From: Rhodobacter sp.
GTDB taxonomy: Bacteria; Pseudomonadota; Alphaproteobacteria; Rhodobacterales; Rhodobacteraceae
Assembly: GCA_027489175.1 (NCBI GenBank)
Contig: JAIYAE010000019.1
Span: 1-64,000 of the forward strand
Direction of reading: 5' to 3'
DNA length: 64,000 bases
The notes under the pieces are model-generated. The model had not been told where the DNA came from. It did not search any database and saw only the letters and a list, made by a program, of their open reading frames with translations. Made by a program: the position numbers and the translations under genes. Positions 1 to 64,000 of this stretch are shown in pieces (the first letter of the stretch is position 1; each line of letters begins with the position of its first letter).

Positions 1-464
1 GCCTCGACCACGCCGAAGGAAAACGCCTTTTGCGCATGGCCGTAGAAGGACCGCATGATGCGGCTCATGTTGATGCCCTTCTTTTCCGCCTCAAGGCTGA
101 CGGTGCCGGTCACGCTGGTCTCCAAGAGGATCTCGCCGCCATCGCGGGTCTCATAGCGGATCGGCAGGCGGAAGTTGGAAATCCCCACATGCTGGATGCG
201 CTGTTTGGCGCCCACGATCAGGCTGGACGGCCCGTTCTGCAGGTCCGGCAGCGTGGCGCGATAAGCGTCATCCACCCGAAACTCCGGGTATGCCCGGCTG
301 AGGGCCGGATAGGCCTGCCCCGGCACCAGATAGCCAAGTGCTGAATCCAGCGTGGCAATCTCATCGTCCGAGGCTTTTCCCGCCCACTGGCGCAAGGTGG
401 CAAGCGCCGCCGCAGCCTCTTCGCGCGAAGGTTTGCGGTCAAAATCGGGGGTGTGGATGTTCAT
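1..464 (-). CDS. folE2: GTP cyclohydrolase FolE2 (type IB), 3' part missing
   Basis: The gene starts with ATG at 464 and runs off the left edge, so only about 154 N-terminal residues are visible. FolE2 enzymes convert GTP to 7,8-dihydroneopterin triphosphate, the first step of folate synthesis, as a metal-flexible alternative to FolE. The visible part carries family-typical blocks: IQHVGISNFRLPI, then LETSVTGTVSLEAEKKGINMSR split over two adjacent stretches, then SRIMRSFY near the cut. These blocks are highly conserved in FolE2 and make the call firm. The gene follows metZ on the same strand with a 144-base gap, so it may have its own promoter. The C-terminal half of the enzyme cannot be checked here. 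Confidence 0.92.
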   Translation of the reverse strand, partial: MNIHTPDFDRKPSREEAAAALATLRQWAGKASDDEIATLDSALGYLVPGQAYPALSRAYPEFRVDDAYRATLPDLQNGPSSLIVGAKQRIQHVGISNFRLPIRYETRDGGEILLETSVTGTVSLEAEKKGINMSRIMRSFYGHAQKAFSFGVVE

Positions 465-608
465 GGGGGGGCCTTTCGGTTCTGGCAGGGTGGGCCCCGC
501 CGTCAATGTCATCAGGTATACGCAAGTAGGTTCGCGCCGGATCATTGTGAGGGGGGCGAAGGTCACCCGCCCCCTCACATTTCCGGCATCATCGCCCCCA
601 GGTGACGG

Positions 609-1790
609 TCAGGCCAGCGACAGCGCGCCGTGCAGATCGGCGATCAGGTCGCCCGCATCCTCCAATCCCAAAGACAGGCGGATCAGGCCCGGCGTGATGC
701 CAAGCAGGTCCTTCTGGTCCTGCGGCAGGCGCTGGTGGGTCGTGGTGGCCGGATGGGTGGCGATAGTCTTGGCATCGCCCAGGTTGTTGGAAATCTTGGC
801 AATTTCCAGCGCGTTCATGAAGCGGAAGGCGGCGTCCTTGCCCCCTTTCACCTCAAACGCGACCAGCGTCCCGCCTGACCCCATCTGCGCCATCGCAAGC
901 GCGTGCTGGGGGTGGCTGGGCAGGCCCGGGAAGATGACCTTGCCGACCTTCGGATGCCCTTCCAGCGCCTTGGCCACCGCCAGCGCGGTATCCGCCATCG
1001 CCCGGCAGCGCAGGTCCAGGGTGGCCATCCCGTTCAGGTGCATCCAGGCGGTGAAGGGCGACATGCTGCCGCCGGTGTGCTTCATGTAGGGTTCCAGGAC
1101 CTTGCGGATGAAGGCTTCGGTCCCGCAGACCACGCCGCCCAAGGCGCGGCCCTGCCCGTCGATGTGCTTGGTGGTCGAATAGACCACGACATCCGCCCCC
1201 TGTTCGACCGCGCGGGAAAAGATCGGCGTGGCGAAGACGTTGTCGCAGATCACCAAGGCGCCTGCGGCATGGGCAATTTCGGACACGCCGCGAATGTCGA
1301 CCAGTTCCAGCGTCGGGTTCGACATGCTCTCGAAGAACACCACCTTGGTGCCGGGCGTCACCGCCGCGCGCCAGGCGTCAAGGTCGGCCCCGTCCACAAA
1401 GGTCACCCGCACGCCAAAGCGCTGCAGCACCTCTTCCAGGACGTAAAGGCAGGACCCGAAAAGCGCGCGAGAGGACACCACATGATCCCCCGCCCGCAAG
1501 GCCGACATCAGCGCGCCGGACACCGCCGCCATGCCGCTGGCGGTGGCGAAGGCGTCTTCGGTGCCTTCAAGGGCTGCGATGCGCTCTTCGAACATCCGGG
1601 TGGTGGGATTGCCGTAGCGGGCATAGATGAACTCATCCTCGCCCGCCTTCACAAAGCGCGCTTCAGCGGCCTCGGCAGTGGGGTAGACGAAGCCTTGCGT
1701 CAGGAAGATCGCCTCGGCCATCTCGCCATACTGGCTGCGGCGGGTGCCTTCGTGGACCAATGTGGTGCGGGTTTTCCAGTCTTTCGTCAT
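609..1790 (-). CDS. metZ: O-succinylhomoserine sulfhydrylase MetZ
   Basis: This 393-residue PLP enzyme of the Cys/Met metabolism family makes homocysteine from O-succinylhomoserine and sulfide. The Schiff-base lysine is Lys208 in STTKHIDGQGR, and the substrate-binding block YARYGNPT lies near residues 56-63. The open frame extends upstream to 1967, but the extension covers the riboswitch and terminator-like hairpin, so the start MTKDWK at 1790 is preferred. Regulation is directly visible: a SAM-II aptamer and an intrinsic-terminator-like hairpin sit between promoter and start, which predicts repression when S-adenosylmethionine is abundant. MetZ and not a cystathionine enzyme is favoured by the conserved N-terminus and by the riboswitch, which is typically found on metA, metX or metZ. 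Confidence 0.93.
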   Translation of the reverse strand: MTKDWKTRTTLVHEGTRRSQYGEMAEAIFLTQGFVYPTAEAAEARFVKAGEDEFIYARYGNPTTRMFEERIAALEGTEDAFATASGMAAVSGALMSALRAGDHVVSSRALFGSCLYVLEEVLQRFGVRVTFVDGADLDAWRAAVTPGTKVVFFESMSNPTLELVDIRGVSEIAHAAGALVICDNVFATPIFSRAVEQGADVVVYSTTKHIDGQGRALGGVVCGTEAFIRKVLEPYMKHTGGSMSPFTAWMHLNGMATLDLRCRAMADTALAVAKALEGHPKVGKVIFPGLPSHPQHALAMAQMGSGGTLVAFEVKGGKDAAFRFMNALEIAKISNNLGDAKTIATHPATTTHQRLPQDQKDLLGITPGLIRLSLGLEDAGDLIADLHGALSLA

Positions 1791-1820
1791 CGCGCCATTT
1801 CCCAAACGTGGCCAAGGGCC

Positions 1821-1854
1821 AAGAAAAAACCCCGGACACGAAAAGGTGCCGGGG
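1821..1854 (-). terminator. Intrinsic-terminator-like hairpin in the metZ leader (attenuator)
   Basis: On the minus strand CCCCGG plus CAC pairs with GTG plus CCGGGG (one bulged base) around a 6-base loop and is followed directly by six T residues at 1829-1824. It lies between the SAM-II aptamer and the metZ start, so it can act as a SAM-dependent transcription attenuator. A small alternative stem GGGC-AATG-GCCC just upstream overlaps its left arm and could be the competing structure; that pairing is inference. Confidence 0.75.
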
Positions 1855-1866
1855 CCATTGCCCTTC

Positions 1867-1920
1867 ACCTCTTTAGCGGCTTGTTTAACGTGGCCCGCAA
1901 TCCGGTAACAAATCGCCACG
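1867..1920 (-). promoter_or_regulatory. SAM-II riboswitch aptamer upstream of metZ
   Basis: Reading the minus strand from 1920, the stem CGTGG (1920-1916) pairs with CCACG (1893-1889). The conserved GATTTG follows the first stem strand and GCTAAA (1877-1872) follows the second, in the order and spacing of the SAM-II pseudoknot known from alphaproteobacterial metA/metX/metZ leaders. The downstream gene is metZ, as expected. It binds S-adenosylmethionine and turns the methionine pathway down. Confidence 0.93.
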
Positions 1921-2050
1921 ACCGGATGCATACGCCCCGCATGGCGCAGGGTCAACCCGGGCGTCATGCAGGTGTCACCCGCGCGTCATGGCGCCGTTGC
2001 TGCCCTGCGGCACAAGCAACGGGCACAGCAGCCGGACCCGGAACAAGGCC

Positions 2051-2959
2051 ATGCCCGATGATCCCCGCCCGATCCGCGCCGATGCCTGCCCACAAGGCCT
2101 GACGGTCGACTGGGACCGGCTGGCCCGCAAGCTGGACGCCCTGCCCCCGGGCGCGCCGGTGGTGGCGATGGTCCATGGCTGGCGCTATGCGCCGGGGATC
2201 GTGGCGGATTGCCCGCACGGGTCCATCCTGTCTCTGGACCCAGGAACGGCGGACCGCCGCGCTGTCAGCTGGCCCCGGCATCTGGGGCTGGACGGGCAAG
2301 CGGGCCTGGGTATCGCCCTTGGCTGGCCCGCGAAATGCGACCCCTGGCGCGCACAATTCCGTGCCGCGCGCACCGGTGCGGCGCTGGCCACCATCGCCCG
2401 CCGGGTTCATGCCCTGTCGGGCCGCCCCTTGCAGGTGATCGCCCATTCGATGGGCGCGCGGGTGGCACTGGCCGCCCTGCCCTTGGTCGAGCCGGGCCAG
2501 ATCAGCCGCATCATCCTTCTCGCCGCGGCCGAGACGCGGGGCCGCGCCCTTTCCGCCCTTGCAACCCCCGCAGGACGGGTGGTTGAGGTGGTCAATGTGA
2601 CGACACGGGAAAACGATCTTTTCGACGCCTGTTTCGAATGGGGTATCCATCTCGGCCTGCGCACCTCCATCGGGCAGGGGTTGGGGCAAAGCTGCAGCGG
2701 CTGGCATGATCTTTGGATCGACCAGCCGCGCAGCATGGCGGGGCTGGCCGCCCTTGGCCATCCTTTGGCCGATCCGCCACGCCGGATCTGCCATTGGTCG
2801 CCCTATCTGCGCCCCGGCACCATCGCACTTTATCGCGCGCTGATTGACGGGCGGCTCTCTGCCGCCGACCTGCCGCGCCACCGGCCGGGACGGCGCTGGT
2901 CGCGGCTGTTGCTTGGCGGGCAAGAGGCACGTTTCCGGCTTGGCCAGCCCACGACCTGA
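2051..2959 (+). CDS. Alpha/beta hydrolase-fold protein
   Basis: The product has 302 residues from the ATG at 2051. VVAMVHGWRYAP near residues 38-49 resembles the oxyanion-side HG motif, and the nucleophile elbow VIAHSMGAR near residues 132-140 gives a serine nucleophile in an alpha/beta hydrolase fold, followed by LILLAAAETRG-like sheet sequence. No signal peptide is seen, so it is probably cytoplasmic. The substrate is not evident; esterase or lipase-like activity is the family expectation. It diverges from metZ, so the metZ leader shares its upstream region. The frame is open back to 1988, but an upstream start would lie in the intergenic region and 2051 fits protein homology better. Confidence 0.8.
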   Translation: MPDDPRPIRADACPQGLTVDWDRLARKLDALPPGAPVVAMVHGWRYAPGIVADCPHGSILSLDPGTADRRAVSWPRHLGLDGQAGLGIALGWPAKCDPWRAQFRAARTGAALATIARRVHALSGRPLQVIAHSMGARVALAALPLVEPGQISRIILLAAAETRGRALSALATPAGRVVEVVNVTTRENDLFDACFEWGIHLGLRTSIGQGLGQSCSGWHDLWIDQPRSMAGLAALGHPLADPPRRICHWSPYLRPGTIALYRALIDGRLSAADLPRHRPGRRWSRLLLGGQEARFRLGQPTT

Positions 2960-3040
2960 CCCACCCCTTGCGCGCTTGCTTTTCGGCCCAAGGTGACAGA
3001 CGCTTGGGCCTGTTCCTTCCGTGCATCCCTGCAGGCCCCC

Positions 3041-4168
3041 ATGCGCTTTCGCCTATTTCCTGCCCTTGTCCCGGCTGTCCTGCTTCTGGCCATGCCCGCC
3101 CAGTCCCAGACCTGCGCCGACCGCAGCGGCGATTATGCCAGCCGCATCTTGCTCTGCGATCAGGCCTTTGCCATGGCCGACAGCGATGCGGCCGCCGCGG
3201 ATGCCCTGGCCCTCAAGGGCGAGGCACAGCGCCTGTCCGGCGATCTTGAGGGTGCCGCCACGACCTTGGCCCAAGCGCTTCGGCTGACGCCGACCAACGC
3301 CTGGCTTTGGGTCGAACTTGGCAATGTCCGCTATGACCAAAGCGACATCGCCGGCGCGCTGGCGCATTATTCGGCGGCGCTTGCGGTTGAGGATTACCCC
3401 GATGCCTGGGCCAACCGGGCCGAGGCGTGGTGGGAATTCCGCATGGCGCAAAGCTGCTCGGATGACGCCGATCAGGCCCTGCGGATCGACCCGCAATACG
3501 CTTATGCGCATGAGATCAAGGGCCGCTGCCTGATCGACCTTGGCCGCGCGGATGAGGCGATCAGCTATTTCGACACGGCGATCGCCTTGGCCCCCGGCTA
3601 TCAGAACGCCTACCGCAACAAGATGGCCGCGCTGGCCGACCTTGGCCGCATGGAAGAGGTGGTGGCGCTGGCCGATCTGGCCCTGCGCCCGGAAACGGTG
3701 CAGAACCCGAACCCGCGGATCGAGGAAGACATCCTCGCCCGCCGCCTGCTGGCCCTGGCTGAGTACACGCCACCCGCCATGATCGGTGCCGAGGCCGAGG
3801 CCCTTCTGCGCCGGTATCCCGACAATTTTGCCGCGCTGAACGTCAAGGCCCGCACCTTGCTTGCAACCGGAAATCTGGCCGAGGCGGATGCCCTGACCGC
3901 CCCCTTGCGCGCCAATCCGGACGGGCTGTCGCTGGCGGCGGTCTATCATGACACGCTGGCGCAGATCGATGTGGGCCTTGGCCGCCTTGATGACGGCCTG
4001 CGCAATTATGAGGCCGCGCTGAACGCTGATCCGAACCTGTCCAGGATCTACGCCCGCAAACTGTCGGAACTTGGGTTCCTGCCCTTGTCGAATGCGCCGT
4101 CAGGGGTGCTGACGGCGCTGCGACGCTGTGTCGATGTCAAGAAAACCGGCTGCCTGGTGTCAAGCTAG
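3041..4168 (+). CDS. Secreted tetratricopeptide-repeat protein
   Basis: The 375-residue protein begins with a Sec signal peptide (hydrophobic stretch ending near AQSQT, about residue 22). Several TPR units follow, visible as repeated patterns such as ALAHYSAALAVEDYPDAW, AISYFDTAIALAPGY and GLRNYEAALNADPN. TPRs form helical scaffolds for protein binding, here in the periplasm. No catalytic motif is seen. It follows the alpha/beta hydrolase by 81 bases on the same strand and may be co-transcribed. The start at 3041 is chosen because it begins the signal peptide; the frame is open back to 2993. Confidence 0.85.
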   Translation: MRFRLFPALVPAVLLLAMPAQSQTCADRSGDYASRILLCDQAFAMADSDAAAADALALKGEAQRLSGDLEGAATTLAQALRLTPTNAWLWVELGNVRYDQSDIAGALAHYSAALAVEDYPDAWANRAEAWWEFRMAQSCSDDADQALRIDPQYAYAHEIKGRCLIDLGRADEAISYFDTAIALAPGYQNAYRNKMAALADLGRMEEVVALADLALRPETVQNPNPRIEEDILARRLLALAEYTPPAMIGAEAEALLRRYPDNFAALNVKARTLLATGNLAEADALTAPLRANPDGLSLAAVYHDTLAQIDVGLGRLDDGLRNYEAALNADPNLSRIYARKLSELGFLPLSNAPSGVLTALRRCVDVKKTGCLVSS

Positions 4169-4207
4169 GCTTTGGGGCCAGACGGGCAGTCCCCTGGGCA
4201 ACTGGCC

Positions 4208-4843
4208 TCAGACGGGCTGGCCGTTATCATCCAGATTGATGACCGTCAGCACCATGGCGCGCAGCACCATGTGACCGATGATCGGCAGAAGCGCCCAGAA
4301 CATCAGCCAATGCGAGGCGTGGATGGTCTGGATCAGCGTCTCGTTCAGCAGAAGGAAAGTGAAGTTGTAGACCACCATCATCCGGGTCAGGTTCGGCAGG
4401 TGGGCGCGCATCTCTTCATCGGGCCAGAAGCTGGCAGCGGTCGCCACGCGGCCCTTCAGCACATCCATCAGGAAGATGCCGCCGATGGCCACATAGAACA
4501 GGCTTTGCATGCGCTGGCACCACAGCGGGTCTTCAACGCCGACCAGCGCCACCACCGGAACGGCCGCAAAAAGCACCGCCAAAAGGGCTGCACGCCCGGC
4601 CGAGTACCGGGTCAGCATCCGCCGCACCATGCCTTCGAACCCCATGCCGATCCGGACCGCCAGAGCCATCACAAAAGCGGTGACAAAGGCCTGGCCTTCA
4701 TGGTGCGCACCCAGGGCCACCGAAAGCACCGGATAGCCGATCAGCAGCACCGCACCGGGGATGTAAAGGCTGCGCGACATGGGCGGCAGGTCCTGAAACA
4801 GGCTGAGGAACAACCGAACCAGATCTACCGGATGCCGATGCAT
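4208..4843 (-). CDS. Polytopic inner-membrane protein of unknown function
   Basis: The 211-residue product from the ATG at 4843 has about five to six hydrophobic segments (for example IPGAVLLIGYPVLSVALGA, FVTAFVMALAVRIGMGF, ALLAVLFAAVPVVALVGV and WALLPIIGHMVLRAMVL) and short charged loops. I do not recognise the family. It lies downstream of yciB on the same strand with a 115-base gap, so it may belong to the ftsY-yciB cluster. The open frame extends to 4954, but the residues before MHRHPVDL look non-conserved and lack a convincing ribosome-binding site. Confidence 0.65.
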   Translation of the reverse strand: MHRHPVDLVRLFLSLFQDLPPMSRSLYIPGAVLLIGYPVLSVALGAHHEGQAFVTAFVMALAVRIGMGFEGMVRRMLTRYSAGRAALLAVLFAAVPVVALVGVEDPLWCQRMQSLFYVAIGGIFLMDVLKGRVATAASFWPDEEMRAHLPNLTRMMVVYNFTFLLLNETLIQTIHASHWLMFWALLPIIGHMVLRAMVLTVINLDDNGQPV

Positions 4844-4958
4844 GACGAACTCCCTAGTGCCGCGATCCTGAATTGCCGCGATGACCAAAAGGTAAATGGG
4901 CAAAAAGGCAGAGCTTGGGCAGCAACCGGACCCTTGCAGGGCATTCCTGTGCAAGGTG

Positions 4959-5567
4959 TCAGGATTTGTCGTCGGGGGGCTCGATCATGAAACGGCTCAG
5001 CATGGTGATCTGCACCATCAGGAAGATGAACAAGGCCGCGGGCATCGCGAAGGTCTCCAGCTTGACCCAAAGCTCGGTCGACTGGGTGCGCCAGATCACC
5101 TCATTGGCGATGGCAAGGGCGGCGAACATCAACGCCAGACGGCGAGTCAGGATCATCCAACCCTCTGCTTTCATGGGCAAAGCCTCTGCCATCACCCATT
5201 GCAGCAGGCTGACCCCACGCAAAAGACCCGCGCCCAAGATCACCGCAAAGGTGCCGTAGACGATGGTCGTCTTCATCTTGAAGAAGCGTTCATCGTTGAA
5301 CCAGGCCGTCAATCCGCCGAACAGGATCACCATCACGGCGACGAAAATCTGCATCCGGCTTAGCGTTCCGGTCAGCCACCACAGCGCCGCAATTGAGGCC
5401 AGAAGCAGCGGCACCATCACAACCGCTGCCACAATGAAGCCTGAATACTCCACCCCGCCGATTGCAAAGGACTCATCCTTGATCCACATGTAGATCACGA
5501 AGAACACGAGGGTCGGACCCAGTTCCAGTGCTTGTTTCAGCACCGGGTTGATCTTGCGGTCGGCCAT
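4959..5567 (-). CDS. yciB: Inner-membrane septation protein YciB/IspZ
   Basis: The 202-residue membrane protein matches the YciB/IspZ (septation protein A) family: N-terminal QALELGPTLVFFVIYMW, the central TAWFNDERFFKMKTTIVYG block and C-terminal IWRTQSTELWVKLETFAMP. About five membrane helices are visible. Family members affect cell envelope integrity and septation, with the precise role unsettled. It lies downstream of ftsY and two secreted-protein genes on the same strand, a context common in Rhodobacteraceae. Confidence 0.92.
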   Translation of the reverse strand: MADRKINPVLKQALELGPTLVFFVIYMWIKDESFAIGGVEYSGFIVAAVVMVPLLLASIAALWWLTGTLSRMQIFVAVMVILFGGLTAWFNDERFFKMKTTIVYGTFAVILGAGLLRGVSLLQWVMAEALPMKAEGWMILTRRLALMFAALAIANEVIWRTQSTELWVKLETFAMPAALFIFLMVQITMLSRFMIEPPDDKS

Positions 5568-5676
5568 GCTGTCGGGGTCCTTGTCAGGTGGGCAGAGGGG
5601 ACGCGGAGCGCCGATTTTGGCGCACCACCGTTGATGTGGCTTGAAACGGCTGTGGGATCAAGGCCGCGGCGGCCCT

Positions 5677-6570
5677 TTAGGGTGCAAGGCCGGGGGTCCA
5701 GGTGGCCGTGACCTCTGCGCCAGACAGCAGTTTGGCCAGCGCTTGCGGCCCAAGCCCATCCGTCCGCAGGCCAGCCATCAGCACCTGTCCCGCCCCGATC
5801 CCGTCCGCGGCCACCAGCGCCAGCGTCAGGCGGCCCCGGCCCTGCGGCAGGGCAGCGACCCATTGCTCCAGTTCCGGCCCGCTGTCATCGACCAGCGCGG
5901 CGGCGGGCAGGCTTTCGACCACCTCGCGCAAGGCTTGCCGGGTGGCATCGACCGCCGCGCCGGGACTTGCCCCTTCAACCAGCCTCTCGCCCAGGATCTC
6001 CATCACCGGGCGCAAAAGCCGCGAGTCATTCTTCCAGCCAAGGGTCAGCGACGTCAGCCGCCCGGCCAGAAGTGCTGGGCCAGACAGCCCCCCGGCCTCT
6101 GCCGTGGCCGCGAAGGTGACCTCGGTGCCACTGGACAGCCGCAGGACGCCGCCGCTGAGGTCGACCCGCCCAGTGGCCGCATCCACCCCGGCGGCAAACC
6201 GCAGATCGGCAGTTTGCAGCCGGAAGAGGCCGCGCGTCCGGTCATCCACGCTGCGGTCATTGGCCTTGTAGGCGGCGCGCAACCCGGCAAGCTCCACCTC
6301 GATGCCGACAAGATCTGCACCGTCGACCATGCCCCGCAGGCGCAGCCGGTCTGCCGTCAGGTCGGGCCGTCCCAGCCCTTCGGCGCGCAAGGCGGCCCCG
6401 TCCAGCACGCACCAGCCGTCTTGCGGCCCTGCTGGCGGCACGGTCAGCTGGTAGCCATCAAATCCGTCCACCGCGGCGACGAGGGCCGGGCACGTGGCCG
6501 CCACGGGTTCGGCGCTGACCGGAACGGCAAGGGCCACAAGAACGGCGGCAACGCTAAGGTGTCGAAGCAT
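5677..6570 (-). CDS. Secreted protein of unknown function, homologue of its neighbour
   Basis: The 297-residue protein has a clear Sec signal peptide (cleavage likely after VSAEP, about residue 20) and no recognised domain. It is a distant paralogue of the upstream gene product: both have a CVL/CVI motif followed about 20 residues later by ADRLRLRG or ADRLTLRG, and both end in a segment with AGLRTDGLG or GYAMTGVPD before a final beta-like stretch. The start overlaps the end of the upstream gene by 17 bases, so the two are translationally coupled. The repeated beta-like pattern suggests a periplasmic beta-rich fold. Function is unknown. Confidence 0.75.
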   Translation of the reverse strand: MLRHLSVAAVLVALAVPVSAEPVAATCPALVAAVDGFDGYQLTVPPAGPQDGWCVLDGAALRAEGLGRPDLTADRLRLRGMVDGADLVGIEVELAGLRAAYKANDRSVDDRTRGLFRLQTADLRFAAGVDAATGRVDLSGGVLRLSSGTEVTFAATAEAGGLSGPALLAGRLTSLTLGWKNDSRLLRPVMEILGERLVEGASPGAAVDATRQALREVVESLPAAALVDDSGPELEQWVAALPQGRGRLTLALVAADGIGAGQVLMAGLRTDGLGPQALAKLLSGAEVTATWTPGLAP

Positions 6571-7510
6571 GGCTCCACCCGATGTCGAAGGTCACGCCGT
6601 CCAGAACCGGCGCCAATCCGGCAATGCTATCAGGCACGCCCGTCATCGCATAGCCCATCAGCCGCGCCGGGCCGATCCCGGCGTCCGATCGCATGGCCAC
6701 TGTCAGCGTGCCCAACGGGTTGGGCAATTCAGACAGCACCGCTTGCAGCGCGGCTTTGCTGGCGGGGGGAAAACTGGCGCCGGGCAAGGCCGCAATCGCC
6801 GCCCCGGCCGCGGCTTTCAGATCACGTTCGGCGGCCTGCATGTCCCCCTCCAGCGGCATGAGGGCCGGGCCAACCGCCATGAGGAGATAGCTTTCAAAAA
6901 GACCATGGCTTTGCACGGTCAGATCCACCTCGGTCACGGCAAAGCTGGTGACCGACATCTGCGCCGCACCGGCGCTGGAAAGGTCAACCCCGGTGGCCAG
7001 CGCCGTCAGCGCCACGCGGTTCGCGCCGGGAAAGTCGATCTCCAGCCGCTCTACGGCCAGACGGCGGCTGTCGGCGGCCCAGGCCAGCGCCAGATCCACC
7101 CCGATGCGCCCCGCCCCGGCCTGCGCTGCCATCAGATAATCCATCTGCGCATTCCCGGTCTGCACGACAAAGCGCAGACCGTCGATCCGCGCCTCAAGCC
7201 TGTCGGGCGAGGTGGCGCCATCCTGCACCCAAGCCAGCGCTGGCCCGCGCAAGGTCAGCCGGTCGGCCAGAATGTCCGGTGTATAGGTCCCTTCAAGGTC
7301 GATCTTCACGGCCTCGATTACGCAGCCTTCGTCCGGGGCCGTGGTGGCGGCCAAAGTGCCGTTGGCGGGTCCCAGGGCGCCCAAGGCCGCCGCCAGATCT
7401 TCCCAGACCCCCGCGCAGAATTCAGGTCCGCTCAGGGTTTGGGTCGCCGCCGGGCTGCCAACGGCGAAAAGCAACGCAAGGAGGGCGGCCTGCAGGCCCC
7501 GTCCGGTCAT
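6554..7510 (-). CDS. Secreted protein of unknown function, second homologue
   Basis: The 318-residue protein has a signal peptide ending near SPAATQ (about residue 24) and shares the CVI...ADRLTLRG block and the C-terminal layout with the next gene. Its ATG overlaps the stop of ftsY by 4 bases (ATGA), so it is coupled to ftsY translation. The order ftsY - pair of secreted proteins - yciB suggests a link to membrane or envelope biogenesis, which is inference from position only. No catalytic residues are recognised. Confidence 0.75.
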   Translation of the reverse strand: MTGRGLQAALLALLFAVGSPAATQTLSGPEFCAGVWEDLAAALGALGPANGTLAATTAPDEGCVIEAVKIDLEGTYTPDILADRLTLRGPALAWVQDGATSPDRLEARIDGLRFVVQTGNAQMDYLMAAQAGAGRIGVDLALAWAADSRRLAVERLEIDFPGANRVALTALATGVDLSSAGAAQMSVTSFAVTEVDLTVQSHGLFESYLLMAVGPALMPLEGDMQAAERDLKAAAGAAIAALPGASFPPASKAALQAVLSELPNPLGTLTVAMRSDAGIGPARLMGYAMTGVPDSIAGLAPVLDGVTFDIGWSHASTP

Positions 7511-8598
7511 CCGTCAGCCCCGACAAGGGCGCGCGCGAAATCATCGGGGTCAAAGGGGGCAAGATCGTCAATCTGCTCGCCCAAGCCAATCGCGTGGATC
7601 GGCAGGCCGAACTTGTCGGCCAACGCCACCAGCACGCCCCCCTTGGCCGTGCCGTCCAGCTTGGTCATCACCAGACCTGAGACATCGGCGATCTTGCGGA
7701 AAATCTCCACCTGCAGCAGCGCGTTCTGCCCGGTGGTTGCGTCCAGGACCAGAAGAGTGTTGTGCGGCGCGGTCGGGTCCACCTTGCGGATCACGCGGAC
7801 GATCTTGGCCAGTTCTTCCATCAGGTCCTGCCGGTTCTGCAACCGCCCGGCCGTGTCGATTAGCAGCAGGTCCGACCCATCCGCCCGCGCCTTGGTCAGG
7901 GCGTCAAAGGCCAGACTGGCCGGATCGCTGCCCTCCGGCGCGGTCAGGACGGGCACCCCGGCGCGCGTGCCCCAGATTTGCAACTGTTCCACCGCTGCCG
8001 CGCGGAACGTATCGCCCGCCGCAATCACCACCGACTTGCCGGCCGCCTTGAACTGGCTGGCCAGCTTGCCAATCGTCGTGGTCTTGCCCGACCCGTTCAC
8101 CCCCACCACCAGCACGACCTGCGGTTTTGTCGGATAAAGCGGCATCGGCCGGGCGACCGGCGTCATGATCCGCGCCACTTCCTCGGCCAGGGCCGCTCTC
8201 AATTCGGGCGTGGAGATGCGCTTGCCAAACCGCCCCTCGGCGATGTTGGCGGTGACCCGCACAGCGGTATCCACCCCCATGTCGGCCTGGATAAGCAGCT
8301 CTTCCAGGCTTTCCAGCATTGCATCATCCAGCACCCTGCGCGGCGCGTCGCTGCGCCCCAGCATCCGGCCCAGAATCCCCGGCCGTGCAGCGGGTTCGGC
8401 CATGGTTTCAGGCGAAGCCACCGGGCGCATTTCGGCTACATCAGGGGCCGGGGCGGGCACGGCTGCCGCAGGTGCCGCGTTTGCCGGGGTCGCGTCATCC
8501 GGCATGGCGTCGCCCTCGCCCACCAGCGCATCCAGCCCTTCACCGATCTTGTCCGAGGACCGAAAGAGCCTGTCTTTCAGCTTCTTGAAAAAGGACAT
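7507..8598 (-). CDS. ftsY: Signal recognition particle receptor FtsY
   Basis: The 363-residue SRP GTPase receptor docks the SRP-ribosome complex at the inner membrane. The N-terminal about 60 residues are acidic and low in complexity (A domain), followed by the NG domain. GTPase motifs are visible: G1 GVNGSGKTTTIGKL, DTFRAAAVEQL, G3 DTAGRLQ and G4 TKLDGTAKGG. The start MSFFKKLKDRLF is the standard amphipathic FtsY N-terminus. It is first in the minus-strand cluster running to about 4.2 kb. Confidence 0.97.
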   Translation of the reverse strand: MSFFKKLKDRLFRSSDKIGEGLDALVGEGDAMPDDATPANAAPAAAVPAPAPDVAEMRPVASPETMAEPAARPGILGRMLGRSDAPRRVLDDAMLESLEELLIQADMGVDTAVRVTANIAEGRFGKRISTPELRAALAEEVARIMTPVARPMPLYPTKPQVVLVVGVNGSGKTTTIGKLASQFKAAGKSVVIAAGDTFRAAAVEQLQIWGTRAGVPVLTAPEGSDPASLAFDALTKARADGSDLLLIDTAGRLQNRQDLMEELAKIVRVIRKVDPTAPHNTLLVLDATTGQNALLQVEIFRKIADVSGLVMTKLDGTAKGGVLVALADKFGLPIHAIGLGEQIDDLAPFDPDDFARALVGADG

Positions 8599-8769
8599 GG
8601 GACCGCCCCCCTGTTGCTGCGACCCTCATCTAACCACTTTGCCCCGTCGGTGTAAGGCCCAAGGTCACCGCCGATTTCCTGCCCCTCCCCAATCCATCCC
8701 CCGCCGATGCGCGCCCTGCGGCATTCTAAGGACTGGCGGGCTGCCCGGCGGCTGATTTATGAAGGCGGA

Positions 8770-9870
8770 ATGACTGTCGCCGCCCCCTCGCACCCCTTGC
8801 CCTTGGCCGCCTTCGCGCTGGCCACGCTGGCGCCGTTACCACTGATCGGTCTGGGCGTGCTTTGGGGCGGCGTCTGGCTTTGGGCCGCGTTCCTTTACAT
8901 GGGCGTGCTGACCATCCTTCTTGACCAGCTCATTCCGATGACCGCAGGGTCCGCGGATGGGGCCGAGTTTCCGGCGGCAGACCTCCTGCTGGTCTGCGTG
9001 GCGCTCGGGGCCCTGACCGGCCTGCCCGTCGCCGTCTGGGCCATCGCGGGCCCGAGCGGGCTTGATGCGGGTGACAAGGTGCTTCTTTTCTTTGCCGCCG
9101 GGTTCTGGCTCGGTCAGGTCGCCCACCCCGCCGCGCATGAGCTGATCCATCGCCCCCGGCGTGAGCTTTTTAGGCTGGGCGCGGCCGTCTATGTCGCCCT
9201 CCTCTTCGGCCAGCACGCCAGCGCGCACCGGCTGGTGCATCACCGCCATGTCGCCAGCGCGATGGACCCCAACACCGCCCGGGCCGGGGAAGGCTTCTAC
9301 CGTTTTGCCCTGCGCGCCTGGCGCGGCAGTTTTCTCGATGGCTGGCAGGCCGAAACCAACCGGCGTGAGCAAGCCCAAGGCCATGCGCAGGGCCTGCACC
9401 CCTATGCCGCCTATATCGCCGGCAGCCTTGCAGCCCTTGGGCTGGCACTCCTGATCGCCGGCCTGCCGGGGCTTCTGGTCTGGATCGCGCTGGCCCTGCA
9501 TGCGCAAAGTCAGATCCTCTTGTCCGATTATGTGCAGCACTACGGCCTGACCCGCACCCGCCGGGCCGATGGCCGGCTGGAACCCGTGGGTCCGCGGCAC
9601 AGCTGGAACACTGCGCACTGGTTTTCCTCGGCCCTCATGCTCAACGCCTCGCGCCACTCCGACCACCACGCCAACCCGGCACGCCCTTTCCCTGCCCTGC
9701 GCCTGCCCCCGGCAGAAGAGGCCCCGCGTCTGCCCTGGCCCCTGCCCCTGGCCTGCGCGCTGGCGCTGATGCCCAGCCTCTGGCGCCGGGCAATCAAGCC
9801 GCATCTGGCCCAGTGGCGCCCGCCCGCCAGCCCAAGGCCGGGTGCTGCACGTCAAGACACGGCTCCTTGA
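8770..9870 (+). CDS. AlkB-family membrane di-iron monooxygenase (alkane 1-monooxygenase-like)
   Basis: The 366-residue membrane protein has the histidine boxes of AlkB-type non-haem di-iron enzymes: HELIH (123-127), HRLVHHRH (153-160) and RHSDHH (295-300), plus the HYG motif in DYVQHYGL (253-260). Hydrophobic segments lie between the boxes. Such enzymes hydroxylate terminal methyl groups of alkanes or related lipids, using rubredoxin or ferredoxin electrons. No rubredoxin gene is adjacent. At 366 residues it is a little shorter than classical AlkB (about 400), and the substrate cannot be set from sequence. The start at 8770 has GGCGGA just upstream. Confidence 0.88.
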   Translation: MTVAAPSHPLPLAAFALATLAPLPLIGLGVLWGGVWLWAAFLYMGVLTILLDQLIPMTAGSADGAEFPAADLLLVCVALGALTGLPVAVWAIAGPSGLDAGDKVLLFFAAGFWLGQVAHPAAHELIHRPRRELFRLGAAVYVALLFGQHASAHRLVHHRHVASAMDPNTARAGEGFYRFALRAWRGSFLDGWQAETNRREQAQGHAQGLHPYAAYIAGSLAALGLALLIAGLPGLLVWIALALHAQSQILLSDYVQHYGLTRTRRADGRLEPVGPRHSWNTAHWFSSALMLNASRHSDHHANPARPFPALRLPPAEEAPRLPWPLPLACALALMPSLWRRAIKPHLAQWRPPASPRPGAARQDTAP

Positions 9871-9928
9871 CTGGTCAAGCCGCCCCACCTCTGGCACCAT
9901 GGCCTGCAAGTCCTGACCGGAGCCCTTG

Positions 9929-10339
9929 ATGCGACCCTTCCTTGCCGCCCTGCCCCTGATGGCCACCCTCGCCTTTATCTCGCCAGCCCTGGCCGAAACC
10001 CCGATGACCGGGGCCGAGTTCGACGCCAATACCGTGGGCGAGATCATCACCTATGATTACGGCGGCGGCCTGTTCGGAACCGAGGAATATCTTGAAGGCC
10101 GCCGCGTCCGCTGGGCCTTTGACGGCGATCTTTGCATCTATGGCGTCTGGTATGAAAAGGACGACCAGATCTGCTTTGAATATGAGAATGACCCGACCAC
10201 CCCCGCCTGCTGGCTGTATTTCCTTGACGGCGGCCAGATCCGGGGACGCTACATGGGCGAAGGCGGCGGTTGGGAAATCCTTGAAAGCTCGCGCGATGGT
10301 GGCCCGCTGCCCTGCGCCGGGCCCGATGTGGGCGCCTGA
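9929..10339 (+). CDS. Small secreted four-cysteine protein, tandem paralogue 1
   Basis: The 136-residue protein begins with a Sec signal peptide (cleavage near ALAET, about residue 20). The mature part has a shared pattern: a TGAEFDA-like opening, G..GTEEYLEGRRVRW, then cysteines in LCIYGVWY, ICFEY, ACWLY and PCAGPDVGA. Exactly four cysteines suggest two disulfide bonds in the periplasm. It is first of four head-to-tail paralogues. The true start is the ATG at 9929 with a purine-rich ribosome-binding region upstream. No known domain is recognised. Confidence 0.82.
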   Translation: MRPFLAALPLMATLAFISPALAETPMTGAEFDANTVGEIITYDYGGGLFGTEEYLEGRRVRWAFDGDLCIYGVWYEKDDQICFEYENDPTTPACWLYFLDGGQIRGRYMGEGGGWEILESSRDGGPLPCAGPDVGA

Positions 10340-10343
10340 CCGG

Positions 10344-10736
10344 ATGAAGCCCGTCCTTTTTGCCCTGGTGCTTTTCGCCGCCCCTGCCCTCGCGCAGACC
10401 CCGCTGACGGCGGAAGAATTTGACGCCCATGTCACCGGCCGCACCATCACCTACAGCCAGTTCGGCGGCATCTTCGGGATTGAGGAATACCTTGCCGACC
10501 GCCAGGTCCGGTGGAGCGTGGCCGAAAACCTCTGCCAATACGGCAGCTGGTATGCCGAGGGTGAGGCGATCTGCTTTGTCTACGAATACGACCCCACGCC
10601 GCATTGCTGGACCTTCTGGCTGGAGGGCGGCACCCTGCGCGCGCTGTCGGTCAATGACCTGCCCGGCGCCGAACTGACCGAGGTGGAGCGGACCGATACC
10701 CCCCTGTCCTGCCCCGGCCCGGATGTGGGCGCCTGA
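10344..10736 (+). CDS. Small secreted four-cysteine protein, tandem paralogue 2
   Basis: The 130-residue protein has a signal peptide ending near ALAQT and repeats the pattern of its neighbour: LTAEEFDA, GIEEYLADRQVRW, LCQYGSWY, ICFVYEYDP, HCWTF and SCPGPDVGA. It starts 4 bases after the stop of paralogue 1, so the array is one operon. All four cysteines, the WY pair and the terminal CxGPxVGA motif are kept, which points to a maintained fold and not decay. Function is unknown. Confidence 0.82.
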   Translation: MKPVLFALVLFAAPALAQTPLTAEEFDAHVTGRTITYSQFGGIFGIEEYLADRQVRWSVAENLCQYGSWYAEGEAICFVYEYDPTPHCWTFWLEGGTLRALSVNDLPGAELTEVERTDTPLSCPGPDVGA

Positions 10737-11128
10737 TGCGCGGCCTTTGCCTGGCCCTTGCCCTTTTCGGCACCGCCGCCCTTGCCGACCCGCCCCTGAC
10801 GGCTGAGGCGTTCGATGCCCTCACCCTTGGCCGCACGATGACCTGGGCCGAATTCGGCCAGGTCTACGGCGTGGAACAATATCTGCCCGACCGCCGCGTG
10901 CGCTGGACCGTGCTGGGCGATGACTGCAAGACCGGGCGCTGGTATCCCGATGGCGCGATGATCTGCTTTGTCTATGAGGACGGGCCAGACCGCCACTGCT
11001 GGGAGATGACCCAAAGCCCCACCGGCCTTCTGGCCCACCAAGCCTCTCGCCCGGTCGGGTCAGGGCCGGTGGTGATCGAAGAGACAACCGAACCCATGGC
11101 CTGCTTCGGCCCCAAGGTCGGCGCATGA
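10736..11128 (+). CDS. Small secreted four-cysteine protein, tandem paralogue 3
   Basis: The 130-residue protein has a short signal peptide ending near AALAD and the same blocks: LTAEAFDA, GVEQYLPDRRVRW, DCKTGRWY, ICFVYEDGP, HCWEM and ACFGPKVGA. Its ATG shares one base with the TGA of paralogue 2, indicating translational coupling. The C-terminal third, after the HCW motif, is the most variable part among the paralogues and may be where specificity differs. Function is unknown. Confidence 0.82.
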   Translation: MRGLCLALALFGTAALADPPLTAEAFDALTLGRTMTWAEFGQVYGVEQYLPDRRVRWTVLGDDCKTGRWYPDGAMICFVYEDGPDRHCWEMTQSPTGLLAHQASRPVGSGPVVIEETTEPMACFGPKVGA

Positions 11129-11532
11129 AACCGCTTCTGATCCTGGCCCTGACCCTTTTGCCAGCGCTTGCCATGGCCGAGGACGCGCCCCCAGACATGG
11201 GCCCGCCCCTCACCGCCGAGGCATTCGAGGCGCTGGTCGAAGGCAAGACGATGGACACCCACGACACGGGCGGCCTCTACGGGGTGGAAACCTTCCTTAC
11301 CGGCCGCCGCGCGATCTGGCGCGATGCCGAACAATGCCTGGAAGGCACCTGGCGGCCCGAGGGCGAAATGATCTGCTTCGACTATATCGGTGAGCCCTTC
11401 GCGCATTGCTGGACCTACCATGACCAGGGCGACCGGCTGCTGGGCTTTTACGAAGGCGACCAGGCCAGCGAGCCGATTTCGCTGTATCCGTCAAAGGATT
11501 TCGTGACCTGCGAAGGCTTCCTCGGCGTCTGA
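11125..11532 (+). CDS. Small secreted four-cysteine protein, tandem paralogue 4 (divergent)
   Basis: The 135-residue protein has a signal peptide ending near AMAED and overlaps paralogue 3 by 4 bases. It keeps LTAEAFEA, GVETFLTGRRAIW, QCLEGTW, ICFDY, HCWTY and a last cysteine in TCEGF, but has lost the GPxVGA ending of the other three and carries a short insertion after the signal peptide. It is the most diverged member. An AT-rich perfect inverted repeat lies 59 bases downstream and may terminate the operon. Confidence 0.82.
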   Translation: MKPLLILALTLLPALAMAEDAPPDMGPPLTAEAFEALVEGKTMDTHDTGGLYGVETFLTGRRAIWRDAEQCLEGTWRPEGEMICFDYIGEPFAHCWTYHDQGDRLLGFYEGDQASEPISLYPSKDFVTCEGFLGV

Positions 11533-11590
11533 GGCTCGATGTCTAGGGCCCAAAGTCTGAGGCCCAAATTACTTGAGTAAGACATTTGTC

Positions 11591-11612
11591 AAAATCCTTG
11601 CTCAAGGATTTT
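11591..11612. terminator. Bidirectional terminator-like hairpin between convergent genes
   Basis: A perfect inverted repeat, AAAATCCTTG then CT then CAAGGATTTT, sits between the end of the four-gene array and the end of xseA. A-tract on one side and T-tract on the other allow termination in both directions. Confidence 0.65.
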
Positions 11613-11640
11613 GGCCGCCAGCAGACAGCACCGACAACCG

Positions 11641-13209
11641 TCAGAACAGGCTGCCCTGCTCGGGCCCGCCGTCCCCCTTGGCGCGTTTCGGGCCCCGACC
11701 GCCAAGGCTGACACGGCCGTCCTGAAACTCGATCTCCACAACGGCGGCCTTTTCGGCGGCGGCTTTCGTCGTCACCACGGCCCCGTCGCCCCGCACAACC
11801 GCATAGCCGCGCTTCAGCGTCTGGTCATAGCCCAGCGTCCGGCGGGTGCGGTCCAGCGCCTCCAGCCGGTCGGCCAATCGGGCCAGCCGCTGCACCGGGG
11901 CCGCGTCCAGCCGCTCAGCCAGCCGGGCAAGGTCGCGCCGCCCGTCCGCGACCTTCCGCCCCGCGTCCCCCAAAAGCCGCGCCAGCGCCGGGGCCAGACG
12001 CCCTGCCAGCGCCTCAAGCCGCTCTGCCCGCCGCTCCAGCCGCAGGTGGATTGCCCGGCCTAGTCGCTCGTCCCGCGCCGTCAGCTGGTCGCGCTGCCGC
12101 GCCAGAAGGCCCCGCAGTGCCGCAGGCTGCAGCCGTCCTGCCACCCGGTCGAACACGCTGTGCTTCTTGGCCACCGCCAGCCCAAGTGCCGACCCCAGCC
12201 GCATCCCCGCTGCATCCAGCCTTTGCCGGGGCGTCGCGACCAGCGTTTCCACCCGCGGCAAGGCGCGCGTCAGGTCGCGCAGCCGCTGCTGCCGCAAGGT
12301 GACCCCTTGCCCGATGCCGCGCAACAGGCGTGCGCCCAGCGCCTCCAGCGTGGCCAGAAGCTCCAGCCGCACCGGCACCGCCAGTTCGGCCGCCGCCGTC
12401 GGCGTCGGCGCGCGCAGATCGGCGGCATGGTCGATCAGCGTCGTGTCCGTCTCATGCCCCACGGCAGAGATCAGCGGGATCATCGACCCCGCCGCCGCGC
12501 GCACGACGATTTCCTCGTTAAAGCCCCAAAGGTCTTCAAGCGACCCGCCACCCCGCGCCACGATCAGAACATCAGGCCTGGGGATCGGCCCACCCGGCGC
12601 AATCGCATTGAACCCTTTGATCGCCGCCGCGACCTGCGCCGCGCAGTCCTGGCCCTGCACCGCCACTGGCCAGATAAGCACATGCCGGGGAAACCGGTCC
12701 CGCAGCCGGTGCAGGATATCCCGGATCACCGCCCCGGATGGCGAGGTAATCACCCCGATCACCTTCGGCAGATAGGGGATCAACTGCTTCCGCGCCGGGT
12801 CAAACAGCCCCTCAGCCGCCAGCGCCGCCTTGCGCTTTTCCAGCATCGCCATCAGCGCGCCTGCACCCGCCGGGGCCACGTCATCGACGATCAGCTGATA
12901 CTTCGACTGTCCGGGAAAGGTGGTCATCCGCCCGGTGGCGACAACCTCCATCCCCTCCTCCGGCCGCACCTGCATCCGCGCGACCTGACCTTTCCAACTG
13001 ATCGCCGCAATTACGCTGCGATCATCCTTGAGGTCGAAGTACAAGTGACCCGAGGCCGGACGCGACACCCGCCCCACCTCGCCCCGCACGCGGACCAGGC
13101 CAAACTCGCCCTCGATCACGCGCTTCACCGCGCCCGAAAGCTCGGACACGGTGTATTCGGGCTGGTTGCCTTGCGGCGCAGGGCTGTCGTCTTCGAAAAG
13201 CTCGTTCAT
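11641..13209 (-). CDS. xseA: Exodeoxyribonuclease VII large subunit
   Basis: The 522-residue protein is the large subunit of exonuclease VII, which degrades single-stranded DNA in both directions with XseB. The N-terminal OB fold (YTVSELSGAVKRVIEGEFG, RVRGEVGRVSRPASGHLYF) is followed by the catalytic region with GVITSPSGAVIRDI and RGGGSLEDLWGFNEE, then GHETDTTLIDHAADLRAPTP. A long arginine-rich coiled-coil region follows and the conserved KRGYAVV-type block is near the end. Length is slightly above the usual 450. No xseB is adjacent. Confidence 0.96.
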   Translation of the reverse strand: MNELFEDDSPAPQGNQPEYTVSELSGAVKRVIEGEFGLVRVRGEVGRVSRPASGHLYFDLKDDRSVIAAISWKGQVARMQVRPEEGMEVVATGRMTTFPGQSKYQLIVDDVAPAGAGALMAMLEKRKAALAAEGLFDPARKQLIPYLPKVIGVITSPSGAVIRDILHRLRDRFPRHVLIWPVAVQGQDCAAQVAAAIKGFNAIAPGGPIPRPDVLIVARGGGSLEDLWGFNEEIVVRAAAGSMIPLISAVGHETDTTLIDHAADLRAPTPTAAAELAVPVRLELLATLEALGARLLRGIGQGVTLRQQRLRDLTRALPRVETLVATPRQRLDAAGMRLGSALGLAVAKKHSVFDRVAGRLQPAALRGLLARQRDQLTARDERLGRAIHLRLERRAERLEALAGRLAPALARLLGDAGRKVADGRRDLARLAERLDAAPVQRLARLADRLEALDRTRRTLGYDQTLKRGYAVVRGDGAVVTTKAAAEKAAVVEIEFQDGRVSLGGRGPKRAKGDGGPEQGSLF

Positions 13210-13313
13210 GGGAACAGTTGTGCCCGATCCCGCCGCGAAGATGAAGCGCCGGAATCGGACAAGTTTGCAGGCCTAGGTCCTCAGTCGGTTGGGATTGCCT
13301 ATTCGGCAGCCAG

Positions 13314-13874
13314 TCAGGCCGCAGCGCGGGTGTGGGTGCCCTCGGCAATCTCTTCGACCAGCTTGGCGCAGAACGCCGGCAGATCCTCGGGCTTGCGGCT
13401 GGTGACAAGACCCTTGTCGGTCACGACCTCAGAATCGCTCCACAGGGCGCCAGCGTTGATCACATCGGTCTTGATCGAGGCGTAGGAGGTCATCTTGCGA
13501 CCGTCCACGATCCCCGCTTCGATCAACAGCCACGGCGCATGGCAGATCGCGCCAATGACTTTCCCGGCGCTCCAGAACTCCTGAATGAAAGCGATGGCTG
13601 CGGGTTCGACGCGCAGAAGGTCCGGGTTCATCTGTCCGCCGGGCAGCACCAGCGCGTCATAGTCGCTGGCCTTGGCATCCTGCAGCGCCAGGTCGACGGG
13701 GACAGCGCTGCCCCAATCCTTGCCGTCCCAGCCCATGATCTCGCCGGATTTCGGCGAAATCACATGAACCTCAGCCCCCGCTTCGCGCAGGTGCGCCAGG
13801 GGCACCTCAAGTTCGGACTGTTCGAAACCGTCGGTTGACAGGATTGCGACACGCTTGCCTTGAATGGTCTGCAT
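13314..13874 (-). CDS. DJ-1/PfpI family protein (type 1 glutamine-amidotransferase fold)
   Basis: The 186-residue protein has the nucleophile elbow GAICHAPW with Cys111 and His112, the usual DJ-1/PfpI catalytic pair, and the conserved LPGGQMNPD and GFEQSELEVP segments. Members of the PfpI branch have been described as proteases, chaperones or deglycases acting on glyoxal adducts; the biochemical role here is not decided by sequence. It is cytoplasmic and lies between xseA and a small membrane-protein gene, all on the minus strand, with gaps near 100 bases that suggest separate transcription. Confidence 0.9.
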   Translation of the reverse strand: MQTIQGKRVAILSTDGFEQSELEVPLAHLREAGAEVHVISPKSGEIMGWDGKDWGSAVPVDLALQDAKASDYDALVLPGGQMNPDLLRVEPAAIAFIQEFWSAGKVIGAICHAPWLLIEAGIVDGRKMTSYASIKTDVINAGALWSDSEVVTDKGLVTSRKPEDLPAFCAKLVEEIAEGTHTRAAA

Positions 13875-13950
13875 GGGATGCTCCAGTTCTGATGTGAGTG
13901 TTGCCTACCCAACGCCAGCACCGCCCGACGGTTCCCCGGATCCCCTTGCG

Positions 13951-14220
13951 TCAGTCCGCCCCGTCGTCCCCGCTGTCAGGCGCCGACCCACCCGTCGCGC
14001 CGGACCCCGGCCGCCCATGCCGCCTGCGATAAAGCGCATAGCTGCCCAGGATCAACACAGCCCCCGCGACGATCAGGACGATGCTGAAGTCGGACAGGCC
14101 GTAGGCGACCAGCGCCAGTCCCGCAAACTCCATCCCCCGCACGAAAAGCGTGGGGCGCGGGCGCGGCGGGTCAGTGTCAGCTGTGTCGCGGCCAATCCCC
14201 AGCCCGAAGTCAGGTCCCAT
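13951..14220 (-). CDS. Small membrane protein of unknown function
   Basis: The 89-residue product starts at the ATG at 14220, which is preceded by GGGAGG at a good distance; the frame is open further upstream but without a better start. It has a hydrophobic core of about 32 residues (from FAGLALVAYGL to GAVLILGSYAL), enough for one long or two short membrane helices, then a basic YRRRHGR stretch (positive-inside) and an acidic, Gly/Ser-rich tail. It diverges from purD. No family is recognised. Confidence 0.6.
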   Translation of the reverse strand: MGPDFGLGIGRDTADTDPPRPRPTLFVRGMEFAGLALVAYGLSDFSIVLIVAGAVLILGSYALYRRRHGRPGSGATGGSAPDSGDDGAD

Positions 14221-14285
14221 GGCTTGCCTCCCTGCCCACCTCACCCTATGACGCGGGCAGCGGAAATCCAAGCGGGGGCGCGGCC

Positions 14286-15548
14286 ATGAACATCCTGATC
14301 CTTGGCTCTGGTGGCCGTGAACACAGCCTGGCCTGGGCGGTGAAGCAGAACCCCAAGACCGACCGGCTGATCGTGGCTCCCGGCAATGCGGGCATCGCCA
14401 TGCTGGCCGAATGCGCCGACATCGACATTCTTGACGGCGCGGTGGTCGTGACCTTCTGCGAAGAAAACGCCATCGACTTCGTGATCGTCGGCCCCGAGGC
14501 GCCCCTTGCCGCCGGTGTGGCCGACGCCTGCCGCGCGGCGGGCCTGCTGACCTTCGGCCCCTCCGCCGCGGCTGCCCGGCTTGAGGCCTCGAAAGCCTTC
14601 ACCAAGGAAATCTGCGACGCCTGCAACGCCCCCACCGCCGGTTACGCGCGCTTCACCGAAGCCGGCCCGGCCAAGGATTATATCCGCGCCCAAGGTGCCC
14701 CGATCGTCGTCAAGGCCGATGGTCTTGCCGCAGGCAAAGGCGTCATCGTCGCGATGACCGAAGCCGAGGCTCTCGCCGCCATCGATGACATGTTCGGCGG
14801 CGAATTCGGCGCGGCTGGGGCCGAGGTGGTGATCGAAGAGTTCATGGCGGGCGAAGAGGCCAGCTTCTTCATCCTGACCGACGGCACGCACGCTTTGCCC
14901 ATCGGCACCGCGCAGGACCACAAGCGCGTGGGCGACGGCGACATCGGTCCGAACACCGGCGGCATGGGCGCCTATTCCCCCGCCCCGGTCCTGACCGAGG
15001 CGCTGCAGCGTCAGGCGATGGACCAGATCGTCCTGCCCACCATCGCCGAAATGGCCCGGCGCGGCACACCCTACCAAGGGGTCCTCTACGCGGGCCTGAT
15101 GATCGAAAACGGTCAAGCCCGGCTGGTGGAATACAACGCCCGCTTCGGCGACCCCGAAGCGCAGGTCCTGATGATGCGGCTTGGCGCACAGGCGCTGGAC
15201 CTCATGCTCGCCACCGCCGAAGGCCGCTTGGGCGAGGCGCAGGTGAACTGGGCCGACGACCACGCGCTGACCGTGGTGATGGCCACGAAAGGCTATCCCG
15301 GCGCTTTTGCCAAGGGCAGCCAGATCCGCGGCCTGGACGAGCTGCCGGAAGACAGCCGCCACATGGTGTTCCATGCCGGAACCGCCGCCCAGGACGGTGG
15401 CCTGATCGCCACAGGCGGCCGGGTGCTGACCGTAACCGCCCGGGGGACCACCCTGCGCGAGGCGCAAACGGCCGCCTATGCCATGGTGGACCAGATCGAC
15501 TGGCCCGAAGGCTTTTGCCGCCGCGACATCGGCTGGCGCGCCCTCTGA
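14286..15548 (+). CDS. purD: Phosphoribosylamine-glycine ligase PurD
   Basis: The 420-residue ATP-grasp enzyme joins phosphoribosylamine and glycine in purine synthesis. The N-terminus MNILILGSGGREHSLAW is diagnostic. Other family blocks include PEAPLAAGVAD, KADGLAAGKGV in the ATP-grasp domain, DHKRVGDGDIGPNTGGMGAY and RFGDPEAQ near the metal site. Length matches the family. It diverges from the small membrane-protein gene and is followed by a 298-base gap rich in palindromes before lysC. Confidence 0.97.
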   Translation: MNILILGSGGREHSLAWAVKQNPKTDRLIVAPGNAGIAMLAECADIDILDGAVVVTFCEENAIDFVIVGPEAPLAAGVADACRAAGLLTFGPSAAAARLEASKAFTKEICDACNAPTAGYARFTEAGPAKDYIRAQGAPIVVKADGLAAGKGVIVAMTEAEALAAIDDMFGGEFGAAGAEVVIEEFMAGEEASFFILTDGTHALPIGTAQDHKRVGDGDIGPNTGGMGAYSPAPVLTEALQRQAMDQIVLPTIAEMARRGTPYQGVLYAGLMIENGQARLVEYNARFGDPEAQVLMMRLGAQALDLMLATAEGRLGEAQVNWADDHALTVVMATKGYPGAFAKGSQIRGLDELPEDSRHMVFHAGTAAQDGGLIATGGRVLTVTARGTTLREAQTAAYAMVDQIDWPEGFCRRDIGWRAL

Positions 15549-15846
15549 CCAAATCGAGCGGCGTACCGCCGCGAAGACCTTTTGCCTCGTCGTCGCGTGC
15601 CGCTCCTCCTCAGGGCGAGAGGCCAGCCCCTCGCGCTTCCCGGAGTGTACCATCGCTTCGAGAAACCGATGGCATGGGGGGTGTGAAACCCCCAATGACC
15701 GAGCCGGTTGGCGCGCTTGCGCGCCAGAGGCGAGACAAAAGGCGTGCGCGCTTGCGCGCTCCTTATCCTGGCCGCCGGGGCTTGCGCCGCCCGGTCCAGC
15801 CGCTTAAGACACGCCCGGATTTGAAGGGCGTTGGGGGAGGGTTTCC
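15549..15846. other. Palindrome-rich gap between purD and lysC
   Basis: No convincing gene is seen. The gap holds a GCGGCG/CGCCGC hairpin at 15558-15572 followed by a weak T tract (possible purD terminator), a GGGGG/CCCCC hairpin at 15676-15692, and two copies of the 14-base palindrome GCGCGCTTGCGCGC at 15711-15724 and 15746-15759. The last bases before lysC provide its ribosome-binding site GGGGGAGGG. Confidence 0.6.
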
Positions 15847-17103
15847 GTGCCGCTTCTGGTGATGAAATTCGGCGGCACTTCGGTGGCTGACCTTGCGCGC
15901 ATCAAGAACGCGGCCGAAAAGGTCAAGCGTGAGGTGTCGCGCGGCTATGACGTCATCGTCATCGTCAGCGCCATGTCGGGCAAGACCAACGAACTTGTCG
16001 GCTGGGTCGAAAGCACCTCGCCCCTCTATGACGCCCGTGAATATGACGCGGTGGTCTCCTCGGGCGAGAATGTGACCGCCGGCCTCATGGCCCTCACTTT
16101 GCAGGAAATGGACATCCCCGCCCGCAGCTGGCAGGGCTGGCAAGTGCCGATCCAGACCACCTCGGCCCATGCGGCCGCGCGCTTTGTCGACATTCCCCGC
16201 GCCAACATCGACGCAAAATTCGCCGAAGGCTTCAAGGTCGCCGTGGTGGCAGGCTTCCAGGGCGTCAGCCCGGAAGGCCGCATCACCACCCTTGGCCGCG
16301 GCGGCAGTGACACCACCGCCGTTGCTTTCGCCGCGGCCTTCGCCGCCGAACGCTGCGACATCTACACCGATGTCGATGGCGTCTACACCACCGACCCCCG
16401 CATCAGCCCCAAGGCCCGCAAGCTCGACAAAATCGCGTTCGAGGAGATGCTGGAACTGGCCTCCCTCGGCGCCAAGGTCCTGCAGACCCGCTCGGTCGAA
16501 CTGGCGATGCGCTACAAGGTGCGGCTGCGGGTGCTGTCGTCCTTTGAAGATACCGACGAACACTCTGGAACCCTGGTCTGCGACGAGGATGAAATCATGG
16601 AATCGAAAGTTGTCTCCGGCGTCGCTTTCAGCCGGGATGAAGCGAAGATGACCCTCCTGCGGGTCGAGGACCGCCCCGGCATCGCCGCCGCGATCTTCGG
16701 GCCCCTGGCCGACGCAGGCGTCAACGTCGACATGATCGTGCAGAACATCAGTGAAACCGACGCCCCCGGCGACAAGAACGCCTATACCGACATGACCTTT
16801 TCCTGCCCGACCAACCAGGTCGCCCGCGCGAAAAAGGCCATCGAGGATGCCCGCGACGCAGGCAAATTCGTCTACGCCGACCTTGTGACGGATACCGACG
16901 TGGCGAAGGTTTCCGTCGTCGGCATCGGCATGCGCAGCCATGCCGGGGTCGCTGCCCGCATGTTCTCGGCCCTTGCGGCCGAGAATGTGAACATCAAGGT
17001 CATCGCGACGTCCGAGATCAAGATCTCCGTGCTGATCGACCGGAAGTACATGGAACTTGCGGTGCAGGCTCTGCACGACACGTTCGAACTCGACCGCGCC
17101 TAA
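15847..17103 (+). CDS. lysC: Aspartate kinase
   Basis: The 418-residue enzyme phosphorylates aspartate at the start of lysine, threonine and methionine synthesis. The kinase domain begins MKFGGTSVAD and has LGRGGSDTTAVA and YTDVDGVYTTDPR. Two C-terminal ACT domains follow (VEDRPGIAAAIFGPLADAGVNVDMI and GIGMRSHAGVAARMFSALAAENVNI), indicating allosteric feedback control. The start codon is GTG at 15847 behind GGGGGAGGG; an ATG five codons later is less well placed. It is followed by ptsP, an order common in this family of bacteria. Confidence 0.97.
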   Translation: MPLLVMKFGGTSVADLARIKNAAEKVKREVSRGYDVIVIVSAMSGKTNELVGWVESTSPLYDAREYDAVVSSGENVTAGLMALTLQEMDIPARSWQGWQVPIQTTSAHAAARFVDIPRANIDAKFAEGFKVAVVAGFQGVSPEGRITTLGRGGSDTTAVAFAAAFAAERCDIYTDVDGVYTTDPRISPKARKLDKIAFEEMLELASLGAKVLQTRSVELAMRYKVRLRVLSSFEDTDEHSGTLVCDEDEIMESKVVSGVAFSRDEAKMTLLRVEDRPGIAAAIFGPLADAGVNVDMIVQNISETDAPGDKNAYTDMTFSCPTNQVARAKKAIEDARDAGKFVYADLVTDTDVAKVSVVGIGMRSHAGVAARMFSALAAENVNIKVIATSEIKISVLIDRKYMELAVQALHDTFELDRA

Positions 17104-17262
17104 AACCGCCCTGCGGGTTTCGGACCGGACGCCCCGACAGCCCGGTCTGCCCAATTGCTGGTCAGACCGGGCCAAACCGCCCCACCAAGCCGCCCTTGAG
17201 GTGAACATCCCCCGTTCCCCTGCGCCGCCCCTTATGCTCTAACGGCGGAAACAATCCCTGGG

Positions 17263-19515
17263 ATGGGCATGCCTGAACGCAGCGAAAGCGACAGTCGAAA
17301 ACTTCTGCGCCGCTTGCGCGACACCCTCGCCGTGCCGGGCGCGGGGCAAGACCGGCTTGACCAGATCACCCATCTGATCGCTGACAGCATGGGGACCGAG
17401 GTCTGCTCGATCTACCTTTTCCGCGACCCCGAAACGCTGGAGCTTTGCGCGACGGAAGGCCTGAAGAAGGAAGCCGTCCACAAGACGCGGATGAAGCTGG
17501 GCGAAGGCCTTGTTGGCCGCGTTGCCCGCAACGGCCTGCCGATCAACACTGCCGATGCGCCGGGCGAAAAGGGCTTTCGCTACATGCCGGAAACGGGGGA
17601 AGAGCTTTACTCTTCTTTCCTCGGCGTGCCGATCCAGCGGGTTGGCGAAAAGCTGGGCGTGCTGGTGGTGCAATCCAAAACCGCCCGCCAGTTTTCCGAA
17701 GACGAGATCTACGCCCTCGACGTCGTCGCCATGGTCCTGGCCGAGATGACGGAACTTGGCGCCTTCACCAGCGACGAAGGCGGGATGCGCGCGCTCCACA
17801 AGCAGCCGGTGATGCTGCGCGGCACCTCCGGTCAGGAAGGCGCTGCCGAAGGGCGGGTCTGGCTGCATGAACCGCGCGTCGTCATCACCAACCCGGTGGC
17901 CGACGACCCCCTGACCGAGATTGACCGCATCCGCGACGCCGTGGGGCAACTCCGCGTCTCGGTCGACGACCTTCTCTCGGCCGAAAGCCTCGACAAGGAC
18001 CAGAAGGCGGTCTTGGAGGCCTACCGGATGTTCGCCCATTCCCGCGGCTGGCTGCGGCGGATGGAGGAAGACATAATGCGCGGCCTTTCGGCCGAAGCGG
18101 CGGTAGAGAAAGAACAATCCGCCACCCGCAACCGCCTGGAACAGGTGCCTGACGCCTACCTGCGTGAACGGCTGTCGGACCTGGACGACCTCTCTAACCG
18201 CCTCCTCCGCATCCTGACCGGCCAGGGCCGTGACACCGGGGCCGAGATGCCGGAAAACCCGGTTCTCGTGGCCCGCAACATCGGCCCGGCGGAACTGCTG
18301 GAGTATGGGCGCAAGCTGAAAGGTGTGGTGCTGGATGAAGGCAGCGTCGGCAGTCACGCCGCCGTCGTCGCCCGCGCGCTGGCGATCCCCCTTGTCATCA
18401 ACACCGACCGTATCACCGCTGAGGCGCTGAACGGTGACGCGATCCTTGTCGACGGCGACCAAGGCATCGTCCACCTGCGCCCCGAAGAAACCGTCGCCCG
18501 CGCCTTCCGCGACAAGATCGCCATGCAGGCCAAGGCGCAGGAACGTTACGCCAGCCTTCGCGGCCTGCCCGCCACGGCGACCTGCGGCACGACGGTGGCC
18601 CTTCACATGAACGCTGGCCTCATGGCCGACCTGCCGTCGCTTGAAGGCTCCGGCGCTGAAGGCGTGGGCCTTTTCCGCACCGAACTCCAGTTCCTCGTCC
18701 GCTCCAAGATGCCGCAGCGGGCGGAACTCGCCCGGCTTTACGCCCGGGTGATGGACGCGGCCAAAGGCAAGCGCGTCGCCTTCCGCACGCTTGATATCGG
18801 GTCAGACAAGGTTCTCCCCTACATGAAGCCGCAGGATGAACCCAACCCCGCGATGGGCTGGCGCGCCGTCCGCGTCGGCCTTGATAAACCCGGCGTCCTG
18901 CGCATGCAGATCCAGGCCCTGATCCGCGCCGCCAACGGCCGCCCCCTGACCATCATGTTCCCCCTCATCACCGAGATGAGCGAGTTTCAGGCCGCCCGCA
19001 GCCATGCCCTGCGCGAACTTCACCGCGAGAAATCCCTCGGCCATCCCGTCCCCGAACGGGTGGAGATCGGCGCGATGATGGAGACGCCGTCTCTTGCCTA
19101 TGCGTCAAGAGCGTTCTTTGAGCTGACGGATTTCATCTCTGTCGGCGGCAATGACCTGAAACAGTTCTTCTTCGCCGCCGACCGCGAGAATGAACTGGTC
19201 CGCCGCCGCTATGACACCCTGAACCTGTCGTTCCTGGGCTTCCTCGAACAGATCGTCGCCCGCTGCCGCGAGACGGACACGCCCCTGTCCTTTTGCGGCG
19301 AAGACGCAGGTCGCCCGATCGAGGCGCTGGCGCTGGCCGCCATCGGCTTTCGCAGCCTGTCGATGCGCCCGGCCTCGGTCGGCCCGGTCAAGGCGCTGTT
19401 GCGCCGGGTGAACCTTGATGAGGCCCGCGCCGTGATCGACCGCGCCCGCGCCGAAGGGGCCGAAACCGCGCGGCCCCTCTTGATGGACTGGCTGGCCACC
19501 CAAGGGCCAACCTGA
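17263..19515 (+). CDS. ptsP: PEP-protein phosphotransferase PtsP (enzyme I of the nitrogen PTS)
   Basis: The 750-residue protein starts the nitrogen PTS by taking phosphate from PEP and passing it to NPr. An N-terminal GAF domain (about residues 15-165) is followed by the PEP-utiliser N-terminal region, the swivelling domain with the phosphorylated histidine His365 in GSVGSHAAV, and the C-terminal TIM barrel with EGVGLFRTELQFL, DIGSDKVLPY and SVGGNDLKQFFFAADREN. GAF domains in this protein sense nitrogen signals such as glutamine in studied species. A second possible ATG is at 17269. It is convergent with the HprK-like gene, only 6 bases away. Confidence 0.96.
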   Translation: MGMPERSESDSRKLLRRLRDTLAVPGAGQDRLDQITHLIADSMGTEVCSIYLFRDPETLELCATEGLKKEAVHKTRMKLGEGLVGRVARNGLPINTADAPGEKGFRYMPETGEELYSSFLGVPIQRVGEKLGVLVVQSKTARQFSEDEIYALDVVAMVLAEMTELGAFTSDEGGMRALHKQPVMLRGTSGQEGAAEGRVWLHEPRVVITNPVADDPLTEIDRIRDAVGQLRVSVDDLLSAESLDKDQKAVLEAYRMFAHSRGWLRRMEEDIMRGLSAEAAVEKEQSATRNRLEQVPDAYLRERLSDLDDLSNRLLRILTGQGRDTGAEMPENPVLVARNIGPAELLEYGRKLKGVVLDEGSVGSHAAVVARALAIPLVINTDRITAEALNGDAILVDGDQGIVHLRPEETVARAFRDKIAMQAKAQERYASLRGLPATATCGTTVALHMNAGLMADLPSLEGSGAEGVGLFRTELQFLVRSKMPQRAELARLYARVMDAAKGKRVAFRTLDIGSDKVLPYMKPQDEPNPAMGWRAVRVGLDKPGVLRMQIQALIRAANGRPLTIMFPLITEMSEFQAARSHALRELHREKSLGHPVPERVEIGAMMETPSLAYASRAFFELTDFISVGGNDLKQFFFAADRENELVRRRYDTLNLSFLGFLEQIVARCRETDTPLSFCGEDAGRPIEALALAAIGFRSLSMRPASVGPVKALLRRVNLDEARAVIDRARAEGAETARPLLMDWLATQGPT

Positions 19516-19521
19516 TCCTTC

Positions 19522-20718
19522 TCAGCCCACCAGACCCGCGGCAACAAGGCTGGACATCAGACCCCTGACATCCTGCAAAAGCTGGGCGCGGTCGGCCCCC
19601 GGAAAGGCCTCGGCCAAAAGCTCCGCAACCTCGTCAGCCGTGGCGGGGGCATCCAGCAGATCCCAGATCGCCGCGGCCAGCGGGTCCATCCGGTGAATCG
19701 CGCGGCCTTCGGGGTCAGCCAGATACAGCCCGTCGCCGATCACCCGTGCCACCGCCCCGGCGCGCTGCATGAGCGCGGCCCCCTCGCCGGGACGGCTAGG
19801 CGGCGTTGCGAAATCGGCCAGGCGAAAGCGCACCGGCGGGGCCGATGTCTCTGGCACCACCGGCCAGTCGGCAAGGCCCGCCTCCAGGCAGGCCACCGCA
19901 TCGGCCAGATCGCCATAGCTCAGCCGCCAGACCGGCAGCGCCTGCAGCGTGGCAGCCATCACATCCAGAATGTCGCCGGAATGCCGGTCGCGGGTGAAAT
20001 GCTGATGCAGAAGCGCATCCATCGCCGCATCGGGCGGCACCGGCTCAAGTCGTGCGGCCATCGGGCCATCCTGACGATCGAGGATCACGAAGGCACCGAC
20101 CGGCAGACTGTCGCCCCAGGCCGGTGCTTCGGGCAGGCAAAGGTATTTGTATTGCCGGTTCCCGGGCCCCGGAACCGCCGCAGCCCAATCGCGGAACGCT
20201 TGTGGCAGGGTCGCGGGCAAGGGCAAGCGCAGGCGCGGGGCAATGCCCATCGACTGGACCAGCGCCACCGTGCCGCCGGGGAAACGGATCGGCAGCACAT
20301 CGTCGCTGAAGACTGGATGCCCGGCTTGGGCAAGGCCCGCCGACAAGGTGCTCTTGCCGGCCCGGCGCACATTCGGAAAGACCACGATCCGGCCCGCAAG
20401 GACCACCCCTGCCGCATGCAGGCAGATGATCCGGTCATCTTCTGCGGGCAGCGCCATGGCGATGGCGGCAATGGCGTCACAGACCGCGTTCACCGGGTCA
20501 AGCGTTTGCGACGGTCGCTCTTCGACATGGCTTTGACAGTGGTAGCGATCCGCCTTTGCTGCTGCGGTAATCGAAAAGAACGGCCGGGCGGCAGGGTCGG
20601 CGGGGCCAGTCGTTTGTGGCCAGCCTGCGGCAATGTCGCCAAGAAGTGGCACCAAGGCTTCGGCACCCGTCAGGCGCAGGGGGGCGGCAAGGCCCCTGAA
20701 ATGCACATCCAGCGCCAT
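19522..20718 (-). CDS. HprK-like serine kinase domain fused to a C-terminal PqqD (RiPP recognition) domain
   Basis: The 398-residue protein has two parts. Residues about 90-300 resemble the HPr(Ser) kinase C-terminal domain: CLHAAGV (99-105), a degenerate P-loop NVRRAGKST (116-124) that keeps Gly121-Lys122-Ser123, and SDDVLPI (138-144). Residues about 320-398 resemble PqqD: IHRMDPLAAAIWDLL, ADEVAELLAEAFPG and a final LMSSLVAAGLVG. PqqD domains bind leader peptides of ribosomally made, modified peptides; HprK-like kinases phosphorylate some lasso peptides. The gene directly upstream encodes a Ser/Gly-rich Tat-signal protein, the obvious substrate candidate. This is not the short alphaproteobacterial HprK that lies beside PTS genes, although ptsP is convergent next door. 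Confidence 0.85.
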   Translation of the reverse strand: MALDVHFRGLAAPLRLTGAEALVPLLGDIAAGWPQTTGPADPAARPFFSITAAAKADRYHCQSHVEERPSQTLDPVNAVCDAIAAIAMALPAEDDRIICLHAAGVVLAGRIVVFPNVRRAGKSTLSAGLAQAGHPVFSDDVLPIRFPGGTVALVQSMGIAPRLRLPLPATLPQAFRDWAAAVPGPGNRQYKYLCLPEAPAWGDSLPVGAFVILDRQDGPMAARLEPVPPDAAMDALLHQHFTRDRHSGDILDVMAATLQALPVWRLSYGDLADAVACLEAGLADWPVVPETSAPPVRFRLADFATPPSRPGEGAALMQRAGAVARVIGDGLYLADPEGRAIHRMDPLAAAIWDLLDAPATADEVAELLAEAFPGADRAQLLQDVRGLMSSLVAAGLVG

Positions 20719-20736
20719 TGGATCGGCCTATAGGGT

Positions 20737-20766
20737 CCCTCTGGCGCCCTATGCGGCGCCAGAGGG
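20737..20766 (-). promoter_or_regulatory. Long perfect hairpin between the Ser-rich protein gene and the kinase gene
   Basis: CCCTCTGGCGCC (20737-20748) pairs perfectly with GGCGCCAGAGGG (20755-20766) around a 6-base loop. It is in the 65-base gap between the two genes and lacks a T tract on the minus strand, so it is better seen as an RNA-stability or partial-termination element that could give more substrate than enzyme. Confidence 0.7.
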
Positions 20767-20783
20767 GGCTTGCAGGATCAGGA

Positions 20784-21125
20784 TTACGGGTTGGTCGCCG
20801 CGGCACCGGCATCGCTGCAGCCCGCGTCATCATCCGTCGGGCCCGAGCAGGTGCTGGGCGTGGTCGGCGAGCTGTTGTCCGACGGCGTGCTGGCTGCCGA
20901 CTGCGGCGACGGCGTGCTCGTGCCGCTGCTGTCGCTGCTGCCGCTGGAACCACCGCTGCTGGAGCTGCCGCCGCCACCGCTGTCGCCGCCCGAACCGCTT
21001 GCGCCGCTGGCGCGCGCCACGCTGAGGGTGGTCATGGCCGGTGCCACGTAGGCCGCAAGGGCAAGCGCGCCAATCCGGGCCAGTGCCCGGCGACGCGAGG
21101 TGATCAGGCTGTCAGAAGTGCTCAT
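20784..21125 (-). CDS. Small Ser/Gly-rich exported protein with Tat-like signal; candidate substrate of the HprK-PqqD enzyme
   Basis: The 113-residue protein starts at ATG 21125 with AAAGGACAGAG upstream. An N-terminal SRRRALARIGALALA stretch (about residues 10-24) resembles a twin-arginine signal, though the usual Phe/Leu after the RR pair is Ala. The remaining about 73 residues are low-complexity: a Gly/Ser run, a Ser/Thr/Pro/Gln run, then the only two cysteines in TCSGPTDDDAGCSD and an Ala-rich tail. More than a third of the mature part is Ser or Thr. The composition, Tat-type export (which accepts proteins after cytoplasmic processing) and the downstream kinase-PqqD gene fit a modified secreted peptide. 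No family is recognised; a cell-surface linker-like protein is the alternative. Confidence 0.7.
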   Translation of the reverse strand: MSTSDSLITSRRRALARIGALALAAYVAPAMTTLSVARASGASGSGGDSGGGGSSSSGGSSGSSDSSGTSTPSPQSAASTPSDNSSPTTPSTCSGPTDDDAGCSDAGAAATNP

Positions 21126-21281
21126 GGTCTCTGTCCTTTCAGTTTCTGCGGCGCCAGTTTGTGGCGAACGTCCCGTTCAGGTGAAACCGAGACTGCGGCA
21201 GGATTCTGTCGTGGAACAGTCATCAAAGGTTTAAACTGCCGTCATAAACCGAAGGTATAAGCGGATATCCGGCTGCTCGCG

Positions 21282-22739
21282 TCAAAAGAGATCGGCATAG
21301 ACCCGCCGCAACTCGGCCTTCTGGACCTTTCCCATTGCGTTGCGCGGCAATTCGGTCAGCACCAGCACTCGTTTCGGGATCTTGAACCCCGCCAACCGGT
21401 CGCGCAGCCCGGCCCGGATCGCCTCGGGGTCAACCGGGCCGACCACGCAAGCCACGACCGCCTCGCCGAAATCGGGATGCGGCACGCCGATCACGGCGGA
21501 GGCCGCGATGCCCGGCAGATCGTCAATCGCGGCCTCCACTTCGGCAGGATAGACGTTGAGGCCACCGGTGATGACCAGATCCTTCGCCCGGCCCAAAATG
21601 CTAAGATAGCCATCGGCATCGAACGCCCCCAGATCGCCGGTCACGAACCAGCCATCGCGAAACTCTTTCGCGGTCTGTTCGGGCATCCGCCAATAGCCGC
21701 CGAACACATTCGGCCCCATCACCTCGATCGCCCCAGCCTCGCCCGCGGCGACCGGCTGCCCCTCCGGCCCGGCAATCCGCACCGAAACCCCCGGCAATGG
21801 CAGCCCCACCGTCCCCGCCTTGCGCGGGCCGTCATAGGGGTTTGAGGTGATCATGTTGGTTTCCGTCATCCCGTAGCGCTCCAGAATCACGTGACCTGTC
21901 CGCGCGCGCCATTCGGCATGGGTTGCTGGTGACAGTGGCGCCGACCCGCTGATGAACAAGCGCACGTGCGCACAAGCCGCCGGCGTCAGCCGGGCATCTG
22001 CAAGCAGCCGGGAATAGAACGTCGGCACCCCCATCATCACCGTCGTCTCCGTCAAGGCGGCAAGCACCGCCTCAGGCGCAAAGCTGCGCTGGAAGATCAT
22101 CGAGGCGCCCGCATAAAGCACGCAGTTCGTCGCCACGAACAGCCCATGGGTGTGAAAGACCGGCAGCACATGCAAAAGCACATCCTCCGCCGTAAACCGC
22201 CACAACCCGACCAGCGCCTCAGCGTTGGAGGCAAGGTTCTCCCGGCTCAGCATCACCCCTTTCGACCGCCCCGTCGTGCCCGAGGTGTAGAGGATCGCCG
22301 CAAGATCATCGGGCATCGACACAGGGTCGGAAAACCCCTCCTGCGCTTGCGATACAGTCTCAAGAAAATCCGTCAACCCAATGGATTTGCGGCATTTATC
22401 AACGATCTCGCCCACCCGCGCGCCATCGACCACCGCAAGCGCAGGGTCGGCATCGGTCAGGAAATGCATGGTCTCGGCCACGGTATAGCCGGGGTTCACC
22501 GGCAAAAAGACCACCCCCGCCCGCAAGCAGGCGAGGTAAAGCGCCAGCACCGCCTCACACTTGTCCACCTGCAGCAGCAGCCGGTCGCCCTTGACCAGCC
22601 CAAACTGCCGCAGCGCATTGGCCATCCGTCCCGTCTCGGCCAGAAGGTCCGCATAGGTCACAGGGGCATCGCCTTGCAACCAGATGCGCCCGGGCGTTGC
22701 GGCCTGATCCTTCAGCCTTGCGATGATATCCCTGGCCAT
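21282..22739 (-). CDS. matB: Malonyl-CoA synthetase MatB (acyl-adenylate-forming)
   Basis: The 485-residue ANL-superfamily enzyme activates malonate to malonyl-CoA using ATP. The AMP-binding motif YTSGTTGRSKGVMLS, the LPVFHTHGLFVATN block, LERYGMTETNMITSNPYDG and the hinge GRAKDLVITGGLNVYPAEVE match MatB more closely than general acyl-CoA synthetases. The catalytic lysine is in the C-terminal NAMGKVQKAELR. The start MARDII at 22739 is chosen because GGAGGG lies 9 bases upstream. No malonyl-CoA decarboxylase or malonate transporter is adjacent, so the malonate source is not shown. Confidence 0.88.
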   Translation of the reverse strand: MARDIIARLKDQAATPGRIWLQGDAPVTYADLLAETGRMANALRQFGLVKGDRLLLQVDKCEAVLALYLACLRAGVVFLPVNPGYTVAETMHFLTDADPALAVVDGARVGEIVDKCRKSIGLTDFLETVSQAQEGFSDPVSMPDDLAAILYTSGTTGRSKGVMLSRENLASNAEALVGLWRFTAEDVLLHVLPVFHTHGLFVATNCVLYAGASMIFQRSFAPEAVLAALTETTVMMGVPTFYSRLLADARLTPAACAHVRLFISGSAPLSPATHAEWRARTGHVILERYGMTETNMITSNPYDGPRKAGTVGLPLPGVSVRIAGPEGQPVAAGEAGAIEVMGPNVFGGYWRMPEQTAKEFRDGWFVTGDLGAFDADGYLSILGRAKDLVITGGLNVYPAEVEAAIDDLPGIAASAVIGVPHPDFGEAVVACVVGPVDPEAIRAGLRDRLAGFKIPKRVLVLTELPRNAMGKVQKAELRRVYADLF

Positions 22740-22790
22740 GACCGTCCCTCCGCTTGCCATGAGGGGTCTACCGCCATCACCCGCGCAACC

Positions 22791-22815
22791 CAAGATTTTT
22801 CGCCGAAAAATCTTG
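22791..22815 (-). terminator. Terminator-like hairpin after ecsC
   Basis: CAAGATTTTTC (22791-22801) pairs with GAAAAATCTTG (22805-22815) around GCC. It lies between the end of the EcsC-family gene and matB on the minus strand. The core is nearly the same as that of the hairpin at 51037-51055. Confidence 0.65.
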
Positions 22816-22829
22816 CCCCGCACCAACCC

Positions 22830-23585
22830 TCAGGCCCGGGTGATCTTTGGCGGCTCCACCGCGCGGGCGAAGGCTTCCAGCACGGGCTCCGCGCCATGCA
22901 CCTCGGCCAGCTGCAAAAGGGCAAACCGGATTCGCGCCACCTCGCGGTAGTAGCTGAGGAAGGCCGCATTCAGCGCCGCCCCCGTCACCGCCCCCAAGAC
23001 CGGCACAGCCTGCGCTGCCAGCTTCTGGCCCAGAACTACCGCCAGCTTCGGCGCGATCGTCGTGATCAGGTTCTGCACCGCCGCCCCGGTGATCGTCAGC
23101 CGCGCCGTCAGGAACGAGGTGTTCACCCCGTCATCCGCCGCAAGCGGGCTGCCCGCGCCAAAGACGCGCAGACATTCCGCCTGCACCCAAGGCTCGGCCG
23201 GGTCCAACCCCGCCTCCACCGCAGCCGCGCGGATCGTGTTCAGGATCAGCGTCACCGTCACCGGCAGTTCAGCCAGCGAGGTGGCAATCCCCCCCGCCCC
23301 GCCCGCAGCCCCCGAGGCCATGACCGCGACCATCGGTCCGCGTTCGCCCAGATCAGGCGCGCGCCCCGCCAGGCCATAGGACGCCGCCAGCGCCCGGGCC
23401 ACCGTCCGCTCGATCTGGTCGCGCAAGGACAGGGGCACCAGCGACATCTGGCTTTCCAGTGACCCGCCCAGTTTGGTCACCAGCCGCATTACCGGGCCAT
23501 TGGCACGTCGGTAGCGCGCGGCCAGTTCGGCAATCGCGTCGGCAGGGTCTTCAACACGGGCAACGGGGTGCAAGATCTGATCCAT
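22830..23585 (-). CDS. EcsC family protein
   Basis: The 251-residue protein from the ATG at 23585 matches the EcsC family: an alpha-helical N-terminus followed by the glycine-rich hydrophobic ASGAAGGAGGIATSLAELPV region and a second hydrophobic segment VLGAVTGAALNAAF. Family members are found as single genes or with ABC transporters in Bacillus and have no settled biochemical role. No transmembrane signal peptide is seen at the N-terminus. It is flanked by matB and a GNAT acetyltransferase on the same strand. The longer frame to 23669 is rejected because the extra residues are Arg-rich and unlike a protein start. Confidence 0.82.
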   Translation of the reverse strand: MDQILHPVARVEDPADAIAELAARYRRANGPVMRLVTKLGGSLESQMSLVPLSLRDQIERTVARALAASYGLAGRAPDLGERGPMVAVMASGAAGGAGGIATSLAELPVTVTLILNTIRAAAVEAGLDPAEPWVQAECLRVFGAGSPLAADDGVNTSFLTARLTITGAAVQNLITTIAPKLAVVLGQKLAAQAVPVLGAVTGAALNAAFLSYYREVARIRFALLQLAEVHGAEPVLEAFARAVEPPKITRA

Positions 23586-23625
23586 GGGGAAGATATGGCC
23601 CCGCCGCGCCCGCGTGCAATGGACC

Positions 23626-24171
23626 CTACGTCGCTTTCGTGACCGGGCCCTTGACCCCCGCCCAGGCACCTGCCTTCAACTCAAGCCCCAGCACCCGGTC
23701 TGGGTTCGTCGGCGGCGGCATTTCCACCCCGTCCAGCTTGCGAAACCCGAAGCGGCCGTAATAGGGCGCGTCACCGACCAGAAGCACCCGCTCCCAGCCC
23801 AGACGCCGCGCCTCGGCCAGGCTTTCGTTGATCAACAGCGCCCCCAAGCCTTCGCCTTGCCGGGTCGGGTGCACGGCGATGGGGCCCAGAAGCAGCACAT
23901 CCTCTTCGCCAATCAGCGCCGGCCAATAGCGGATGACCGCCGCCAGCGTGCCGTCATCATCCCGCAAGGTCAGGCACAGGGGCGCCACCGTCGGCACCCC
24001 GTCGCGCAAGCGGTAGGACGACAGCGCCGTTCGCCCTGGTGCAAAGCACAGGTCGTACAGCGCTTCGACCTCCCACCAGTCGGCCTCGGTCTCTTCTTCC
24101 AGCCGGTACACGCCTGTCTGCCCCCCGAGCCTGGCCGATTCTGCTTGAAAGGGGCCGTAACATGGCACCAT
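23626..24171 (-). CDS. GNAT family N-acetyltransferase
   Basis: The 181-residue protein from the ATG at 24171 has the GNAT acetyl-CoA motif VHPTRQGEGLGALLINESL (motif A, residues about 115-135), preceded by LLLGPIAVHP and followed by GWERVLLVGDAPYYGRFGF, which is the pattern of the YhbS-like branch. Substrate is unknown. It diverges from the flavin-reductase-like gene, whose ATG is 29 bases away, so the two promoters overlap. The first part (residues 1-90) is a typical substrate-facing extension. Confidence 0.82.
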   Translation of the reverse strand: MVPCYGPFQAESARLGGQTGVYRLEEETEADWWEVEALYDLCFAPGRTALSSYRLRDGVPTVAPLCLTLRDDDGTLAAVIRYWPALIGEEDVLLLGPIAVHPTRQGEGLGALLINESLAEARRLGWERVLLVGDAPYYGRFGFRKLDGVEMPPPTNPDRVLGLELKAGAWAGVKGPVTKAT

Positions 24172-24200
24172 GTCAGGATCAAATCGGGAAAGGCCCAACC

Positions 24201-24770
24201 ATGTTCTACCGCCCCGCCGATGGCCACGGCCTGCCGCACAGTCCGTTCTCGGCCATCGTCTCGCCCCGGCCAATCGGCTGGATTTCCACCCGCAGCAGCA
24301 CCGGCGACAACCTGGCGCCCTATTCCTTCTTCAACGCCGTCGGCTACCACCCGCCGCAGGTGATGTTTGCAGGCGACCTGCGCGACAGCATGGCGAATGC
24401 CGTGGAAAGCGGGGTCTTCGCGGTCAATGTGGTGCAAGCCTCGGCCTTGCAGGCGATGAACGCCACCTCCGCCCGGTTTCCGCGCGGCACGGATGAATTC
24501 ATCGCGGCGGGCGTGCCGAAAGCCGAATGCGTGGCCATCGATTGCCCCCGCGTCGCCGATGCGCCTGCCACGCTGGAATGCCGCTTTGTCCAGATGGTCA
24601 CCCTGCTGGGGGATGAGCGCATGGTCCTGGGTGAGGTTGTGGGCATCCATCTCCGCGATGACTGCCTGATCGACGGCCGCTTTGACGTGACGCGATACCA
24701 GCCCGCCGCCCGGCTGGGCTACAGCGACTATACCTTCGTGAAGGACCTTACGTCGCTGCGCCGCCCTTAG
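24201..24770 (+). CDS. Flavin reductase-like (FMN-binding split barrel) protein
   Basis: The 189-residue protein starts at the ATG at 24201 after AAAGGCCCAACC. It has the FMN-binding split-barrel pattern of the flavin reductase-like family: SAIVSPRPIGWISTRSS, NLAPYSFFNAVGYHPPQVMF and NAVESGVFAVNV, with an ECRFVQ segment later. This group is common as stand-alone genes and usually annotated as flavin reductase or FMN-binding protein; the physiological partner is unclear. It converges with the next gene with an 7-base gap. Confidence 0.85.
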   Translation: MFYRPADGHGLPHSPFSAIVSPRPIGWISTRSSTGDNLAPYSFFNAVGYHPPQVMFAGDLRDSMANAVESGVFAVNVVQASALQAMNATSARFPRGTDEFIAAGVPKAECVAIDCPRVADAPATLECRFVQMVTLLGDERMVLGEVVGIHLRDDCLIDGRFDVTRYQPAARLGYSDYTFVKDLTSLRRP

Positions 24771-24777
24771 GGACGGA

Positions 24778-25479
24778 TCAGCCCGCCAGCCCACTGCGGG
24801 CAGGCACCTCTCCCACCGGCGCCATATCCGCCGGGGACAGACCGGCAGCGGCGACAAGTTCGCCCACCACCATCCCGGCCGCCACGTCGAACACGCCAGA
24901 GGCCGGGCATTCCGTCATCAGAAGGTCAACCGACCCGGCGCAAAGCTCGGCCAGAAGGACCGCGAATTCCCGCGCGGCAGCTTTGTCCGCCTGCTTTTTC
25001 CGGAACGAGACGACCTGCTGCCGCCGTCCGGCCAGATCAAAGGTCGTCGCCATCACCCGGCCGTTTGCCATGATGATTCGCACCGAACGGTCCTTCCCCG
25101 CGATCATCACTTCGCAGGTGTCCCGCACCACCGTAAGCCGCTGCAGGATCAGCGCATGGCGCTTGCCGACCGGGGCGTCACCCGGCAGATGTTCCACCCC
25201 GAACCGGCGCAACAGGGCCGCAAGGGCCGGGTCCTGCGGGGCCGCATCCTCGGGCGCAGCTGGCGCTGCCTCAAGTCCATCGCTCTCTGCTTCGGTCAGT
25301 CGGAAAAGGGTGCGACCTTCGGCAAAGCCTTGCAACAAAAGAACATCTCCGCTTGTGCCCTGCGCCGCAACCAGACCATCGGTCAGGTCTGCACCCGGTT
25401 CTGTCACCGGCAGGACCGCCGCAACCGGCCCGGGGACCGGGGTCGCGGCAGGTCTGAAACGCAAAAGCATGTCCTTCAT
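24778..25479 (-). CDS. Hypothetical protein
   Basis: The 233-residue product from MKDML at 25479 is not recognised. It has a Pro/Ala-rich N-terminal linker, a disordered acidic middle (EAAPAAPEDAAPQDPA) and a C-terminal half with a beta-rich segment (EVMIAGKDRSVRIIMANGRVMATTFDL) and Lys/Arg-rich RKKQADKAAAREF. No signal peptide or membrane segment is seen. The frame is open to 25560, and the residues before MKDML include a valine-rich VVRVTVTVVTG that is not clearly a signal, so the start is uncertain. Convergent with the flavin-reductase-like gene. Confidence 0.6.
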   Translation of the reverse strand: MKDMLLRFRPAATPVPGPVAAVLPVTEPGADLTDGLVAAQGTSGDVLLLQGFAEGRTLFRLTEAESDGLEAAPAAPEDAAPQDPALAALLRRFGVEHLPGDAPVGKRHALILQRLTVVRDTCEVMIAGKDRSVRIIMANGRVMATTFDLAGRRQQVVSFRKKQADKAAAREFAVLLAELCAGSVDLLMTECPASGVFDVAAGMVVGELVAAAGLSPADMAPVGEVPARSGLAG

Positions 25480-25849
25480 GTTCACAGGCGCATTCCTTCT
25501 GGAAGATGGCGTCTTGCCGGTCACCACAGTCACGGTCACTCGCACCACAGGCATACGCAACAGTCGCAGCCCTATTCCGCCACAAAGTACCCAATCACAA
25601 AAAAATACAGGTCAAGGTTGATTGGGCCTTCCCGATCAGGCGCAAGTGAGGGGTTTTTGCGGCGAAACCATGTCGCCTTGCATGGTCTGAAATCATCGCC
25701 ACCGGGCAGGATTCGCCGCCGAACTCGGGCGTCGACCAAGGCCACAGCGATTGCACCCAGCATCGGTCTGCTGGGCCTGATCCCGGACGAAAAGGATTGG
25801 CGCCGCACCGGGGGCGTGCCGATCCGGGGTCGGCTAAGGCCGCCCAAGT
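25480..25849. other. Non-coding gap, first part
   Basis: No gene is supported between the hypothetical gene and the repeated element that follows. The sequence is less GC-rich than the neighbours. A short stem, ACCATG (25667-25672) with CATGGT (25681-25686), is the only local structure noticed. Small frames here lack codon bias and ribosome-binding sites. Confidence 0.5.
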
Positions 25850-25922
25850 GTTAAGAAAGTTTGAAAACCGAAAGGCAAGCCGTTGAAAATGCTTGCTGCG
25901 AAATCTGTCCCTGCCCGGGACA
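25850..25922 (+). repeat. Composite intergenic element, copy A
   Basis: GTTAAGAAAG at 25850-25859 is followed by 42 bases that include TTGAAA (25883-25888), then AATCTGTCCC at 25902-25911 and the palindrome TGTCCC/GGGACA (25907-25922). The same parts with the same 42-base gap occur on the minus strand at 58787-58715. Role unknown: regulatory site, sRNA-like transcript or repeat. Confidence 0.7.
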
Positions 25923-25928
25923 GTCAGA

Positions 25929-25960
25929 CCGCGCCCCCCTTTCGGTCAAGGGGGGCGCGG
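25929..25960. terminator. Strong GC hairpin after the TRAP operon
   Basis: CCGCGCCCCCCTT (25929-25941) pairs perfectly with AAGGGGGGCGCGG (25948-25960) around TCGGTC, followed on the plus strand by CTTTTGG. It lies 17 bases after the dctP stop on the minus strand and probably marks the end of the TRAP operon, although the T tract is on the plus side. Confidence 0.7.
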
Positions 25961-25976
25961 CTTTTGGCACCTTGGC

Positions 25977-27068
25977 TTAGCGGTAGGGGTAGCCCGCCTT
26001 CGTCATCGTGTCGGCGTATTTCTTGAACGCCTCGACCACCCGGGCGGCCCGCGGCGATGCGGCCGCGGTCTCATCCCAGAAGCCGTTGGCATCGGTCAGG
26101 ACCTGCGCCCATTCCTCGGCAGGAAGCGAGGTAAGCTCCATCTTCTCGCCCTCGACCCGCAGCTTCGCCTCGCCGCCCCAGTACCAGACGTTGCGATAGT
26201 AATGCGACTGGTCGATGGTGATCTTGAACAGCTCCTGCAGATGCGGCGGGACCTTCTCCCAGCTGGCGGTGTTGGCAAAGTAGCTGCCGAACCACGCCCC
26301 GGTGACCGAGTTCGAGAGGGCGTATTTGCAGACATCGGCCCAGCCCACCTCATAGGCTTCGGTGAAGCCGCACCATGCCACGCCGTCCAGCTCGCCCGTC
26401 TGCATCGCGACCTCGACGTTGTCCCACGGGATCGTCACCGGGATCAGGCCATAGCGCGACAGGAACTTGCCTGCCGTCGGCACCCCGAACACCCGCAGAC
26501 CCTGCATGTCGGCAAGGGACCGGATCGGCTTGTCCACGGTGAAGATGTGCAGCGGGTCCCAGGCCCCGGCGGACAGCCAGGTCACGCCCTCAACCTCGGA
26601 ATAGGCTTCCTGCCAGATTTCCTTCAGGCCGTAGTACTGGAACAGCGCCGCCACATCGAGGCTGTAGCGCGTGGCAAAGGGGAAATAGCCCCCGAAGACC
26701 GAGATATCGACCGGCGAGGCCATCGTCGCCTCATCCGATTGCACGGCGTCGATGGTGCCGTTCTGCAAAGCGCGGAAGAGGTCGGCGGTCGGGACCAGCT
26801 GGTCGGCGTAGTAAAGCTCGATCTCCATCTCGCCGTTGGCAGCAGCGTTGAAGGCGTCGATCTGCGGCTTGATCACATGCGCGCCGAGAGGGGCCCCCGA
26901 GTACGTCTGCAGCCGCCACTTGATCGGCCCGCTTTGCGCATTGACGTAAGGCGCGGCCAAGGTGGCACCGGCCACGGCCCCCGCCCCCACAACCGATTGG
27001 CGCAGGAAGTTGCGGCGGGAAGCAAGAATCGCCTCCGACGGGCTTTGCGGTTTCTTCTGGTCTGTCAT
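25977..27068 (-). CDS. dctP: TRAP transporter substrate-binding protein (DctP family)
   Basis: The 363-residue periplasmic receptor carries a Tat-type signal SRRNFLRQSVVGAGAVAGA followed by a likely cleavage region near AAPYVNAQ. Mature sequence has the DctP pattern KWRLQTYSGAPLGAH, YADQLVP and the helix-rich C-terminal half with the conserved arginine-like contacts in GLRVFGVPTAGKFL. It would bind an organic acid or polyol-like ligand for the DctQM membrane proteins. The start at 27068 has GGAGAG 6 bases upstream; two other ATGs upstream are less well placed. It is last in the order deoR-dctQ-dctM-dctP, not first as in many TRAP operons. Confidence 0.92.
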   Translation of the reverse strand: MTDQKKPQSPSEAILASRRNFLRQSVVGAGAVAGATLAAPYVNAQSGPIKWRLQTYSGAPLGAHVIKPQIDAFNAAANGEMEIELYYADQLVPTADLFRALQNGTIDAVQSDEATMASPVDISVFGGYFPFATRYSLDVAALFQYYGLKEIWQEAYSEVEGVTWLSAGAWDPLHIFTVDKPIRSLADMQGLRVFGVPTAGKFLSRYGLIPVTIPWDNVEVAMQTGELDGVAWCGFTEAYEVGWADVCKYALSNSVTGAWFGSYFANTASWEKVPPHLQELFKITIDQSHYYRNVWYWGGEAKLRVEGEKMELTSLPAEEWAQVLTDANGFWDETAAASPRAARVVEAFKKYADTMTKAGYPYR

Positions 27069-27122
27069 CTGCATCTCTCCTGTCATTATGGGCTTCTGTG
27101 GGCCCGGTGGGTTGTAAGAAGT

Positions 27123-28463
27123 CTAGCCCCGGACGTGGACCATCTGTTCAGGCAGCCAAAGGGCGATCTGCGGGAACAGCATCAACAGCACGATGGTCAG
27201 CGCCATGATGGCCGCGAAGGGCCAGATCGAACGGTAGATCTCGCCCAGGGTGAAATCCTTCGGCGCGAGTGAGCGCATCAGGAACAGGTTATAGCCGAAG
27301 GGTGGCGTGATATAGGCGATCTGGCAGGTGATCGTGTAAAGGATGCCGTACCAGATCAGCTGGTTGTCAAAGCCAAGGTCCAGGGACCCCACCAGCGGGA
27401 TGTAGAGCGGCGCCACGATCACCAGCATCGCCGTGTCGTCCAGGAACATGCCCAACAGGATAAAGCTGAGCTGCATCATGATGATGATGGTCCAGGGCGA
27501 CAGGTCCCATTTGGTGATGAACAGCGACTCGATCGCCCGCACCGCGCCAAGACCATCAAAGATTGCACCGAAGGCAAGTGCGGCAAGGATCAGCCACATG
27601 AACATGCAGGACACGTTCAATGTCTTCATCGAGGTTTCGCGGATCAGCCGCCAGGAGAACCGCCCTTTGAGGGCCGCCGCCAGCGTGGCCGATGTCGCCC
27701 CCACGGCCGAGCTTTCGACCAGGCTGGTGATACCAAAGACGAAAAGTCCGGTCATGAAGAAGAAGATCAACAGCGGGATGATCCCGGCCTTGGCCAGCGC
27801 CAGCTTTTCGCGGAAGGGCATGTTCAGCTCTTCCTCGGGCACGGACGGGGCCAGTTTGGGGTTCAGCTTGGCGCGGATGTAGATGTAGGCAATGAACAGC
27901 GCCGCCATCAGAAGGCCCGGCATGATGCCCGCAAACCACAGCTGCGACACCGGCTGCCGCGCGATCATGCCGTAAAGGACCAGCACCACCGACGGCGGGA
28001 TCAGGATGCCAAGGGATGAGCCCCCTTGCACCACACCCGAAATCAGCACCTTGTCATAGCCCCGGCGGATCATCTCGGGCAGGGCAATCGTCGCGCCAAT
28101 GGCCATGCCCGCGACCGACAGCCCGTTCATCGCCGAGATGATGACCATCAGCAGGATAGTCCCGATGGCAAGGCCGCCGGGGATGCGACCGAACCAGACG
28201 TGCAGCATCTTGTAGAGGTCTTCGGCAATCCCGGATTCCGCGAGGATGTAGCCCATGTAGATGAACATGGGCAGCGTCAGCATGGCGTACCAGTTGAAGA
28301 GCTTGAAAACCTGGTTGTAGGGCAGCTCAATCGCGCCATTGCCGTACAAAAGCAGCGCCGCCCCCGCGGCGACAAAGCCGATGGCGGCAAAGACCCGCTG
28401 GCCGGTCACCAGCAACAGCGCCATCGAGGCGAACATCAAAAGGGCAATCATCTCATAGGACAT
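27123..28463 (-). CDS. dctM: TRAP transporter large permease subunit (DctM family)
   Basis: The 446-residue protein has about 12 hydrophobic segments of a DctM permease, beginning MSYEMIALLMFASMALLLVTGQRVFAAIG and containing the family block SGVVQGGSSLGILIPPSVVLVLYG and YITPPFGYNLFLMR. It exchanges ligand for sodium across the inner membrane with DctQ. The start overlaps the stop of dctQ by one base (TGATG). The longer frame to 28583 is rejected because it runs through the dctQ coding sequence. Confidence 0.95.
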   Translation of the reverse strand: MSYEMIALLMFASMALLLVTGQRVFAAIGFVAAGAALLLYGNGAIELPYNQVFKLFNWYAMLTLPMFIYMGYILAESGIAEDLYKMLHVWFGRIPGGLAIGTILLMVIISAMNGLSVAGMAIGATIALPEMIRRGYDKVLISGVVQGGSSLGILIPPSVVLVLYGMIARQPVSQLWFAGIMPGLLMAALFIAYIYIRAKLNPKLAPSVPEEELNMPFREKLALAKAGIIPLLIFFFMTGLFVFGITSLVESSAVGATSATLAAALKGRFSWRLIRETSMKTLNVSCMFMWLILAALAFGAIFDGLGAVRAIESLFITKWDLSPWTIIIMMQLSFILLGMFLDDTAMLVIVAPLYIPLVGSLDLGFDNQLIWYGILYTITCQIAYITPPFGYNLFLMRSLAPKDFTLGEIYRSIWPFAAIMALTIVLLMLFPQIALWLPEQMVHVRG

Positions 28464-28972
28464 CAGATGGTTTCCCCGCGCAGCGTGGCGATATGTTTGA
28501 AGACCAGCGAGAGCGCCTGCATCAGCATCAGGACCAGGCAAACCGTCAGCAGCGCCTTGATCGGAATGACCGAGGGGTTCCACATGGAAAACCGCCGCTC
28601 GCCCGTTTCAATCGCATAGGTCAGGGACGAGATGCTGCCCACCAGCATCACGCCCAGATAGAAGATCAGGCAGCCCACGGTGAAGAGGTCAAGCTTGGCC
28701 TTGCCACGCTCCGACAGGTTGGCATACCACAGGTCCATTCGCACATGTTCGTTGTTTTTCAACGTGATGGGCCCACCCATGAAGTAGTAGGCCGCCAGGG
28801 TGAACTGGGTGAATTCAATGGCCCAGTGAATGGGGATGTTCAGGATGTTGCGGGTGATCGCGTCAAAGATCAGCGTCGCCCCCATCACGAAGATCAGTGA
28901 CGCGGCAAGATAGCCGACATAGTCCGAAATCCGGTCGATCAGCCGGACATAGCCCTTGATCAACTGCGGCAT
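28463..28972 (-). CDS. dctQ: TRAP transporter small permease subunit (DctQ family)
   Basis: The 169-residue protein has four hydrophobic segments typical of DctQ and the conserved region IHWAIEFTQFTLAAYYFMGGPITLKNNEHVRMDLWY. DctQ stabilises the large permease. It starts 13 bases after the stop of the DeoR regulator gene, so the regulator and transporter are probably transcribed together from the divergent control region at 29.75-29.9 kb. Confidence 0.94.
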   Translation of the reverse strand: MPQLIKGYVRLIDRISDYVGYLAASLIFVMGATLIFDAITRNILNIPIHWAIEFTQFTLAAYYFMGGPITLKNNEHVRMDLWYANLSERGKAKLDLFTVGCLIFYLGVMLVGSISSLTYAIETGERRFSMWNPSVIPIKALLTVCLVLMLMQALSLVFKHIATLRGETI

Positions 28973-28985
28973 GCGGCGTCTTTCT

Positions 28986-29738
28986 TCAGGTCCATAACTC
29001 CACCCCTCTGTCGGTCAGCGCCTCTTTGTGCGCCCTTTGCAGTTTCCCATCACTGATGATGAGGTCGATCCGGTCGATGTCGCAGACGGCATGCGCCGCT
29101 TGTCGGCCAAACTTCGTGGCATCGGCCAAGACCGTCACCGACCGGGCGTTGCGGATCATCGCGCGGGCAATGTCCGCCTCATCCAGGCTGGCGTCCATCG
29201 CGCCGATGGCCGGGTCAAGGGCCGAGACGGTCAGGATGGCGCGGTCGGCGCGAAAGGCCTGCAGCTGCTGAATCACGGCGCTGCCGGTGGTCTGGGCATT
29301 GTCCGCCCCGTAGCGCCCGCCCAAGAGATGGATGATGGCATCCGACCGTCCCAACCGCTCAGCCAGCCGGCAGGAATTGGTGATGATCGTCAGCCCAGGG
29401 ATCGCGGCCAGCGTGTCGGCGGCGGCAAGGGTGGTGGACCCGGTGTCGATGAAGATCGTCTCGCCCGGGGCAATGGCCCGGCCAAGGCTGCGGCCGATAT
29501 GGGCCTTGGCGTCAATCTCGGTGCCAAGGCGGGCGTCGTGGCTGGGTTCACTGATCAGGAACGGACGGCGCGCCCCGCCATGCACCTTCTGCACGCGGCC
29601 AGCCTCGGCCAGCATGCCAAGGTCACGGCGGATCGTCTCGGACGAGACGTCGAAACGTGCTGCCAGCATGTCGACCGACACTTCCCCTTCGCGCCGGATG
29701 ATCGCCTCGATCTGAGGCTGTCGTTCGTGCGGTTTCAT
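28986..29738 (-). CDS. DeoR/GlpR family transcriptional regulator
   Basis: The 250-residue protein starts MKPHERQPQIEAIIRREGEV and has an N-terminal winged helix (DMLAARFDVSSETIRRDLGML near residues 22-42) with the DeoR VQKVHGGA motif, followed by the DeoRC sugar-phosphate-sensing domain (FIDTGSTTLAAADTL, TVLADATKFGR). GlpR-type members respond to glycerol-3-phosphate or related phosphates, which fits the FGGY kinase and GlpA-like gene across the divergent promoter. The longer frame to 30122 runs through the promoter region and is rejected. It likely represses both arms of the cluster. Confidence 0.92.
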   Translation of the reverse strand: MKPHERQPQIEAIIRREGEVSVDMLAARFDVSSETIRRDLGMLAEAGRVQKVHGGARRPFLISEPSHDARLGTEIDAKAHIGRSLGRAIAPGETIFIDTGSTTLAAADTLAAIPGLTIITNSCRLAERLGRSDAIIHLLGGRYGADNAQTTGSAVIQQLQAFRADRAILTVSALDPAIGAMDASLDEADIARAMIRNARSVTVLADATKFGRQAAHAVCDIDRIDLIISDGKLQRAHKEALTDRGVELWT

Positions 29739-29850
29739 GGTCACCCCACCCCCAGCCGACCGTGCAAGCGGGCCAAGGTCAACAGATTTCTTGACCAGAT
29801 GGTGAAATTCACGGCCCAGTTGTCCTTGACGGGTCATTCTGGGGCTCAGC

Positions 29851-29879
29851 TTGACAGGAATGACCGAATAGTCAATACT
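29851..29879 (+). promoter_or_regulatory. Sigma-70-type promoter candidate for the polyol operon
   Basis: A perfect -35 TTGACA (29851-29856) is followed after 17 bases by AATACT (29874-29879), a weak -10. It lies 34 bases before the GTG start of the first plus-strand gene. TTGAC occurs four times and GTCAA twice in 29778-29883, so operator sites for the DeoR regulator probably overlap it. Confidence 0.5.
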
Positions 29880-29913
29880 TGACGATAACCACATTATTTG
29901 ATGAGGGATTGCC

Positions 29914-31302
29914 GTGCCCGACAGCCTGCCCAGCCATGATGTGGCAGTGATCGGCGCCGGAGTCGTGGGGGCGGCGCTGGCGCGGGCCTTCACCTTGGCG
30001 GGCGCGAAGGTGGTGGTGCTGGAAAAAGCGGCAGATGTGCTCGATGGCGCGTCCAAGGGCAACTCGGCCATCCTGCACACCGGGTTTGACGCGCCGGAAG
30101 GATCGGTCGAGCTGGCCTGCATCCGCGACGGCTATGCGCTCTACCATGAGATTCGCGAACGGCTGGGGCTGCCGGTGATCCGGTCGGGGGCCATGGTCCT
30201 GGCCTGGTCCGAGGCTGAGGTCGCCGAACTGCCGCGACTGATGGCGCAGGCCGTGGCCAATGGTGTGACGGACGTGGAGACCCTGACCGGGGCCGAGGCG
30301 CTGGCGCTTGAACCCCGGCTTTCACCCCGCGTGCAGGCCGGGTTCCGCGTCCCGGGTGAGCATCTGATCGACCCCTGGTCCGCCGCCCACGGCTATCTGC
30401 TGCAAGCGCTGGAAAACGGCGCCACCCTGATGCGGCAGGCCGAAGTGCTGGCGGGGCGGCGCGCGGGCGGGGTCTGGCATCTGGCAACCACCGCAGGCGC
30501 GGTGCAGGCGCGGCTCGTCATCAACGCAGCGGGCCTTTGGGGCGATGAGGTGGACCGCCGCGTCACGGGTGAAACCTGGTTCACCATCAAGCCGCGCAAG
30601 GGCCAGTTCGTGGTCTATGACAAGACCGCCGCCAGCCTTTTGGGCCATATCATCCTGCCGGTGCCGACCAAGACCACCAAAGGCATCGTCGTCTGCCGCA
30701 CCGTTTACGGCAACCTTCTCGTCGGCCCCACGGCGGAAGAGCAGGACGATCGCGAACACGCCACCGTCGACCGCCCCACCTTGCAAGCGCTGATGCGCCG
30801 GGGTGAGGAGATCCTGCCCGCGCTTTCCGGGCAAGAGGTGACGGCGGTCTACGCAGGCCTGCGCCCCGCGACCGAGGAAAAGGAATACCGCATCCGCACC
30901 GACCTGGCCGAGGATTACATCTGCGTCGGCGGCATCCGCTCAACCGGCCTGTCGGCAGCCCTTGGCATCGCGGCGCATGTGGTTCGGCTGACGGCGCGGG
31001 ACTGGGTGCCGCTGGCCGATCCGGTCTGGCCGGTGATGCCCTCCTTGACCGACTGCGCGCCGCGCGATTGGCAGAAACCGGGGCATGACGGCATCCTTTG
31101 CCACTGCGAACTGGTGACCAAGCGTGAGGTTGAGGCCGCGCTGACCGGCCCCCTGGCCGCAGGCAGCCTAGGTGGGCTGAAGCGCCGGACACGGGTGACG
31201 ATGGGCCGATGTCAGGGGTTCTACTGCTCGGCCGCACTGGCGAAACTCACCGAAGGGCGGCTGGCGCAACCCATGCTGGGGGGCAGCGATGGCGCAGAGT
31301 GA
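29914..31302 (+). CDS. GlpA-like FAD-dependent oxidoreductase with C-terminal [2Fe-2S] (BFD-type) domain
   Basis: The 462-residue protein begins with a Rossmann FAD motif VAVIGAGVVGAALARAF and has a DAO/glycerol-3-phosphate dehydrogenase-type body (GNSAILHTGFDAP, VGPTAEEQDDREH, GIRSTGLSAALGIA). The last about 100 residues carry the BFD-type iron-sulfur pattern CHC (LCHCELVTKREVEAAL) and two more cysteines in GRCQGFYC. This architecture matches the GlpA-like subunit of clostridial and thermotogal glp clusters. Likely reaction: oxidation of a phosphorylated or free polyol, electrons leaving through the iron-sulfur domain. The start is GTG behind GAGGGA. The next gene starts inside its 3' end. 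Confidence 0.88.
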   Translation: MPDSLPSHDVAVIGAGVVGAALARAFTLAGAKVVVLEKAADVLDGASKGNSAILHTGFDAPEGSVELACIRDGYALYHEIRERLGLPVIRSGAMVLAWSEAEVAELPRLMAQAVANGVTDVETLTGAEALALEPRLSPRVQAGFRVPGEHLIDPWSAAHGYLLQALENGATLMRQAEVLAGRRAGGVWHLATTAGAVQARLVINAAGLWGDEVDRRVTGETWFTIKPRKGQFVVYDKTAASLLGHIILPVPTKTTKGIVVCRTVYGNLLVGPTAEEQDDREHATVDRPTLQALMRRGEEILPALSGQEVTAVYAGLRPATEEKEYRIRTDLAEDYICVGGIRSTGLSAALGIAAHVVRLTARDWVPLADPVWPVMPSLTDCAPRDWQKPGHDGILCHCELVTKREVEAALTGPLAAGSLGGLKRRTRVTMGRCQGFYCSAALAKLTEGRLAQPMLGGSDGAE

Positions 31303-32506
31303 TGTCCTTGTCGTGGGCGCGGGGCCTGCGGGCCTGTCCGCCGCCACCGAACTGGCAAAGCGGGGGGTCAGCGTCACCGTCTTGGACCGTGAGGATCAGG
31401 CCGGCGGCATCCCCCGCCATTGCAACCACCCGCCCTACGGATTGCGCGAATTTCACCGCCTGATGCGCGGCCCCGCCTATGCCGCACGGCTGGTGGATGA
31501 GGCGCTGGCCGCCGGTGTCACGATCCGCACCCGGACCACCGTCGTCGCCCTGCATCCCGGCGGCACGCTTGACATCACCAGCCCGCAGGGTCTGGAGACC
31601 CTGACCGCCCGCGTGGTCCTGCTGGCCACCGGCGTGCGCGAGACCAGCCGCGCAGCCCGGCTGATCGGCGGGGAAAAGCCCGGGGGCGTCATGTCCACCG
31701 GGGCCTTGCAGGGGATCGTCCACCTGAACGGCCAGCGCCCCTTCCAGCGCCCGGTGATCCTTGGGACGGAGCTTGTCGCCTTCTCGGCCCTTCTGACCTG
31801 CCGCCATGCCGGGATCACGCCGGTCGCCATGATCGAACCCGCAACCCGCATCACCGCCTACAGCCCGGCCGCCATGCTGGCCGGCGTGCTGGGCGTGCCG
31901 ATCCTGCGCGGCACCGCCATCGACGCGATCCATGGCCGCACCCGGGTGGAAGGCGTGCGCCTCAACCGCCCTGAGGGGCCTGAGGAGATGGCAACCGACG
32001 GCGTCATCGTCTCGGGCGGGTTCCGGCCTGATGCCGCGCTGTTGCGCGCCAGCCATCTGGAGGTGGACCCGGGCAGCGGCGGCCCGGTGATCGACGCCTG
32101 GGGGCGGCTGTCGGACCCCAGCTATTTCGCCGCCGGAAACCTGCTGCGGGGCGTGGAAACCGCCGGCTGGTGCTGGGCCGAGGGGCGCCGCGTCGCCCGG
32201 GCCATCGCGGCCAGCCTGCAAGGCCGCCTGCCCGCCCCGACCGCAGCCCGGCTGCGGCTGACCTCTGACGCCCTGCGGCTGGCCGTGCCACAGATGCTGC
32301 CGATCGACACCCCGCCGGACAGCGGCGCCGCCACCCGGTTGCAACTGCGCCTCAACCGCCCCGCAAAGGGCCGCTTGCGCCTGATGCAAGAGGGGCAGTG
32401 CCTGTTGACCCGCCGCATCGAAAGCCTGCCTGAACGGCGGATCACCCTGCCCCTGCCCGCCCTGCGCAGCACCTCCGACATCACCCTGACGCTGGAGGAG
32501 CGGTGA
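31289..32506 (+). CDS. FAD/NAD(P)-dependent oxidoreductase, partner of the GlpA-like gene
   Basis: The 405-residue flavoprotein has VLVVGAGPAGLSAATELAK at the N-terminus and an ATGVRETSRAARLIGG block plus VIVSGGFRPDA, as in the pyridine nucleotide-disulfide oxidoreductase-like family found beside GlpA-like genes. Residues about 330-405 form an extra C-terminal beta-rich segment (RLQLRLNRPAKGRLRL, RRITLPLPALRSTSDI) that replaces the separate CXXC-rich small protein often seen at this place in other genomes. Its ATG is 14 bases before the upstream stop, so the two subunits are translated together and likely form a complex. Confidence 0.85.
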   Translation: MAQSDVLVVGAGPAGLSAATELAKRGVSVTVLDREDQAGGIPRHCNHPPYGLREFHRLMRGPAYAARLVDEALAAGVTIRTRTTVVALHPGGTLDITSPQGLETLTARVVLLATGVRETSRAARLIGGEKPGGVMSTGALQGIVHLNGQRPFQRPVILGTELVAFSALLTCRHAGITPVAMIEPATRITAYSPAAMLAGVLGVPILRGTAIDAIHGRTRVEGVRLNRPEGPEEMATDGVIVSGGFRPDAALLRASHLEVDPGSGGPVIDAWGRLSDPSYFAAGNLLRGVETAGWCWAEGRRVARAIAASLQGRLPAPTAARLRLTSDALRLAVPQMLPIDTPPDSGAATRLQLRLNRPAKGRLRLMQEGQCLLTRRIESLPERRITLPLPALRSTSDITLTLEER

Positions 32507-33927
32507 GGATCGCCGCCATTGACCAGGGCACCACCAGCACCCGCGCGCTGGTGCTGGGGGAGGATGGCCGCTTGCAGCCGGTGCTGTCCCTGCCCCATGC
32601 CCAGACCACCCCGGCCCCGCACCATGTGGAGCAAGACGCCGAGGAGTTGCTGGCCAATATCCAGCGCTGCCTTGAGGCCGCAGGCGCCGACGTGGTCGGC
32701 CTGTCGAACCAGGGCGAAAGCTGCCTTGCCTGGGACGCGCGCGATGGGCGGCCGGTCAGCCCGGTCATCTCATGGCAGGATGATCGGACGGCGGGTGTTG
32801 TGGCTGGTCTGGCGCGCGATGGCGCCGGGCCGCTGGTGCTGGAGCGCGCAGGCCTACCGATGGACGCCTATTTCTCGGCCTCGAAACTGGGCTGGATCGT
32901 CCGGCATCTTCCCCTCGCTGCCAACCTTGCGCGGCAGGGCCATCTGCGTCTGGGAACCACAGATGCCTTCTTCCGCGACCGTCTGACCGGGCGGTTTGAG
33001 ACGGATGTCGCCACCGCCTCACGCACCTCGCTGATGAACCTTGGCCTCGGGACCTGGGACGCGGACCTGTGCCAGCTGTTCGGCGTGCCGATCAGCGCCC
33101 TGCCCCGGATCACCCCGACCTCGGGCGATCTTGGCACCCTGCCCGGGGGCGCGCGGCTGGCCGCTTCCATCGTCGACCAACAGGCCGCCCTTTACGGCCA
33201 TGGCTGCCGCGCGCCGGGAGAGACGAAGATCACCTTCGGCACCGGGGCCTTCGCGCAAAGCGTGACGGGCGCGCTGGTGCGCCCCGGCGATGCAGCCGTG
33301 CTGCCAACCGTGGCCTGGCAAGAGGGCGAAGGCTCGGTGACCTATGCGCTGGACGGCGGGGTCTATGCGGCAGCCTCAGCCGTGAACTGGGCGCGGGGGC
33401 TGGGGCTTTTCGCCGACCTTGCCGAGATTGCCGCCTTTGGCAGCCCGGCCATCGACCGGGGGCTGGCCTTTGTGCCCGCACTGGTCGGCCTTGGCGCGCC
33501 GCATTGGAACCGCGCCGCGCGGGGGGCATGGCTGGGGCTCGGTCTGGCCGATGGCAAGGCTGACCTGATGCAGGCGCTGCTGGAGGGCATCGCCCTGCGC
33601 AGCGTCGAGGTTCTGGCCGCAATGGCCTCGGTTCAGGCGGCAAACGGGCCGGTGTCGGTTGATGGGGGCCTGTCGCGGAACCCCTATTTCACGCAGTTTC
33701 TGGCCGACACGCTGGGCCGCGACCTGTTCCTGTCGGATGAGCCTGAACTGACCGCCGCAGGCCTTGCCCAGATGGCGGCACGGGCGGCAGGTCTTTCCGT
33801 GCCCGAGGTTCGGCCCGGGCGCATCATCCACGGTCGGACCGGCGCGGGGGCTGGACGGCTGGCGGCCTTTGCCGCCGCACGGCACGCCGTCGAACGCTAT
33901 GCCGCTACCCGCCTTCAGCCCCTTTAG
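32503..33927 (+). CDS. FGGY-family carbohydrate kinase (glycerol-kinase-like)
   Basis: The 474-residue kinase starts with GTG overlapping the upstream TGA (GTGA). The N-terminus IDQGTTSTRALV is the phosphate-binding loop, SNQGESCLAWD and ISWQDDRT follow as in glycerol kinase, and the C-terminal VDGGLSRNPYFTQFLADTLG is the second FGGY signature. It would phosphorylate the substrate imported by the TRAP transporter, glycerol or another short polyol. Its stop codon overlaps the stop of the convergent TPP-enzyme gene by three bases. Confidence 0.9.
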   Translation: MRIAAIDQGTTSTRALVLGEDGRLQPVLSLPHAQTTPAPHHVEQDAEELLANIQRCLEAAGADVVGLSNQGESCLAWDARDGRPVSPVISWQDDRTAGVVAGLARDGAGPLVLERAGLPMDAYFSASKLGWIVRHLPLAANLARQGHLRLGTTDAFFRDRLTGRFETDVATASRTSLMNLGLGTWDADLCQLFGVPISALPRITPTSGDLGTLPGGARLAASIVDQQAALYGHGCRAPGETKITFGTGAFAQSVTGALVRPGDAAVLPTVAWQEGEGSVTYALDGGVYAAASAVNWARGLGLFADLAEIAAFGSPAIDRGLAFVPALVGLGAPHWNRAARGAWLGLGLADGKADLMQALLEGIALRSVEVLAAMASVQAANGPVSVDGGLSRNPYFTQFLADTLGRDLFLSDEPELTAAGLAQMAARAAGLSVPEVRPGRIIHGRTGAGAGRLAAFAAARHAVERYAATRLQPL

Positions 33928-35582
33928 GTCTTGCCCTGCGCCGCCGCGCGGATCGCACTCAGGCTCGCCCGAGGGGTCAGCGCCTCGGCGGAAATCGCAA
34001 GATCAAGGACCGCGCCAGTGGCTGAGGCACAGGCCCGGGTGAAGGCATCAGGGAAGGCCTCGGTCGTCTCGACCCGCTCGGCGTGGAAACCGTAGGCCTT
34101 GGCCAGCGCCACGAAGTCAGGGTTGACCATGTCGGTGCCTGAGACCCGCGCGGGGTATTCGCGCTCTTGGTGCATGCGGATCGTGCCGTAGGTGCCGTTG
34201 TTCAGGATCAGGATCACCGGCTGCGCCCCCGCCTGCGCGGCGGTGGCCAGCTCTTGCGAGGTCATCTGGAAATCCCCATCCCCGGCAAAGCAGATGACCA
34301 GCCGGTCAGGATGCGCCACCTTGGCCGCAATCGCCGCCGGCACGCCGTAACCCATCGCCCCCGATTGCGGCGCCAAAAGCCGCCCCTTGGCCCCGAATTG
34401 CAGGAACTTGTTCGGCCAGACCGCGAAATTCCCCGCCCCGTTGGTCACGATGGCATCTTCTGGCAGCACCTTGCGCAGATGCGCCGTGCAAACCCCCATA
34501 TCGACGGGCGAAGGCAAAGGCCCAAGCTCCAGCGAGGCAAGGTACTCCGCCCGCGCCTGCGCCCGCCAGCCCGCCCAGGCCCCCTTCACCGGGCGCAAGG
34601 CGGCGGCAAAGGCGTTCGGCCCGGCCTGCAGGCCCAGCGCAGGGCGGTAGATTTTGCCAAGCTCGGTGTCCGAGGGATGGACGTGGATCAGGCTTTGCTG
34701 CGGGCTTGGCATCTGCAGCAGCGTGTAGCCGTCCGTCGTCATCTCGCCAAAGCGCAGGTTGACGGCCAGGATCACATCCGCCTCACGGATCAGGCGCTTG
34801 ACGTGTAGGGGCATGCCGACCCCCGCCTCCCCGGCATAGACCGAAAGGTGATTGTCGAACTGGTCCTGATAGCGGAAGGCGGCAATCGTGGGGATGTCCG
34901 AGGCTTCGGCAAAAGCCTGTAAGGCCCCGCGCCCCTCAGCCGTCCAGTTGCAGCCGCCCAGCATCAGAAGCGGGCGCTCTGCGCCAGAAAGCGACGCCAA
35001 GGCCTTTGAAAGTGCAGCACTTTCCGGCGCAGGCTCGGCAATCCGCAAGGGCGCGGTCAGGGGGGCCGAGTCCGACAGGCTCGTCAGCATATCCTCGGGC
35101 AGGGCCATCACCACCGGGCCGGGCCGCCCGGTCAGGGCCACCGTCCAGGCGCGGGACAGAAGTTCGGGCAGACGCTCGACCCGGTCCACCTCAACCACCC
35201 ATTTCGCCATCGTGCCAAAGACTGCCCGGTAGTCGAGTTCCTGAAACGCCTCCCGCCCGCGCATGTCGGTGCCGACCTGACCGACGAACAGGATCATCGG
35301 GGCGCTGTCCTGCATCGCAGTGTGCACCCCGATCGATGCATTGGTGGCCCCCGGCCCGCGCGTGACCATGCAGATGCCGGGACTGCCGGTCAGCTTGCCC
35401 CAGGCGGCGGCCATGAAGGCAGCGCCCCCTTCCTGACGGCACAGGACATAGTCCAGACGGCCGCGCGTGTCATGCAGCGCATCAAGGACGGCAAGATAGC
35501 TTTCCCCCGGCACCCCGAAGGCCTTGGTCGCGCCAAGGCCCAGCAGGCTTTGCACCAGGATCTGCCCACCGTTTCGCTGCAT
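33924..35582 (-). CDS. Thiamine-pyrophosphate-dependent enzyme of the acetolactate synthase type
   Basis: The 552-residue protein has the three-domain TPP layout: N-terminal Pyr domain with CRQEGGAAFMAAAWGKLTG (catalytic glutamate), a central domain, and a C-terminal PP domain with GDGDFQMTSQELATAAQAGAQ and LNNGTYGTIR (Mg-TPP motif GDG-NNG). It resembles IlvB-like and sulfoacetaldehyde acetyltransferase-like orphans that lie outside ilv operons; no ilvN regulatory subunit follows. The exact reaction is open. It is convergent with the FGGY kinase and only by position connected to that cluster. Confidence 0.88.
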   Translation of the reverse strand: MQRNGGQILVQSLLGLGATKAFGVPGESYLAVLDALHDTRGRLDYVLCRQEGGAAFMAAAWGKLTGSPGICMVTRGPGATNASIGVHTAMQDSAPMILFVGQVGTDMRGREAFQELDYRAVFGTMAKWVVEVDRVERLPELLSRAWTVALTGRPGPVVMALPEDMLTSLSDSAPLTAPLRIAEPAPESAALSKALASLSGAERPLLMLGGCNWTAEGRGALQAFAEASDIPTIAAFRYQDQFDNHLSVYAGEAGVGMPLHVKRLIREADVILAVNLRFGEMTTDGYTLLQMPSPQQSLIHVHPSDTELGKIYRPALGLQAGPNAFAAALRPVKGAWAGWRAQARAEYLASLELGPLPSPVDMGVCTAHLRKVLPEDAIVTNGAGNFAVWPNKFLQFGAKGRLLAPQSGAMGYGVPAAIAAKVAHPDRLVICFAGDGDFQMTSQELATAAQAGAQPVILILNNGTYGTIRMHQEREYPARVSGTDMVNPDFVALAKAYGFHAERVETTEAFPDAFTRACASATGAVLDLAISAEALTPRASLSAIRAAAQGKT

Positions 35583-35665
35583 GCCATTCCCCTGCCCTGC
35601 GCCCGCCCGGCAATCTGCACCGCTTTGCCGGAAACCGGAAGGGTGCGGGCGACAACAACGCAGGT

Positions 35666-36169
35666 TTACGGGTTCGTCGTGCCCTCGGCCGGTGCCTCGG
35701 CGGCGGGCGCGGGTGTGGCAGCGGGGGCGGCCGCCGCAGCGGCCAGTTCGTCGATCCGGGCCTGCAAACCAGCCGCCTGTTCGACCAGCGCCGCCGCTTC
35801 GGCCTCTGCCGCAGCCAGCTGTTCCACCAGGGCTGCATTTTCAGCCTCAAGCGCCACGACCTGTCCGGTCAGCGTGGCTTTGTCGATCTCAAGAACCGCC
35901 ACCTGATCGTTCAAGGCAGCCGTTGCGGCGGTTTCCGTTTCCACCGCCGCAACCGCATCAGCCGCCGCTGCCGCCGCGCTGTCGGAAAGGCCCTGAAGCC
36001 GCTCTACCTCGGCGGCAAGCGCGGCCTTCTCGCCCTCAAGCGCCGTCAGCGCCGAAGAGCTGGCCGCCAGACTGGCCTGCAAGGCATTGCCCTGCTGGCT
36101 GCTTTGATAGGCAAAAAAGCCAAGGATGGCGACGGCGGCCACCAATATGCCAAGGATAAGGTTACGCAT
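35666..36169 (-). CDS. Membrane-anchored coiled-coil protein
   Basis: The 167-residue protein has one N-terminal membrane anchor (LILGILVAAVAILGFFAYQ) and then an about 110-residue alpha-helical coiled coil with heptad leucines and alanines (ALEGEKAALAAEVERLQ, VVALEAENAALVEQLAAAEAEAAALVEQAAG), ending in a Pro/Ala/Glu-rich tail. The sequence is alanine-rich and of low complexity. It probably projects into the periplasm. Function is unknown; envelope or division scaffolds of this form are common. It follows tRNA-Met, which is transcribed from the same strand upstream. Confidence 0.75.
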   Translation of the reverse strand: MRNLILGILVAAVAILGFFAYQSSQQGNALQASLAASSSALTALEGEKAALAAEVERLQGLSDSAAAAAADAVAAVETETAATAALNDQVAVLEIDKATLTGQVVALEAENAALVEQLAAAEAEAAALVEQAAGLQARIDELAAAAAAPAATPAPAAEAPAEGTTNP

Positions 36170-36339
36170 CGTCGCCCCCCAGAGTGTTTTTGTTCGGCGC
36201 GAAGCTCATCACAACCCCCCGCGCCGCACAACCCTTTCCTCAGGCCTTTCCTCAGGGCTTTACTCGGGCCGAAAGGCATGCCCGTCCAGCGATGCTGTGC
36301 CGCCACCGTCCTTCACAAGGACCATCTGATTTTGGGAAG

Positions 36340-36416
36340 TGGTGGCGAGGGAGGGACTCGAACCCTCGACCTCGCGATTATGAGTCGCGCGCTCTAACCA
36401 GCTGAGCTACCTAGCC
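36340..36416 (-). tRNA. tRNA-Met (anticodon CAU), with encoded CCA
   Basis: The 77-base cloverleaf has acceptor strands GGCTAGG and CCTCGCC, D arm beginning TAGCTCAG, anticodon loop CTCATAA, T loop TTCGAGT and a 3' A-CCA. U4 faces C69, so the acceptor helix has one mismatch. The anticodon is CAU; elongator Met is preferred over Ile2 by overall similarity to the known Met tRNA of enterics, but a lysidine-modified Ile tRNA cannot be excluded by anticodon alone. Confidence 0.9.
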
Positions 36417-36611
36417 ACGAGGGGCGGATTAAGGGCGCGGGCTGCCAAGGTCAAGGGTCAATTCGACGATCCGGTCAAGGATCAGGCCGCGCATCCCGTC
36501 CTTGCGGTCGGCCTTTGCTACAGCGCTCCCCCGCGATGCGCGCCTGCAGGGCAGCGCAGGGCGGCCCCGCATCCGCCCACCCGCAAGCCTTGTCCCCCAA
36601 AGCGTCGCACC

Positions 36612-38612
36612 CTATCGCGCCACCCGGGGCCGGCCCGAGGCGGTGGCCGTCACCAGCGCCTCGATGAACATCTGGCGGCCCTCAATCTCGGCCGCCTTGA
36701 CCGCGCGGTCGACGGTGACCCGCAGGTCCACCGCCCCTGCCCGGCGCGCCCGCTCCGACGCCTCGGCCACCAGCGCCGCCTCAACCGCATCGAGCGCGGC
36801 TTCGGCGGTGGTGAAAACCTCCAACCCCGTGGCCAGATGCGCCACGAACCGGCCTTCGGACGGGCTCGACACCAAGGCCTGTGACCGCATGCTGATCTGG
36901 CCCGCGACCGCACCAATCGCATTGGCGACCCCGGCATGTTCGGGCAGGATCATCCGGCAGCCCAGACGTTCCCCCACTGCGCCGTACCAGGTCGGGGCCG
37001 AGGCGCCGAGGCCGATCACCGGCACACCCAGCCGCAAGCTGACCTCCACCACACCCCGATGCTGGGCAAGGCCCGCCACCGCAAGCGGATGGCGCGCAAG
37101 CTCCTCCGGCACGGCACCGGCAAACCCCGGGTCTTCGCCAAAGGCCGCCTCAAGCAGGCAATCCACAGTTTGCTGCGTCAACTGGTCTACGACCATCGCC
37201 GCAAAGGCCTGCGCCCCAGTGGCAAAGCGTTCCCCCGCCCCGGTCCGCCGCCGCGCGATCAGCTGCAAGGCCTTTTCCGCCGCCACCCCATCCCAGGCGT
37301 CCAGCCGCCCCAGCACATGCGCTGCATCCGACGGCGTGACCCCGGCGATCATCACCAGCCCCCGTGCCACCAACCGCTCCAGCGCCGCGACCTCCAGGCG
37401 TGAGGTGAGCGCCCCGGCCATCGTCATCGGCTGCGTGATCCGGTCCAGCACCGCCAGTTCCCGCAAGGTCAAGCCACCGCGCTGACCAGACATCGGCACG
37501 ACAAAACGGCCGTCCATCTCGCCCACGGCGTCGTTCGACAGCCAGCGGTCAAGGGCCGCATGCACCATCGGCCCATGGTCCACCGCCAAGAGCGACACCG
37601 GGATCATCCGGCGCGGGCCGAGCCGCAAGCCCCCGGTCAGCCCAGCGGTCACCAGATGCACCTCGCTGTCGCCGCCAAGGCCGGTGGTCCGCATCGCCAC
37701 CGCCTCAACCATGGTGCGGAAGCCGCCCACCCTTGCGCCTTCGGGGTCAATCTCCGGCAGACCGTCGCGTAGCAGGGCCACATCCGTCGTGGTCCCGCCA
37801 ATATCGCTGACCAGCGCGTCCGAGGCCCCCGTCAACCAGCGCGCGCCCACAATGCTCGCGGCGGGGCCGCTGAGGATGGTTTCAATCGGGCGTTCCCGCA
37901 CCATGGCCGCTGAGATCAGCGCCCCATCGCCCCGCACCACCATCAGGGGCGCGTCGATGCCCACGGCCTGCAAATGCCGCTCACAGGCGGCAACGAGGCG
38001 GTCGATCATCCCGATCAGCCGGGCATTCAGAACCGCCGTCAGCGCCCGCTTGGGGCCGTTGAGGTTGGCCGAAAGTTCATGGCTGCAGGTGACCGGGCGG
38101 CCCGTGACCCGGCGGATCAGGTCACGCGCGGCCAGCTCATGCGCGGGGTTCCTCGTGGCAAAGCGGGCGGCCACGGCAAAGCCCGACACCTCATCGCCCA
38201 GAGCGCGCACGCCCTGCTCCAGCGCGGCAAGGTCAAGGGCCACGGCCTCGGTCCCCGCATGGGTATGGCCGCCGGGCAGGTGCAGGACCGGGTCACCCTT
38301 CAGCGCCTCGGTCAGGCCCCCTCGGCCAAGATCACCCTCATCAAAGCCGATGAAGATCAGCGCCACCCGGGCGCCTTGGCCTTCGACCAGCGCATTGGTG
38401 GCCAGGGTGGTCGACAGCGACACCAGCGCCACATCCCCCACCGCCACGCCCGAGGCGGCAAGGGCCGCATCCACCGCCTGCCCGATCCCCACGGCCAGAT
38501 CATGCCGGCTGGTCAGCGCCTTGGCCTTCCCAAGGATCAGGTTCTCGCCCTCATCCAGGATCACCGCGTCGGTATAGGTGCCCCCGGTATCGACACCCAG
38601 AAAATAGGCCAT
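36612..38612 (-). CDS. Hydantoinase/oxoprolinase family protein (HyuA-type)
   Basis: The 666-residue protein has the family N-terminal ATPase-like fold: FLGVDTGGTYTDAVILDEGE, SLSTTLATNALVEGQGARV and the central SDIGGTTTDVALLRDG. HyuA-type proteins use ATP to open hydantoins or 5-oxoproline-like rings. In most operons a HyuB partner follows; none is seen here (downstream is tRNA-Met and upstream rpoN), so activity alone or with a distant partner is an open question. The C-terminal half beyond residue 500 is divergent but ends in a typical VDLRVTVDRAVKAAE. Full length is plausible for HyuA alone. Confidence 0.88.
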   Translation of the reverse strand: MAYFLGVDTGGTYTDAVILDEGENLILGKAKALTSRHDLAVGIGQAVDAALAASGVAVGDVALVSLSTTLATNALVEGQGARVALIFIGFDEGDLGRGGLTEALKGDPVLHLPGGHTHAGTEAVALDLAALEQGVRALGDEVSGFAVAARFATRNPAHELAARDLIRRVTGRPVTCSHELSANLNGPKRALTAVLNARLIGMIDRLVAACERHLQAVGIDAPLMVVRGDGALISAAMVRERPIETILSGPAASIVGARWLTGASDALVSDIGGTTTDVALLRDGLPEIDPEGARVGGFRTMVEAVAMRTTGLGGDSEVHLVTAGLTGGLRLGPRRMIPVSLLAVDHGPMVHAALDRWLSNDAVGEMDGRFVVPMSGQRGGLTLRELAVLDRITQPMTMAGALTSRLEVAALERLVARGLVMIAGVTPSDAAHVLGRLDAWDGVAAEKALQLIARRRTGAGERFATGAQAFAAMVVDQLTQQTVDCLLEAAFGEDPGFAGAVPEELARHPLAVAGLAQHRGVVEVSLRLGVPVIGLGASAPTWYGAVGERLGCRMILPEHAGVANAIGAVAGQISMRSQALVSSPSEGRFVAHLATGLEVFTTAEAALDAVEAALVAEASERARRAGAVDLRVTVDRAVKAAEIEGRQMFIEALVTATASGRPRVAR

Positions 38613-38697
38613 GCTGCGTTCCGTCCTTGCCTGCCGTCTTGCCAGCTAGTGCAGGCGGCCCGCCCTGTCAGCCCCGGAAACGACATGCACCGTCGGG

Positions 38698-39942
38698 CTA
38701 ACGCCGCCTGCGCCGCCCAGCCGGGGGCAGGTTCAGCATGCCACGGTATTTCGCGACCGTCCGCCGGGCAATCGGCGCGCCGCCGTCGGACATGAGCGCG
38801 GCCAAGGCCTCATCCGTCAGCGGGGCGGCAGGGTCTTCGCCCGCGATCAGCTGCGCCAGCCGGTCGCGCAGCGCTCCAGCTGAGGGGCCACCTTCCTGCG
38901 CGGCCTGGGTGAAGAGGCCCCGCAGCCACCAGGTGCCACGCGGCGTGTCCACCGCCGTGCCGGCCACCACCCGGCTGACCGTGCTTTCATGCAGGCCCAC
39001 GGCGCTGGCGACATCGGCCATCGTCATCGGCACCAGCGCCCCCATTCCCTGCTCCAGCGCGGCGACCTGCCGGGCAAGGATCTCTTGCCCCACGGCCAGA
39101 AGTGTGACGTTTCGCCCTTCTATCATGCGCAGGATCGCCCGCGCCTCGGCCCGGCCCGGGCCCTTGGCCTCAGCCAGAGAAACCGAGGGCAAGGCTGACC
39201 GGTTGATCGACACCGTCCAGCCTTGATCGCTCGGCGTGGCGATCAGGTCCGGTTCGCGCAACGGGGCGGCAAAGGGTTCAAACCCGGCGCCAGGTTTCGG
39301 GTCATAGCGGCGCAAGGCGGCAATGCGGGCGCGGATGGCTTCCTCCGACAGGCCGCTGTCACGGGCGATCCGGGCCGGATCACCCCGGGCGACCAGATCC
39401 AGCCGGTCCAGCACAGCGGCCATCGCTGCGTCCATCTCGCCCAGCTCGGCCGCCTGCAGGCGCAGACAATCGGCCAGGTTACGGGCGAAAAGGCCGGTCG
39501 GTTCCGCCTCGGCCTGCAGCCGCTGCAGCACGGCCTCGACCTGGGGCAGCATGGCGCCGGTCTGGGCGGCAATGGCGGTCAGGGGGCGGCCAAGCCAGCC
39601 CGACGGCTCCAGCGCCTCGGCCAGGGCTTCGGCGATGCGGGCGTCCCGCGCGGGCAGGCGCAAGCCCGCGATCAACCCGAAAGCATGCGCCATCAGGCTG
39701 GCCCCGGCGGCGGCCTGCTCGGCCCCGGTCTCCGGCGCACCCAGGGCCGCGGTCCAGCGCGGCAGCCAGTCCTGCCCCGTGGGCCTGCTCAGCACCAGCT
39801 GCGGGTTTTCCGCCGCCTGCTCTTCAAGATAGCGCGACAGCCCCAGCGCATCGCTGCGCAAGATCCGGATCGAGGCGGCAAGCCCCTGCGTCAGCTTCAG
39901 CCGCTGCGTCTGCTGAATCGAGATCCGGCTTCTGGACTTCAT
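38698..39942 (-). CDS. rpoN: RNA polymerase sigma-54 factor RpoN (short form)
   Basis: The 414-residue protein starts at 39942 behind GGAAGGAGGG. Region I begins MKSRSRISIQQTQRLKLTQ and is followed almost directly by the core-binding region, with the acidic linker region II nearly absent. The C-terminal DNA-binding part has a helix-turn-helix (MADVASAVGLHESTVSRVV) and the RpoN box ARRTVAKYR. Canonical RpoN is about 480 residues, so this is short and diverged, as expected for one of several rpoN copies that Rhodobacter relatives often have. It lies downstream of imuB on the same strand with three hairpins in between. Confidence 0.93.
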   Translation of the reverse strand: MKSRSRISIQQTQRLKLTQGLAASIRILRSDALGLSRYLEEQAAENPQLVLSRPTGQDWLPRWTAALGAPETGAEQAAAGASLMAHAFGLIAGLRLPARDARIAEALAEALEPSGWLGRPLTAIAAQTGAMLPQVEAVLQRLQAEAEPTGLFARNLADCLRLQAAELGEMDAAMAAVLDRLDLVARGDPARIARDSGLSEEAIRARIAALRRYDPKPGAGFEPFAAPLREPDLIATPSDQGWTVSINRSALPSVSLAEAKGPGRAEARAILRMIEGRNVTLLAVGQEILARQVAALEQGMGALVPMTMADVASAVGLHESTVSRVVAGTAVDTPRGTWWLRGLFTQAAQEGGPSAGALRDRLAQLIAGEDPAAPLTDEALAALMSDGGAPIARRTVAKYRGMLNLPPAGRRRRR

Positions 39943-40004
39943 CCCGCCCTCCTTCCCCACTCTGTCCCACGGGACACCCCACCCCCGCAAGCGCAGGCGT
40001 CAGG

Positions 40005-40072
40005 GCGATGTCTTCAAAGACATCGCACCGGAGCCTTCAAAGGCTCCGGTCCGGAGTTTTCAAAAACTCCGG
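40005..40072. repeat. Three adjacent hairpins with identical TTCAAA loops
   Basis: Perfect stems of 8, 9 and 8 base pairs (40005-40026, 40027-40050, 40051-40072) follow one another with no spacer. Each has the loop TTCAAA at 40013-40018, 40036-40041 and 40059-40064. Stem sequences differ, though stems two and three share CCGGAG. They fill the gap between imuB and rpoN on the minus strand. Confidence 0.85.
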
Positions 40073-40095
40073 GGCCAGGCCGCGTCCGGGGCGCC

Positions 40096-41796
40096 TCAGC
40101 TGAAGACGCCCTCGCAATACCAGCCGTCGTTGACAGCACCACCCTGGCCGTAGAACAGCCACAGCCGGTCCCCCTCTGTCGTCTCGATGCGCCAATAGTC
40201 ACGCGTGCCGCTGCGCCAGTCGGGGTCTTGCAGCCACCATTCCGGCTGCAGCCGTTCGGGGCCTGCCGCCATCCGCAAGGCAAAGCTGCGCCGCCGCCAG
40301 CGGAACTGTGCGGGGGGGTCGGCACGGCCTTGGGAAGGGTCCGGCACATCCACCGGCTCAGGGCGCATCAGGACCAGCGGCCGGGGGCCGGGGGGGCTGG
40401 GCCAGGGCCCGTCATGCGCCACGCTCCACGCCGCCATCAGGACCTGCGCCGCCTTGGCGGGCACATGGCTGTCCGCGGGGTGCAGGCGCAGCACCGCCTC
40501 ATGCCCCAGCCGCGCGCCCAGACGGCCGATCAGATCGTCCAGCGCATGCGCCGATCCCTGCCCGGCAACCGCCCCACCCGCCATGGCGTTGGCCGTCACA
40601 TCGACCTGACCCCGGTGCTGCACGGCCGTCATGGCTTCGGTCGCCAAAGCCTCAAGCCTGAGGCAGTCGATCCCAAAGCCTGCATCGATCTGGTCCAGCT
40701 TCAGATGGATCAGCGGGCGGATGCGGTCGGGGCTGTCGGCGGCGCGCGCAAGGCCCACCTCGACCGTCGCCACCCCGCCATCGGCGCGGAAGGCCTGCAC
40801 GGCCAGCCGCCGCACCCCGCGCCCCCTGGCCCGCAGCTTGGCGCAGAACGGGGCCAACAGCCGGTCAATCCCCGCCTCGACATCGCCGCGCAGCCCGATC
40901 GGGTCGGGAAACGTCAGCCGCACCGCGAAATGCATCGGCGGGCGCGCGGGGCTGAGGGGTTCCATCTCGATCCCCATCGCCTGATCCAGCCGCCGCAGGG
41001 TCTGCATCCCGAAGCGCCGGGCAAGGGCCGCACGCGGGATCACCATGATGTCACCCACCCGGCGCAGACCGAGGCGCATCAGCCGGTCCACGGCATCCCC
41101 CTCCAAGCGAAGCGCAGCCAGCGGCAGATCAACCAGCGCCTCCCGCGCCCGCCCGGGGGGCGAGATCACCGCCCCCTCTGCCGCCGTTGCCGCAACCGGC
41201 TGTGGCGGGCCGCCACCGCGTTCCCAGCCCCGCCGCTTGGCCGCGCGCGACCGAGTGGCCCGCGCCTCCTGCGCGATCGCGTCGCCCGACCGGCCCTGGG
41301 CCCCCAAGGCCGTCATCCGCGCCTGGCCATGCCGCGCCAGTCCCCAGGCCGCGCCCGGCGTGTCGGCAATGCCCGCCCGCACCGTCAGGCCCATGTCGGT
41401 GCAGTCCTGAAACACCCGCTCCAGCACCGCCGCCTCACCGCCGAAAAGATGCGCCGTCCCGCTCAGGTCGATCATCAGGCCCGCCGGGGCCTCTTCGGCG
41501 ACCCAGGGCGAAAACTGCCCCGCCCAGCGCCGCAGGACCCCCAGAAACCGCGCCTCGCTCACCGGATCGGCCGGCGCGGTCAGAAGGTCGGGACAGATCG
41601 CCGTCGCATCGCGCAACCCCTGGCCTGCGCGCAGGCCCACCGCCTCAGCCTCGGCCGAGACCGAGGTCAGGACCTGCGCGCCGCCCACATCCCCCACCAC
41701 CACCAGCGGGGGCGGCACCACATCCCGGCGCAGGCGCTGCACCCGTTCCGCCGCCAGCCGGGGAAACCAAAGCGACAGGATGCGCCGCGCCGCCAT
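40096..41796 (-). CDS. imuB: ImuB-like Y-family DNA polymerase homologue
   Basis: The 566-residue protein matches ImuB, the catalytically dead Y-family member that links DnaE2 to the beta clamp in SOS mutagenesis. The N-terminus LSLWFPRLAAERVQR and the polymerase-palm remnant LMIDLSGTAHLFGGE are typical; the acidic active-site residues of true Y-family polymerases are not in the expected DxD form. A LexA box sits 16 bases before the ATG. Usually imuA and dnaE2 are neighbours, but neither is present here. Length fits ImuB. Confidence 0.85.
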   Translation of the reverse strand: MAARRILSLWFPRLAAERVQRLRRDVVPPPLVVVGDVGGAQVLTSVSAEAEAVGLRAGQGLRDATAICPDLLTAPADPVSEARFLGVLRRWAGQFSPWVAEEAPAGLMIDLSGTAHLFGGEAAVLERVFQDCTDMGLTVRAGIADTPGAAWGLARHGQARMTALGAQGRSGDAIAQEARATRSRAAKRRGWERGGGPPQPVAATAAEGAVISPPGRAREALVDLPLAALRLEGDAVDRLMRLGLRRVGDIMVIPRAALARRFGMQTLRRLDQAMGIEMEPLSPARPPMHFAVRLTFPDPIGLRGDVEAGIDRLLAPFCAKLRARGRGVRRLAVQAFRADGGVATVEVGLARAADSPDRIRPLIHLKLDQIDAGFGIDCLRLEALATEAMTAVQHRGQVDVTANAMAGGAVAGQGSAHALDDLIGRLGARLGHEAVLRLHPADSHVPAKAAQVLMAAWSVAHDGPWPSPPGPRPLVLMRPEPVDVPDPSQGRADPPAQFRWRRRSFALRMAAGPERLQPEWWLQDPDWRSGTRDYWRIETTEGDRLWLFYGQGGAVNDGWYCEGVFS

Positions 41797-41811
41797 GCCC
41801 TTACCCCTGAT

Positions 41812-41826
41812 GTTCCCATATTGTTC
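41812..41826 (-). promoter_or_regulatory. LexA (SOS) box of imuB
   Basis: On the plus strand GTTC-CCATATT-GTTC, and on the minus strand GAAC-N7-GAAC, is a perfect match to the alphaproteobacterial LexA direct repeat. It is 16 bases upstream of the imuB ATG at 41796, where LexA would block transcription until DNA damage. Confidence 0.88.
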
Positions 41827-41995
41827 ACGTCATGCCATCCCAGGCCGCAAGAGTCGAGTCCCCCGCCCGCGTCCCCCCGTGATGCCGCCCGCGTGATGAC
41901 AATCGCGTGAGGCAAAGCCCTCCCGCCATAAACCAGCTTCCGCGACGGAATGCCGCGCCTATAGTGGTTGTGAAATTCCAGCATGGAGCCAGAAG

Positions 41996-42433
41996 ATGAA
42001 ATTGATCAAAGCCTTCGCGATCGGGGCCGTCCTGGCTGCCGGCGCAGCCTTCGCCCAAGACGCCGAACCGACCGACCCGAACGCGATTGCGCGGTCAGAA
42101 CTGATGAAGGTGCAAGGCATGAACGCCGGCATCCTTGGCAAGATGGCAAAGGGCGAAGAAGCCTATGACCTTGCGAAAGCCGAAGCGGCCAAAGCCGCCC
42201 TGATCGACAGCGCCGCGAAGATCGAGACCGTCTTCGCCGAGATGGGTGCGGAAGATGCGGCCTCCGAAGCCAAGCCAGAAATCTGGACCAACTGGGATGA
42301 TTTCCTGGTGAAGGCCAAGGCACTTGGCGATGCCGCAACCGCCCTAGACGTCGCGTCCGCCGAAACCATCGGTGCGGGCATGGGGGCCATCGGCGGCACT
42401 TGCTCGGACTGCCACAAGGCCTACCGCAAGTAA
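41996..42433 (+). CDS. Cytochrome c' / c-556 family protein
   Basis: The 145-residue protein has a signal peptide ending AFAQ (about residue 21) and a C-terminal haem site CSDCH (Cys136, Cys139, His140) followed by KAYRK, the classic c'-type ending. The N-terminal helix contains ARSELMKVQGM, where Met37 could ligate the sixth position as in low-spin c-556; in high-spin c' that place is empty. It is periplasmic. The start at 41996 has GGAG 9 bases upstream. A strong terminator follows. Confidence 0.9.
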   Translation: MKLIKAFAIGAVLAAGAAFAQDAEPTDPNAIARSELMKVQGMNAGILGKMAKGEEAYDLAKAEAAKAALIDSAAKIETVFAEMGAEDAASEAKPEIWTNWDDFLVKAKALGDAATALDVASAETIGAGMGAIGGTCSDCHKAYRK

Positions 42434-42450
42434 CGCCAGCCAAACTGAAG

Positions 42451-42480
42451 AAAAGCCCCGGTCGGACCGGGGCTTTTTTC
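42451..42480 (+). terminator. Intrinsic terminator of the cytochrome gene
   Basis: AAAAGCCCCGGT (42451-42462) pairs with ACCGGGGCTTTT (42466-42477), loop CGG, and the plus strand continues in TT. It also faces the end of the I78 gene on the minus strand, where the A-tract would serve it. Confidence 0.88.
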
Positions 42481-42522
42481 ATTTGGTGTCAGCCGCACCA
42501 GATTTGATGTCAGCCGCACCAG
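42481..42522. repeat. 21-bp tandem duplication over the 3' end of the I78 gene
   Basis: Two copies of a 21-base unit (42481-42501 and 42502-42522) differ at one base. The unit contains the last codons and stop of the minus-strand I78 gene, so the second copy supplies the real stop and the first copy repeats the WCG-stop beyond it. Confidence 0.85.
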
Positions 42523-42767
42523 ACCCGGGCGATGCGCCCATCCGCCCCGAACTCGATGTTCAACCGGCTGACCGAATAATCCTCGGTCACGGGCATCCCC
42601 GGCTCGATCACCCGCGTCCCTATTGGCAGGGTCATCGCAGCCAACACCTCGCGCCCCTGTCCAACCAGCCCCTGCATCCCCGCCGCCCCGCAGGCGTTGC
42701 GGTCCGGCTCCTCGGCGGCAACGCAGCCGCCCAGGACAAGCGCCAGCAGTGGCGCCCGCCCGATCAT
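42510..42767 (-). CDS. I78-family peptidase-inhibitor-like lipoprotein, second of a tandem pair
   Basis: The 85-residue protein has an LALVLGGC lipobox-like signal and the family pattern: CGA near residue 26, LVGQ, RVIEPGMPVTEDYSVSRLNIEF and the final RVWCG. I78 family proteins include a fungal elastase inhibitor and many small bacterial proteins of unknown target. The Cys near the start and the terminal Cys probably form a disulfide. The start overlaps the upstream paralogue by 4 bases. It would sit on the periplasmic face of a membrane. Confidence 0.82.
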   Translation of the reverse strand: MIGRAPLLALVLGGCVAAEEPDRNACGAAGMQGLVGQGREVLAAMTLPIGTRVIEPGMPVTEDYSVSRLNIEFGADGRIARVWCG

Positions 42768-43039
42768 CCGCAGGTGACCTGTTCGATCCGGTCGAAGTCA
42801 TTCAGCCAGATGTTCAGGCGGTCGGCCTTGAAATCCATCGTGACGGCCATCCCCGGCTGGATCACCCGCAGGTCCTGGCTGAACCGCATCCCGTCCAGAA
42901 CCCGGCCGGGCTGGCCCACCAGATATTGCAGCTCGGACGCACCGCACAGATCGACCGGGTCCGCCGGTTCGACCGGCGTCACGACGCAACCTGCCAACAG
43001 CAGCGGGCCCAGGCAAAGGGCAGCAAGGACATGTTTCAT
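42764..43039 (-). CDS. I78-family peptidase-inhibitor-like lipoprotein, first of a tandem pair
   Basis: The 91-residue protein starts at 43039 with lipobox LLLAGC and shares with the next gene CGASELQYLVGQ, LRVIQPGMAVTMDFKADRLNIWL and the final VTCG. Both genes are coupled by an ATGA overlap. A much longer frame (to 44323) exists here but is antisense to the formaldehyde dehydrogenase gene and is rejected. Periplasmic lipoprotein; protease target unknown. Confidence 0.82.
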   Translation of the reverse strand: MKHVLAALCLGPLLLAGCVVTPVEPADPVDLCGASELQYLVGQPGRVLDGMRFSQDLRVIQPGMAVTMDFKADRLNIWLNDFDRIEQVTCG

Positions 43040-43111
43040 TTTCGTTTCCTGAATTGCTTTCCCGGCCAGTTTGGCACAGCTTGCACCAAAGGATAAGGGA
43101 AGGAATACCAG

Positions 43112-44247
<1,136 letters not shown>

Positions 44248-44248
<1 letters not shown>

Positions 44249-45012
44249 TGGCCCGCGATGGCGCAAAACTCCTCGCCGTCCTGATCGACGCCGACAACGT
44301 GCTTGCCAAGCATGCCGAGGCAATTCTGAAGGAAATCAGCACGATAGGCGAACCCGCCCTGCGCCGCGTCTATGGTGACTGGTCCAGCCAGCAGCTTGCC
44401 GGCTGGAAGACCCAGGCCCGCGATCTGGGCCTCGTGATGCATCAGCAGTCGGCCAACACCAAAGGCAAGAACGCCAGCGACATCGGCCTTGTGATCGACG
44501 CGATGGACATCCTGCACCAGGGCAAGTTCGATGGCTTTGTGCTGGTCTCCTCCGACAGCGACTTCACCCGCCTCGCCTCCCGCATCCGCGAAGAAGGGCT
44601 GGAGGTCGTCGGCATCGGCGAAGCCAAGACCCCAGAGAGCCTCCGCAAGGTCTGCAACCGCTTCATCCTGATCGAGAATATCGTGGCCGAAGCAGAAATC
44701 GAGACGCAGGCCGTGGTGCAAGCGAAGCCTGCCGCCCCTGTCACAAAGGCTGAGTCGGTTCCTGTCCCGGCACCAGTCAAGAAGCCAATGACCGAGGCAA
44801 TTCCCCTTATCTTCAAGGCGATGAAGAACATCGACCCTGACAGCGAGTGGTATCATTTGGGGCAATTGGGCCAGTACATGACCCGTGCCGACCCGGATTT
44901 TGACTCGCGCACCTACGGCGCGCCCAAGCTTTCAGACCTGATCAAGGGTCTGCCGAAACGGTTCGAAGTCAAAAAGGAAGGCAACATCCTGATGGTGCGC
45001 GACATCGCCTGA
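44248..45012 (+). CDS. NYN domain protein with C-terminal OST-HTH/LOTUS domain
   Basis: The 254-residue protein has an N-terminal NYN (PIN-like) ribonuclease domain with acidic residues in AVLIDADNVL (Asp14, Asp16), SANTKGKNASDIGLVIDAMD and VLVSSDSDF, and a C-terminal OST-HTH/LOTUS domain (about residues 180-250) usually linked to RNA binding. A Pro/Ala linker separates them. Such LabA-like proteins are thought to process or bind RNA in the cytoplasm. Its start overlaps the adhC stop, so the two are translated together, an unexpected pairing. Confidence 0.88.
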
Positions 45013-45041
45013 CTGTGGCCTGATATCCAGGCCTGACGGGC

Positions 45042-45908
45042 TCAGAAAATCGTCGCCAACCACGCAGCGAACTGATCCACCGCCGCGCGCCTTGGACCCT
45101 TTGGCAGCACCACCGCATAGGTGACCGACGGCAACCCGGTCACCGGCAGCACCACCAGCCGCCCGGCCTCCAGGTCGGGCAGGCAGATGATCTCGGTCGC
45201 CAGCATGGCCCCCAGGCCCTGCCGCGCTGCCGACATTTCAAGATGCGGACTTCCCAGCTGCACCCTCTGCAACCGGTTCGGATCAAGACCAGCAACGCGT
45301 AACTGGTCCATATCCCACTGGCTGTCCGCCCCCATGACCCAAGGCAGGTCCTGCGGGTCCTTCCCTGACCGCGCCAGCACCGGGGCCGCCGTTGCCAGCA
45401 AGGGCGTCCGCCGCAGGGGCCGGACCTCCTGATCCGACCGCGCGACCCAACCGTCAGCCAGCACACGGATCGCCATGTCAAAGCCGTCCCGCTCAAACTC
45501 CGCCAGCGCGGGGCTTGGCGACATCGCCACCTCCACCCCCGGATGGCGCGCCCAGAAGTCGGGCAGCCGCGGCATGATATGGGTTTCGGCGATGAAGGTC
45601 GTCGTCGCCACCCGCAACACCCGCCGCGCCTCACGCTGGCGCAGGGTCTCGATCCCTTGCGCAATGGCACCAAACCCCTCGCCCAACGCCTGCGCCAGGG
45701 CCTCACCCGCCTCGGTCAGGCTGACCGTCCGCCCCGCCCGCCGCACCAGGGTGACACCAAGCTCTGCCTCCAACCCACGCACGGCTTGGGTCACCGCCGC
45801 GTGCGTGACGTTCAGCATCCGCCCGGCCTCGGCGAAACTGCCCTGCCGGGCCGTCGCATCAAAGGCCCGCAAGGACGACAAGGATGGCAGATCTCGCCAG
45901 CGCAACAC
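45042..45908 (-). CDS. LysR-family transcriptional regulator (GcvA-like)
   Basis: The 288-residue protein has an N-terminal helix-turn-helix (SLSSLRAFDATARQGSFAEA, NVTHAAVTQAVRGLE) and a C-terminal ligand-binding domain. The start is a GTG at 45908. It diverges from a small gene at 46005 with 96 bases between. GcvA-type regulators control glycine cleavage or small-molecule transport in studied species; no such target lies next door, so the regulon is unknown. Confidence 0.9.
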   Translation of the reverse strand: MLRWRDLPSLSSLRAFDATARQGSFAEAGRMLNVTHAAVTQAVRGLEAELGVTLVRRAGRTVSLTEAGEALAQALGEGFGAIAQGIETLRQREARRVLRVATTTFIAETHIMPRLPDFWARHPGVEVAMSPSPALAEFERDGFDMAIRVLADGWVARSDQEVRPLRRTPLLATAAPVLARSGKDPQDLPWVMGADSQWDMDQLRVAGLDPNRLQRVQLGSPHLEMSAARQGLGAMLATEIICLPDLEAGRLVVLPVTGLPSVTYAVVLPKGPRRAAVDQFAAWLATIF

Positions 45909-46004
45909 GTAAGCTCACCTTTCGTCCCAAGGATTTTCCTGAGTCGGAGTATCACAGGTTTTCTGACATTCCCAAGGGACAATTCCACCGTCGGGACGAA
46001 AGCC

Positions 46005-46211
46005 ATGCACAGCGTCAACCTTGACCTGCTTCACGCCACAGCCACCCACCACCCCGATGGCCGCCCGAAGGATCCGCACGCCCAGCACAGCGCAACGTGC
46101 GCGGCCCTAGACCGCGCCAACCGCCGCGCCCTCTGGCGCGCCTGGGCAGCCCGCCTGCGCAAGGCCATGACCTTGCGCACCGCGAAACCCCAGAAGGAAC
46201 CCCAGCCTTAG
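46005..46211 (+). CDS. Small basic hypothetical protein
   Basis: The 68-residue protein has many His and Arg residues and two Cys-free helical stretches (DRANRRALWRAWAARLRKAM). GGGACGAAAG before the ATG is a fair ribosome-binding site. It diverges from the LysR gene, which may control it. No family is recognised; similar short basic proteins occur at this kind of place in the Rhodobacteraceae. Confidence 0.55.
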   Translation: MHSVNLDLLHATATHHPDGRPKDPHAQHSATCAALDRANRRALWRAWAARLRKAMTLRTAKPQKEPQP

Positions 46212-46213
46212 CC

Positions 46214-46264
46214 CTTTCATTCTGGCCCAAATATCCCGGGGTCCGGGGCAGCGCCCCGGCGGCC
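46214..46264 (-). repeat. Rhodobacteraceae-type intergenic repeat, copy 1
   Basis: Reading the minus strand, a CCGGGGC/GCCCCGG hairpin (46243-46259) is followed by ACCCCGGGATATTTGGG and an A-rich tail CAGAATGAAA. The same order occurs at 58.8 kb. It lies between convergent genes. Confidence 0.7.
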
Positions 46265-46281
46265 AGCCAAGGGCGCAGCCC

Positions 46282-46764
46282 TCAATCCACCTCAACCGTA
46301 ACCCAGGTTTCGAAACACACGCCCCCTGCCAGCGCCATCACGCCAATCGTCGCCCGGCCCCCAAGCCCGCGTTCTGGCCCGAACACCTCGACAAACAGGT
46401 CCGACAGGCCCGATGAGACCTTGTGTACCTCTTCATACTCCGGCGTGCAGACGACAAAGTTCAGGCTGCGCACGATCCCCTTGACCCGGTCCAAGGACCC
46501 CACCGCCTGCCGGATGCCACCCAGCACGTTCAGCCCGGTCTGTCGCGCAGCCAGATAGCCCTGATCCGTCGTCACATCCGCACCAAGCCGCCCCTTGTGG
46601 GTGATCTCGGCCCCAATCTGCGCCACATGGCCGGACAGGAACAACAGGCTTCCCACCCGGTGGAAGGGCTTCATCGTGCCGTAATCGGCCCCGTAATAGC
46701 CCATAAGGTCAAAGTCCGGGATATCGAGGCCCATCTCCAGGGCCAGCCGTTCGGGGGATGTCAT
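46282..46764 (-). CDS. RidA (YjgF/UK114) family protein
   Basis: The 160-residue protein starts at 46764 behind GGAGACACGC. It has the family strands VGSLLFLSGHVAQIG and the C-terminal VCFETWVTVEVD. RidA proteins deaminate reactive enamine/imine intermediates. This one carries an N-terminal extension relative to the usual 130 residues (SPERLALEMGLDIPDFDLMGYYGADYG split here) and the arginine that binds carboxylates in RidA proper is not clearly conserved, so it may belong to a non-RidA subgroup. Confidence 0.85.
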   Translation of the reverse strand: MTSPERLALEMGLDIPDFDLMGYYGADYGTMKPFHRVGSLLFLSGHVAQIGAEITHKGRLGADVTTDQGYLAARQTGLNVLGGIRQAVGSLDRVKGIVRSLNFVVCTPEYEEVHKVSSGLSDLFVEVFGPERGLGGRATIGVMALAGGVCFETWVTVEVD

Positions 46765-47025
46765 GCGTGTCTCCTTTCCCACCACCCTGCCCAGTGCGCC
46801 GATTCGCCGCCATGGTTAATCGCGCCCTCCGCCACCGCGCGTAGAGACGGAAGGAAGACGCACGGAAGACAAGGGCAAGACCGTAGAAAGACCCGAAATC
46901 CGCAAGATTACCCCAGCGTTCACAAGGGCTTGGCCGTCCCGTGCACCCCCGAACCAAAGCTCTCTCGAAATCTGCATTCACCAATCCTTCACCAGTCCCT
47001 ACCTTCCTGCCAAAGGAGCTTCATC

Positions 47026-48063
47026 ATGACTCAGGTATCCCTTGGCCTCGACACTTTCGGCGACGTGACCCACGGCCCCGATGGCCAATTGCAAGCGATG
47101 GACGTCACCCTGCGCGAGGTGTTGGATCAGGCCACGCTCGCCGATGAGATCGGCATCGATTTCATCGGCCTTGGCGAACATCACCGCGCGGATTTCGCGA
47201 TCTCGGCGCCGGAAATCGTGCTGGCCGCCATCGCCGGGCGGACGCAGCGGATCAAGCTTGGCACCGCGGTCACCGTCCTGTCGACCGACGATCCCGTCCG
47301 GGTCTTCCAGCGCTTTTCCACGCTGAACGCGCTGTCCGGCGGCCGGGCCGAGCCGATCCTCGGGCGCGGGTCCTTCACCGAAAGTTATCCGCTCTTCGGC
47401 CATGATCTGAACGACTACGAACAACTCTTCGAAGAACGCCTTGACCTCTTCGCCCAACTCACCCGCTCCCCCACCGTCACCTGGTCGGGTGAGACGCGCA
47501 GCCCGTTGAAAAACCAACCAGTTTTCCCGACCTTGGGTCAACCGATGACCGTCTGGGTCGGCGTCGGCGGCAGCCCGGAAAGCGTGGTCCGCGTCGTGCG
47601 GCACGACCTGCAACTAATGCTGGCGATCATCGGCGGCGATTCCGCCCGCTTTGCCCCCTACATCGACCTTTACCACCGCGCCTGCGCCCAGCTTGGCCGG
47701 CCCGTGCGCCCCGTGGGCGTCCATTCCCCCGGCTTCGTCGCCGAGACGGACGACGCCGCGCAAGAGGCCCTCTGGCCGCACTACGCCGACATGTTCGGCC
47801 GCATCGGGCGTGAACGTGGCTGGCCCCCGGTCACCCGCGAAAAGTTCCTCGCCGAAGTACAGCACGGCGCGCTTTATGTAGGCTCGCCCGAAACCGTGGC
47901 CCGCAAGATTGCCAAGACCGTCCGGACCTTGGGCATCCAGCGCTTTGACATGAAGTATTCGACCGGCCCGATGCCCCATGCGGCGCTGATGAACTGCATC
48001 CGCCTTTACGGCGAAAAGGTCATCCCGATGGTGCGCGACATGCTGACCGCCAAAGCCGCCTGA
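47026..48063 (+). CDS. LLM class flavin-dependent oxidoreductase
   Basis: The 345-residue luciferase-like monooxygenase family protein begins VSLGLDTFGDVTHG and has FIGLGEHHRADFAISAPEIVLAAIAG, SGGRAEPILGRGSF and the final IRLYGEKVIPMVRDML. AAAGGAGCTTCATC precedes the ATG at 47026, which is better placed than upstream starts. These enzymes use FMNH2 or coenzyme F420-like flavins on unknown substrates; this subgroup (about 340 residues) is usually annotated as an uncharacterised LLM oxidoreductase. Confidence 0.88.
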   Translation: MTQVSLGLDTFGDVTHGPDGQLQAMDVTLREVLDQATLADEIGIDFIGLGEHHRADFAISAPEIVLAAIAGRTQRIKLGTAVTVLSTDDPVRVFQRFSTLNALSGGRAEPILGRGSFTESYPLFGHDLNDYEQLFEERLDLFAQLTRSPTVTWSGETRSPLKNQPVFPTLGQPMTVWVGVGGSPESVVRVVRHDLQLMLAIIGGDSARFAPYIDLYHRACAQLGRPVRPVGVHSPGFVAETDDAAQEALWPHYADMFGRIGRERGWPPVTREKFLAEVQHGALYVGSPETVARKIAKTVRTLGIQRFDMKYSTGPMPHAALMNCIRLYGEKVIPMVRDMLTAKAA

Positions 48064-48110
48064 CCCGACAGCGGGGCCGGTCAGACGTGCCCGCCCCGTT
48101 TCGCCTTGCC

Positions 48111-49013
48111 TCAGGCACCCAGATGGTGAGTTCCGCGCTTGGCCGCCAGCAACATCTGCCGCTGCCGCTCCCGAAACCGGGCGCGGTCGGCGGCGGAGAA
48201 TTCGCCCACGCAAGCCGCGCAGCACACGCCTTCCTCATAGTCCGGATGGTGCCGACCTTCCGCAGTCACCGGCCTGCGGCAGGCCCCGCAGGCGGTCAGC
48301 CCGCCCGGCTTCAGCCCGTGGCCGATAGACACGCGGTCATCGAAGACAAAGCACTCACCCTGCCACAGGCTTTCGCCTTCGGGCACCTCTTCCAGGTATT
48401 TCAAGATACCGCCCTTGAGGTGATAGACCTCGTTAAGCCCCTGCCCCAGAAGGTAATTCGTCGACTTCTCGCAGCGGATGCCCCCGGTGCAGAACATCGC
48501 CACGCGCTTGCCGGCAAAGCGGTCGCGGTTGGCTTGCCACCATTCCGGAAACTCGCCAAAGCTCCGGGTGCCGGGGTCCACCGCGCCCTGAAACGTGCCA
48601 ATCGCCACTTCGTAGTCATTCCGGGTGTCGATCACCACCGTATCGGGATCCGCGATCAGCGCGTTCCAGTCGGCAGGCCGCACATAATTGCCAACCCGCG
48701 CCAAGGGGTCCACATCGGGCTGGCCCATCGTCACGATTTCACGCTTCAGGCGCACCTTCATGCGGCCAAAGGGCATGGTCTCGGCCGGGCTTTCCTTCCA
48801 TTCCAGCCCCGCGCAACCGGGCAGCGCCTTGATCGCCTCCAGCACCGCCTGAACCCCTGCAGAAAGCCCGGCGATGGTACCGTTGATCCCCTCGGGCGCC
48901 AGCAGAAGCGACCCCTTCACCCCGTTCGCGGCGCAGACCTCCACCAGCCCTGGCCGCAAACTGGCAGGGTCAGGAAAGCGGGTGAACTGGTATAACGCGG
49001 CCACGGTCAGCAT
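48111..49013 (-). CDS. trhO: tRNA uridine(34) hydroxylase / rhodanese-domain protein TrhO
   Basis: The 300-residue protein starts [10 protein letters not shown]. It has an N-terminal acylphosphatase-like domain with [13 protein letters not shown] and a rhodanese domain with the loop [12 protein letters not shown] (Cys175, Cys181), the arrangement of TrhO (YceA), which puts a hydroxyl on U34 of tRNA. A C-terminal extension (residues about 240-300) adds CGACRRPV and CCAAC, four or more cysteines likely to bind zinc. This extension is common in alphaproteobacterial TrhO. The start at 49013 is chosen; the frame runs further upstream without support. Confidence 0.92.
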
Positions 49014-49120
49014 AGGGTCTGTTAGCGCCGATGGACCCGGAACTTCAAGCACTTCGCTTGACGCCCCGATCAGGCGCACTTACGCACGTTGCGTGAACCC
49101 CGCACCCTAGGGAGGCCGCG

Positions 49121-49729
49121 ATGAACGCCGCAACCGAAGCCTTGATCGTGATCGACGTGCAGAATGACTTCTGCCCCGGCGGTGCCTTGGCCGTGGCTGG
49201 CGGGGATGAAATCATTGGCCGGATCAATGCTCTGATGGGCGACTTCGCCACCGTCGTTCTGACGCAGGACTGGCACCCCGCTACCCACGCCAGCTTTGCC
49301 GCGAACCATCCCGGCGCGGCCGCGTTCAGCCTGACCCAGATGCCCTACGGCCCGCAGGTCCTGTGGCCCACGCATTGCGTGCAAGGCACGGTGGGGGCGG
49401 CCTTTCACAGCGCCCTGCGCACCGACCCTGCGCAACTGATTGTCCGCAAAGGCTTTCGGCCAGAGATCGACAGCTATTCCGCGTTCTTTGAGAATGACCA
49501 GACCACCCCCACTGGCCTTGAGGGCTATCTGCGCAGCCGGGGCGTGACCTCGGCCACCTTTGTCGGTCTGGCGACGGATTACTGCGTGGCCTACTCCGCC
49601 CTCGACGCCGCGCGGCTGGGGTTCAAGGCCACGGTCCTGATGGGGGCCTGCCGCGCGATTGACCTGAACGGCTCTCTCGCCGAGGCGGAAACGAAACTGC
49701 GCGCCGCCGGCGTCACCCTGGAGGCCTGA
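49121..49729 (+). CDS. pncA: Nicotinamidase PncA
   Basis: The 202-residue enzyme converts nicotinamide to nicotinate. The catalytic triad is Asp12, Lys110 and Cys155 (ALIVIDVQNDFCPGG, VRKGF and ATDYCVAYS), and metal ligands are in TQDWHPATH. GGGAGGCCGCG precedes the ATG. It is followed three bases later by pncB, so this is an NAD-salvage operon: nicotinamide to nicotinate to nicotinate mononucleotide. Confidence 0.95.
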   Translation: MNAATEALIVIDVQNDFCPGGALAVAGGDEIIGRINALMGDFATVVLTQDWHPATHASFAANHPGAAAFSLTQMPYGPQVLWPTHCVQGTVGAAFHSALRTDPAQLIVRKGFRPEIDSYSAFFENDQTTPTGLEGYLRSRGVTSATFVGLATDYCVAYSALDAARLGFKATVLMGACRAIDLNGSLAEAETKLRAAGVTLEA

Positions 49730-49731
49730 AC

Positions 49732-51024
49732 ATGGTCGACATCGCCACCCGCGTCTGGAACCACAAGTGGAAGATCGACCCCATCGTGCGATCGCTGATC
49801 GACACCGACTTTTACAAGCTGCTGATGTGCCAGTCGATTTTCCGTAACAAGCCGGAAACGAACGTGGTCTTCACCCTGATCAACCGGTCGACTAAGATCC
49901 GTCTTGCCGACCTGATCGACGAAGGCGAACTGCGTGAGCAGCTGGAACACGTCCGCTCTCTTTCGCTGACGCGCGGCGAAAGCACCTGGCTGCGGGGCAA
50001 TACCTTCTACGGCAAGCGCCAGATGTTTCGCCCCGACTTCATGGAATGGTTCGAAGGCCTGCGCCTGCCCGCCTATCACCTCGAAAAGCACGACGGCCAG
50101 TTCCAGCTGACGTTTGAGGGCACTTGGCCCGATGTCATGCTGTGGGAGATTCCCGCCCTTGCCGTGCTGATGGAACTGCGCAGCCGCGCCGTCCTGAACA
50201 CCATGGGCAAGTTTGAGCTGCAGGTCCTGTACGCCCGTGCGATGACCCGCGCCTGGGAAAAGATCGAACGGCTGCGCAAGATCGACGGCCTCAGGATCGC
50301 CGATTTCGGCACAAGGCGGCGGCATTCCTTCCTGTGGCAGGACTGGACGGTGCAGGCGATGCAAGAGGGGCTTGGCGCCAAATTCATCGGGACCTCGAAC
50401 TGCAAGATCGCGATGCTGCGCGACATCGAGGCGATCGGGACCAATGCCCACGAACTGCCCATGGTCTACTCTGCCCTCGCCGACAGCGATGCCGAGTTGC
50501 GCCAGGCACCCTATCAGGTGCTGGCCGACTGGCAGGAGGAACACGACGGCAACCTGCGGATCATCCTGCCCGACACCTATGGCACCGAAGGGTTCCTGAA
50601 GAACGCGCCCGACTGGCTGGCTGGCTGGACCGGCATCCGCATCGACAGCGGTGACCCGGCCACCGGCGCGGAAATCGCGATCCGCTGGTGGCAGGACCGC
50701 GGCGAAGACCCGCGCCAGAAGCTGGTGATCTTCTCGGATGGTCTTGACGTGCCCAAGATCGAAGAGCTGCACGCCCAGTTCAAGGGCCGGGTAAAGGTGT
50801 CGTTCGGCTGGGGGACGATGCTGACCAACGACTTCCGCGGTCTGGTGGACGGCGACGCGCTGGCCCCGTTCAGCCTGGTCTGCAAGGCGCAAAGCGCCAA
50901 CGGGCGGCCGACGGTCAAGCTGTCGGACAACCCGGCCAAGGCGATGGGACCGGCGGATGAGATCGAGCGCTACAAGCGGGTCTTCGGCGTCGGCGCACAA
51001 CCGGCGCTGGAGGTGGTGGTTTAG
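49732..51024 (+). CDS. pncB: Nicotinate phosphoribosyltransferase PncB
   Basis: The 430-residue enzyme joins nicotinate with PRPP in the Preiss-Handler pathway. Family signatures are SLIDTDFYKLLMCQSIF, FGTRRRHSFLWQDWTV, IGTSNCKIAMLRDIEAIGTNAHE and RIDSGDPATGAEIAIRWW. It begins 3 bases after pncA behind GGAGGCCTGAAC. A symmetrical hairpin follows the stop. Confidence 0.96.
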   Translation: MVDIATRVWNHKWKIDPIVRSLIDTDFYKLLMCQSIFRNKPETNVVFTLINRSTKIRLADLIDEGELREQLEHVRSLSLTRGESTWLRGNTFYGKRQMFRPDFMEWFEGLRLPAYHLEKHDGQFQLTFEGTWPDVMLWEIPALAVLMELRSRAVLNTMGKFELQVLYARAMTRAWEKIERLRKIDGLRIADFGTRRRHSFLWQDWTVQAMQEGLGAKFIGTSNCKIAMLRDIEAIGTNAHELPMVYSALADSDAELRQAPYQVLADWQEEHDGNLRIILPDTYGTEGFLKNAPDWLAGWTGIRIDSGDPATGAEIAIRWWQDRGEDPRQKLVIFSDGLDVPKIEELHAQFKGRVKVSFGWGTMLTNDFRGLVDGDALAPFSLVCKAQSANGRPTVKLSDNPAKAMGPADEIERYKRVFGVGAQPALEVVV

Positions 51025-51036
51025 ACCACCGGGCAC

Positions 51037-51055
51037 GATTTTTCTGCGAAAAATC
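51037..51055. terminator. Terminator-like hairpin between pncB and the APH-like kinase
   Basis: GATTTTTC (51037-51044) pairs with GAAAAATC (51048-51055), loop TGC. It sits between two convergent gene ends and can work in both directions. Confidence 0.6.
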
Positions 51056-51063
51056 AACCTTGG

Positions 51064-51975
51064 TCAGGCGTTCAGCACAACCTCGGCCCAGTGCACCGCG
51101 CGCGCCAGATGGCTGCGGTGGATCGGGTCATCGGCCCCGAGGCGCGGCATCGTCCAGCCGACCGAGGCGCAGGTGCGGGCCAGCGTGAACGCCTCGACCA
51201 GCGCGGTGTCGGTGGTTCCGTAGCCCGCCATCAAGGCGTCACGGATGGCTGGATAGGCCGGCTCATACAGGTTCTGGCTGAGGACCGTGCCGAGGTCATA
51301 AAGCCGAAAGCCAAAGCCTGAATCGTCAAAATCGATCAGCGAAACCGCCTGCCCATCCACCAGCACGTTTTCCCGCAGCACATCGGCATGGATCAGCCCT
51401 TGATCACCCGCCAACCGCTCCCGCAGGGCGTCGCGGGCGCGCAAGAGAGCCGCCCGCTGGTCGGCACTCGCCACCGGATGATCCCAGAACCGGCCCCAGA
51501 ACGGCGCCTCACCCACCAGCCCCTGAAGGTCCCATTTGGGCCGTGTAAAGCCTTCCGGCAGCACCAGCGCGTCGGTCGCCCGGTGCAGCCGCGCCAGAAG
51601 CCCGCCCAAGGTGTGATGAAGGTCCAGCGTCTGCGCCAAGGGCCGGGCGAAGGGCACCCCAGCCTCGCCCAAGGCCTCTCCCTCAAGCCAGCCGATGGCC
51701 GAGGCGTGGCGGCCAGTGGACAGCGTCACCAGCACCCCGCCCCCAAGCGAAGGCAATGCCGCCGGCACCGGCAACCCGGCCCGCGCCAGCGCATCGCACC
51801 ACCAAAGTTCCGACCCGATTGCCGCCGTGGACTGATATCCCACCCGGTGCAGCCGCAAGGCCGCGCGGCCCGAAGGCAGGGCCATCTCATAGACCACATT
51901 CTCACGGTCCCGCAGCAGGCGGGTAAGCCGCCCGCCCCACAGCGATGCCGCCTCAGCCGCCAGCCTTGCGGTCAT
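51064..51975 (-). CDS. Phosphotransferase of the APH / homoserine-kinase-II type
   Basis: The 303-residue protein has a protein-kinase-like fold with a Brenner-type motif LIHADVLRENVL (catalytic Asp) and SLIDFDDSGFGFRLYDL (DFD metal site). The N-terminal lobe carries NVVYEMALPSGRAALRLH. Such proteins phosphorylate small molecules or act as SrkA-like stress kinases; the substrate is not set by sequence. Its ATG overlaps the arfB stop by 4 bases (ATGA), so the two are coupled. Confidence 0.85.
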   Translation of the reverse strand: MTARLAAEAASLWGGRLTRLLRDRENVVYEMALPSGRAALRLHRVGYQSTAAIGSELWWCDALARAGLPVPAALPSLGGGVLVTLSTGRHASAIGWLEGEALGEAGVPFARPLAQTLDLHHTLGGLLARLHRATDALVLPEGFTRPKWDLQGLVGEAPFWGRFWDHPVASADQRAALLRARDALRERLAGDQGLIHADVLRENVLVDGQAVSLIDFDDSGFGFRLYDLGTVLSQNLYEPAYPAIRDALMAGYGTTDTALVEAFTLARTCASVGWTMPRLGADDPIHRSHLARAVHWAEVVLNA

Positions 51976-52394
51976 TCCTCATCGCCGATCTTGCCGCGCA
52001 GCGACTTCACCTCGCCCCGCTGAGTTTTCGCCGCGATCCGGCGGCGCTGGCTGCCAAGGGTCGGCTTGGTGGCGATCCGGCGCTTTGGCACCACAAGGGC
52101 GGCGCGGATCATTTCGACCAGACGTTCGCGGGCAATCTCGCGGTTGCGGGCCTGGCTGCGGGTGTCATCGACCTGCAGCACAATCGCGCCTTCCAGCGTC
52201 CATTTCCGCCCGGCCAGCTTTTTCAGCCGCGTTTTGACCGAGGATGCCAGATGCGGCGACCGCTCTGCCTCAAACCGAAGCTCAACCGCAGTGGATACTT
52301 TGTTGACGTTCTGCCCCCCGGGACCGGAGGCGCGCATGAAGCTTTCCGAAAGCTCCCAGTCGGCGATTGCGATGGTATCGGTCACAAAAAGCAT
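51972..52394 (-). CDS. arfB: Peptidyl-tRNA hydrolase ArfB (release-factor-like ribosome rescue)
   Basis: The 140-residue protein has the class I release-factor catalytic motif GGQ (residues 26-28 in RASGPGGQNVNKVSTAVEL) and a basic C-terminal tail (TKPTLGSQRRRIAAKTQRGEVKS) that threads into the mRNA channel of stalled ribosomes. It hydrolyses peptidyl-tRNA on non-stop ribosomes. The start MLFVTD at 52394 is chosen; a longer frame to 52559 overlaps the structured AT-rich gap and is rejected. Confidence 0.92.
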   Translation of the reverse strand: MLFVTDTIAIADWELSESFMRASGPGGQNVNKVSTAVELRFEAERSPHLASSVKTRLKKLAGRKWTLEGAIVLQVDDTRSQARNREIARERLVEMIRAALVVPKRRIATKPTLGSQRRRIAAKTQRGEVKSLRGKIGDEE

Positions 52395-52426
52395 GGCGTC
52401 ACGATAGTGAAGCGGGGGCAAAAGAG

Positions 52427-52455
52427 AAAGGGTTGCCGGAGTGCGGCAACCCTTT
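52427..52455 (-). terminator. Strong hairpin upstream of arfB, terminator on the minus strand
   Basis: AAAGGGTTGCCG (52427-52438) pairs perfectly with CGGCAACCCTTT (52444-52455), loop GAGTG. On the minus strand it is followed by CTCTTTTGC. It could end a minus-strand transcript starting further upstream, for example the candidate short gene at 52528-52584. Confidence 0.7.
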
Positions 52456-52527
52456 CCGAGATCCAAGGAGATGAGCCAGTTAGGCATCAAAATCCAATTG
52501 GTGGTCTGTTTACCTGAAGGGCTGCCT

Positions 52528-52584
52528 TCAGAAAACAATCCCTCCAACTGTCCCGACACGTCTCTCCACTATCACTCTGGACAC
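52528..52584 (-). CDS. Candidate 18-residue peptide behind a perfect Shine-Dalgarno sequence
   Basis: A GTG at 52584 lies 7 bases after GGAGG within GAAAGGAGGTGATCCAG, a 17-base match to the complement of the 16S rRNA 3' end. The frame reads MSRVIVERRVGTVGGIVF and stops inside the hairpin CTGAAGG/CCTTCAG (52514-52531). No family is recognised. Whether it is translated is unknown; the Shine-Dalgarno match is the only strong evidence. Confidence 0.35.
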   Translation of the reverse strand: MSRVIVERRVGTVGGIVF

Positions 52585-52600
52585 TGGATCACCTCCTTTC
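52584..52600. promoter_or_regulatory. 17-base identity to the 16S rRNA 3' end (anti-Shine-Dalgarno)
   Basis: The plus strand reads CTGGATCACCTCCTTTC, the same as the 3' end of 16S rRNA including the anti-Shine-Dalgarno core. The minus strand is therefore an unusually long, perfect ribosome-binding site. The surrounding 52456-52654 region is AT-rich compared with the rest of the window, and includes the long inverted pair TTGACA (52624-52629) and TGTCAA (52643-52648). No other rRNA sequence is present, so it is not a rRNA fragment. Confidence 0.75.
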
Positions 52601-52654
52601 AAATGGTTGCCGATAAGGGGAGGTTGACACAGATTTTGTGTTTGTCAAAACAAT

Positions 52655-53281
52655 TTACGCAAGCCCTGCGATGAACCTGGCAACTGCCAATCGGAATGGC
52701 ACAAGTGCCAAAACGGCAAGCAAAAGCTTGACTAGCCAATCGGCCAGGGCAAGCGAAACCCAGAACGGCGCCTCGGGCCCAAGGCCCAGAAGCGGGGTGG
52801 CGGCGGTGGCCCAGGACACGTAATTGCCGGGTTCCAGCACGGTCAGGGTGGCCGAAAACGCGATGCTGAAGAAAAGCGCGGTATCAACGCTGGAAGAGAC
52901 CAGCGTAGAGACCAAGGGGGCCCGCCACCAGGCCCCCGCCCGCAGCCGATTGAAGACGGCAATGTCCAGAAGCTGAGCGCAAAGGAACGCGATCCCCGAC
53001 CCCAGCGCGATGCGCAAGGTAACGAGGGGGCCAAACTCACCCATCACCTGCGTGCCGATGAAGGAACAGATGACCCCCACCGCAAACCCGACCAGCACCA
53101 CGCGGCGGGCGACGGCGGGGCCAGCCAGCCGGTTGGTCAGATCGGTGACCAGGAACGCAAAGGGATAGGTCAGCGCCCCCCAGGTGAGGTAAGCGCCCAA
53201 GGGATATTGGACGAGGATGTTGGATGCGGTGACGACCACCGCCATGGCGATGACGCCGGCAAGAAGGATGCGCATGGGCAT
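52655..53281 (-). CDS. yhhQ: Queuosine precursor transporter YhhQ (VUT family)
   Basis: The 208-residue membrane protein matches the YhhQ/VUT family: ASNILVQYPLGAYLTWGALTYPFAF, TDLTNRLAGPAVARRVVL and FFSIAF segments with six likely helices. It imports the queuosine precursors preQ0/preQ1. The start is MPMRILLAG at 53281 (or MRILLAG at 53275). A possible promoter is noted at 53335-53361. I looked for a preQ1 riboswitch in the 90-base leader and did not find a convincing one. Confidence 0.9.
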   Translation of the reverse strand: MPMRILLAGVIAMAVVVTASNILVQYPLGAYLTWGALTYPFAFLVTDLTNRLAGPAVARRVVLVGFAVGVICSFIGTQVMGEFGPLVTLRIALGSGIAFLCAQLLDIAVFNRLRAGAWWRAPLVSTLVSSSVDTALFFSIAFSATLTVLEPGNYVSWATAATPLLGLGPEAPFWVSLALADWLVKLLLAVLALVPFRLAVARFIAGLA

Positions 53282-53334
53282 GTTCCGTTTTTTGCAAGGT
53301 TGCGGAGACTTGGCCCCTTCTGGGGCGAGGGCCG

Positions 53335-53361
53335 CCTATACCCGCCCGGCACCCCTGTCAA
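53335..53361 (-). promoter_or_regulatory. Weak sigma-70-type promoter candidate for yhhQ
   Basis: On the minus strand TTGACA (53361-53356) and TATAGG (53340-53335) are separated by 15 bases, shorter than the usual 17. It lies about 55 bases before the yhhQ start, within the gap after mepA. Confidence 0.35.
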
Positions 53362-53370
53362 CCGGGACGG

Positions 53371-54261
53371 TTACTCCAGCACCGACTGGCACTGCTTCGG
53401 CAAGTCCGCCATAGTGAATTCGCGCGGGGTTTTCTTGCGCGGCGTATCCTCATCGTCCGGTTTCTTCTTCTTGGTCGGCTTTGGCGGGTCGAGGTAGTCG
53501 GTCACCCACCACATCAACGTCTCATCACAGCCATTGCCGTTCTTGGACAGTTCCGCCACCGTCGGGGTCTGCGTTTCGCACAGCCGTGCGCCCTTGGGGC
53601 ATTTCAGGCGCACGTGGAAATGCGTGTCATGGCCTGCGACCGGGCGGATCTTCTGCAGCCATTTCTTGTCGGATGCGCGGGCAGTCTTGCACATCTCGAT
53701 CTTGACCGCCGCCGCCACGAAAATCCGGTCCACCCGCGGATCAAGTGCCGCTTCCTGCAGCAGGCGGTGATGCACCTTCGTCCAGTTTTCAGTCACCGAC
53801 CGTTGGTCGGCTGACCGAACGGGGATGGAGCTGATATCCTCGCGCTCGCCCTCGCTTAACCCCAGACTGCGGGGCGGCAGCATCCAGATGTCGGCATCGA
53901 GGCCGATCTGGTGGCTGGCATGGCCGGATGTCATCGGCCCGCCGCGCGGCTGGCTGATGTCACCGATATAAAGCCCGCGGCCATAGCCGATTTCCGCAGC
54001 CTTGGCCGAAAGGTCCATCAGATACTGGATCATCACCGGATGGCCCCAGTTACGGTTGCGCGACAGCCGCATCGCCTGCCAGGTCGGCCCGGTTTCTGGC
54101 AGTTCCACCAGCCCCGCCCCACAGCCCCGCGCATAGGACCCAATCGGCATCGCATCCTGTGCCGAAGGCTGGTCCTTGGCCCCGAACAGCTTGTTTGCCA
54201 GCGTTTCGGCCGCAGCCGGAGAGGCCAGCATCATGGCAATGGCAAAGGCGCGCACCAGCAT
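53371..54261 (-). CDS. mepA: Penicillin-insensitive murein endopeptidase MepA
   Basis: The 296-residue protein from ATG 54261 has a signal peptide ending near SPAAAE (about residue 19). Metal-binding motifs of MepA are visible: GHASHQIGLDADIW (His, Asp) and GHDTHFHVRLKC (His pair). MepA cleaves D-alanyl-meso-diaminopimelate cross-links in the periplasm. The C-terminal tail has a lysine-rich PPKPTKKKKPDDEDTPRKK stretch that may bind peptidoglycan or lie disordered. The frame open to 54957 would run antiparallel through the permease gene and is rejected. Confidence 0.92.
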   Translation of the reverse strand: MLVRAFAIAMMLASPAAAETLANKLFGAKDQPSAQDAMPIGSYARGCGAGLVELPETGPTWQAMRLSRNRNWGHPVMIQYLMDLSAKAAEIGYGRGLYIGDISQPRGGPMTSGHASHQIGLDADIWMLPPRSLGLSEGEREDISSIPVRSADQRSVTENWTKVHHRLLQEAALDPRVDRIFVAAAVKIEMCKTARASDKKWLQKIRPVAGHDTHFHVRLKCPKGARLCETQTPTVAELSKNGNGCDETLMWWVTDYLDPPKPTKKKKPDDEDTPRKKTPREFTMADLPKQCQSVLE

Positions 54262-55631
54262 CACGAGGCCAATTCTCCCTTTGGTTTCACAAAGGATAGC
54301 AGGATCAGCCCAATCAGGAACAGCCCGATCAACGGCGCAATTCCAATGCGCTGCGATCCGCTGACAGTCGTGGCCAGCGCGATCAGGGCGGGGGCCATGA
54401 AACTGGCCACCTTGCCGGACAGGGCATAAAGCCCGAAGGCCTCGGTCGCGCGGTCGGGGCTGGTGTGGCGGGCCATCATCGTCCGGCTGGCCGCCTGCAG
54501 CGCCCCCCCTGCCGCCCCGATCAGGGCACCGCAGGCAAAGAAGATCTGGTCCGGCAGGCTTGAGGCTGGGTCCAGCGCCACCCCCCACAGGCTTTCCCGG
54601 GTCATGCCCACCATCAGCGTGCAGACCCCGATCAGCACCAGGATCGACAGGATGATCACTGGCTTCGGGCCGAACCGCCGGTCCGCCCGCCCGCCGATGA
54701 ACGCCGCCACCATCGCAGTCACCGCGCCCACGATCCCGAAGATGCCGATCTGGATGATCGACCAGCCCAGAACGCCCGAAGCATAGACCCCACCAAACCC
54801 GTAAAGCGCGTTCAGCGCGTCGCGGTAGAAAAGGGACGAGGCCAGATAGGCCGCAAGGCTGCGCCGATACCGCAAGGACCGGATCAGATCCCGCAGGCTG
54901 GCCATCGCGCGGCCCACATGCAGCGGGCGTGCGTCGGTTTTTGGCTCTTTCACCCACAGAAAGAACGGGATCATGAAGACCACGAACCAGATCGCGGTGA
55001 ACGGCCCCACTGCCCGAGTGCCTTCGCGCGCTTCGGGGTCAAGGCCGAACAATGGCTCCATCCCCAACAGGGTCAACCCGCTGTCCGCCCCTTCGGCAAA
55101 GAACAACAGCATGATCACCAGCGCCAGAAGGCCGCCCAGATAGCCAAATGCAAAGCCCGAGCCGGAGATCGCCCCCAGATCGTCAGCCTGCGTAAGGGAC
55201 GGCATAAGCGCGTTGGTGAAGATGGTGGCAAACTCCATCCCGATGAAGCCGATGCCGAACAGGCAGACTGCCCAGAACAGCATGCCGGCCTCGCCGCCCG
55301 GTGCCACCCACCACAGACCGAACGACCCCACCACGTAGAAAAGCGAAAAGATCCAGACCCAGATCAACCGCCGCCCGGTCCCGTCAGCAATCGCCCCCAG
55401 GATCGGCGCCAGAACCGCAATCACCAATGAGGCGATGGCCAGCCCCCACCCCCAATAGGCCTGCGCTGCGGCCTTGGCGGCCTCAACTTCCAACCCAGTG
55501 CCCATGTAATAGCTGCGGGCAATCTCGGCGAAATAGGGGCCGAAGATAAAGGTGAGCAGAAGGGTACTGAAGGGTTGGCTGGCCCAGTCGAAGAAATACC
55601 AGCCCCAGATGCGTTTGCGCGCGGTTACCAT
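54261..55631 (-). CDS. Atg22/UMF1-type major-facilitator permease
   Basis: The 456-residue membrane protein has about 12 helices and the UMF1 (Atg22-like) signature WGWYFFDWASQPFSTLLLTF and the ADGTGRR loop between helices 2 and 3. Atg22-like proteins export amino acids or other small molecules; the substrate here is unknown. The start at 55631 has GGGAG 6 bases upstream; a start at 55655 is less likely. Its stop shares a base with the mepA start, so the two may be co-expressed. Confidence 0.88.
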   Translation of the reverse strand: MVTARKRIWGWYFFDWASQPFSTLLLTFIFGPYFAEIARSYYMGTGLEVEAAKAAAQAYWGWGLAIASLVIAVLAPILGAIADGTGRRLIWVWIFSLFYVVGSFGLWWVAPGGEAGMLFWAVCLFGIGFIGMEFATIFTNALMPSLTQADDLGAISGSGFAFGYLGGLLALVIMLLFFAEGADSGLTLLGMEPLFGLDPEAREGTRAVGPFTAIWFVVFMIPFFLWVKEPKTDARPLHVGRAMASLRDLIRSLRYRRSLAAYLASSLFYRDALNALYGFGGVYASGVLGWSIIQIGIFGIVGAVTAMVAAFIGGRADRRFGPKPVIILSILVLIGVCTLMVGMTRESLWGVALDPASSLPDQIFFACGALIGAAGGALQAASRTMMARHTSPDRATEAFGLYALSGKVASFMAPALIALATTVSGSQRIGIAPLIGLFLIGLILLSFVKPKGELAS

Positions 55632-55691
55632 GCCTGCTCCCTTGGTTGCGGACATGTGAAGCCGGAAACGGCCGCTTGCGCAAGCGCGCCC

Positions 55692-56222
55692 TTAGCGGGC
55701 AGGCGGCCAGGGGCGTGTGGCCTCGGCCTCGATCCAGGCCTGCACCCAAGGTGGCAAGGGCGGGCCGTCCGGGGCCGCGCCCAAAGCCGCCGCCATTTCG
55801 GAGGGGGGCACGATCCCGGCCTTTGACACGATGGCCGAGCGGATGAGGACATGCGAAGTGCATTCCTCGCCCTTCCACATCGACTGTTCCATGTAGACGA
55901 AGCGTTTGTCCCAGCCGACGCAGCGCGTGTGCATCGTCAGGCGCGAAAAGACCGTGACCCGGCGGCGATACCGCGTGGTGGACCCCGCCACCGTCAGCCC
56001 CCAGCCCTTTGCGCGAAGCAGCGCCTCAAACCCCGTGCGCCGCGACAAGGGCAGTCGGCCAAGATCAAACAAGGTCAGCGTGCGGCCATTGTTCAGCTCA
56101 ACCCAAGGGTCAAGGTCCCAGGGCCAGCAGGTGACGGTGCTGACATGGGTTTCAAACAGACCAAGCGGCGGCATCCGGCGCGCCCGCGCCATTTCGATAA
56201 ACATGCGGATGAAGGGGTACAT
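55692..56222 (-). CDS. Hot-dog-fold thioesterase family protein
   Basis: The 176-residue protein from ATG 56222 (GGAGGTCTTG upstream) resembles the acyl-CoA thioesterase family with a 4HBT-type hot-dog fold: WPWDLDPWVELNNGRTLTLFDLGR contains the DLDPxxHxN-like catalytic region (here WVELNNG), followed by TVFSRLTMHTRCVGWD. Substrate unknown. It diverges from the yggT gene, whose promoter it shares. Confidence 0.8.
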   Translation of the reverse strand: MYPFIRMFIEMARARRMPPLGLFETHVSTVTCWPWDLDPWVELNNGRTLTLFDLGRLPLSRRTGFEALLRAKGWGLTVAGSTTRYRRRVTVFSRLTMHTRCVGWDKRFVYMEQSMWKGEECTSHVLIRSAIVSKAGIVPPSEMAAALGAAPDGPPLPPWVQAWIEAEATRPWPPAR

Positions 56223-56361
56223 CAAGACCTCCGGTTGCGCCGCAGGCGTGGCCCGGGCGCGCGTCCGCGTCAAGTCAGACGCTGCGGAACGGGTCGCATG
56301 GGGCATTGCCCTTCGCGCGCCCTGCGGCTACCTCTGGCCAAACCCGCAAGCGGAGCGCCCG

Positions 56362-56649
56362 ATGACCTCGATCTTCCAGATCCTGATGCTGATCCTTGAT
56401 GTCGCGCAGTTCATTCTGATCGCCCATATCATCATGAGCTGGCTGATCAATTTCCAGGTCCTGAACCTGCGCCAGCCGCTGGTCGCCTCGATCTGGGACG
56501 GGTTGAACCGGCTGTTGGAGCCACTTTATTCCCGCATCCGCGCGCTTTTGCCCAACATGGGCGGGCTGGATCTGGCCCCGCTTGTGGTGCTTTTGGGGAT
56601 CATCGCGCTCAGGATCGTGCTGACGAACAACGCCGCCGTCTTCCTCTGA
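56362..56649 (+). CDS. YggT family membrane protein
   Basis: The 95-residue protein has the YggT pattern: two hydrophobic helices (FQILMLILDVAQFILIAHIIMSW and LDLAPLVVLLGIIALRIVL) around a loop WDGLNRLLEPLYSRIRALLP. YggT proteins are small inner-membrane proteins linked to cell shape or stress but without defined mechanism. It is followed by recQ after 16 bases. Confidence 0.88.
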   Translation: MTSIFQILMLILDVAQFILIAHIIMSWLINFQVLNLRQPLVASIWDGLNRLLEPLYSRIRALLPNMGGLDLAPLVVLLGIIALRIVLTNNAAVFL

Positions 56650-56665
56650 CCGCCGCCTGACGTCA

Positions 56666-58708
56666 GTGGACCGCGCCGCATCGCTTTTGCACTCCGTCTT
56701 CGGCTTCCCCGATTTCCGCCCCGGTCAGGCTGAAATCGTGCAGGCCGTGCTGGAAGGGCGGAACACCCTGGCCATCATGCCAACGGGTGGCGGAAAATCC
56801 TTGTGTTTTCAACTTCCTGCCCTCTGCCGCGATGGGGTGACCGTCGTCATCTCCCCCCTCATCGCCCTGATGCGGGACCAGGTCCGCGCGTTGAAGGCCG
56901 CGGGGGTTGAGGCGGGGGCGCTGACCTCGGGCAACACCGATGAGGAAACCGAAGAGGTGTTCGCAGCCCTGGATGAAGGGCGGCTGAAGCTGCTTTACAT
57001 GGCCCCGGAACGCCTCGCCTCGCCCGCCACGGCCACCCTCCTCCGGCGTGTCGGCTGCAGCCTGATCGCCGTGGACGAGGCGCATTGCGTTTCGCAATGG
57101 GGCCACGACTTCCGCCCCGATTACCTGCGGATTGGAGAACTGCGCCGCAGCTTGCGCGTCCCACTCGCCGCCTTCACCGCCACGGCGGATGAGGAAACCC
57201 GGGCCGAGATCGTCACCCGCCTTTTTGATGGTGAAGCCCCGTCGACCTTCCTGCGCGGCTTTGACCGGCCGAACATCCATCTGGCCTTCGCGGTCAAATC
57301 CACTCCGCGCGACCAGATCCTGCGCTTTGCAGCCGCCCGCAAAGGCCAGTCCGGCATCGTGTACTGCGGCACCCGCGCCAAGACCGAGGTTCTGGCCCAG
57401 GCGCTGCGCGAAGCGGGCCACCCCTCCGTCGCCTATCACGGCGGGATGGAGGCCGAGGCGCGGCGTCAGGTCGAAATCCGCTTTCAGCGGGAAGACGGGC
57501 TGATCGTCGTCGCCACCGTCGCCTTCGGCATGGGGATCGACAAGCCTGACATCCGCTGGGTCGCCCATGCCGATCTGCCAAAGTCGATCGAGGGCTACTA
57601 CCAAGAAATCGGCCGCGCCGGGCGCGATGGCTCGCCCGCCGAGACGCTGACCCTCTATGGGCCCGACGACATCCGCCTGCGCCGAAGCCAGATCGACGAA
57701 GGTGCCGCTCCGCCTGACCGCAAGGCCGCCGACCACGCCCGCCTGAACGCCCTTCTGGGTCTGGCCGAGGCGCTGAAATGCCGCCGCCAAGTTCTTCTCG
57801 GCTACTTTGGCGAGACGGCCGAACCCTGCGGCAACTGTGACCTCTGCGACCGCCCGGCCCAGCTGTTCGACGCGACCGAGGCGGTGCGCAAGGCCCTCTC
57901 CGCTATCCTGCGGACCGGGGAATACTTTGGCGCCGGGCATCTGATCGATATCCTGACTGGCAACGCCACGGCCAAGGTGCGCGAACGCGGCCATGACCAG
58001 TTGCCCACCTATGCCGTCGGGCGCGACCTATCGAAAGCCGCCTGGGGCGCGGTTTTCCGGCAGATGATGGGCCAGGACCTTGTCCGCCCCGACCCCGAAC
58101 GCCACGGCGCCCTCCGCATGACCGAGGCCGCCCGCCCGATCCTGCGCGGCGAGGCGCAGGTCACCTTGCGCCGCGACACCGTGTCGTCGGCCAGCGAAAA
58201 GCCGGCAGTGCGCAGCCAGGTGGCCGACGAAGACGTAGGCCTTCTGTCCCTTCTGAAGGCAAAACGCCGCGCCCTGGCCGAGGCGCAGAATGTGCCGGCC
58301 TATGTGGTCTTTCCCGACCGCACCCTGATCGAGATTGCCGAGAAAAAACCCACCTCGCTGGACGAAATGGCCGGGATCACCGGGATCGGCGCGAAGAAGC
58401 TGGAAAGCTATGGCGCGGCGTTTCTGGAGGTGCTGACCGGCGCCTCGGAAATCCTTCACCCGGCGCGGATGCGGCTGGCGGGGCGGCCGGAGGGGGCGCT
58501 TTTCGACCGGCTCGCCGAGGTGCAGCTGGAGCTTTCCCGGGGCGAGGACGGGACGGGAAAGTACCTCTCCTGCACCCATTCCACCTTGCGCCAGATCGCC
58601 GAGCGGCGGCCCTCGACGCTGAGCGAGCTGCAAGAAATTCAAGGCATGGGAGAGCTGAAGGTCGACCGCTTCGGCGCGGCCTTTCTGGCTGTTCTGCGCG
58701 AAGGCTGA
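56666..58708 (+). CDS. recQ: ATP-dependent DNA helicase RecQ with two HRDC domains
   Basis: The 680-residue protein starts with GTG 56666. Helicase motifs include Walker A PTGGGKS (39-45), DEAH in VDEAHC (about 136-140) and the conserved TAFTATADEET region. The RQC zinc cluster is Cys372, Cys388, Cys391 and Cys394. Two HRDC-like domains follow: LIEIAEKKPTSLDEMAGI near 553 and LRQIAERRPSTLSELQEI near 636. RecQ usually has one HRDC; more occur in Deinococcus and Neisseria. It unwinds DNA in recombination and repair. The upstream yggT stop is 16 bases away. Confidence 0.95.
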   Translation: MDRAASLLHSVFGFPDFRPGQAEIVQAVLEGRNTLAIMPTGGGKSLCFQLPALCRDGVTVVISPLIALMRDQVRALKAAGVEAGALTSGNTDEETEEVFAALDEGRLKLLYMAPERLASPATATLLRRVGCSLIAVDEAHCVSQWGHDFRPDYLRIGELRRSLRVPLAAFTATADEETRAEIVTRLFDGEAPSTFLRGFDRPNIHLAFAVKSTPRDQILRFAAARKGQSGIVYCGTRAKTEVLAQALREAGHPSVAYHGGMEAEARRQVEIRFQREDGLIVVATVAFGMGIDKPDIRWVAHADLPKSIEGYYQEIGRAGRDGSPAETLTLYGPDDIRLRRSQIDEGAAPPDRKAADHARLNALLGLAEALKCRRQVLLGYFGETAEPCGNCDLCDRPAQLFDATEAVRKALSAILRTGEYFGAGHLIDILTGNATAKVRERGHDQLPTYAVGRDLSKAAWGAVFRQMMGQDLVRPDPERHGALRMTEAARPILRGEAQVTLRRDTVSSASEKPAVRSQVADEDVGLLSLLKAKRRALAEAQNVPAYVVFPDRTLIEIAEKKPTSLDEMAGITGIGAKKLESYGAAFLEVLTGASEILHPARMRLAGRPEGALFDRLAEVQLELSRGEDGTGKYLSCTHSTLRQIAERRPSTLSELQEIQGMGELKVDRFGAAFLAVLREG

Positions 58709-58714
58709 GGGGCT

Positions 58715-58787
58715 TGTCCCGGGCAGGGACAGATTCTCTTTTGATTTTATTTCAATGACTTACGGTCGCCATTTAGGCTTTCTTAAC
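58715..58787 (-). repeat. Composite intergenic element, copy B
   Basis: On the minus strand GTTAAGAAAG (58787-58778), 42 bases with TTGAAA (58755-58750), then AATCTGTCCC and the palindrome ending at 58715. It matches the element at 25850-25922 in parts, order and gap. It lies just after recQ. Confidence 0.7.
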
Positions 58788-59061
58788 CAATCAGCGTTGC
58801 GCGCTGGGGCTGGCCGCCGGGGGTTCCACCCCCGGACCCCAGGAGCATTTATCAAAAGAGCAAATGCAAGGCGCAGCTTGCCGGACCACGTTTGCTCTCT
58901 TTGCAAATACTCCCCGCGGAGCGGTCCCCCGCCAGCCGCAAGCCCGCAGCCCCGGCCACAAGGCTGCACCGCCTACCCCAGGTACCGCGGAGCCAAGCGG
59001 GCTTTGCCCGCGCCGGCGACCTGAAAACCTTGCCGCGGAACGCGGCTCCGTTTGGCAAGCG
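58788..59061. other. Non-coding gap between recQ and the hybrid kinase, with two family repeats
   Basis: No gene is supported. A plus-oriented copy of the Rhodobacteraceae-type repeat lies at 58815-58866 (hairpin CCGGGGGT/ACCCCCGG, then ACCCCAGGAGCATTTATC and an A-rich tail), and a partial minus-oriented copy at 58889-58930 (GGGGAGTATTTGCAAAG on the minus strand). Together they face each other and may act as bidirectional terminators for the two convergent genes. Confidence 0.6.
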
Positions 59062-61617
59062 TCAGGCGGCGTCTTCGGCCTCAATCACGGGGGGGCGGGC
59101 CTCGGGCGGGCAATGTTCGGCCAAGGTCGCCTCAATCGCGGCCTTGCGCAGGGGTTTCGTCAGATACTGGTCGATCCCGGACGCCAGAATTTCGTCCGCG
59201 TCGCCGTCCATCGCATGGGCGGTCAGCGCCACGATGGGGACATGGGTGCTGACCCCTTTCCCGGCAGCTTCCAGCGCGCGGATGGCGCGGGTGGCTTCCT
59301 TGCCATCCATCTCGGGCATCGAGATGTCCATGAAGATCAGATCGGGCTTGAAACTTTGGTAAAGTTCCACCGCGATGCGGCCGTTGTCGGCAAAGACCAG
59401 TTCGATGTCATGCGCGCGGACCATCTTCTGGAACACCAGCTGGTTGGTGCGGTTGTCTTCGGCGGCCAGGACGCGCATCTGCCGCATTTCGGACGGGGGC
59501 ACGGGCGCCGGGGCCGCGACCGGGGTGGGCGCGGGCGCGGTCAGCGCCTGCAGATGCCGGTAAAGATCAGACCGCAGGATCGGCTTTTGCAGGATCGCGG
59601 CGAAATCCGCCCCCGCCTCCCCCAGGCCCGTGGTGTTGGAGCTGAGCAGGATCACCGGCATTGCATGCCCCGCCGCCCGGATATGGCCAAGCAGCGTCGC
59701 CCCGTCCATTTCCGGCATTGCGTGATCCGTCAGCACCACATCGTAGGCAAGGTCGGCGGCCAACCGCTCCAACGCTTCGGCGCCCGAGCGGCAGAGCGTC
59801 ACGGCAATGCCGCAGGGTGCAAGCTGGCGTTCGAGTATTGTGCGGTTGATGAACTGGTCATCCACCACCAGCACCCGGCGCACCGCGACCGGCACCTGCA
59901 CCGGCCCAGCGTCTTCGGCCACCGGCAGCGTGACGCGGAACCCGAAGCTGGAGCCGTCGCCAAGGACACTGTCCACCCAGACCGACCCGCCCATATGTTC
60001 GATCAGGCGGCGGGTGATCGCCAAGCCAAGCCCGGTGCCTTCGAACTTGCGGTTCTGCTCATCCTCGACCTGATTGAACTCGCCAAAGATGTGGTCAAGG
60101 TAGTCGGCCGGAATGCCGATGCCGGTGTCTTCCACCGTGACATGCAGGGTTTGCTGACCATCTTCCGCCTCAACCCCGACGACGCGGGTCAGGACGTGGC
60201 CGGTGTCGGTGAACTTGACCGCGTTGCCGATCAGGTTGGTCAGCACCTGCCGCAAGCGCCCCGGATCACCGACAAAGCGGGTGGGCAGGAACATGTCGAA
60301 GTCGATCATCAGGTCGATGCCCTTTTCCCGCGCGCGGGGTTGCAGAAGCATCGTCACCTCATGGATCGTGCGTTCCAGATCAAAGGGTTCGGGGCGCAGG
60401 GTCAGGCGCTGTGCCTCGATCTTCGAGTAGTCGAGAATGTCGTTGATGATGACCAAAAGCGCCTCACCTGACGACCGGATGGTTTCGGCAAACAAGCGCT
60501 GTTCCTCGGTCAGGCCAGTGTCGCACAGAAGCTCCGCCATCCCGACGACGCCGTTCATCGGTGTGCGGATCTCATGGCTCATGTTGGCAAGGAAGGCGGA
60601 TTTGGCACGATTGGCGGCTTCGGCCGCGGTGCGGGCGGCTTCCAGCGCGGTTTCATGCTCCTTCAGCTGGGTGATGTCGACGCGCAGGCCGACGCGACCG
60701 CCGTCCGGTGTGGGGTGGTCATGCGCGCGGATCCAGCGGCCGTCTGACAGCTGCTGTTCCGAGGTGCCACTGCCGTCGCGGTGGCGCTTAAGACGGTCCT
60801 TGATCCACTCCTCCTCCCTGCCGATGGCATCGGCGTGCTGGCTGTTGGCCAGTCCATAGCGCAGGATATCTTCGAATTTGGTGCCCGGCTGCATGGCAGG
60901 GGCCGAGGCGGGATAGGTATCGCGATAGCGCTGGTTGCAGGTGAGAAGACGTTCTTCCCGGTCGTACAGCACGAACCCGTCAGGGATCGCCTCAATCGCG
61001 GCCCAGATGCGCATCTGGTCGGTGATATCCAGCGCCAGGCACACAAGGTCACCGTCGCGCGCGCGGCGATCCTGCAGCTTGACCCAGGTGCCGTTGTGGA
61101 ACTTCAGCGTGACGGGCTCAATCGGGTCACTTTCGACGCGGGCCAGCATGCGGGCGACGAAAGCCTCCGGTGCCTCATCGCCCAGATCAATCGCGCCGGA
61201 GGTGCCGATCAGCTGCACCATATCGGCGTAAGGAATGCCGGGGGCGACAGGCTTGCCCTCAAACGGGGCCATCCAGGCGCGGTTGGCGGTGATCAGCTTC
61301 ATCGAGACGTCAAAGACAGCGAACCCGTCCCGGATGGTGTTGACCGAATCCCACAGGCGGCGTTCGGCCATCACGGCCTGGGTGTGGGCGCGGTCAAGAT
61401 CGTCGACAAAGCGCAGGTTCTGGTCCTTCAAAAGCTCCGCCTCGGACAGGGCGGAGCGGACGACCTGCCGCTGTTCGACGATCTGGTCGGAAAGCGACCG
61501 CGCGTGGATCGCCAGCTTTTCGTTTGCGGCGAAAAGTTCGCGACTTTTCTGTTCCAGCAGGCGTTCTGCCGCGAGCCTTGCGCGCCGTTCCCTGAGCAAC
61601 CGTTCCGAAAGATCCAT
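59062..61617 (-). CDS. Hybrid sensor histidine kinase with two PAS domains and two receiver domains
   Basis: The 851-residue protein has no membrane segments. An N-terminal coiled coil (residues about 5-75) is followed by two PAS-like domains (about 90-210 and 215-330), a HisKA domain with the phosphorylated His348 in NMSHEIRTPMNG, the HATPase_c domain (NLIGNAVKFTD, DTGIGIPADYLDHIF, GTGLGLAITRRLIEHMGG) and two receivers with phospho-acceptors Asp631 (VLTDHAMPEMDG) and Asp764 (FMDISMPEMDG). It is a phosphorelay hub; input signal and output are unknown. The start is MDLSER at 61617 behind AGGGCAGGC; a longer frame upstream is not supported. Confidence 0.92.
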   Translation of the reverse strand: MDLSERLLRERRARLAAERLLEQKSRELFAANEKLAIHARSLSDQIVEQRQVVRSALSEAELLKDQNLRFVDDLDRAHTQAVMAERRLWDSVNTIRDGFAVFDVSMKLITANRAWMAPFEGKPVAPGIPYADMVQLIGTSGAIDLGDEAPEAFVARMLARVESDPIEPVTLKFHNGTWVKLQDRRARDGDLVCLALDITDQMRIWAAIEAIPDGFVLYDREERLLTCNQRYRDTYPASAPAMQPGTKFEDILRYGLANSQHADAIGREEEWIKDRLKRHRDGSGTSEQQLSDGRWIRAHDHPTPDGGRVGLRVDITQLKEHETALEAARTAAEAANRAKSAFLANMSHEIRTPMNGVVGMAELLCDTGLTEEQRLFAETIRSSGEALLVIINDILDYSKIEAQRLTLRPEPFDLERTIHEVTMLLQPRAREKGIDLMIDFDMFLPTRFVGDPGRLRQVLTNLIGNAVKFTDTGHVLTRVVGVEAEDGQQTLHVTVEDTGIGIPADYLDHIFGEFNQVEDEQNRKFEGTGLGLAITRRLIEHMGGSVWVDSVLGDGSSFGFRVTLPVAEDAGPVQVPVAVRRVLVVDDQFINRTILERQLAPCGIAVTLCRSGAEALERLAADLAYDVVLTDHAMPEMDGATLLGHIRAAGHAMPVILLSSNTTGLGEAGADFAAILQKPILRSDLYRHLQALTAPAPTPVAAPAPVPPSEMRQMRVLAAEDNRTNQLVFQKMVRAHDIELVFADNGRIAVELYQSFKPDLIFMDISMPEMDGKEATRAIRALEAAGKGVSTHVPIVALTAHAMDGDADEILASGIDQYLTKPLRKAAIEATLAEHCPPEARPPVIEAEDAA

Positions 61618-61799
61618 GCCTGCCCTGTCGACATTCTGTGCGGGTGCCGGACCCCCGCAGGTCCGGTTTACGCGACTACCCTGCCGCATCGAAGTGAACC
61701 AAGACTTAACGCCGGAAGGGCAGTTGCCACGTTCTGCACGCTTGCCAGCGCGGCGCGGCCCATGCGACATTCAGGGCAGTGATCCGGGAGGCATTTTCG

Positions 61800-64000
61800 A
61801 TGCGTTGGTTTCAAAAACTTGGTCTTGTGGCGGCCTTTTGCGCGCTTTCGGGGCTGGCGCAGGCGCAGGACCTGATTCCCGAACGACGCGCGGTGCTGAC
61901 CCAGGATCAGGACCTGCCGGGGGGCGACATCGCGTCCGTCTTCGACACCACGATCGAGGCGTGTGAGCGGGCAGCGCTGACCAATCCGCGCGCGACGGCC
62001 TTTGTCTACAACACCCGCAACGGCAGCTGTTTCGTGAAAAGCGGCCCGGGCGAAGGCGTGTTCTTCCAGGGGGCGTTCTCGGCCTATCTGGTCGAAGGTG
62101 ACGCGGCCATTCGCGCGCAGGCGGCAGACCGGCGGGCAGAGATTGCCTTCCTGCCGGATTGGGACATCCAAAGCGCTTATGAGCAGGCCCAGAACCTTGG
62201 CCGCCAGCACACCACCGGCCCTTGGACCGCCGAAGAGCACCTGCAGGCCGCGACCGAGGCTGAGGGTCGGGGCGATTGGGCGGGGGCGGCAGCCTTCACC
62301 GGGGCCGCGCTGAACCTGACCGACGATGCTGCCACCTGGGGCGAATTTGCCCGCCGCCAGCTGGCTGCTGGCGTCGCTGACACGAACCAGTCGGGCTATT
62401 TCTTCTATCAGGCGCTCCAGTCGTCGATGAACGCTTATCTTCGCGCCGAAAACCCGGCGCTGCGCCATACGATCCTGGTCGTGATGGCCGACGTCTTGGA
62501 ACGCAACGGGCGGGGCCGTGACATGGTGCAGGCGCTGCGCCTGGCGCAGTCGCTGCAGCCCCGCACCGATACCGAGGCCGCGCTGGAAGTTGCCATCGGC
62601 AAATACGGCTTCCGCATCACCGAAACCGTGGTGCAATCCGACCTTGCCCGCCCGCGCATCTGTGCGACCTTCTCGGAAGACCTTGTCGCCTCGGGCGTGG
62701 ATTATTCCAGCTTCGTGCAGCTGACCGAAGCCGGAATGGTCGTCGAAAGCGGCGGCTACCGGCAGCTTTGCGTGACGGGGCTGGAACATGGCAAACGCTA
62801 CAGCCTGACCTTCCGCGAGGGCCTTCCGGCCGCTGACGGCCAGGTGATGGCGAAATCGGTTGAGGTCACGCAATACATCCGCGACCGTGCGCCCGGCGTG
62901 CGCTTCCCGGGCCGGGGCTATGTCCTGCCCAACACCGCCGATGTGGCCCTTCCGGTTGAGACGGTGAACACCGACAAGCTGGACCTGACCCTCTTCCGGG
63001 TCACCGACCGCAACCTTCTGCGGTCGATCCAGGATTACTATTTCGGCGCGCCGATGCAGTCCTATTCCGAAAGCTATTTCGCCGACACCGTGGGCGAAGA
63101 GCTGTGGACTGGCACCGCCACCGTGGGCCAAGAGGTCAACCGCGACGTGACCACCCGCCTGCCCTTGGGCGACGCGTTGGAAGGGCTGTCTGCGGGCATC
63201 TACGCCCTGAAAGCCTCGGTCCCCGGGGTGGACCCTTACGTTGTCCCGGCGGGATGGCAGTGGTTCGTGGTGTCTGACCTTGGGCTGACCACGATGTCGG
63301 GCGTCGATGGCCTCCATGTCTTTGTGCGCAGCCTTGGCACGGCGGGCGCGAAGCCTGGCATCACGGTGGAACTGCTGAACCGCGCCAATGCTGTCCTTGG
63401 CACGGCGGTGACCGACGACATGGGCTATGCCCGGTTTGACGCTGGCCTGACGCGCGGCCTGGGTGGCAGCGCACCGGCGATGGTGGTGGCGCGGGATGGT
63501 GATAGCGACATTGCCTTCCTGTCTTTGACCGACCCGGAGTTTGACCTCTCTGACCGCGGGGTTGAAGGCCGTGAGGCCGCCCCGCCGGTTGATGTGTTCA
63601 TCACCACCGACCGTGGCGCCTATCGCGCCGGGGAAACCGTCTATGCCACCGTGCTGGCGCGCGATGCCCAAGCGGCGGCAGTGGAAGGCCTGCCCCTGAC
63701 CGCCGTGGTCAGCCGTCCTGACGGTGTGGAATACGCCCGCGCCGTGGTGAACGATTGGGGCGGCGGCTATGTCTTTTCGCAGCCCATCGCAGGGTCCGCT
63801 CCGCGCGGCGTCTGGCGGCTGGAGATGTTTGCCGACCTTGAGGCCCCCGCCCTCTCCTCACGCACCTTCCTGGTTGAGGATTTCCTGCCCGAACGCATCG
63901 ACTTTGACCTGACTCTGGCGGACACGCCCCTTTCGGTCGGCACCGACAGCACCGTCGATCTGACCGTCGCCGCGCGCTACCTGTTTGGCGCGCCGGGCGC
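61800..64000 (+). CDS. Alpha-2-macroglobulin family protein, 5' part (right edge)
   Basis: The frame is open from ATG 61800 to the edge, at least 733 residues; bacterial alpha-2-macroglobulins are about 1500-1900. GGGAGG precedes the start, and a signal peptide ending near AQAQD (about residue 23) begins it. Residues about 45-75 form an apple/PAN-like segment with paired cysteines (ACERAALTNPRATAFVYNTRNGSC). Later, VDVFITTDRGAYRAGETVYATVLARD is the classic MG domain opening of this family, with PRGVWRLEMFAD. These proteins guard the periplasm against proteases; the thioester site and partner PbpC are beyond the edge. Confidence 0.88.
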   Translation, partial: MRWFQKLGLVAAFCALSGLAQAQDLIPERRAVLTQDQDLPGGDIASVFDTTIEACERAALTNPRATAFVYNTRNGSCFVKSGPGEGVFFQGAFSAYLVEGDAAIRAQAADRRAEIAFLPDWDIQSAYEQAQNLGRQHTTGPWTAEEHLQAATEAEGRGDWAGAAAFTGAALNLTDDAATWGEFARRQLAAGVADTNQSGYFFYQALQSSMNAYLRAENPALRHTILVVMADVLERNGRGRDMVQALRLAQSLQPRTDTEAALEVAIGKYGFRITETVVQSDLARPRICATFSEDLVASGVDYSSFVQLTEAGMVVESGGYRQLCVTGLEHGKRYSLTFREGLPAADGQVMAKSVEVTQYIRDRAPGVRFPGRGYVLPNTADVALPVETVNTDKLDLTLFRVTDRNLLRSIQDYYFGAPMQSYSESYFADTVGEELWTGTATVGQEVNRDVTTRLPLGDALEGLSAGIYALKASVPGVDPYVVPAGWQWFVVSDLGLTTMSGVDGLHVFVRSLGTAGAKPGITVELLNRANAVLGTAVTDDMGYARFDAGLTRGLGGSAPAMVVARDGDSDIAFLSLTDPEFDLSDRGVEGREAAPPVDVFITTDRGAYRAGETVYATVLARDAQAAAVEGLPLTAVVSRPDGVEYARAVVNDWGGGYVFSQPIAGSAPRGVWRLEMFADLEAPALSSRTFLVEDFLPERIDFDLTLADTPLSVGTDSTVDLTVAARYLFGAPG

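Follow-up and report, generated by a model that had tools for sequence, protein, structure and literature searches.

What does a kinase-like protein do when it is fused to a RiPP recognition element (RRE) and encoded beside a small serine-rich protein with a twin-arginine (Tat) signal? Such a pair lies in the window, the whole stretch of 64,000 nucleotides analysed here. Two minus-strand open reading frames described in the sequence-only reading, at 19522..20718 (398 amino acids) and 20784..21125 (113 amino acids), were recovered, with the small gene 65 nt upstream of the large one. The large product is annotated 'PqqD family protein' in six plasmid records, and its partner 'hypothetical protein' in the two examined.

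The 398-residue protein is an HprK/PEPCK-fold P-loop kinase fused to a C-terminal PqqD-type RRE, as had been claimed from the sequence. Its AlphaFold2 model (pLDDT 95) was assigned by Foldseek to the PEPCK/HprK fold, the best matches having TMq values of at most 0.46. Pfam, Foldseek and alignment place the PqqD/RRE domain at residues 323-397 (19528..19752, minus strand). PF05402 (PqqD) matched residues 333-397 with an E-value of 2.9e-13 and 50.4 bits, against a cut-off of 23.4, and by Foldseek the C-terminus resembled the lasso RRE TbiB1 (TbiB1-leader complex 5v1v, TMt 0.79). A phmmer search of the PDB with the window RRE alone gave no convincing match, whereas a profile did. H101, G121 K122 S123, D139 D140, R162 and R164 were invariant in 33 of 33 aligned fusions; residues 121-123 are the Walker A GKS (20350..20358, minus strand). 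The H...GKS...DD pattern aligns to the Coxiella HPr kinase 3tqf. The fusion carries the His, GKS and DD residues expected of an active HprK/PEPCK-fold kinase, and kinase activity is predicted from its sequence; the N-terminal part is probably a serine kinase. Canonical HPr kinase (HprK) shares this fold and pattern, but the fusion is longer and carries the RRE, and its own genome has a separate short HprK-like match at C25:19654.

The 113-residue protein, the proposed substrate, contains 29 Ser, 12 Thr and 2 Cys and begins with a Tat-type signal (SRRRAL), in agreement with its first description as a Ser/Thr-rich, two-cysteine, Tat-like protein. GC contents at the three codon positions of its gene are 0.55/0.79/0.83, and related genomes hold homologues at the same place. 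All of its features lie on the minus strand. The Tat signal or leader comprises residues 1-39 (21009..21125) and ends in A-x-A; it contains the twin arginine R11-R12 (21090..21095) and the sequence YVAPAM (21033..21050), which fits YxxPx[hydrophobic]. Next come a Ser-rich region at residues 40-91 (20853..21008), the proposed modified core, and a C-terminal two-Cys motif, CSGPTDDDAGC, at residues 93-103 (20817..20849), which is kept in close relatives. R11, R12, Y26, P29, A37 and A39 were invariant in 35 of 35 aligned leaders, these having been picked by an RR...YxxP pattern. The match of the window leader to Tat profiles was weak: TIGR02811 (TAT target of formate dehydrogenase region) was its sole match, at E 0.14, and it was absent among the TIGR01409 matches. 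At E-values up to 1, TIGR02811 matched 31 of the 35 leaders (best 1.6e-5) and TIGR01409 nine (best 0.0015); Pfam matched no Tat family. The twin-arginine signal and A-x-A cleavage site of a Tat substrate are both present, and export by this route is predicted from them.

Thirty of the 394 family genomes examined have the kinase, which also occurs in further families, some within the class and some beyond it. After 13 of 63 loci were dropped, a Tat-signal, Ser-rich gene was located directly upstream of the full-length fusion in 50 of 50 loci, with a gap from partner end to kinase match of 11 to 199 nt (median 93.5). The sequence-only reading was to be given up if the fusion often occurred without a small Ser-rich neighbour; no such case was seen. 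Partners were sought with a pattern that included [RK]R and [YFG]..P, and the candidate with the most Ser/Thr was kept; the motif and serine counts given below therefore arise partly by selection. Three results are independent of that selection: the presence of a partner at every full-length fusion locus, the recovery of the same genomes by a leader profile, and the leaders of PepSY and subtilase proteins described below. The leader profile matched 33 of 388 family genomes at E 1e-5, and for 30 of these the E-value was below 1e-9. Twenty-nine of these 30 belong to the 30-genome kinase set, and in the thirtieth, G196, the kinase match is cut by a contig end. One kinase genome, G367, lacked a leader in a genome-wide check, and its kinase match is without the PqqD domain. 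Co-occurrence of leader and kinase had a Fisher p of 2e-41, with the kinase and leader genome samples treated as one set. The pairing in 50 of 50 loci, together with the recovery of nearly the same genomes by the leader profile, rules out a chance neighbour. As judged from sequence, the locus encodes a precursor with a conserved N-terminal leader and a variable core beside its enzyme, and sequence and model place a PqqD-fold RRE within the putative modifying enzyme, both as expected of a RiPP-type system. Because a Ser-rich exported partner adjoins the fusion in every complete case examined, the pairing suggests an undescribed decoration of proteins before export.

The sequence-only reading had the PqqD domain recognise the N-terminal part of the small protein, and the leader alignment gives this a specific basis. 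YxxPx[L/M/F/V] was present in 51 of 52 leaders (the partners having been found with a pattern that included [YFG]..P), in 45 of the 51 at 15 residues past the first basic pair. It is close to the motif reported for RRE-bound leaders of lasso peptides and linear polyphosphorylated peptides (LPPs), [Y/W]xxPx[L/V/I/A/F/Y] (PMC13381572, in part). The published residue set fits 37 of the 52 leaders; Met takes the sixth position in 14 of 51, the window leader among them. Efficient binding by LppB needs the Y and P of the motif, and LppB D70 binds the leader Tyr (PMC13381572, in part). D383 of the fusion aligns with D70 and would hydrogen-bond the leader Tyr; this position is Asp in 32 of 33 fusions, and the equivalent of LppB N33 is Asn (24) or Asp (9). 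Among the Tat-profile matches of the window's own genome, none of 17 had YxxP after the basic pair, and one had WVRP.

Serine made up at least 11.6% of the mature region in 52 of 52 partners, and no other residue reached 10% in all 52. Ser-Ser pairs at a lag of three numbered 640 against 284 expected, a signal significant singly in 39 of 51 partners. Serine usually follows this three-residue period while the residues between vary (SEP, SAA, SRP, SNKSGK). The median mature length is 74 residues. Glycine or arginine dominates some partners, which are poor in Ser; the mature region at locus L107 has nine Ser and Thr together.

Starting from the established genes, fusion, pairing, shared leader motif and serine periodicity, we propose a two-gene system in which the RRE would capture the Tat signal and the kinase would phosphorylate the Ser repeat before Tat export. 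From sequence, structural models and analogy, we put the probability of this at roughly two in three. The C-terminal RRE would bind YxxPx[hydrophobic] in the partner's Tat signal, and the bound precursor would be held against the HprK-like kinase, which would phosphorylate the repeat serines in the cytoplasm. RRE binding may delay export until modification is complete; the finished protein would then be exported by Tat and its leader probably cut at A-x-A by signal peptidase. Binding is suggested by the conservation of motif and pocket, and phosphorylation by the fold, the conserved active site and serine as the one shared residue. Since the RRE motif lies inside the Tat signal, we propose that this signal doubles as a RiPP-type leader. 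No general bacterial route for phosphorylating proteins in the cytoplasm ahead of export is known to us. If the proposal is true, this would be such a route, with a readable code in which an RRE motif inside the Tat signal marks substrates. RiPP logic would then be joined to Tat export, HprK-type peptide kinases, known from single serines in Bacillota, would also act on Ser repeats in Pseudomonadota, and the two genes could serve as a compact tool to make phosphorylated repeat proteins.

A proposed RRE site within the Tat signal itself would also suit a REMP-like Tat proofreading chaperone, in which the RRE keeps the signal masked until its cargo is ready, and the P-loop domain does no more than hydrolyse ATP or sense the nucleotide state, with no covalent addition. 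Cytoplasmic chaperones such as NapD bind Tat signals (PMC3712460, in part). This explanation is unlikely, as it leaves unexplained both the fused HprK-fold kinase with its conserved catalytic-type residues and the conserved cargo serines with their three-residue period. The cargo is moreover of low complexity, with no evident cofactor to load. The conformation of the signal counts against our phosphorylation proposal: the NapD-bound Tat signal is helical (PMC3712460, in part), whereas RRE binding requires an extended leader strand (PMC13381572, in part). In an AlphaFold2 model of partner and kinase as a read-through chain, the leader was helical as far as the Tyr, with a strand at 35-38, at a confidence too low to judge docking (residues 29-32 below pLDDT 50, block means 59 and 53).

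Pfam scans of 12 neighbouring proteins (14.2-28.6 kb) revealed no other RiPP enzyme, as the sequence-only reading had stated, and no match to an SpI-like peptidase, NTP transferase or MsbA-like transporter. A lasso cluster was rejected, the same scans of the 12 window proteins having given no macrolactam synthetase/cyclase or B2 peptidase. An ABC-ATPase-like family was present in eight loci, at scattered positions and strands. No nucleotidyltransferase, lyase or cyclase was recognised in the gene families shared by three or more loci, which were judged by reading and partly profile-scanned. This argues against other or further Ser/Thr chemistry, such as dehydro residues formed by phosphorylation and elimination, polyphosphate chains, or a group added by enzymes encoded elsewhere. 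There are precedents for such chemistry, in that LppK and paeninodin-type kinases put several phosphates on a single Ser and have a nucleotidyltransferase gene in their clusters (PMC13381572, in part), and the two Cys found in 28 of 52 partners could react with dehydro residues. In the basic-partner clade, however, 20 of 21 partners lack Cys, and we regard this chemistry as improbable.

The window pair is the simplest form of the cluster. Of the sister clusters, one subtype adds PepSY and two-component genes and the other a subtilase and an ECF sigma factor. PepSY proteins re-found by their C-terminus had the leader in 10 of 10 cases; subtilases re-found by their catalytic motif had it in seven of 10, and three were without it. 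In these clusters the shared leader may bring PepSY-domain proteins and subtilases to the same enzyme. The wider proposal, that the Tat signal is a RiPP leader by which the RRE-kinase captures YxxP in a small group of Ser-repeat, PepSY and subtilase proteins, phosphorylates their Ser-repeat regions in the cytoplasm and gates their export, seems to us evenly balanced between right and wrong. As part of it, this would be a dedicated pathway for secreted phosphoproteins in Pseudomonadota; some substrates would be encoded far from the kinase, and substrates would be readable from the leader alone. The recurrence of two-component or ECF sigma genes in the two subtypes could instead mean that the small protein is a periplasmic sensor or regulatory partner and that the kinase targets something else, for example an adjacent two-component or ECF sigma/anti-sigma pathway. 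The window clade keeps the pair with neither kind of regulator seen among its neighbour families, leader and kinase co-occur where no regulator is seen, and the RRE motif sits in the small protein; a regulatory role is accordingly very unlikely.

The sequence-only reading called the system a candidate undescribed one. No description of the kinase-PqqD/Ser-rich pair was found in the titles and abstract starts listed from the open-licence PMC papers searched, none of which mentions both HprK and PqqD, but HprK-like kinases with discrete RREs acting on lasso and linear peptides have been published. PadeK, ThcoK and LppK phosphorylate a precursor Ser in RRE-containing pathways (PMC13381572, PMC9266682, both in part). 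The LPP system of Bacillota, comprising the kinase LppK, the discrete RRE LppB and LppA (PMC13381572, in part), resembles ours in its HprK-like kinase, PqqD-type RRE, linear substrate, YxxP leader motif and D70/N33 equivalents. Of the features that define LPP systems, ours has the kinase and the motif, but its RRE is fused rather than discrete. The HprK-type RiPP kinases described there target single serines, S3 in LPP and the C-terminal Ser in paeninodin (PMC13381572, PMC9266682, both in part), whereas the cargo here is a Ser repeat, which counts against our proposal. LPP clusters also encode an SpI-like leader peptidase, an MsbA-like transporter and an NTP transferase (PMC13381572, in part); in ours the Tat signal would be the leader, and no such peptidase or NTP transferase was recognised, by reading, among recurring neighbours. 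LPPs and paeninodins are stated to be restricted to Bacillota (PMC13381572, in part), whereas our system is in Pseudomonadota. The paeninodin tailoring kinases (PadeK/ThcoK) likewise act on a precursor Ser before maturation (PMC9266682, in part), but on a lasso core rather than a predicted exported protein with the median mature length given above.

HprK-related kinase A (TIGR04352) with PqqD_rel_X (TIGR04353) is likewise an HprK-type kinase with a PqqD-type protein, and matches to these families were weak. Membership of TIGR04352 was rejected on the score of the fusion (46.5 bits, cut-off 200) and a different gene context: 20 TIGR04352 loci (of 27 over the cut-off), with flanks of up to 1.5 kb, three of them shortened by contig ends, showed no Ser-repeat gene with a Tat signal, the Ser-rich ORFs there being short and of chance type. 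In bufferins and further MNIO RiPPs that bear a Sec signal, the recognition region likewise includes a secretion signal, and the question of avoiding premature export arises as well; they differ in using oxidative enzymes and Sec export, and the main text of PMC12452194 never mentions Tat, twin-arginine or kinase. In the open-licence PMC papers searched, 'RiPP recognition element' and 'twin-arginine' occur together in a single, unrelated paper.

Finally, a perfect 12-bp hairpin lies between the two genes (20737..20766, minus strand; folding z of -2.4 in the window). The z-score was below -2 in 26 of 50 intergenic stretches (median -2.06), which is suggestive of a possible mRNA processing or attenuation element.

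Both minus-strand genes proposed from the sequence were confirmed as open reading frames, the kinase gene at 19522-20718 (398 aa) and the small gene at 20784-21125 (113 aa), 65 nt upstream of it. The larger protein contains the expected PqqD domain (Pfam PqqD, residues 333-397, E 2.9e-13), a RiPP recognition element (RRE), and it also matches HprK-related kinase A, though weakly (TIGR04352, 46.5 bits of 200). The small protein is Ser/Thr-rich with two cysteines, as described (29 Ser, 12 Thr, 2 Cys), a twin-arginine signal was seen, and codon-position composition showed a G+C-rich third position in its gene. No other RiPP enzyme was found among the Pfam matches of 12 window proteins between 14.2 and 28.6 kb, in agreement with the sequence-only reading. 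Other proteins there matched purine synthesis, an aspartokinase type, a PEP-utiliser with GAF, acyl-CoA ligase, EcsC, GNAT, flavin reductase and TRAP transporter proteins, and one had no match. The GAF-domain PEP-utilising (ptsP-like) gene (17263-19515, plus strand) is convergent with the kinase gene, and the AMP-binding acyl-CoA ligase gene (21282-22826, minus strand) lies upstream of the pair; matches to both families recur next to the pair in close relatives. A perfect 12-bp inverted repeat between the substrate and kinase genes (20737-20766) may give more substrate than enzyme. On folding, the intergenic stretches of relatives gave z below -2 against shuffles in 26 of 50 cases. The same genome has a second, short HprK-like match (C25:19654) separate from the window kinase, which is therefore an additional member of the superfamily.

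The kinase was matched in 30 of 394 genomes of the family sample at E 1e-10, own genome counted, two of the matches being partial (G123, G367). The order sample gave 28 of 292 genomes at E 1e-15, 22 of them full-length and six partial or weak (G520, G506, G464, G567, G477, G548), and the phylum sample 13 of 349, six full-length and seven partial. Full-length matches in the phylum sample came from the same class (own genome and two other families, G873 and G886) and, outside it, from one family, f45 (G624, G658, G872). Named relatives with the kinase are Tabrizicola aquatica, T. soli, Rhodobacter sp. YIM 73028 and MAGs (6 loci). At E 1e-20 it was present in 6 of 72,556 plasmid records, from Paracoccus (4) and Shinella (2). 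It was absent from two of the five genomes listed for its own genus, so its distribution is patchy.

To count pairing, 63 loci were inspected, window included, and 13 were excluded beforehand: a contig edge (L035), a broken kinase frame (L063, partner there), a stop inside the kinase match (L131, partner there), a kinase match without PqqD (L065, partner absent), a locus where kinase and RRE are two overlapping genes (L112), partial, more distant matches (L113, L114, L115, L116, L132, L133) and duplicates of L031 and L032 (L117, L118). Weak partial matches in G477, G548, G609, G697 and G782 were left out of the locus comparison. The proposed tie between the fusion and a small Ser-rich neighbour held throughout: at 50 of the 50 loci kept, a Tat-signal, Ser-containing small gene lies directly upstream on the same strand.

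As an independent test, a profile built from residues 1-46 of 35 partners was run on 388 family genomes. It matched 33 at E 1e-5, 30 of these below 1e-9. Twenty-nine of these 30 belong to the 30-genome kinase set, and the thirtieth (G196) has a kinase match (5e-10) truncated by the contig end. The only genome of the kinase set without the leader, G367, has a kinase match without PqqD, and searching that genome directly gave no leader match at E 0.01. The three weak leader matches (G298, G019, G007; 4e-6 to 7.5e-6) turned out to be signals of Tat type that lack YxxP. Co-occurrence of kinase and leader gave a Fisher p of 2e-41 with the two overlapping genome samples treated as one. For comparison, no Tat-signal Ser-repeat gene was seen in 20 fetched TIGR04352 loci; several short ORFs there with at least 20% Ser look like chance frames.

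Some loci depart from the standard arrangement. L112 (G590:C1:459000-473000) is a split version, in which a related kinase and a separate PqqD protein are encoded by overlapping frames; no Ser-repeat partner was seen within 4 kb. At L116 (G506:C1) a SRPSPAS-type Ser-repeat protein, its signal lacking YxxP, lies further upstream of a PqqD-less kinase match. L061 (G132:C98) has a second, longer Tat-leader SRP-repeat protein at -2894 to -2483 from the kinase.

In the 35 aligned leaders R11, R12, Y26, P29, A37 and A39 are invariant, partly because leaders were chosen by an RR...YxxP pattern. The motif YxxPx[L/M/F/V] was present in 51 of 52 partners (the 50, with L063 and L131 added), with L in 24, M in 14, F in 10 and V in 3, and in 45 of the 51 it follows the first basic pair by 15 residues. 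The exception, L131 (G520:C4), has FVIP instead, with SNKSGK repeats and an adjoining kinase match that contains a stop. In the available text of Popov et al. 2026 (PMC13381572) the motif given for most discrete lasso RREs is [Y/W]xxPx[L/V/I/A/F/Y]; by that residue list the sixth position matches in 37 of 52, and the rest, the window among them, mostly have Met. According to the same text, crystal structure and mutation show that leader Tyr and Pro matter for LppB, the discrete RRE of linear polyphosphorylated peptides (LPPs), where D70 hydrogen-bonds the Tyr and N33 fixes a kink at the Pro. LppB was aligned to a profile of 33 kinases, with numbering from its Met that reproduces the published N33, D70 and F74. 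D70 corresponds to window D383 (Asp in 32 of 33), N33 to position 345 (Asn 24, Asp 9) and F74 to position 387 (mostly Leu, 19 of 33). The D70 and N33 equivalents thus indicate conservation of the principal contacts published for a Tyr-type leader.

Among the own genome's 17 Tat-profile matches, some of which are not real signals, YxxP never follows the basic pair; a single match, L150, has WVRP. Resemblance to NCBIfam TIGR02811, 'formate dehydrogenase region TAT target', was detected for 31 of the 35 leaders at E up to 1 (best 1.6e-5), and the window leader (20988-21125) scored 12.5 bits against a cut-off of 48. In bufferins, as far as the available text goes, a Sec signal peptide has part in RiPP recognition (PMC12452194), which provides a Sec precedent; cytoplasmic chaperones such as NapD are described as binding Tat signals in the available text of PMC3712460. 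In an AlphaFold2 read-through model of the L031 partner and kinase, a helix extends as far as Y26 and residues 35-38 form a strand, but confidence drops below pLDDT 50 at residues 29-32.

The kinase alignment has 17 invariant columns, including H101, G121-K122-S123, D139-D140, R162, R164, Y190, R215 and W352, and its H...GKS...DD pattern aligns to HPr kinase. Against structures, its profile matched the lasso RREs TbiB1 (4e-8), TfuB1 and PbaB1 (9x90), LppB (9x8z) and the HPr kinases 3tqf and 1jb1. Foldseek of the AlphaFold2 kinase model (pLDDT 95, pTM 0.91) gave PEP carboxykinases and HprK/P as best hits with TMq 0.46 or less, indicating only distant relationship to those families, and also TbiB1 with leader peptide (5v1v; E 1.5e-3, TMt 0.79).

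Ser makes up 11.6-51.5% of the mature region across the 52 partners and is the sole residue to reach at least 10% in all 52. In 28 partners it is the commonest residue, and in the remaining 24 that residue is G, R, A or K; between the serines there is free variation among E, A, R, K, G, P and N. Ser-Ser pairs, counted without the partly masked L044, exceeded shuffles at distance 3 (640 vs 284 expected), 6 (559 vs 273) and 9 (507 vs 261), and lag-3 periodicity was significant singly in 39 of 51 proteins. Conserved Ser in variable surroundings is the trace expected from an enzyme that targets Ser and is tolerant of context. Partners dominated by Gly or Arg, for example L107, give the weakest evidence.

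The most economical reading is that the RRE would grip the Tat signal, the kinase would phosphorylate the tethered repeat at its serines, and export of the product by Tat would follow, the leader being cut off at A-x-A afterwards. The bound RRE could also hold the signal back from the translocase until release. Multi-site action is an extrapolation, since published HprK-like kinases, in the available texts on LPPs (PMC13381572) and paeninodin (PMC9266682), modify one Ser, sometimes with several phosphates. Phosphorylation would make SRP or SGK repeats zwitterionic and give SEP repeats a strongly acidic character; such charge suggests, speculatively, a surface or metal-binding role.

The claim of an undescribed system stands in part. 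Its closest published counterparts are LPPs and phosphorylated lasso peptides, from which it differs in its RRE-kinase fusion, Tat-signal leader, Ser-repeat cargo and phylum. In term searches, 'kinase' was absent from the available main texts of the RRE-Finder paper (PMC7470986) and of a 2025 RRE survey (PMC12710340), and no paper combining HprK and PqqD was found in open-licence PMC literature.

The kinase tree (50 rows) divides deeply into two. One part, of 29 rows, comprises the window clade, where the pair stands next to a ptsP-like gene, as well as clusters that add an OmpR-type regulator, a sensor kinase and a Ser-repeat protein that has the Tat leader and ends in a PepSY match below threshold; two Cys and a net charge between -12 and +4 were found in 27 of its partners. 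In the other part, of 21 rows, 20 partners are free of Cys and their net charge ranges from +2 to +25, while one partner (L109) has a single Cys; its clusters often include a subtilase and an ECF sigma factor, so annotated in Paracoccus and Shinella, whose small proteins and subtilases also have the leader. Set against each other, the 11 PepSY rows and the 10 S8 rows require one tree change each, 29 unlabelled rows not being counted. The leader was present in 10 of 10 PepSY proteins re-found by C-terminal motif and in 7 of 10 subtilases re-found by catalytic motif. The two-component and subtilase/ECF neighbours suggest that production is regulated and that processing takes place outside the cytoplasm.

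Away from the kinase we observed a leader-bearing Ser-rich subtilase (L201, G026:C11:867000-872500), an SRP-repeat protein with the leader (L204, G384:C35) and a Ser/Gly-repeat protein whose leader, of the same kind, has YVAT replacing YxxP (YVAP) (L202, G206:C6). At L042 the PepSY-protein gene, about 1220-3045 from the kinase, looks broken by an inserted gene, which we take to be of transposase type.
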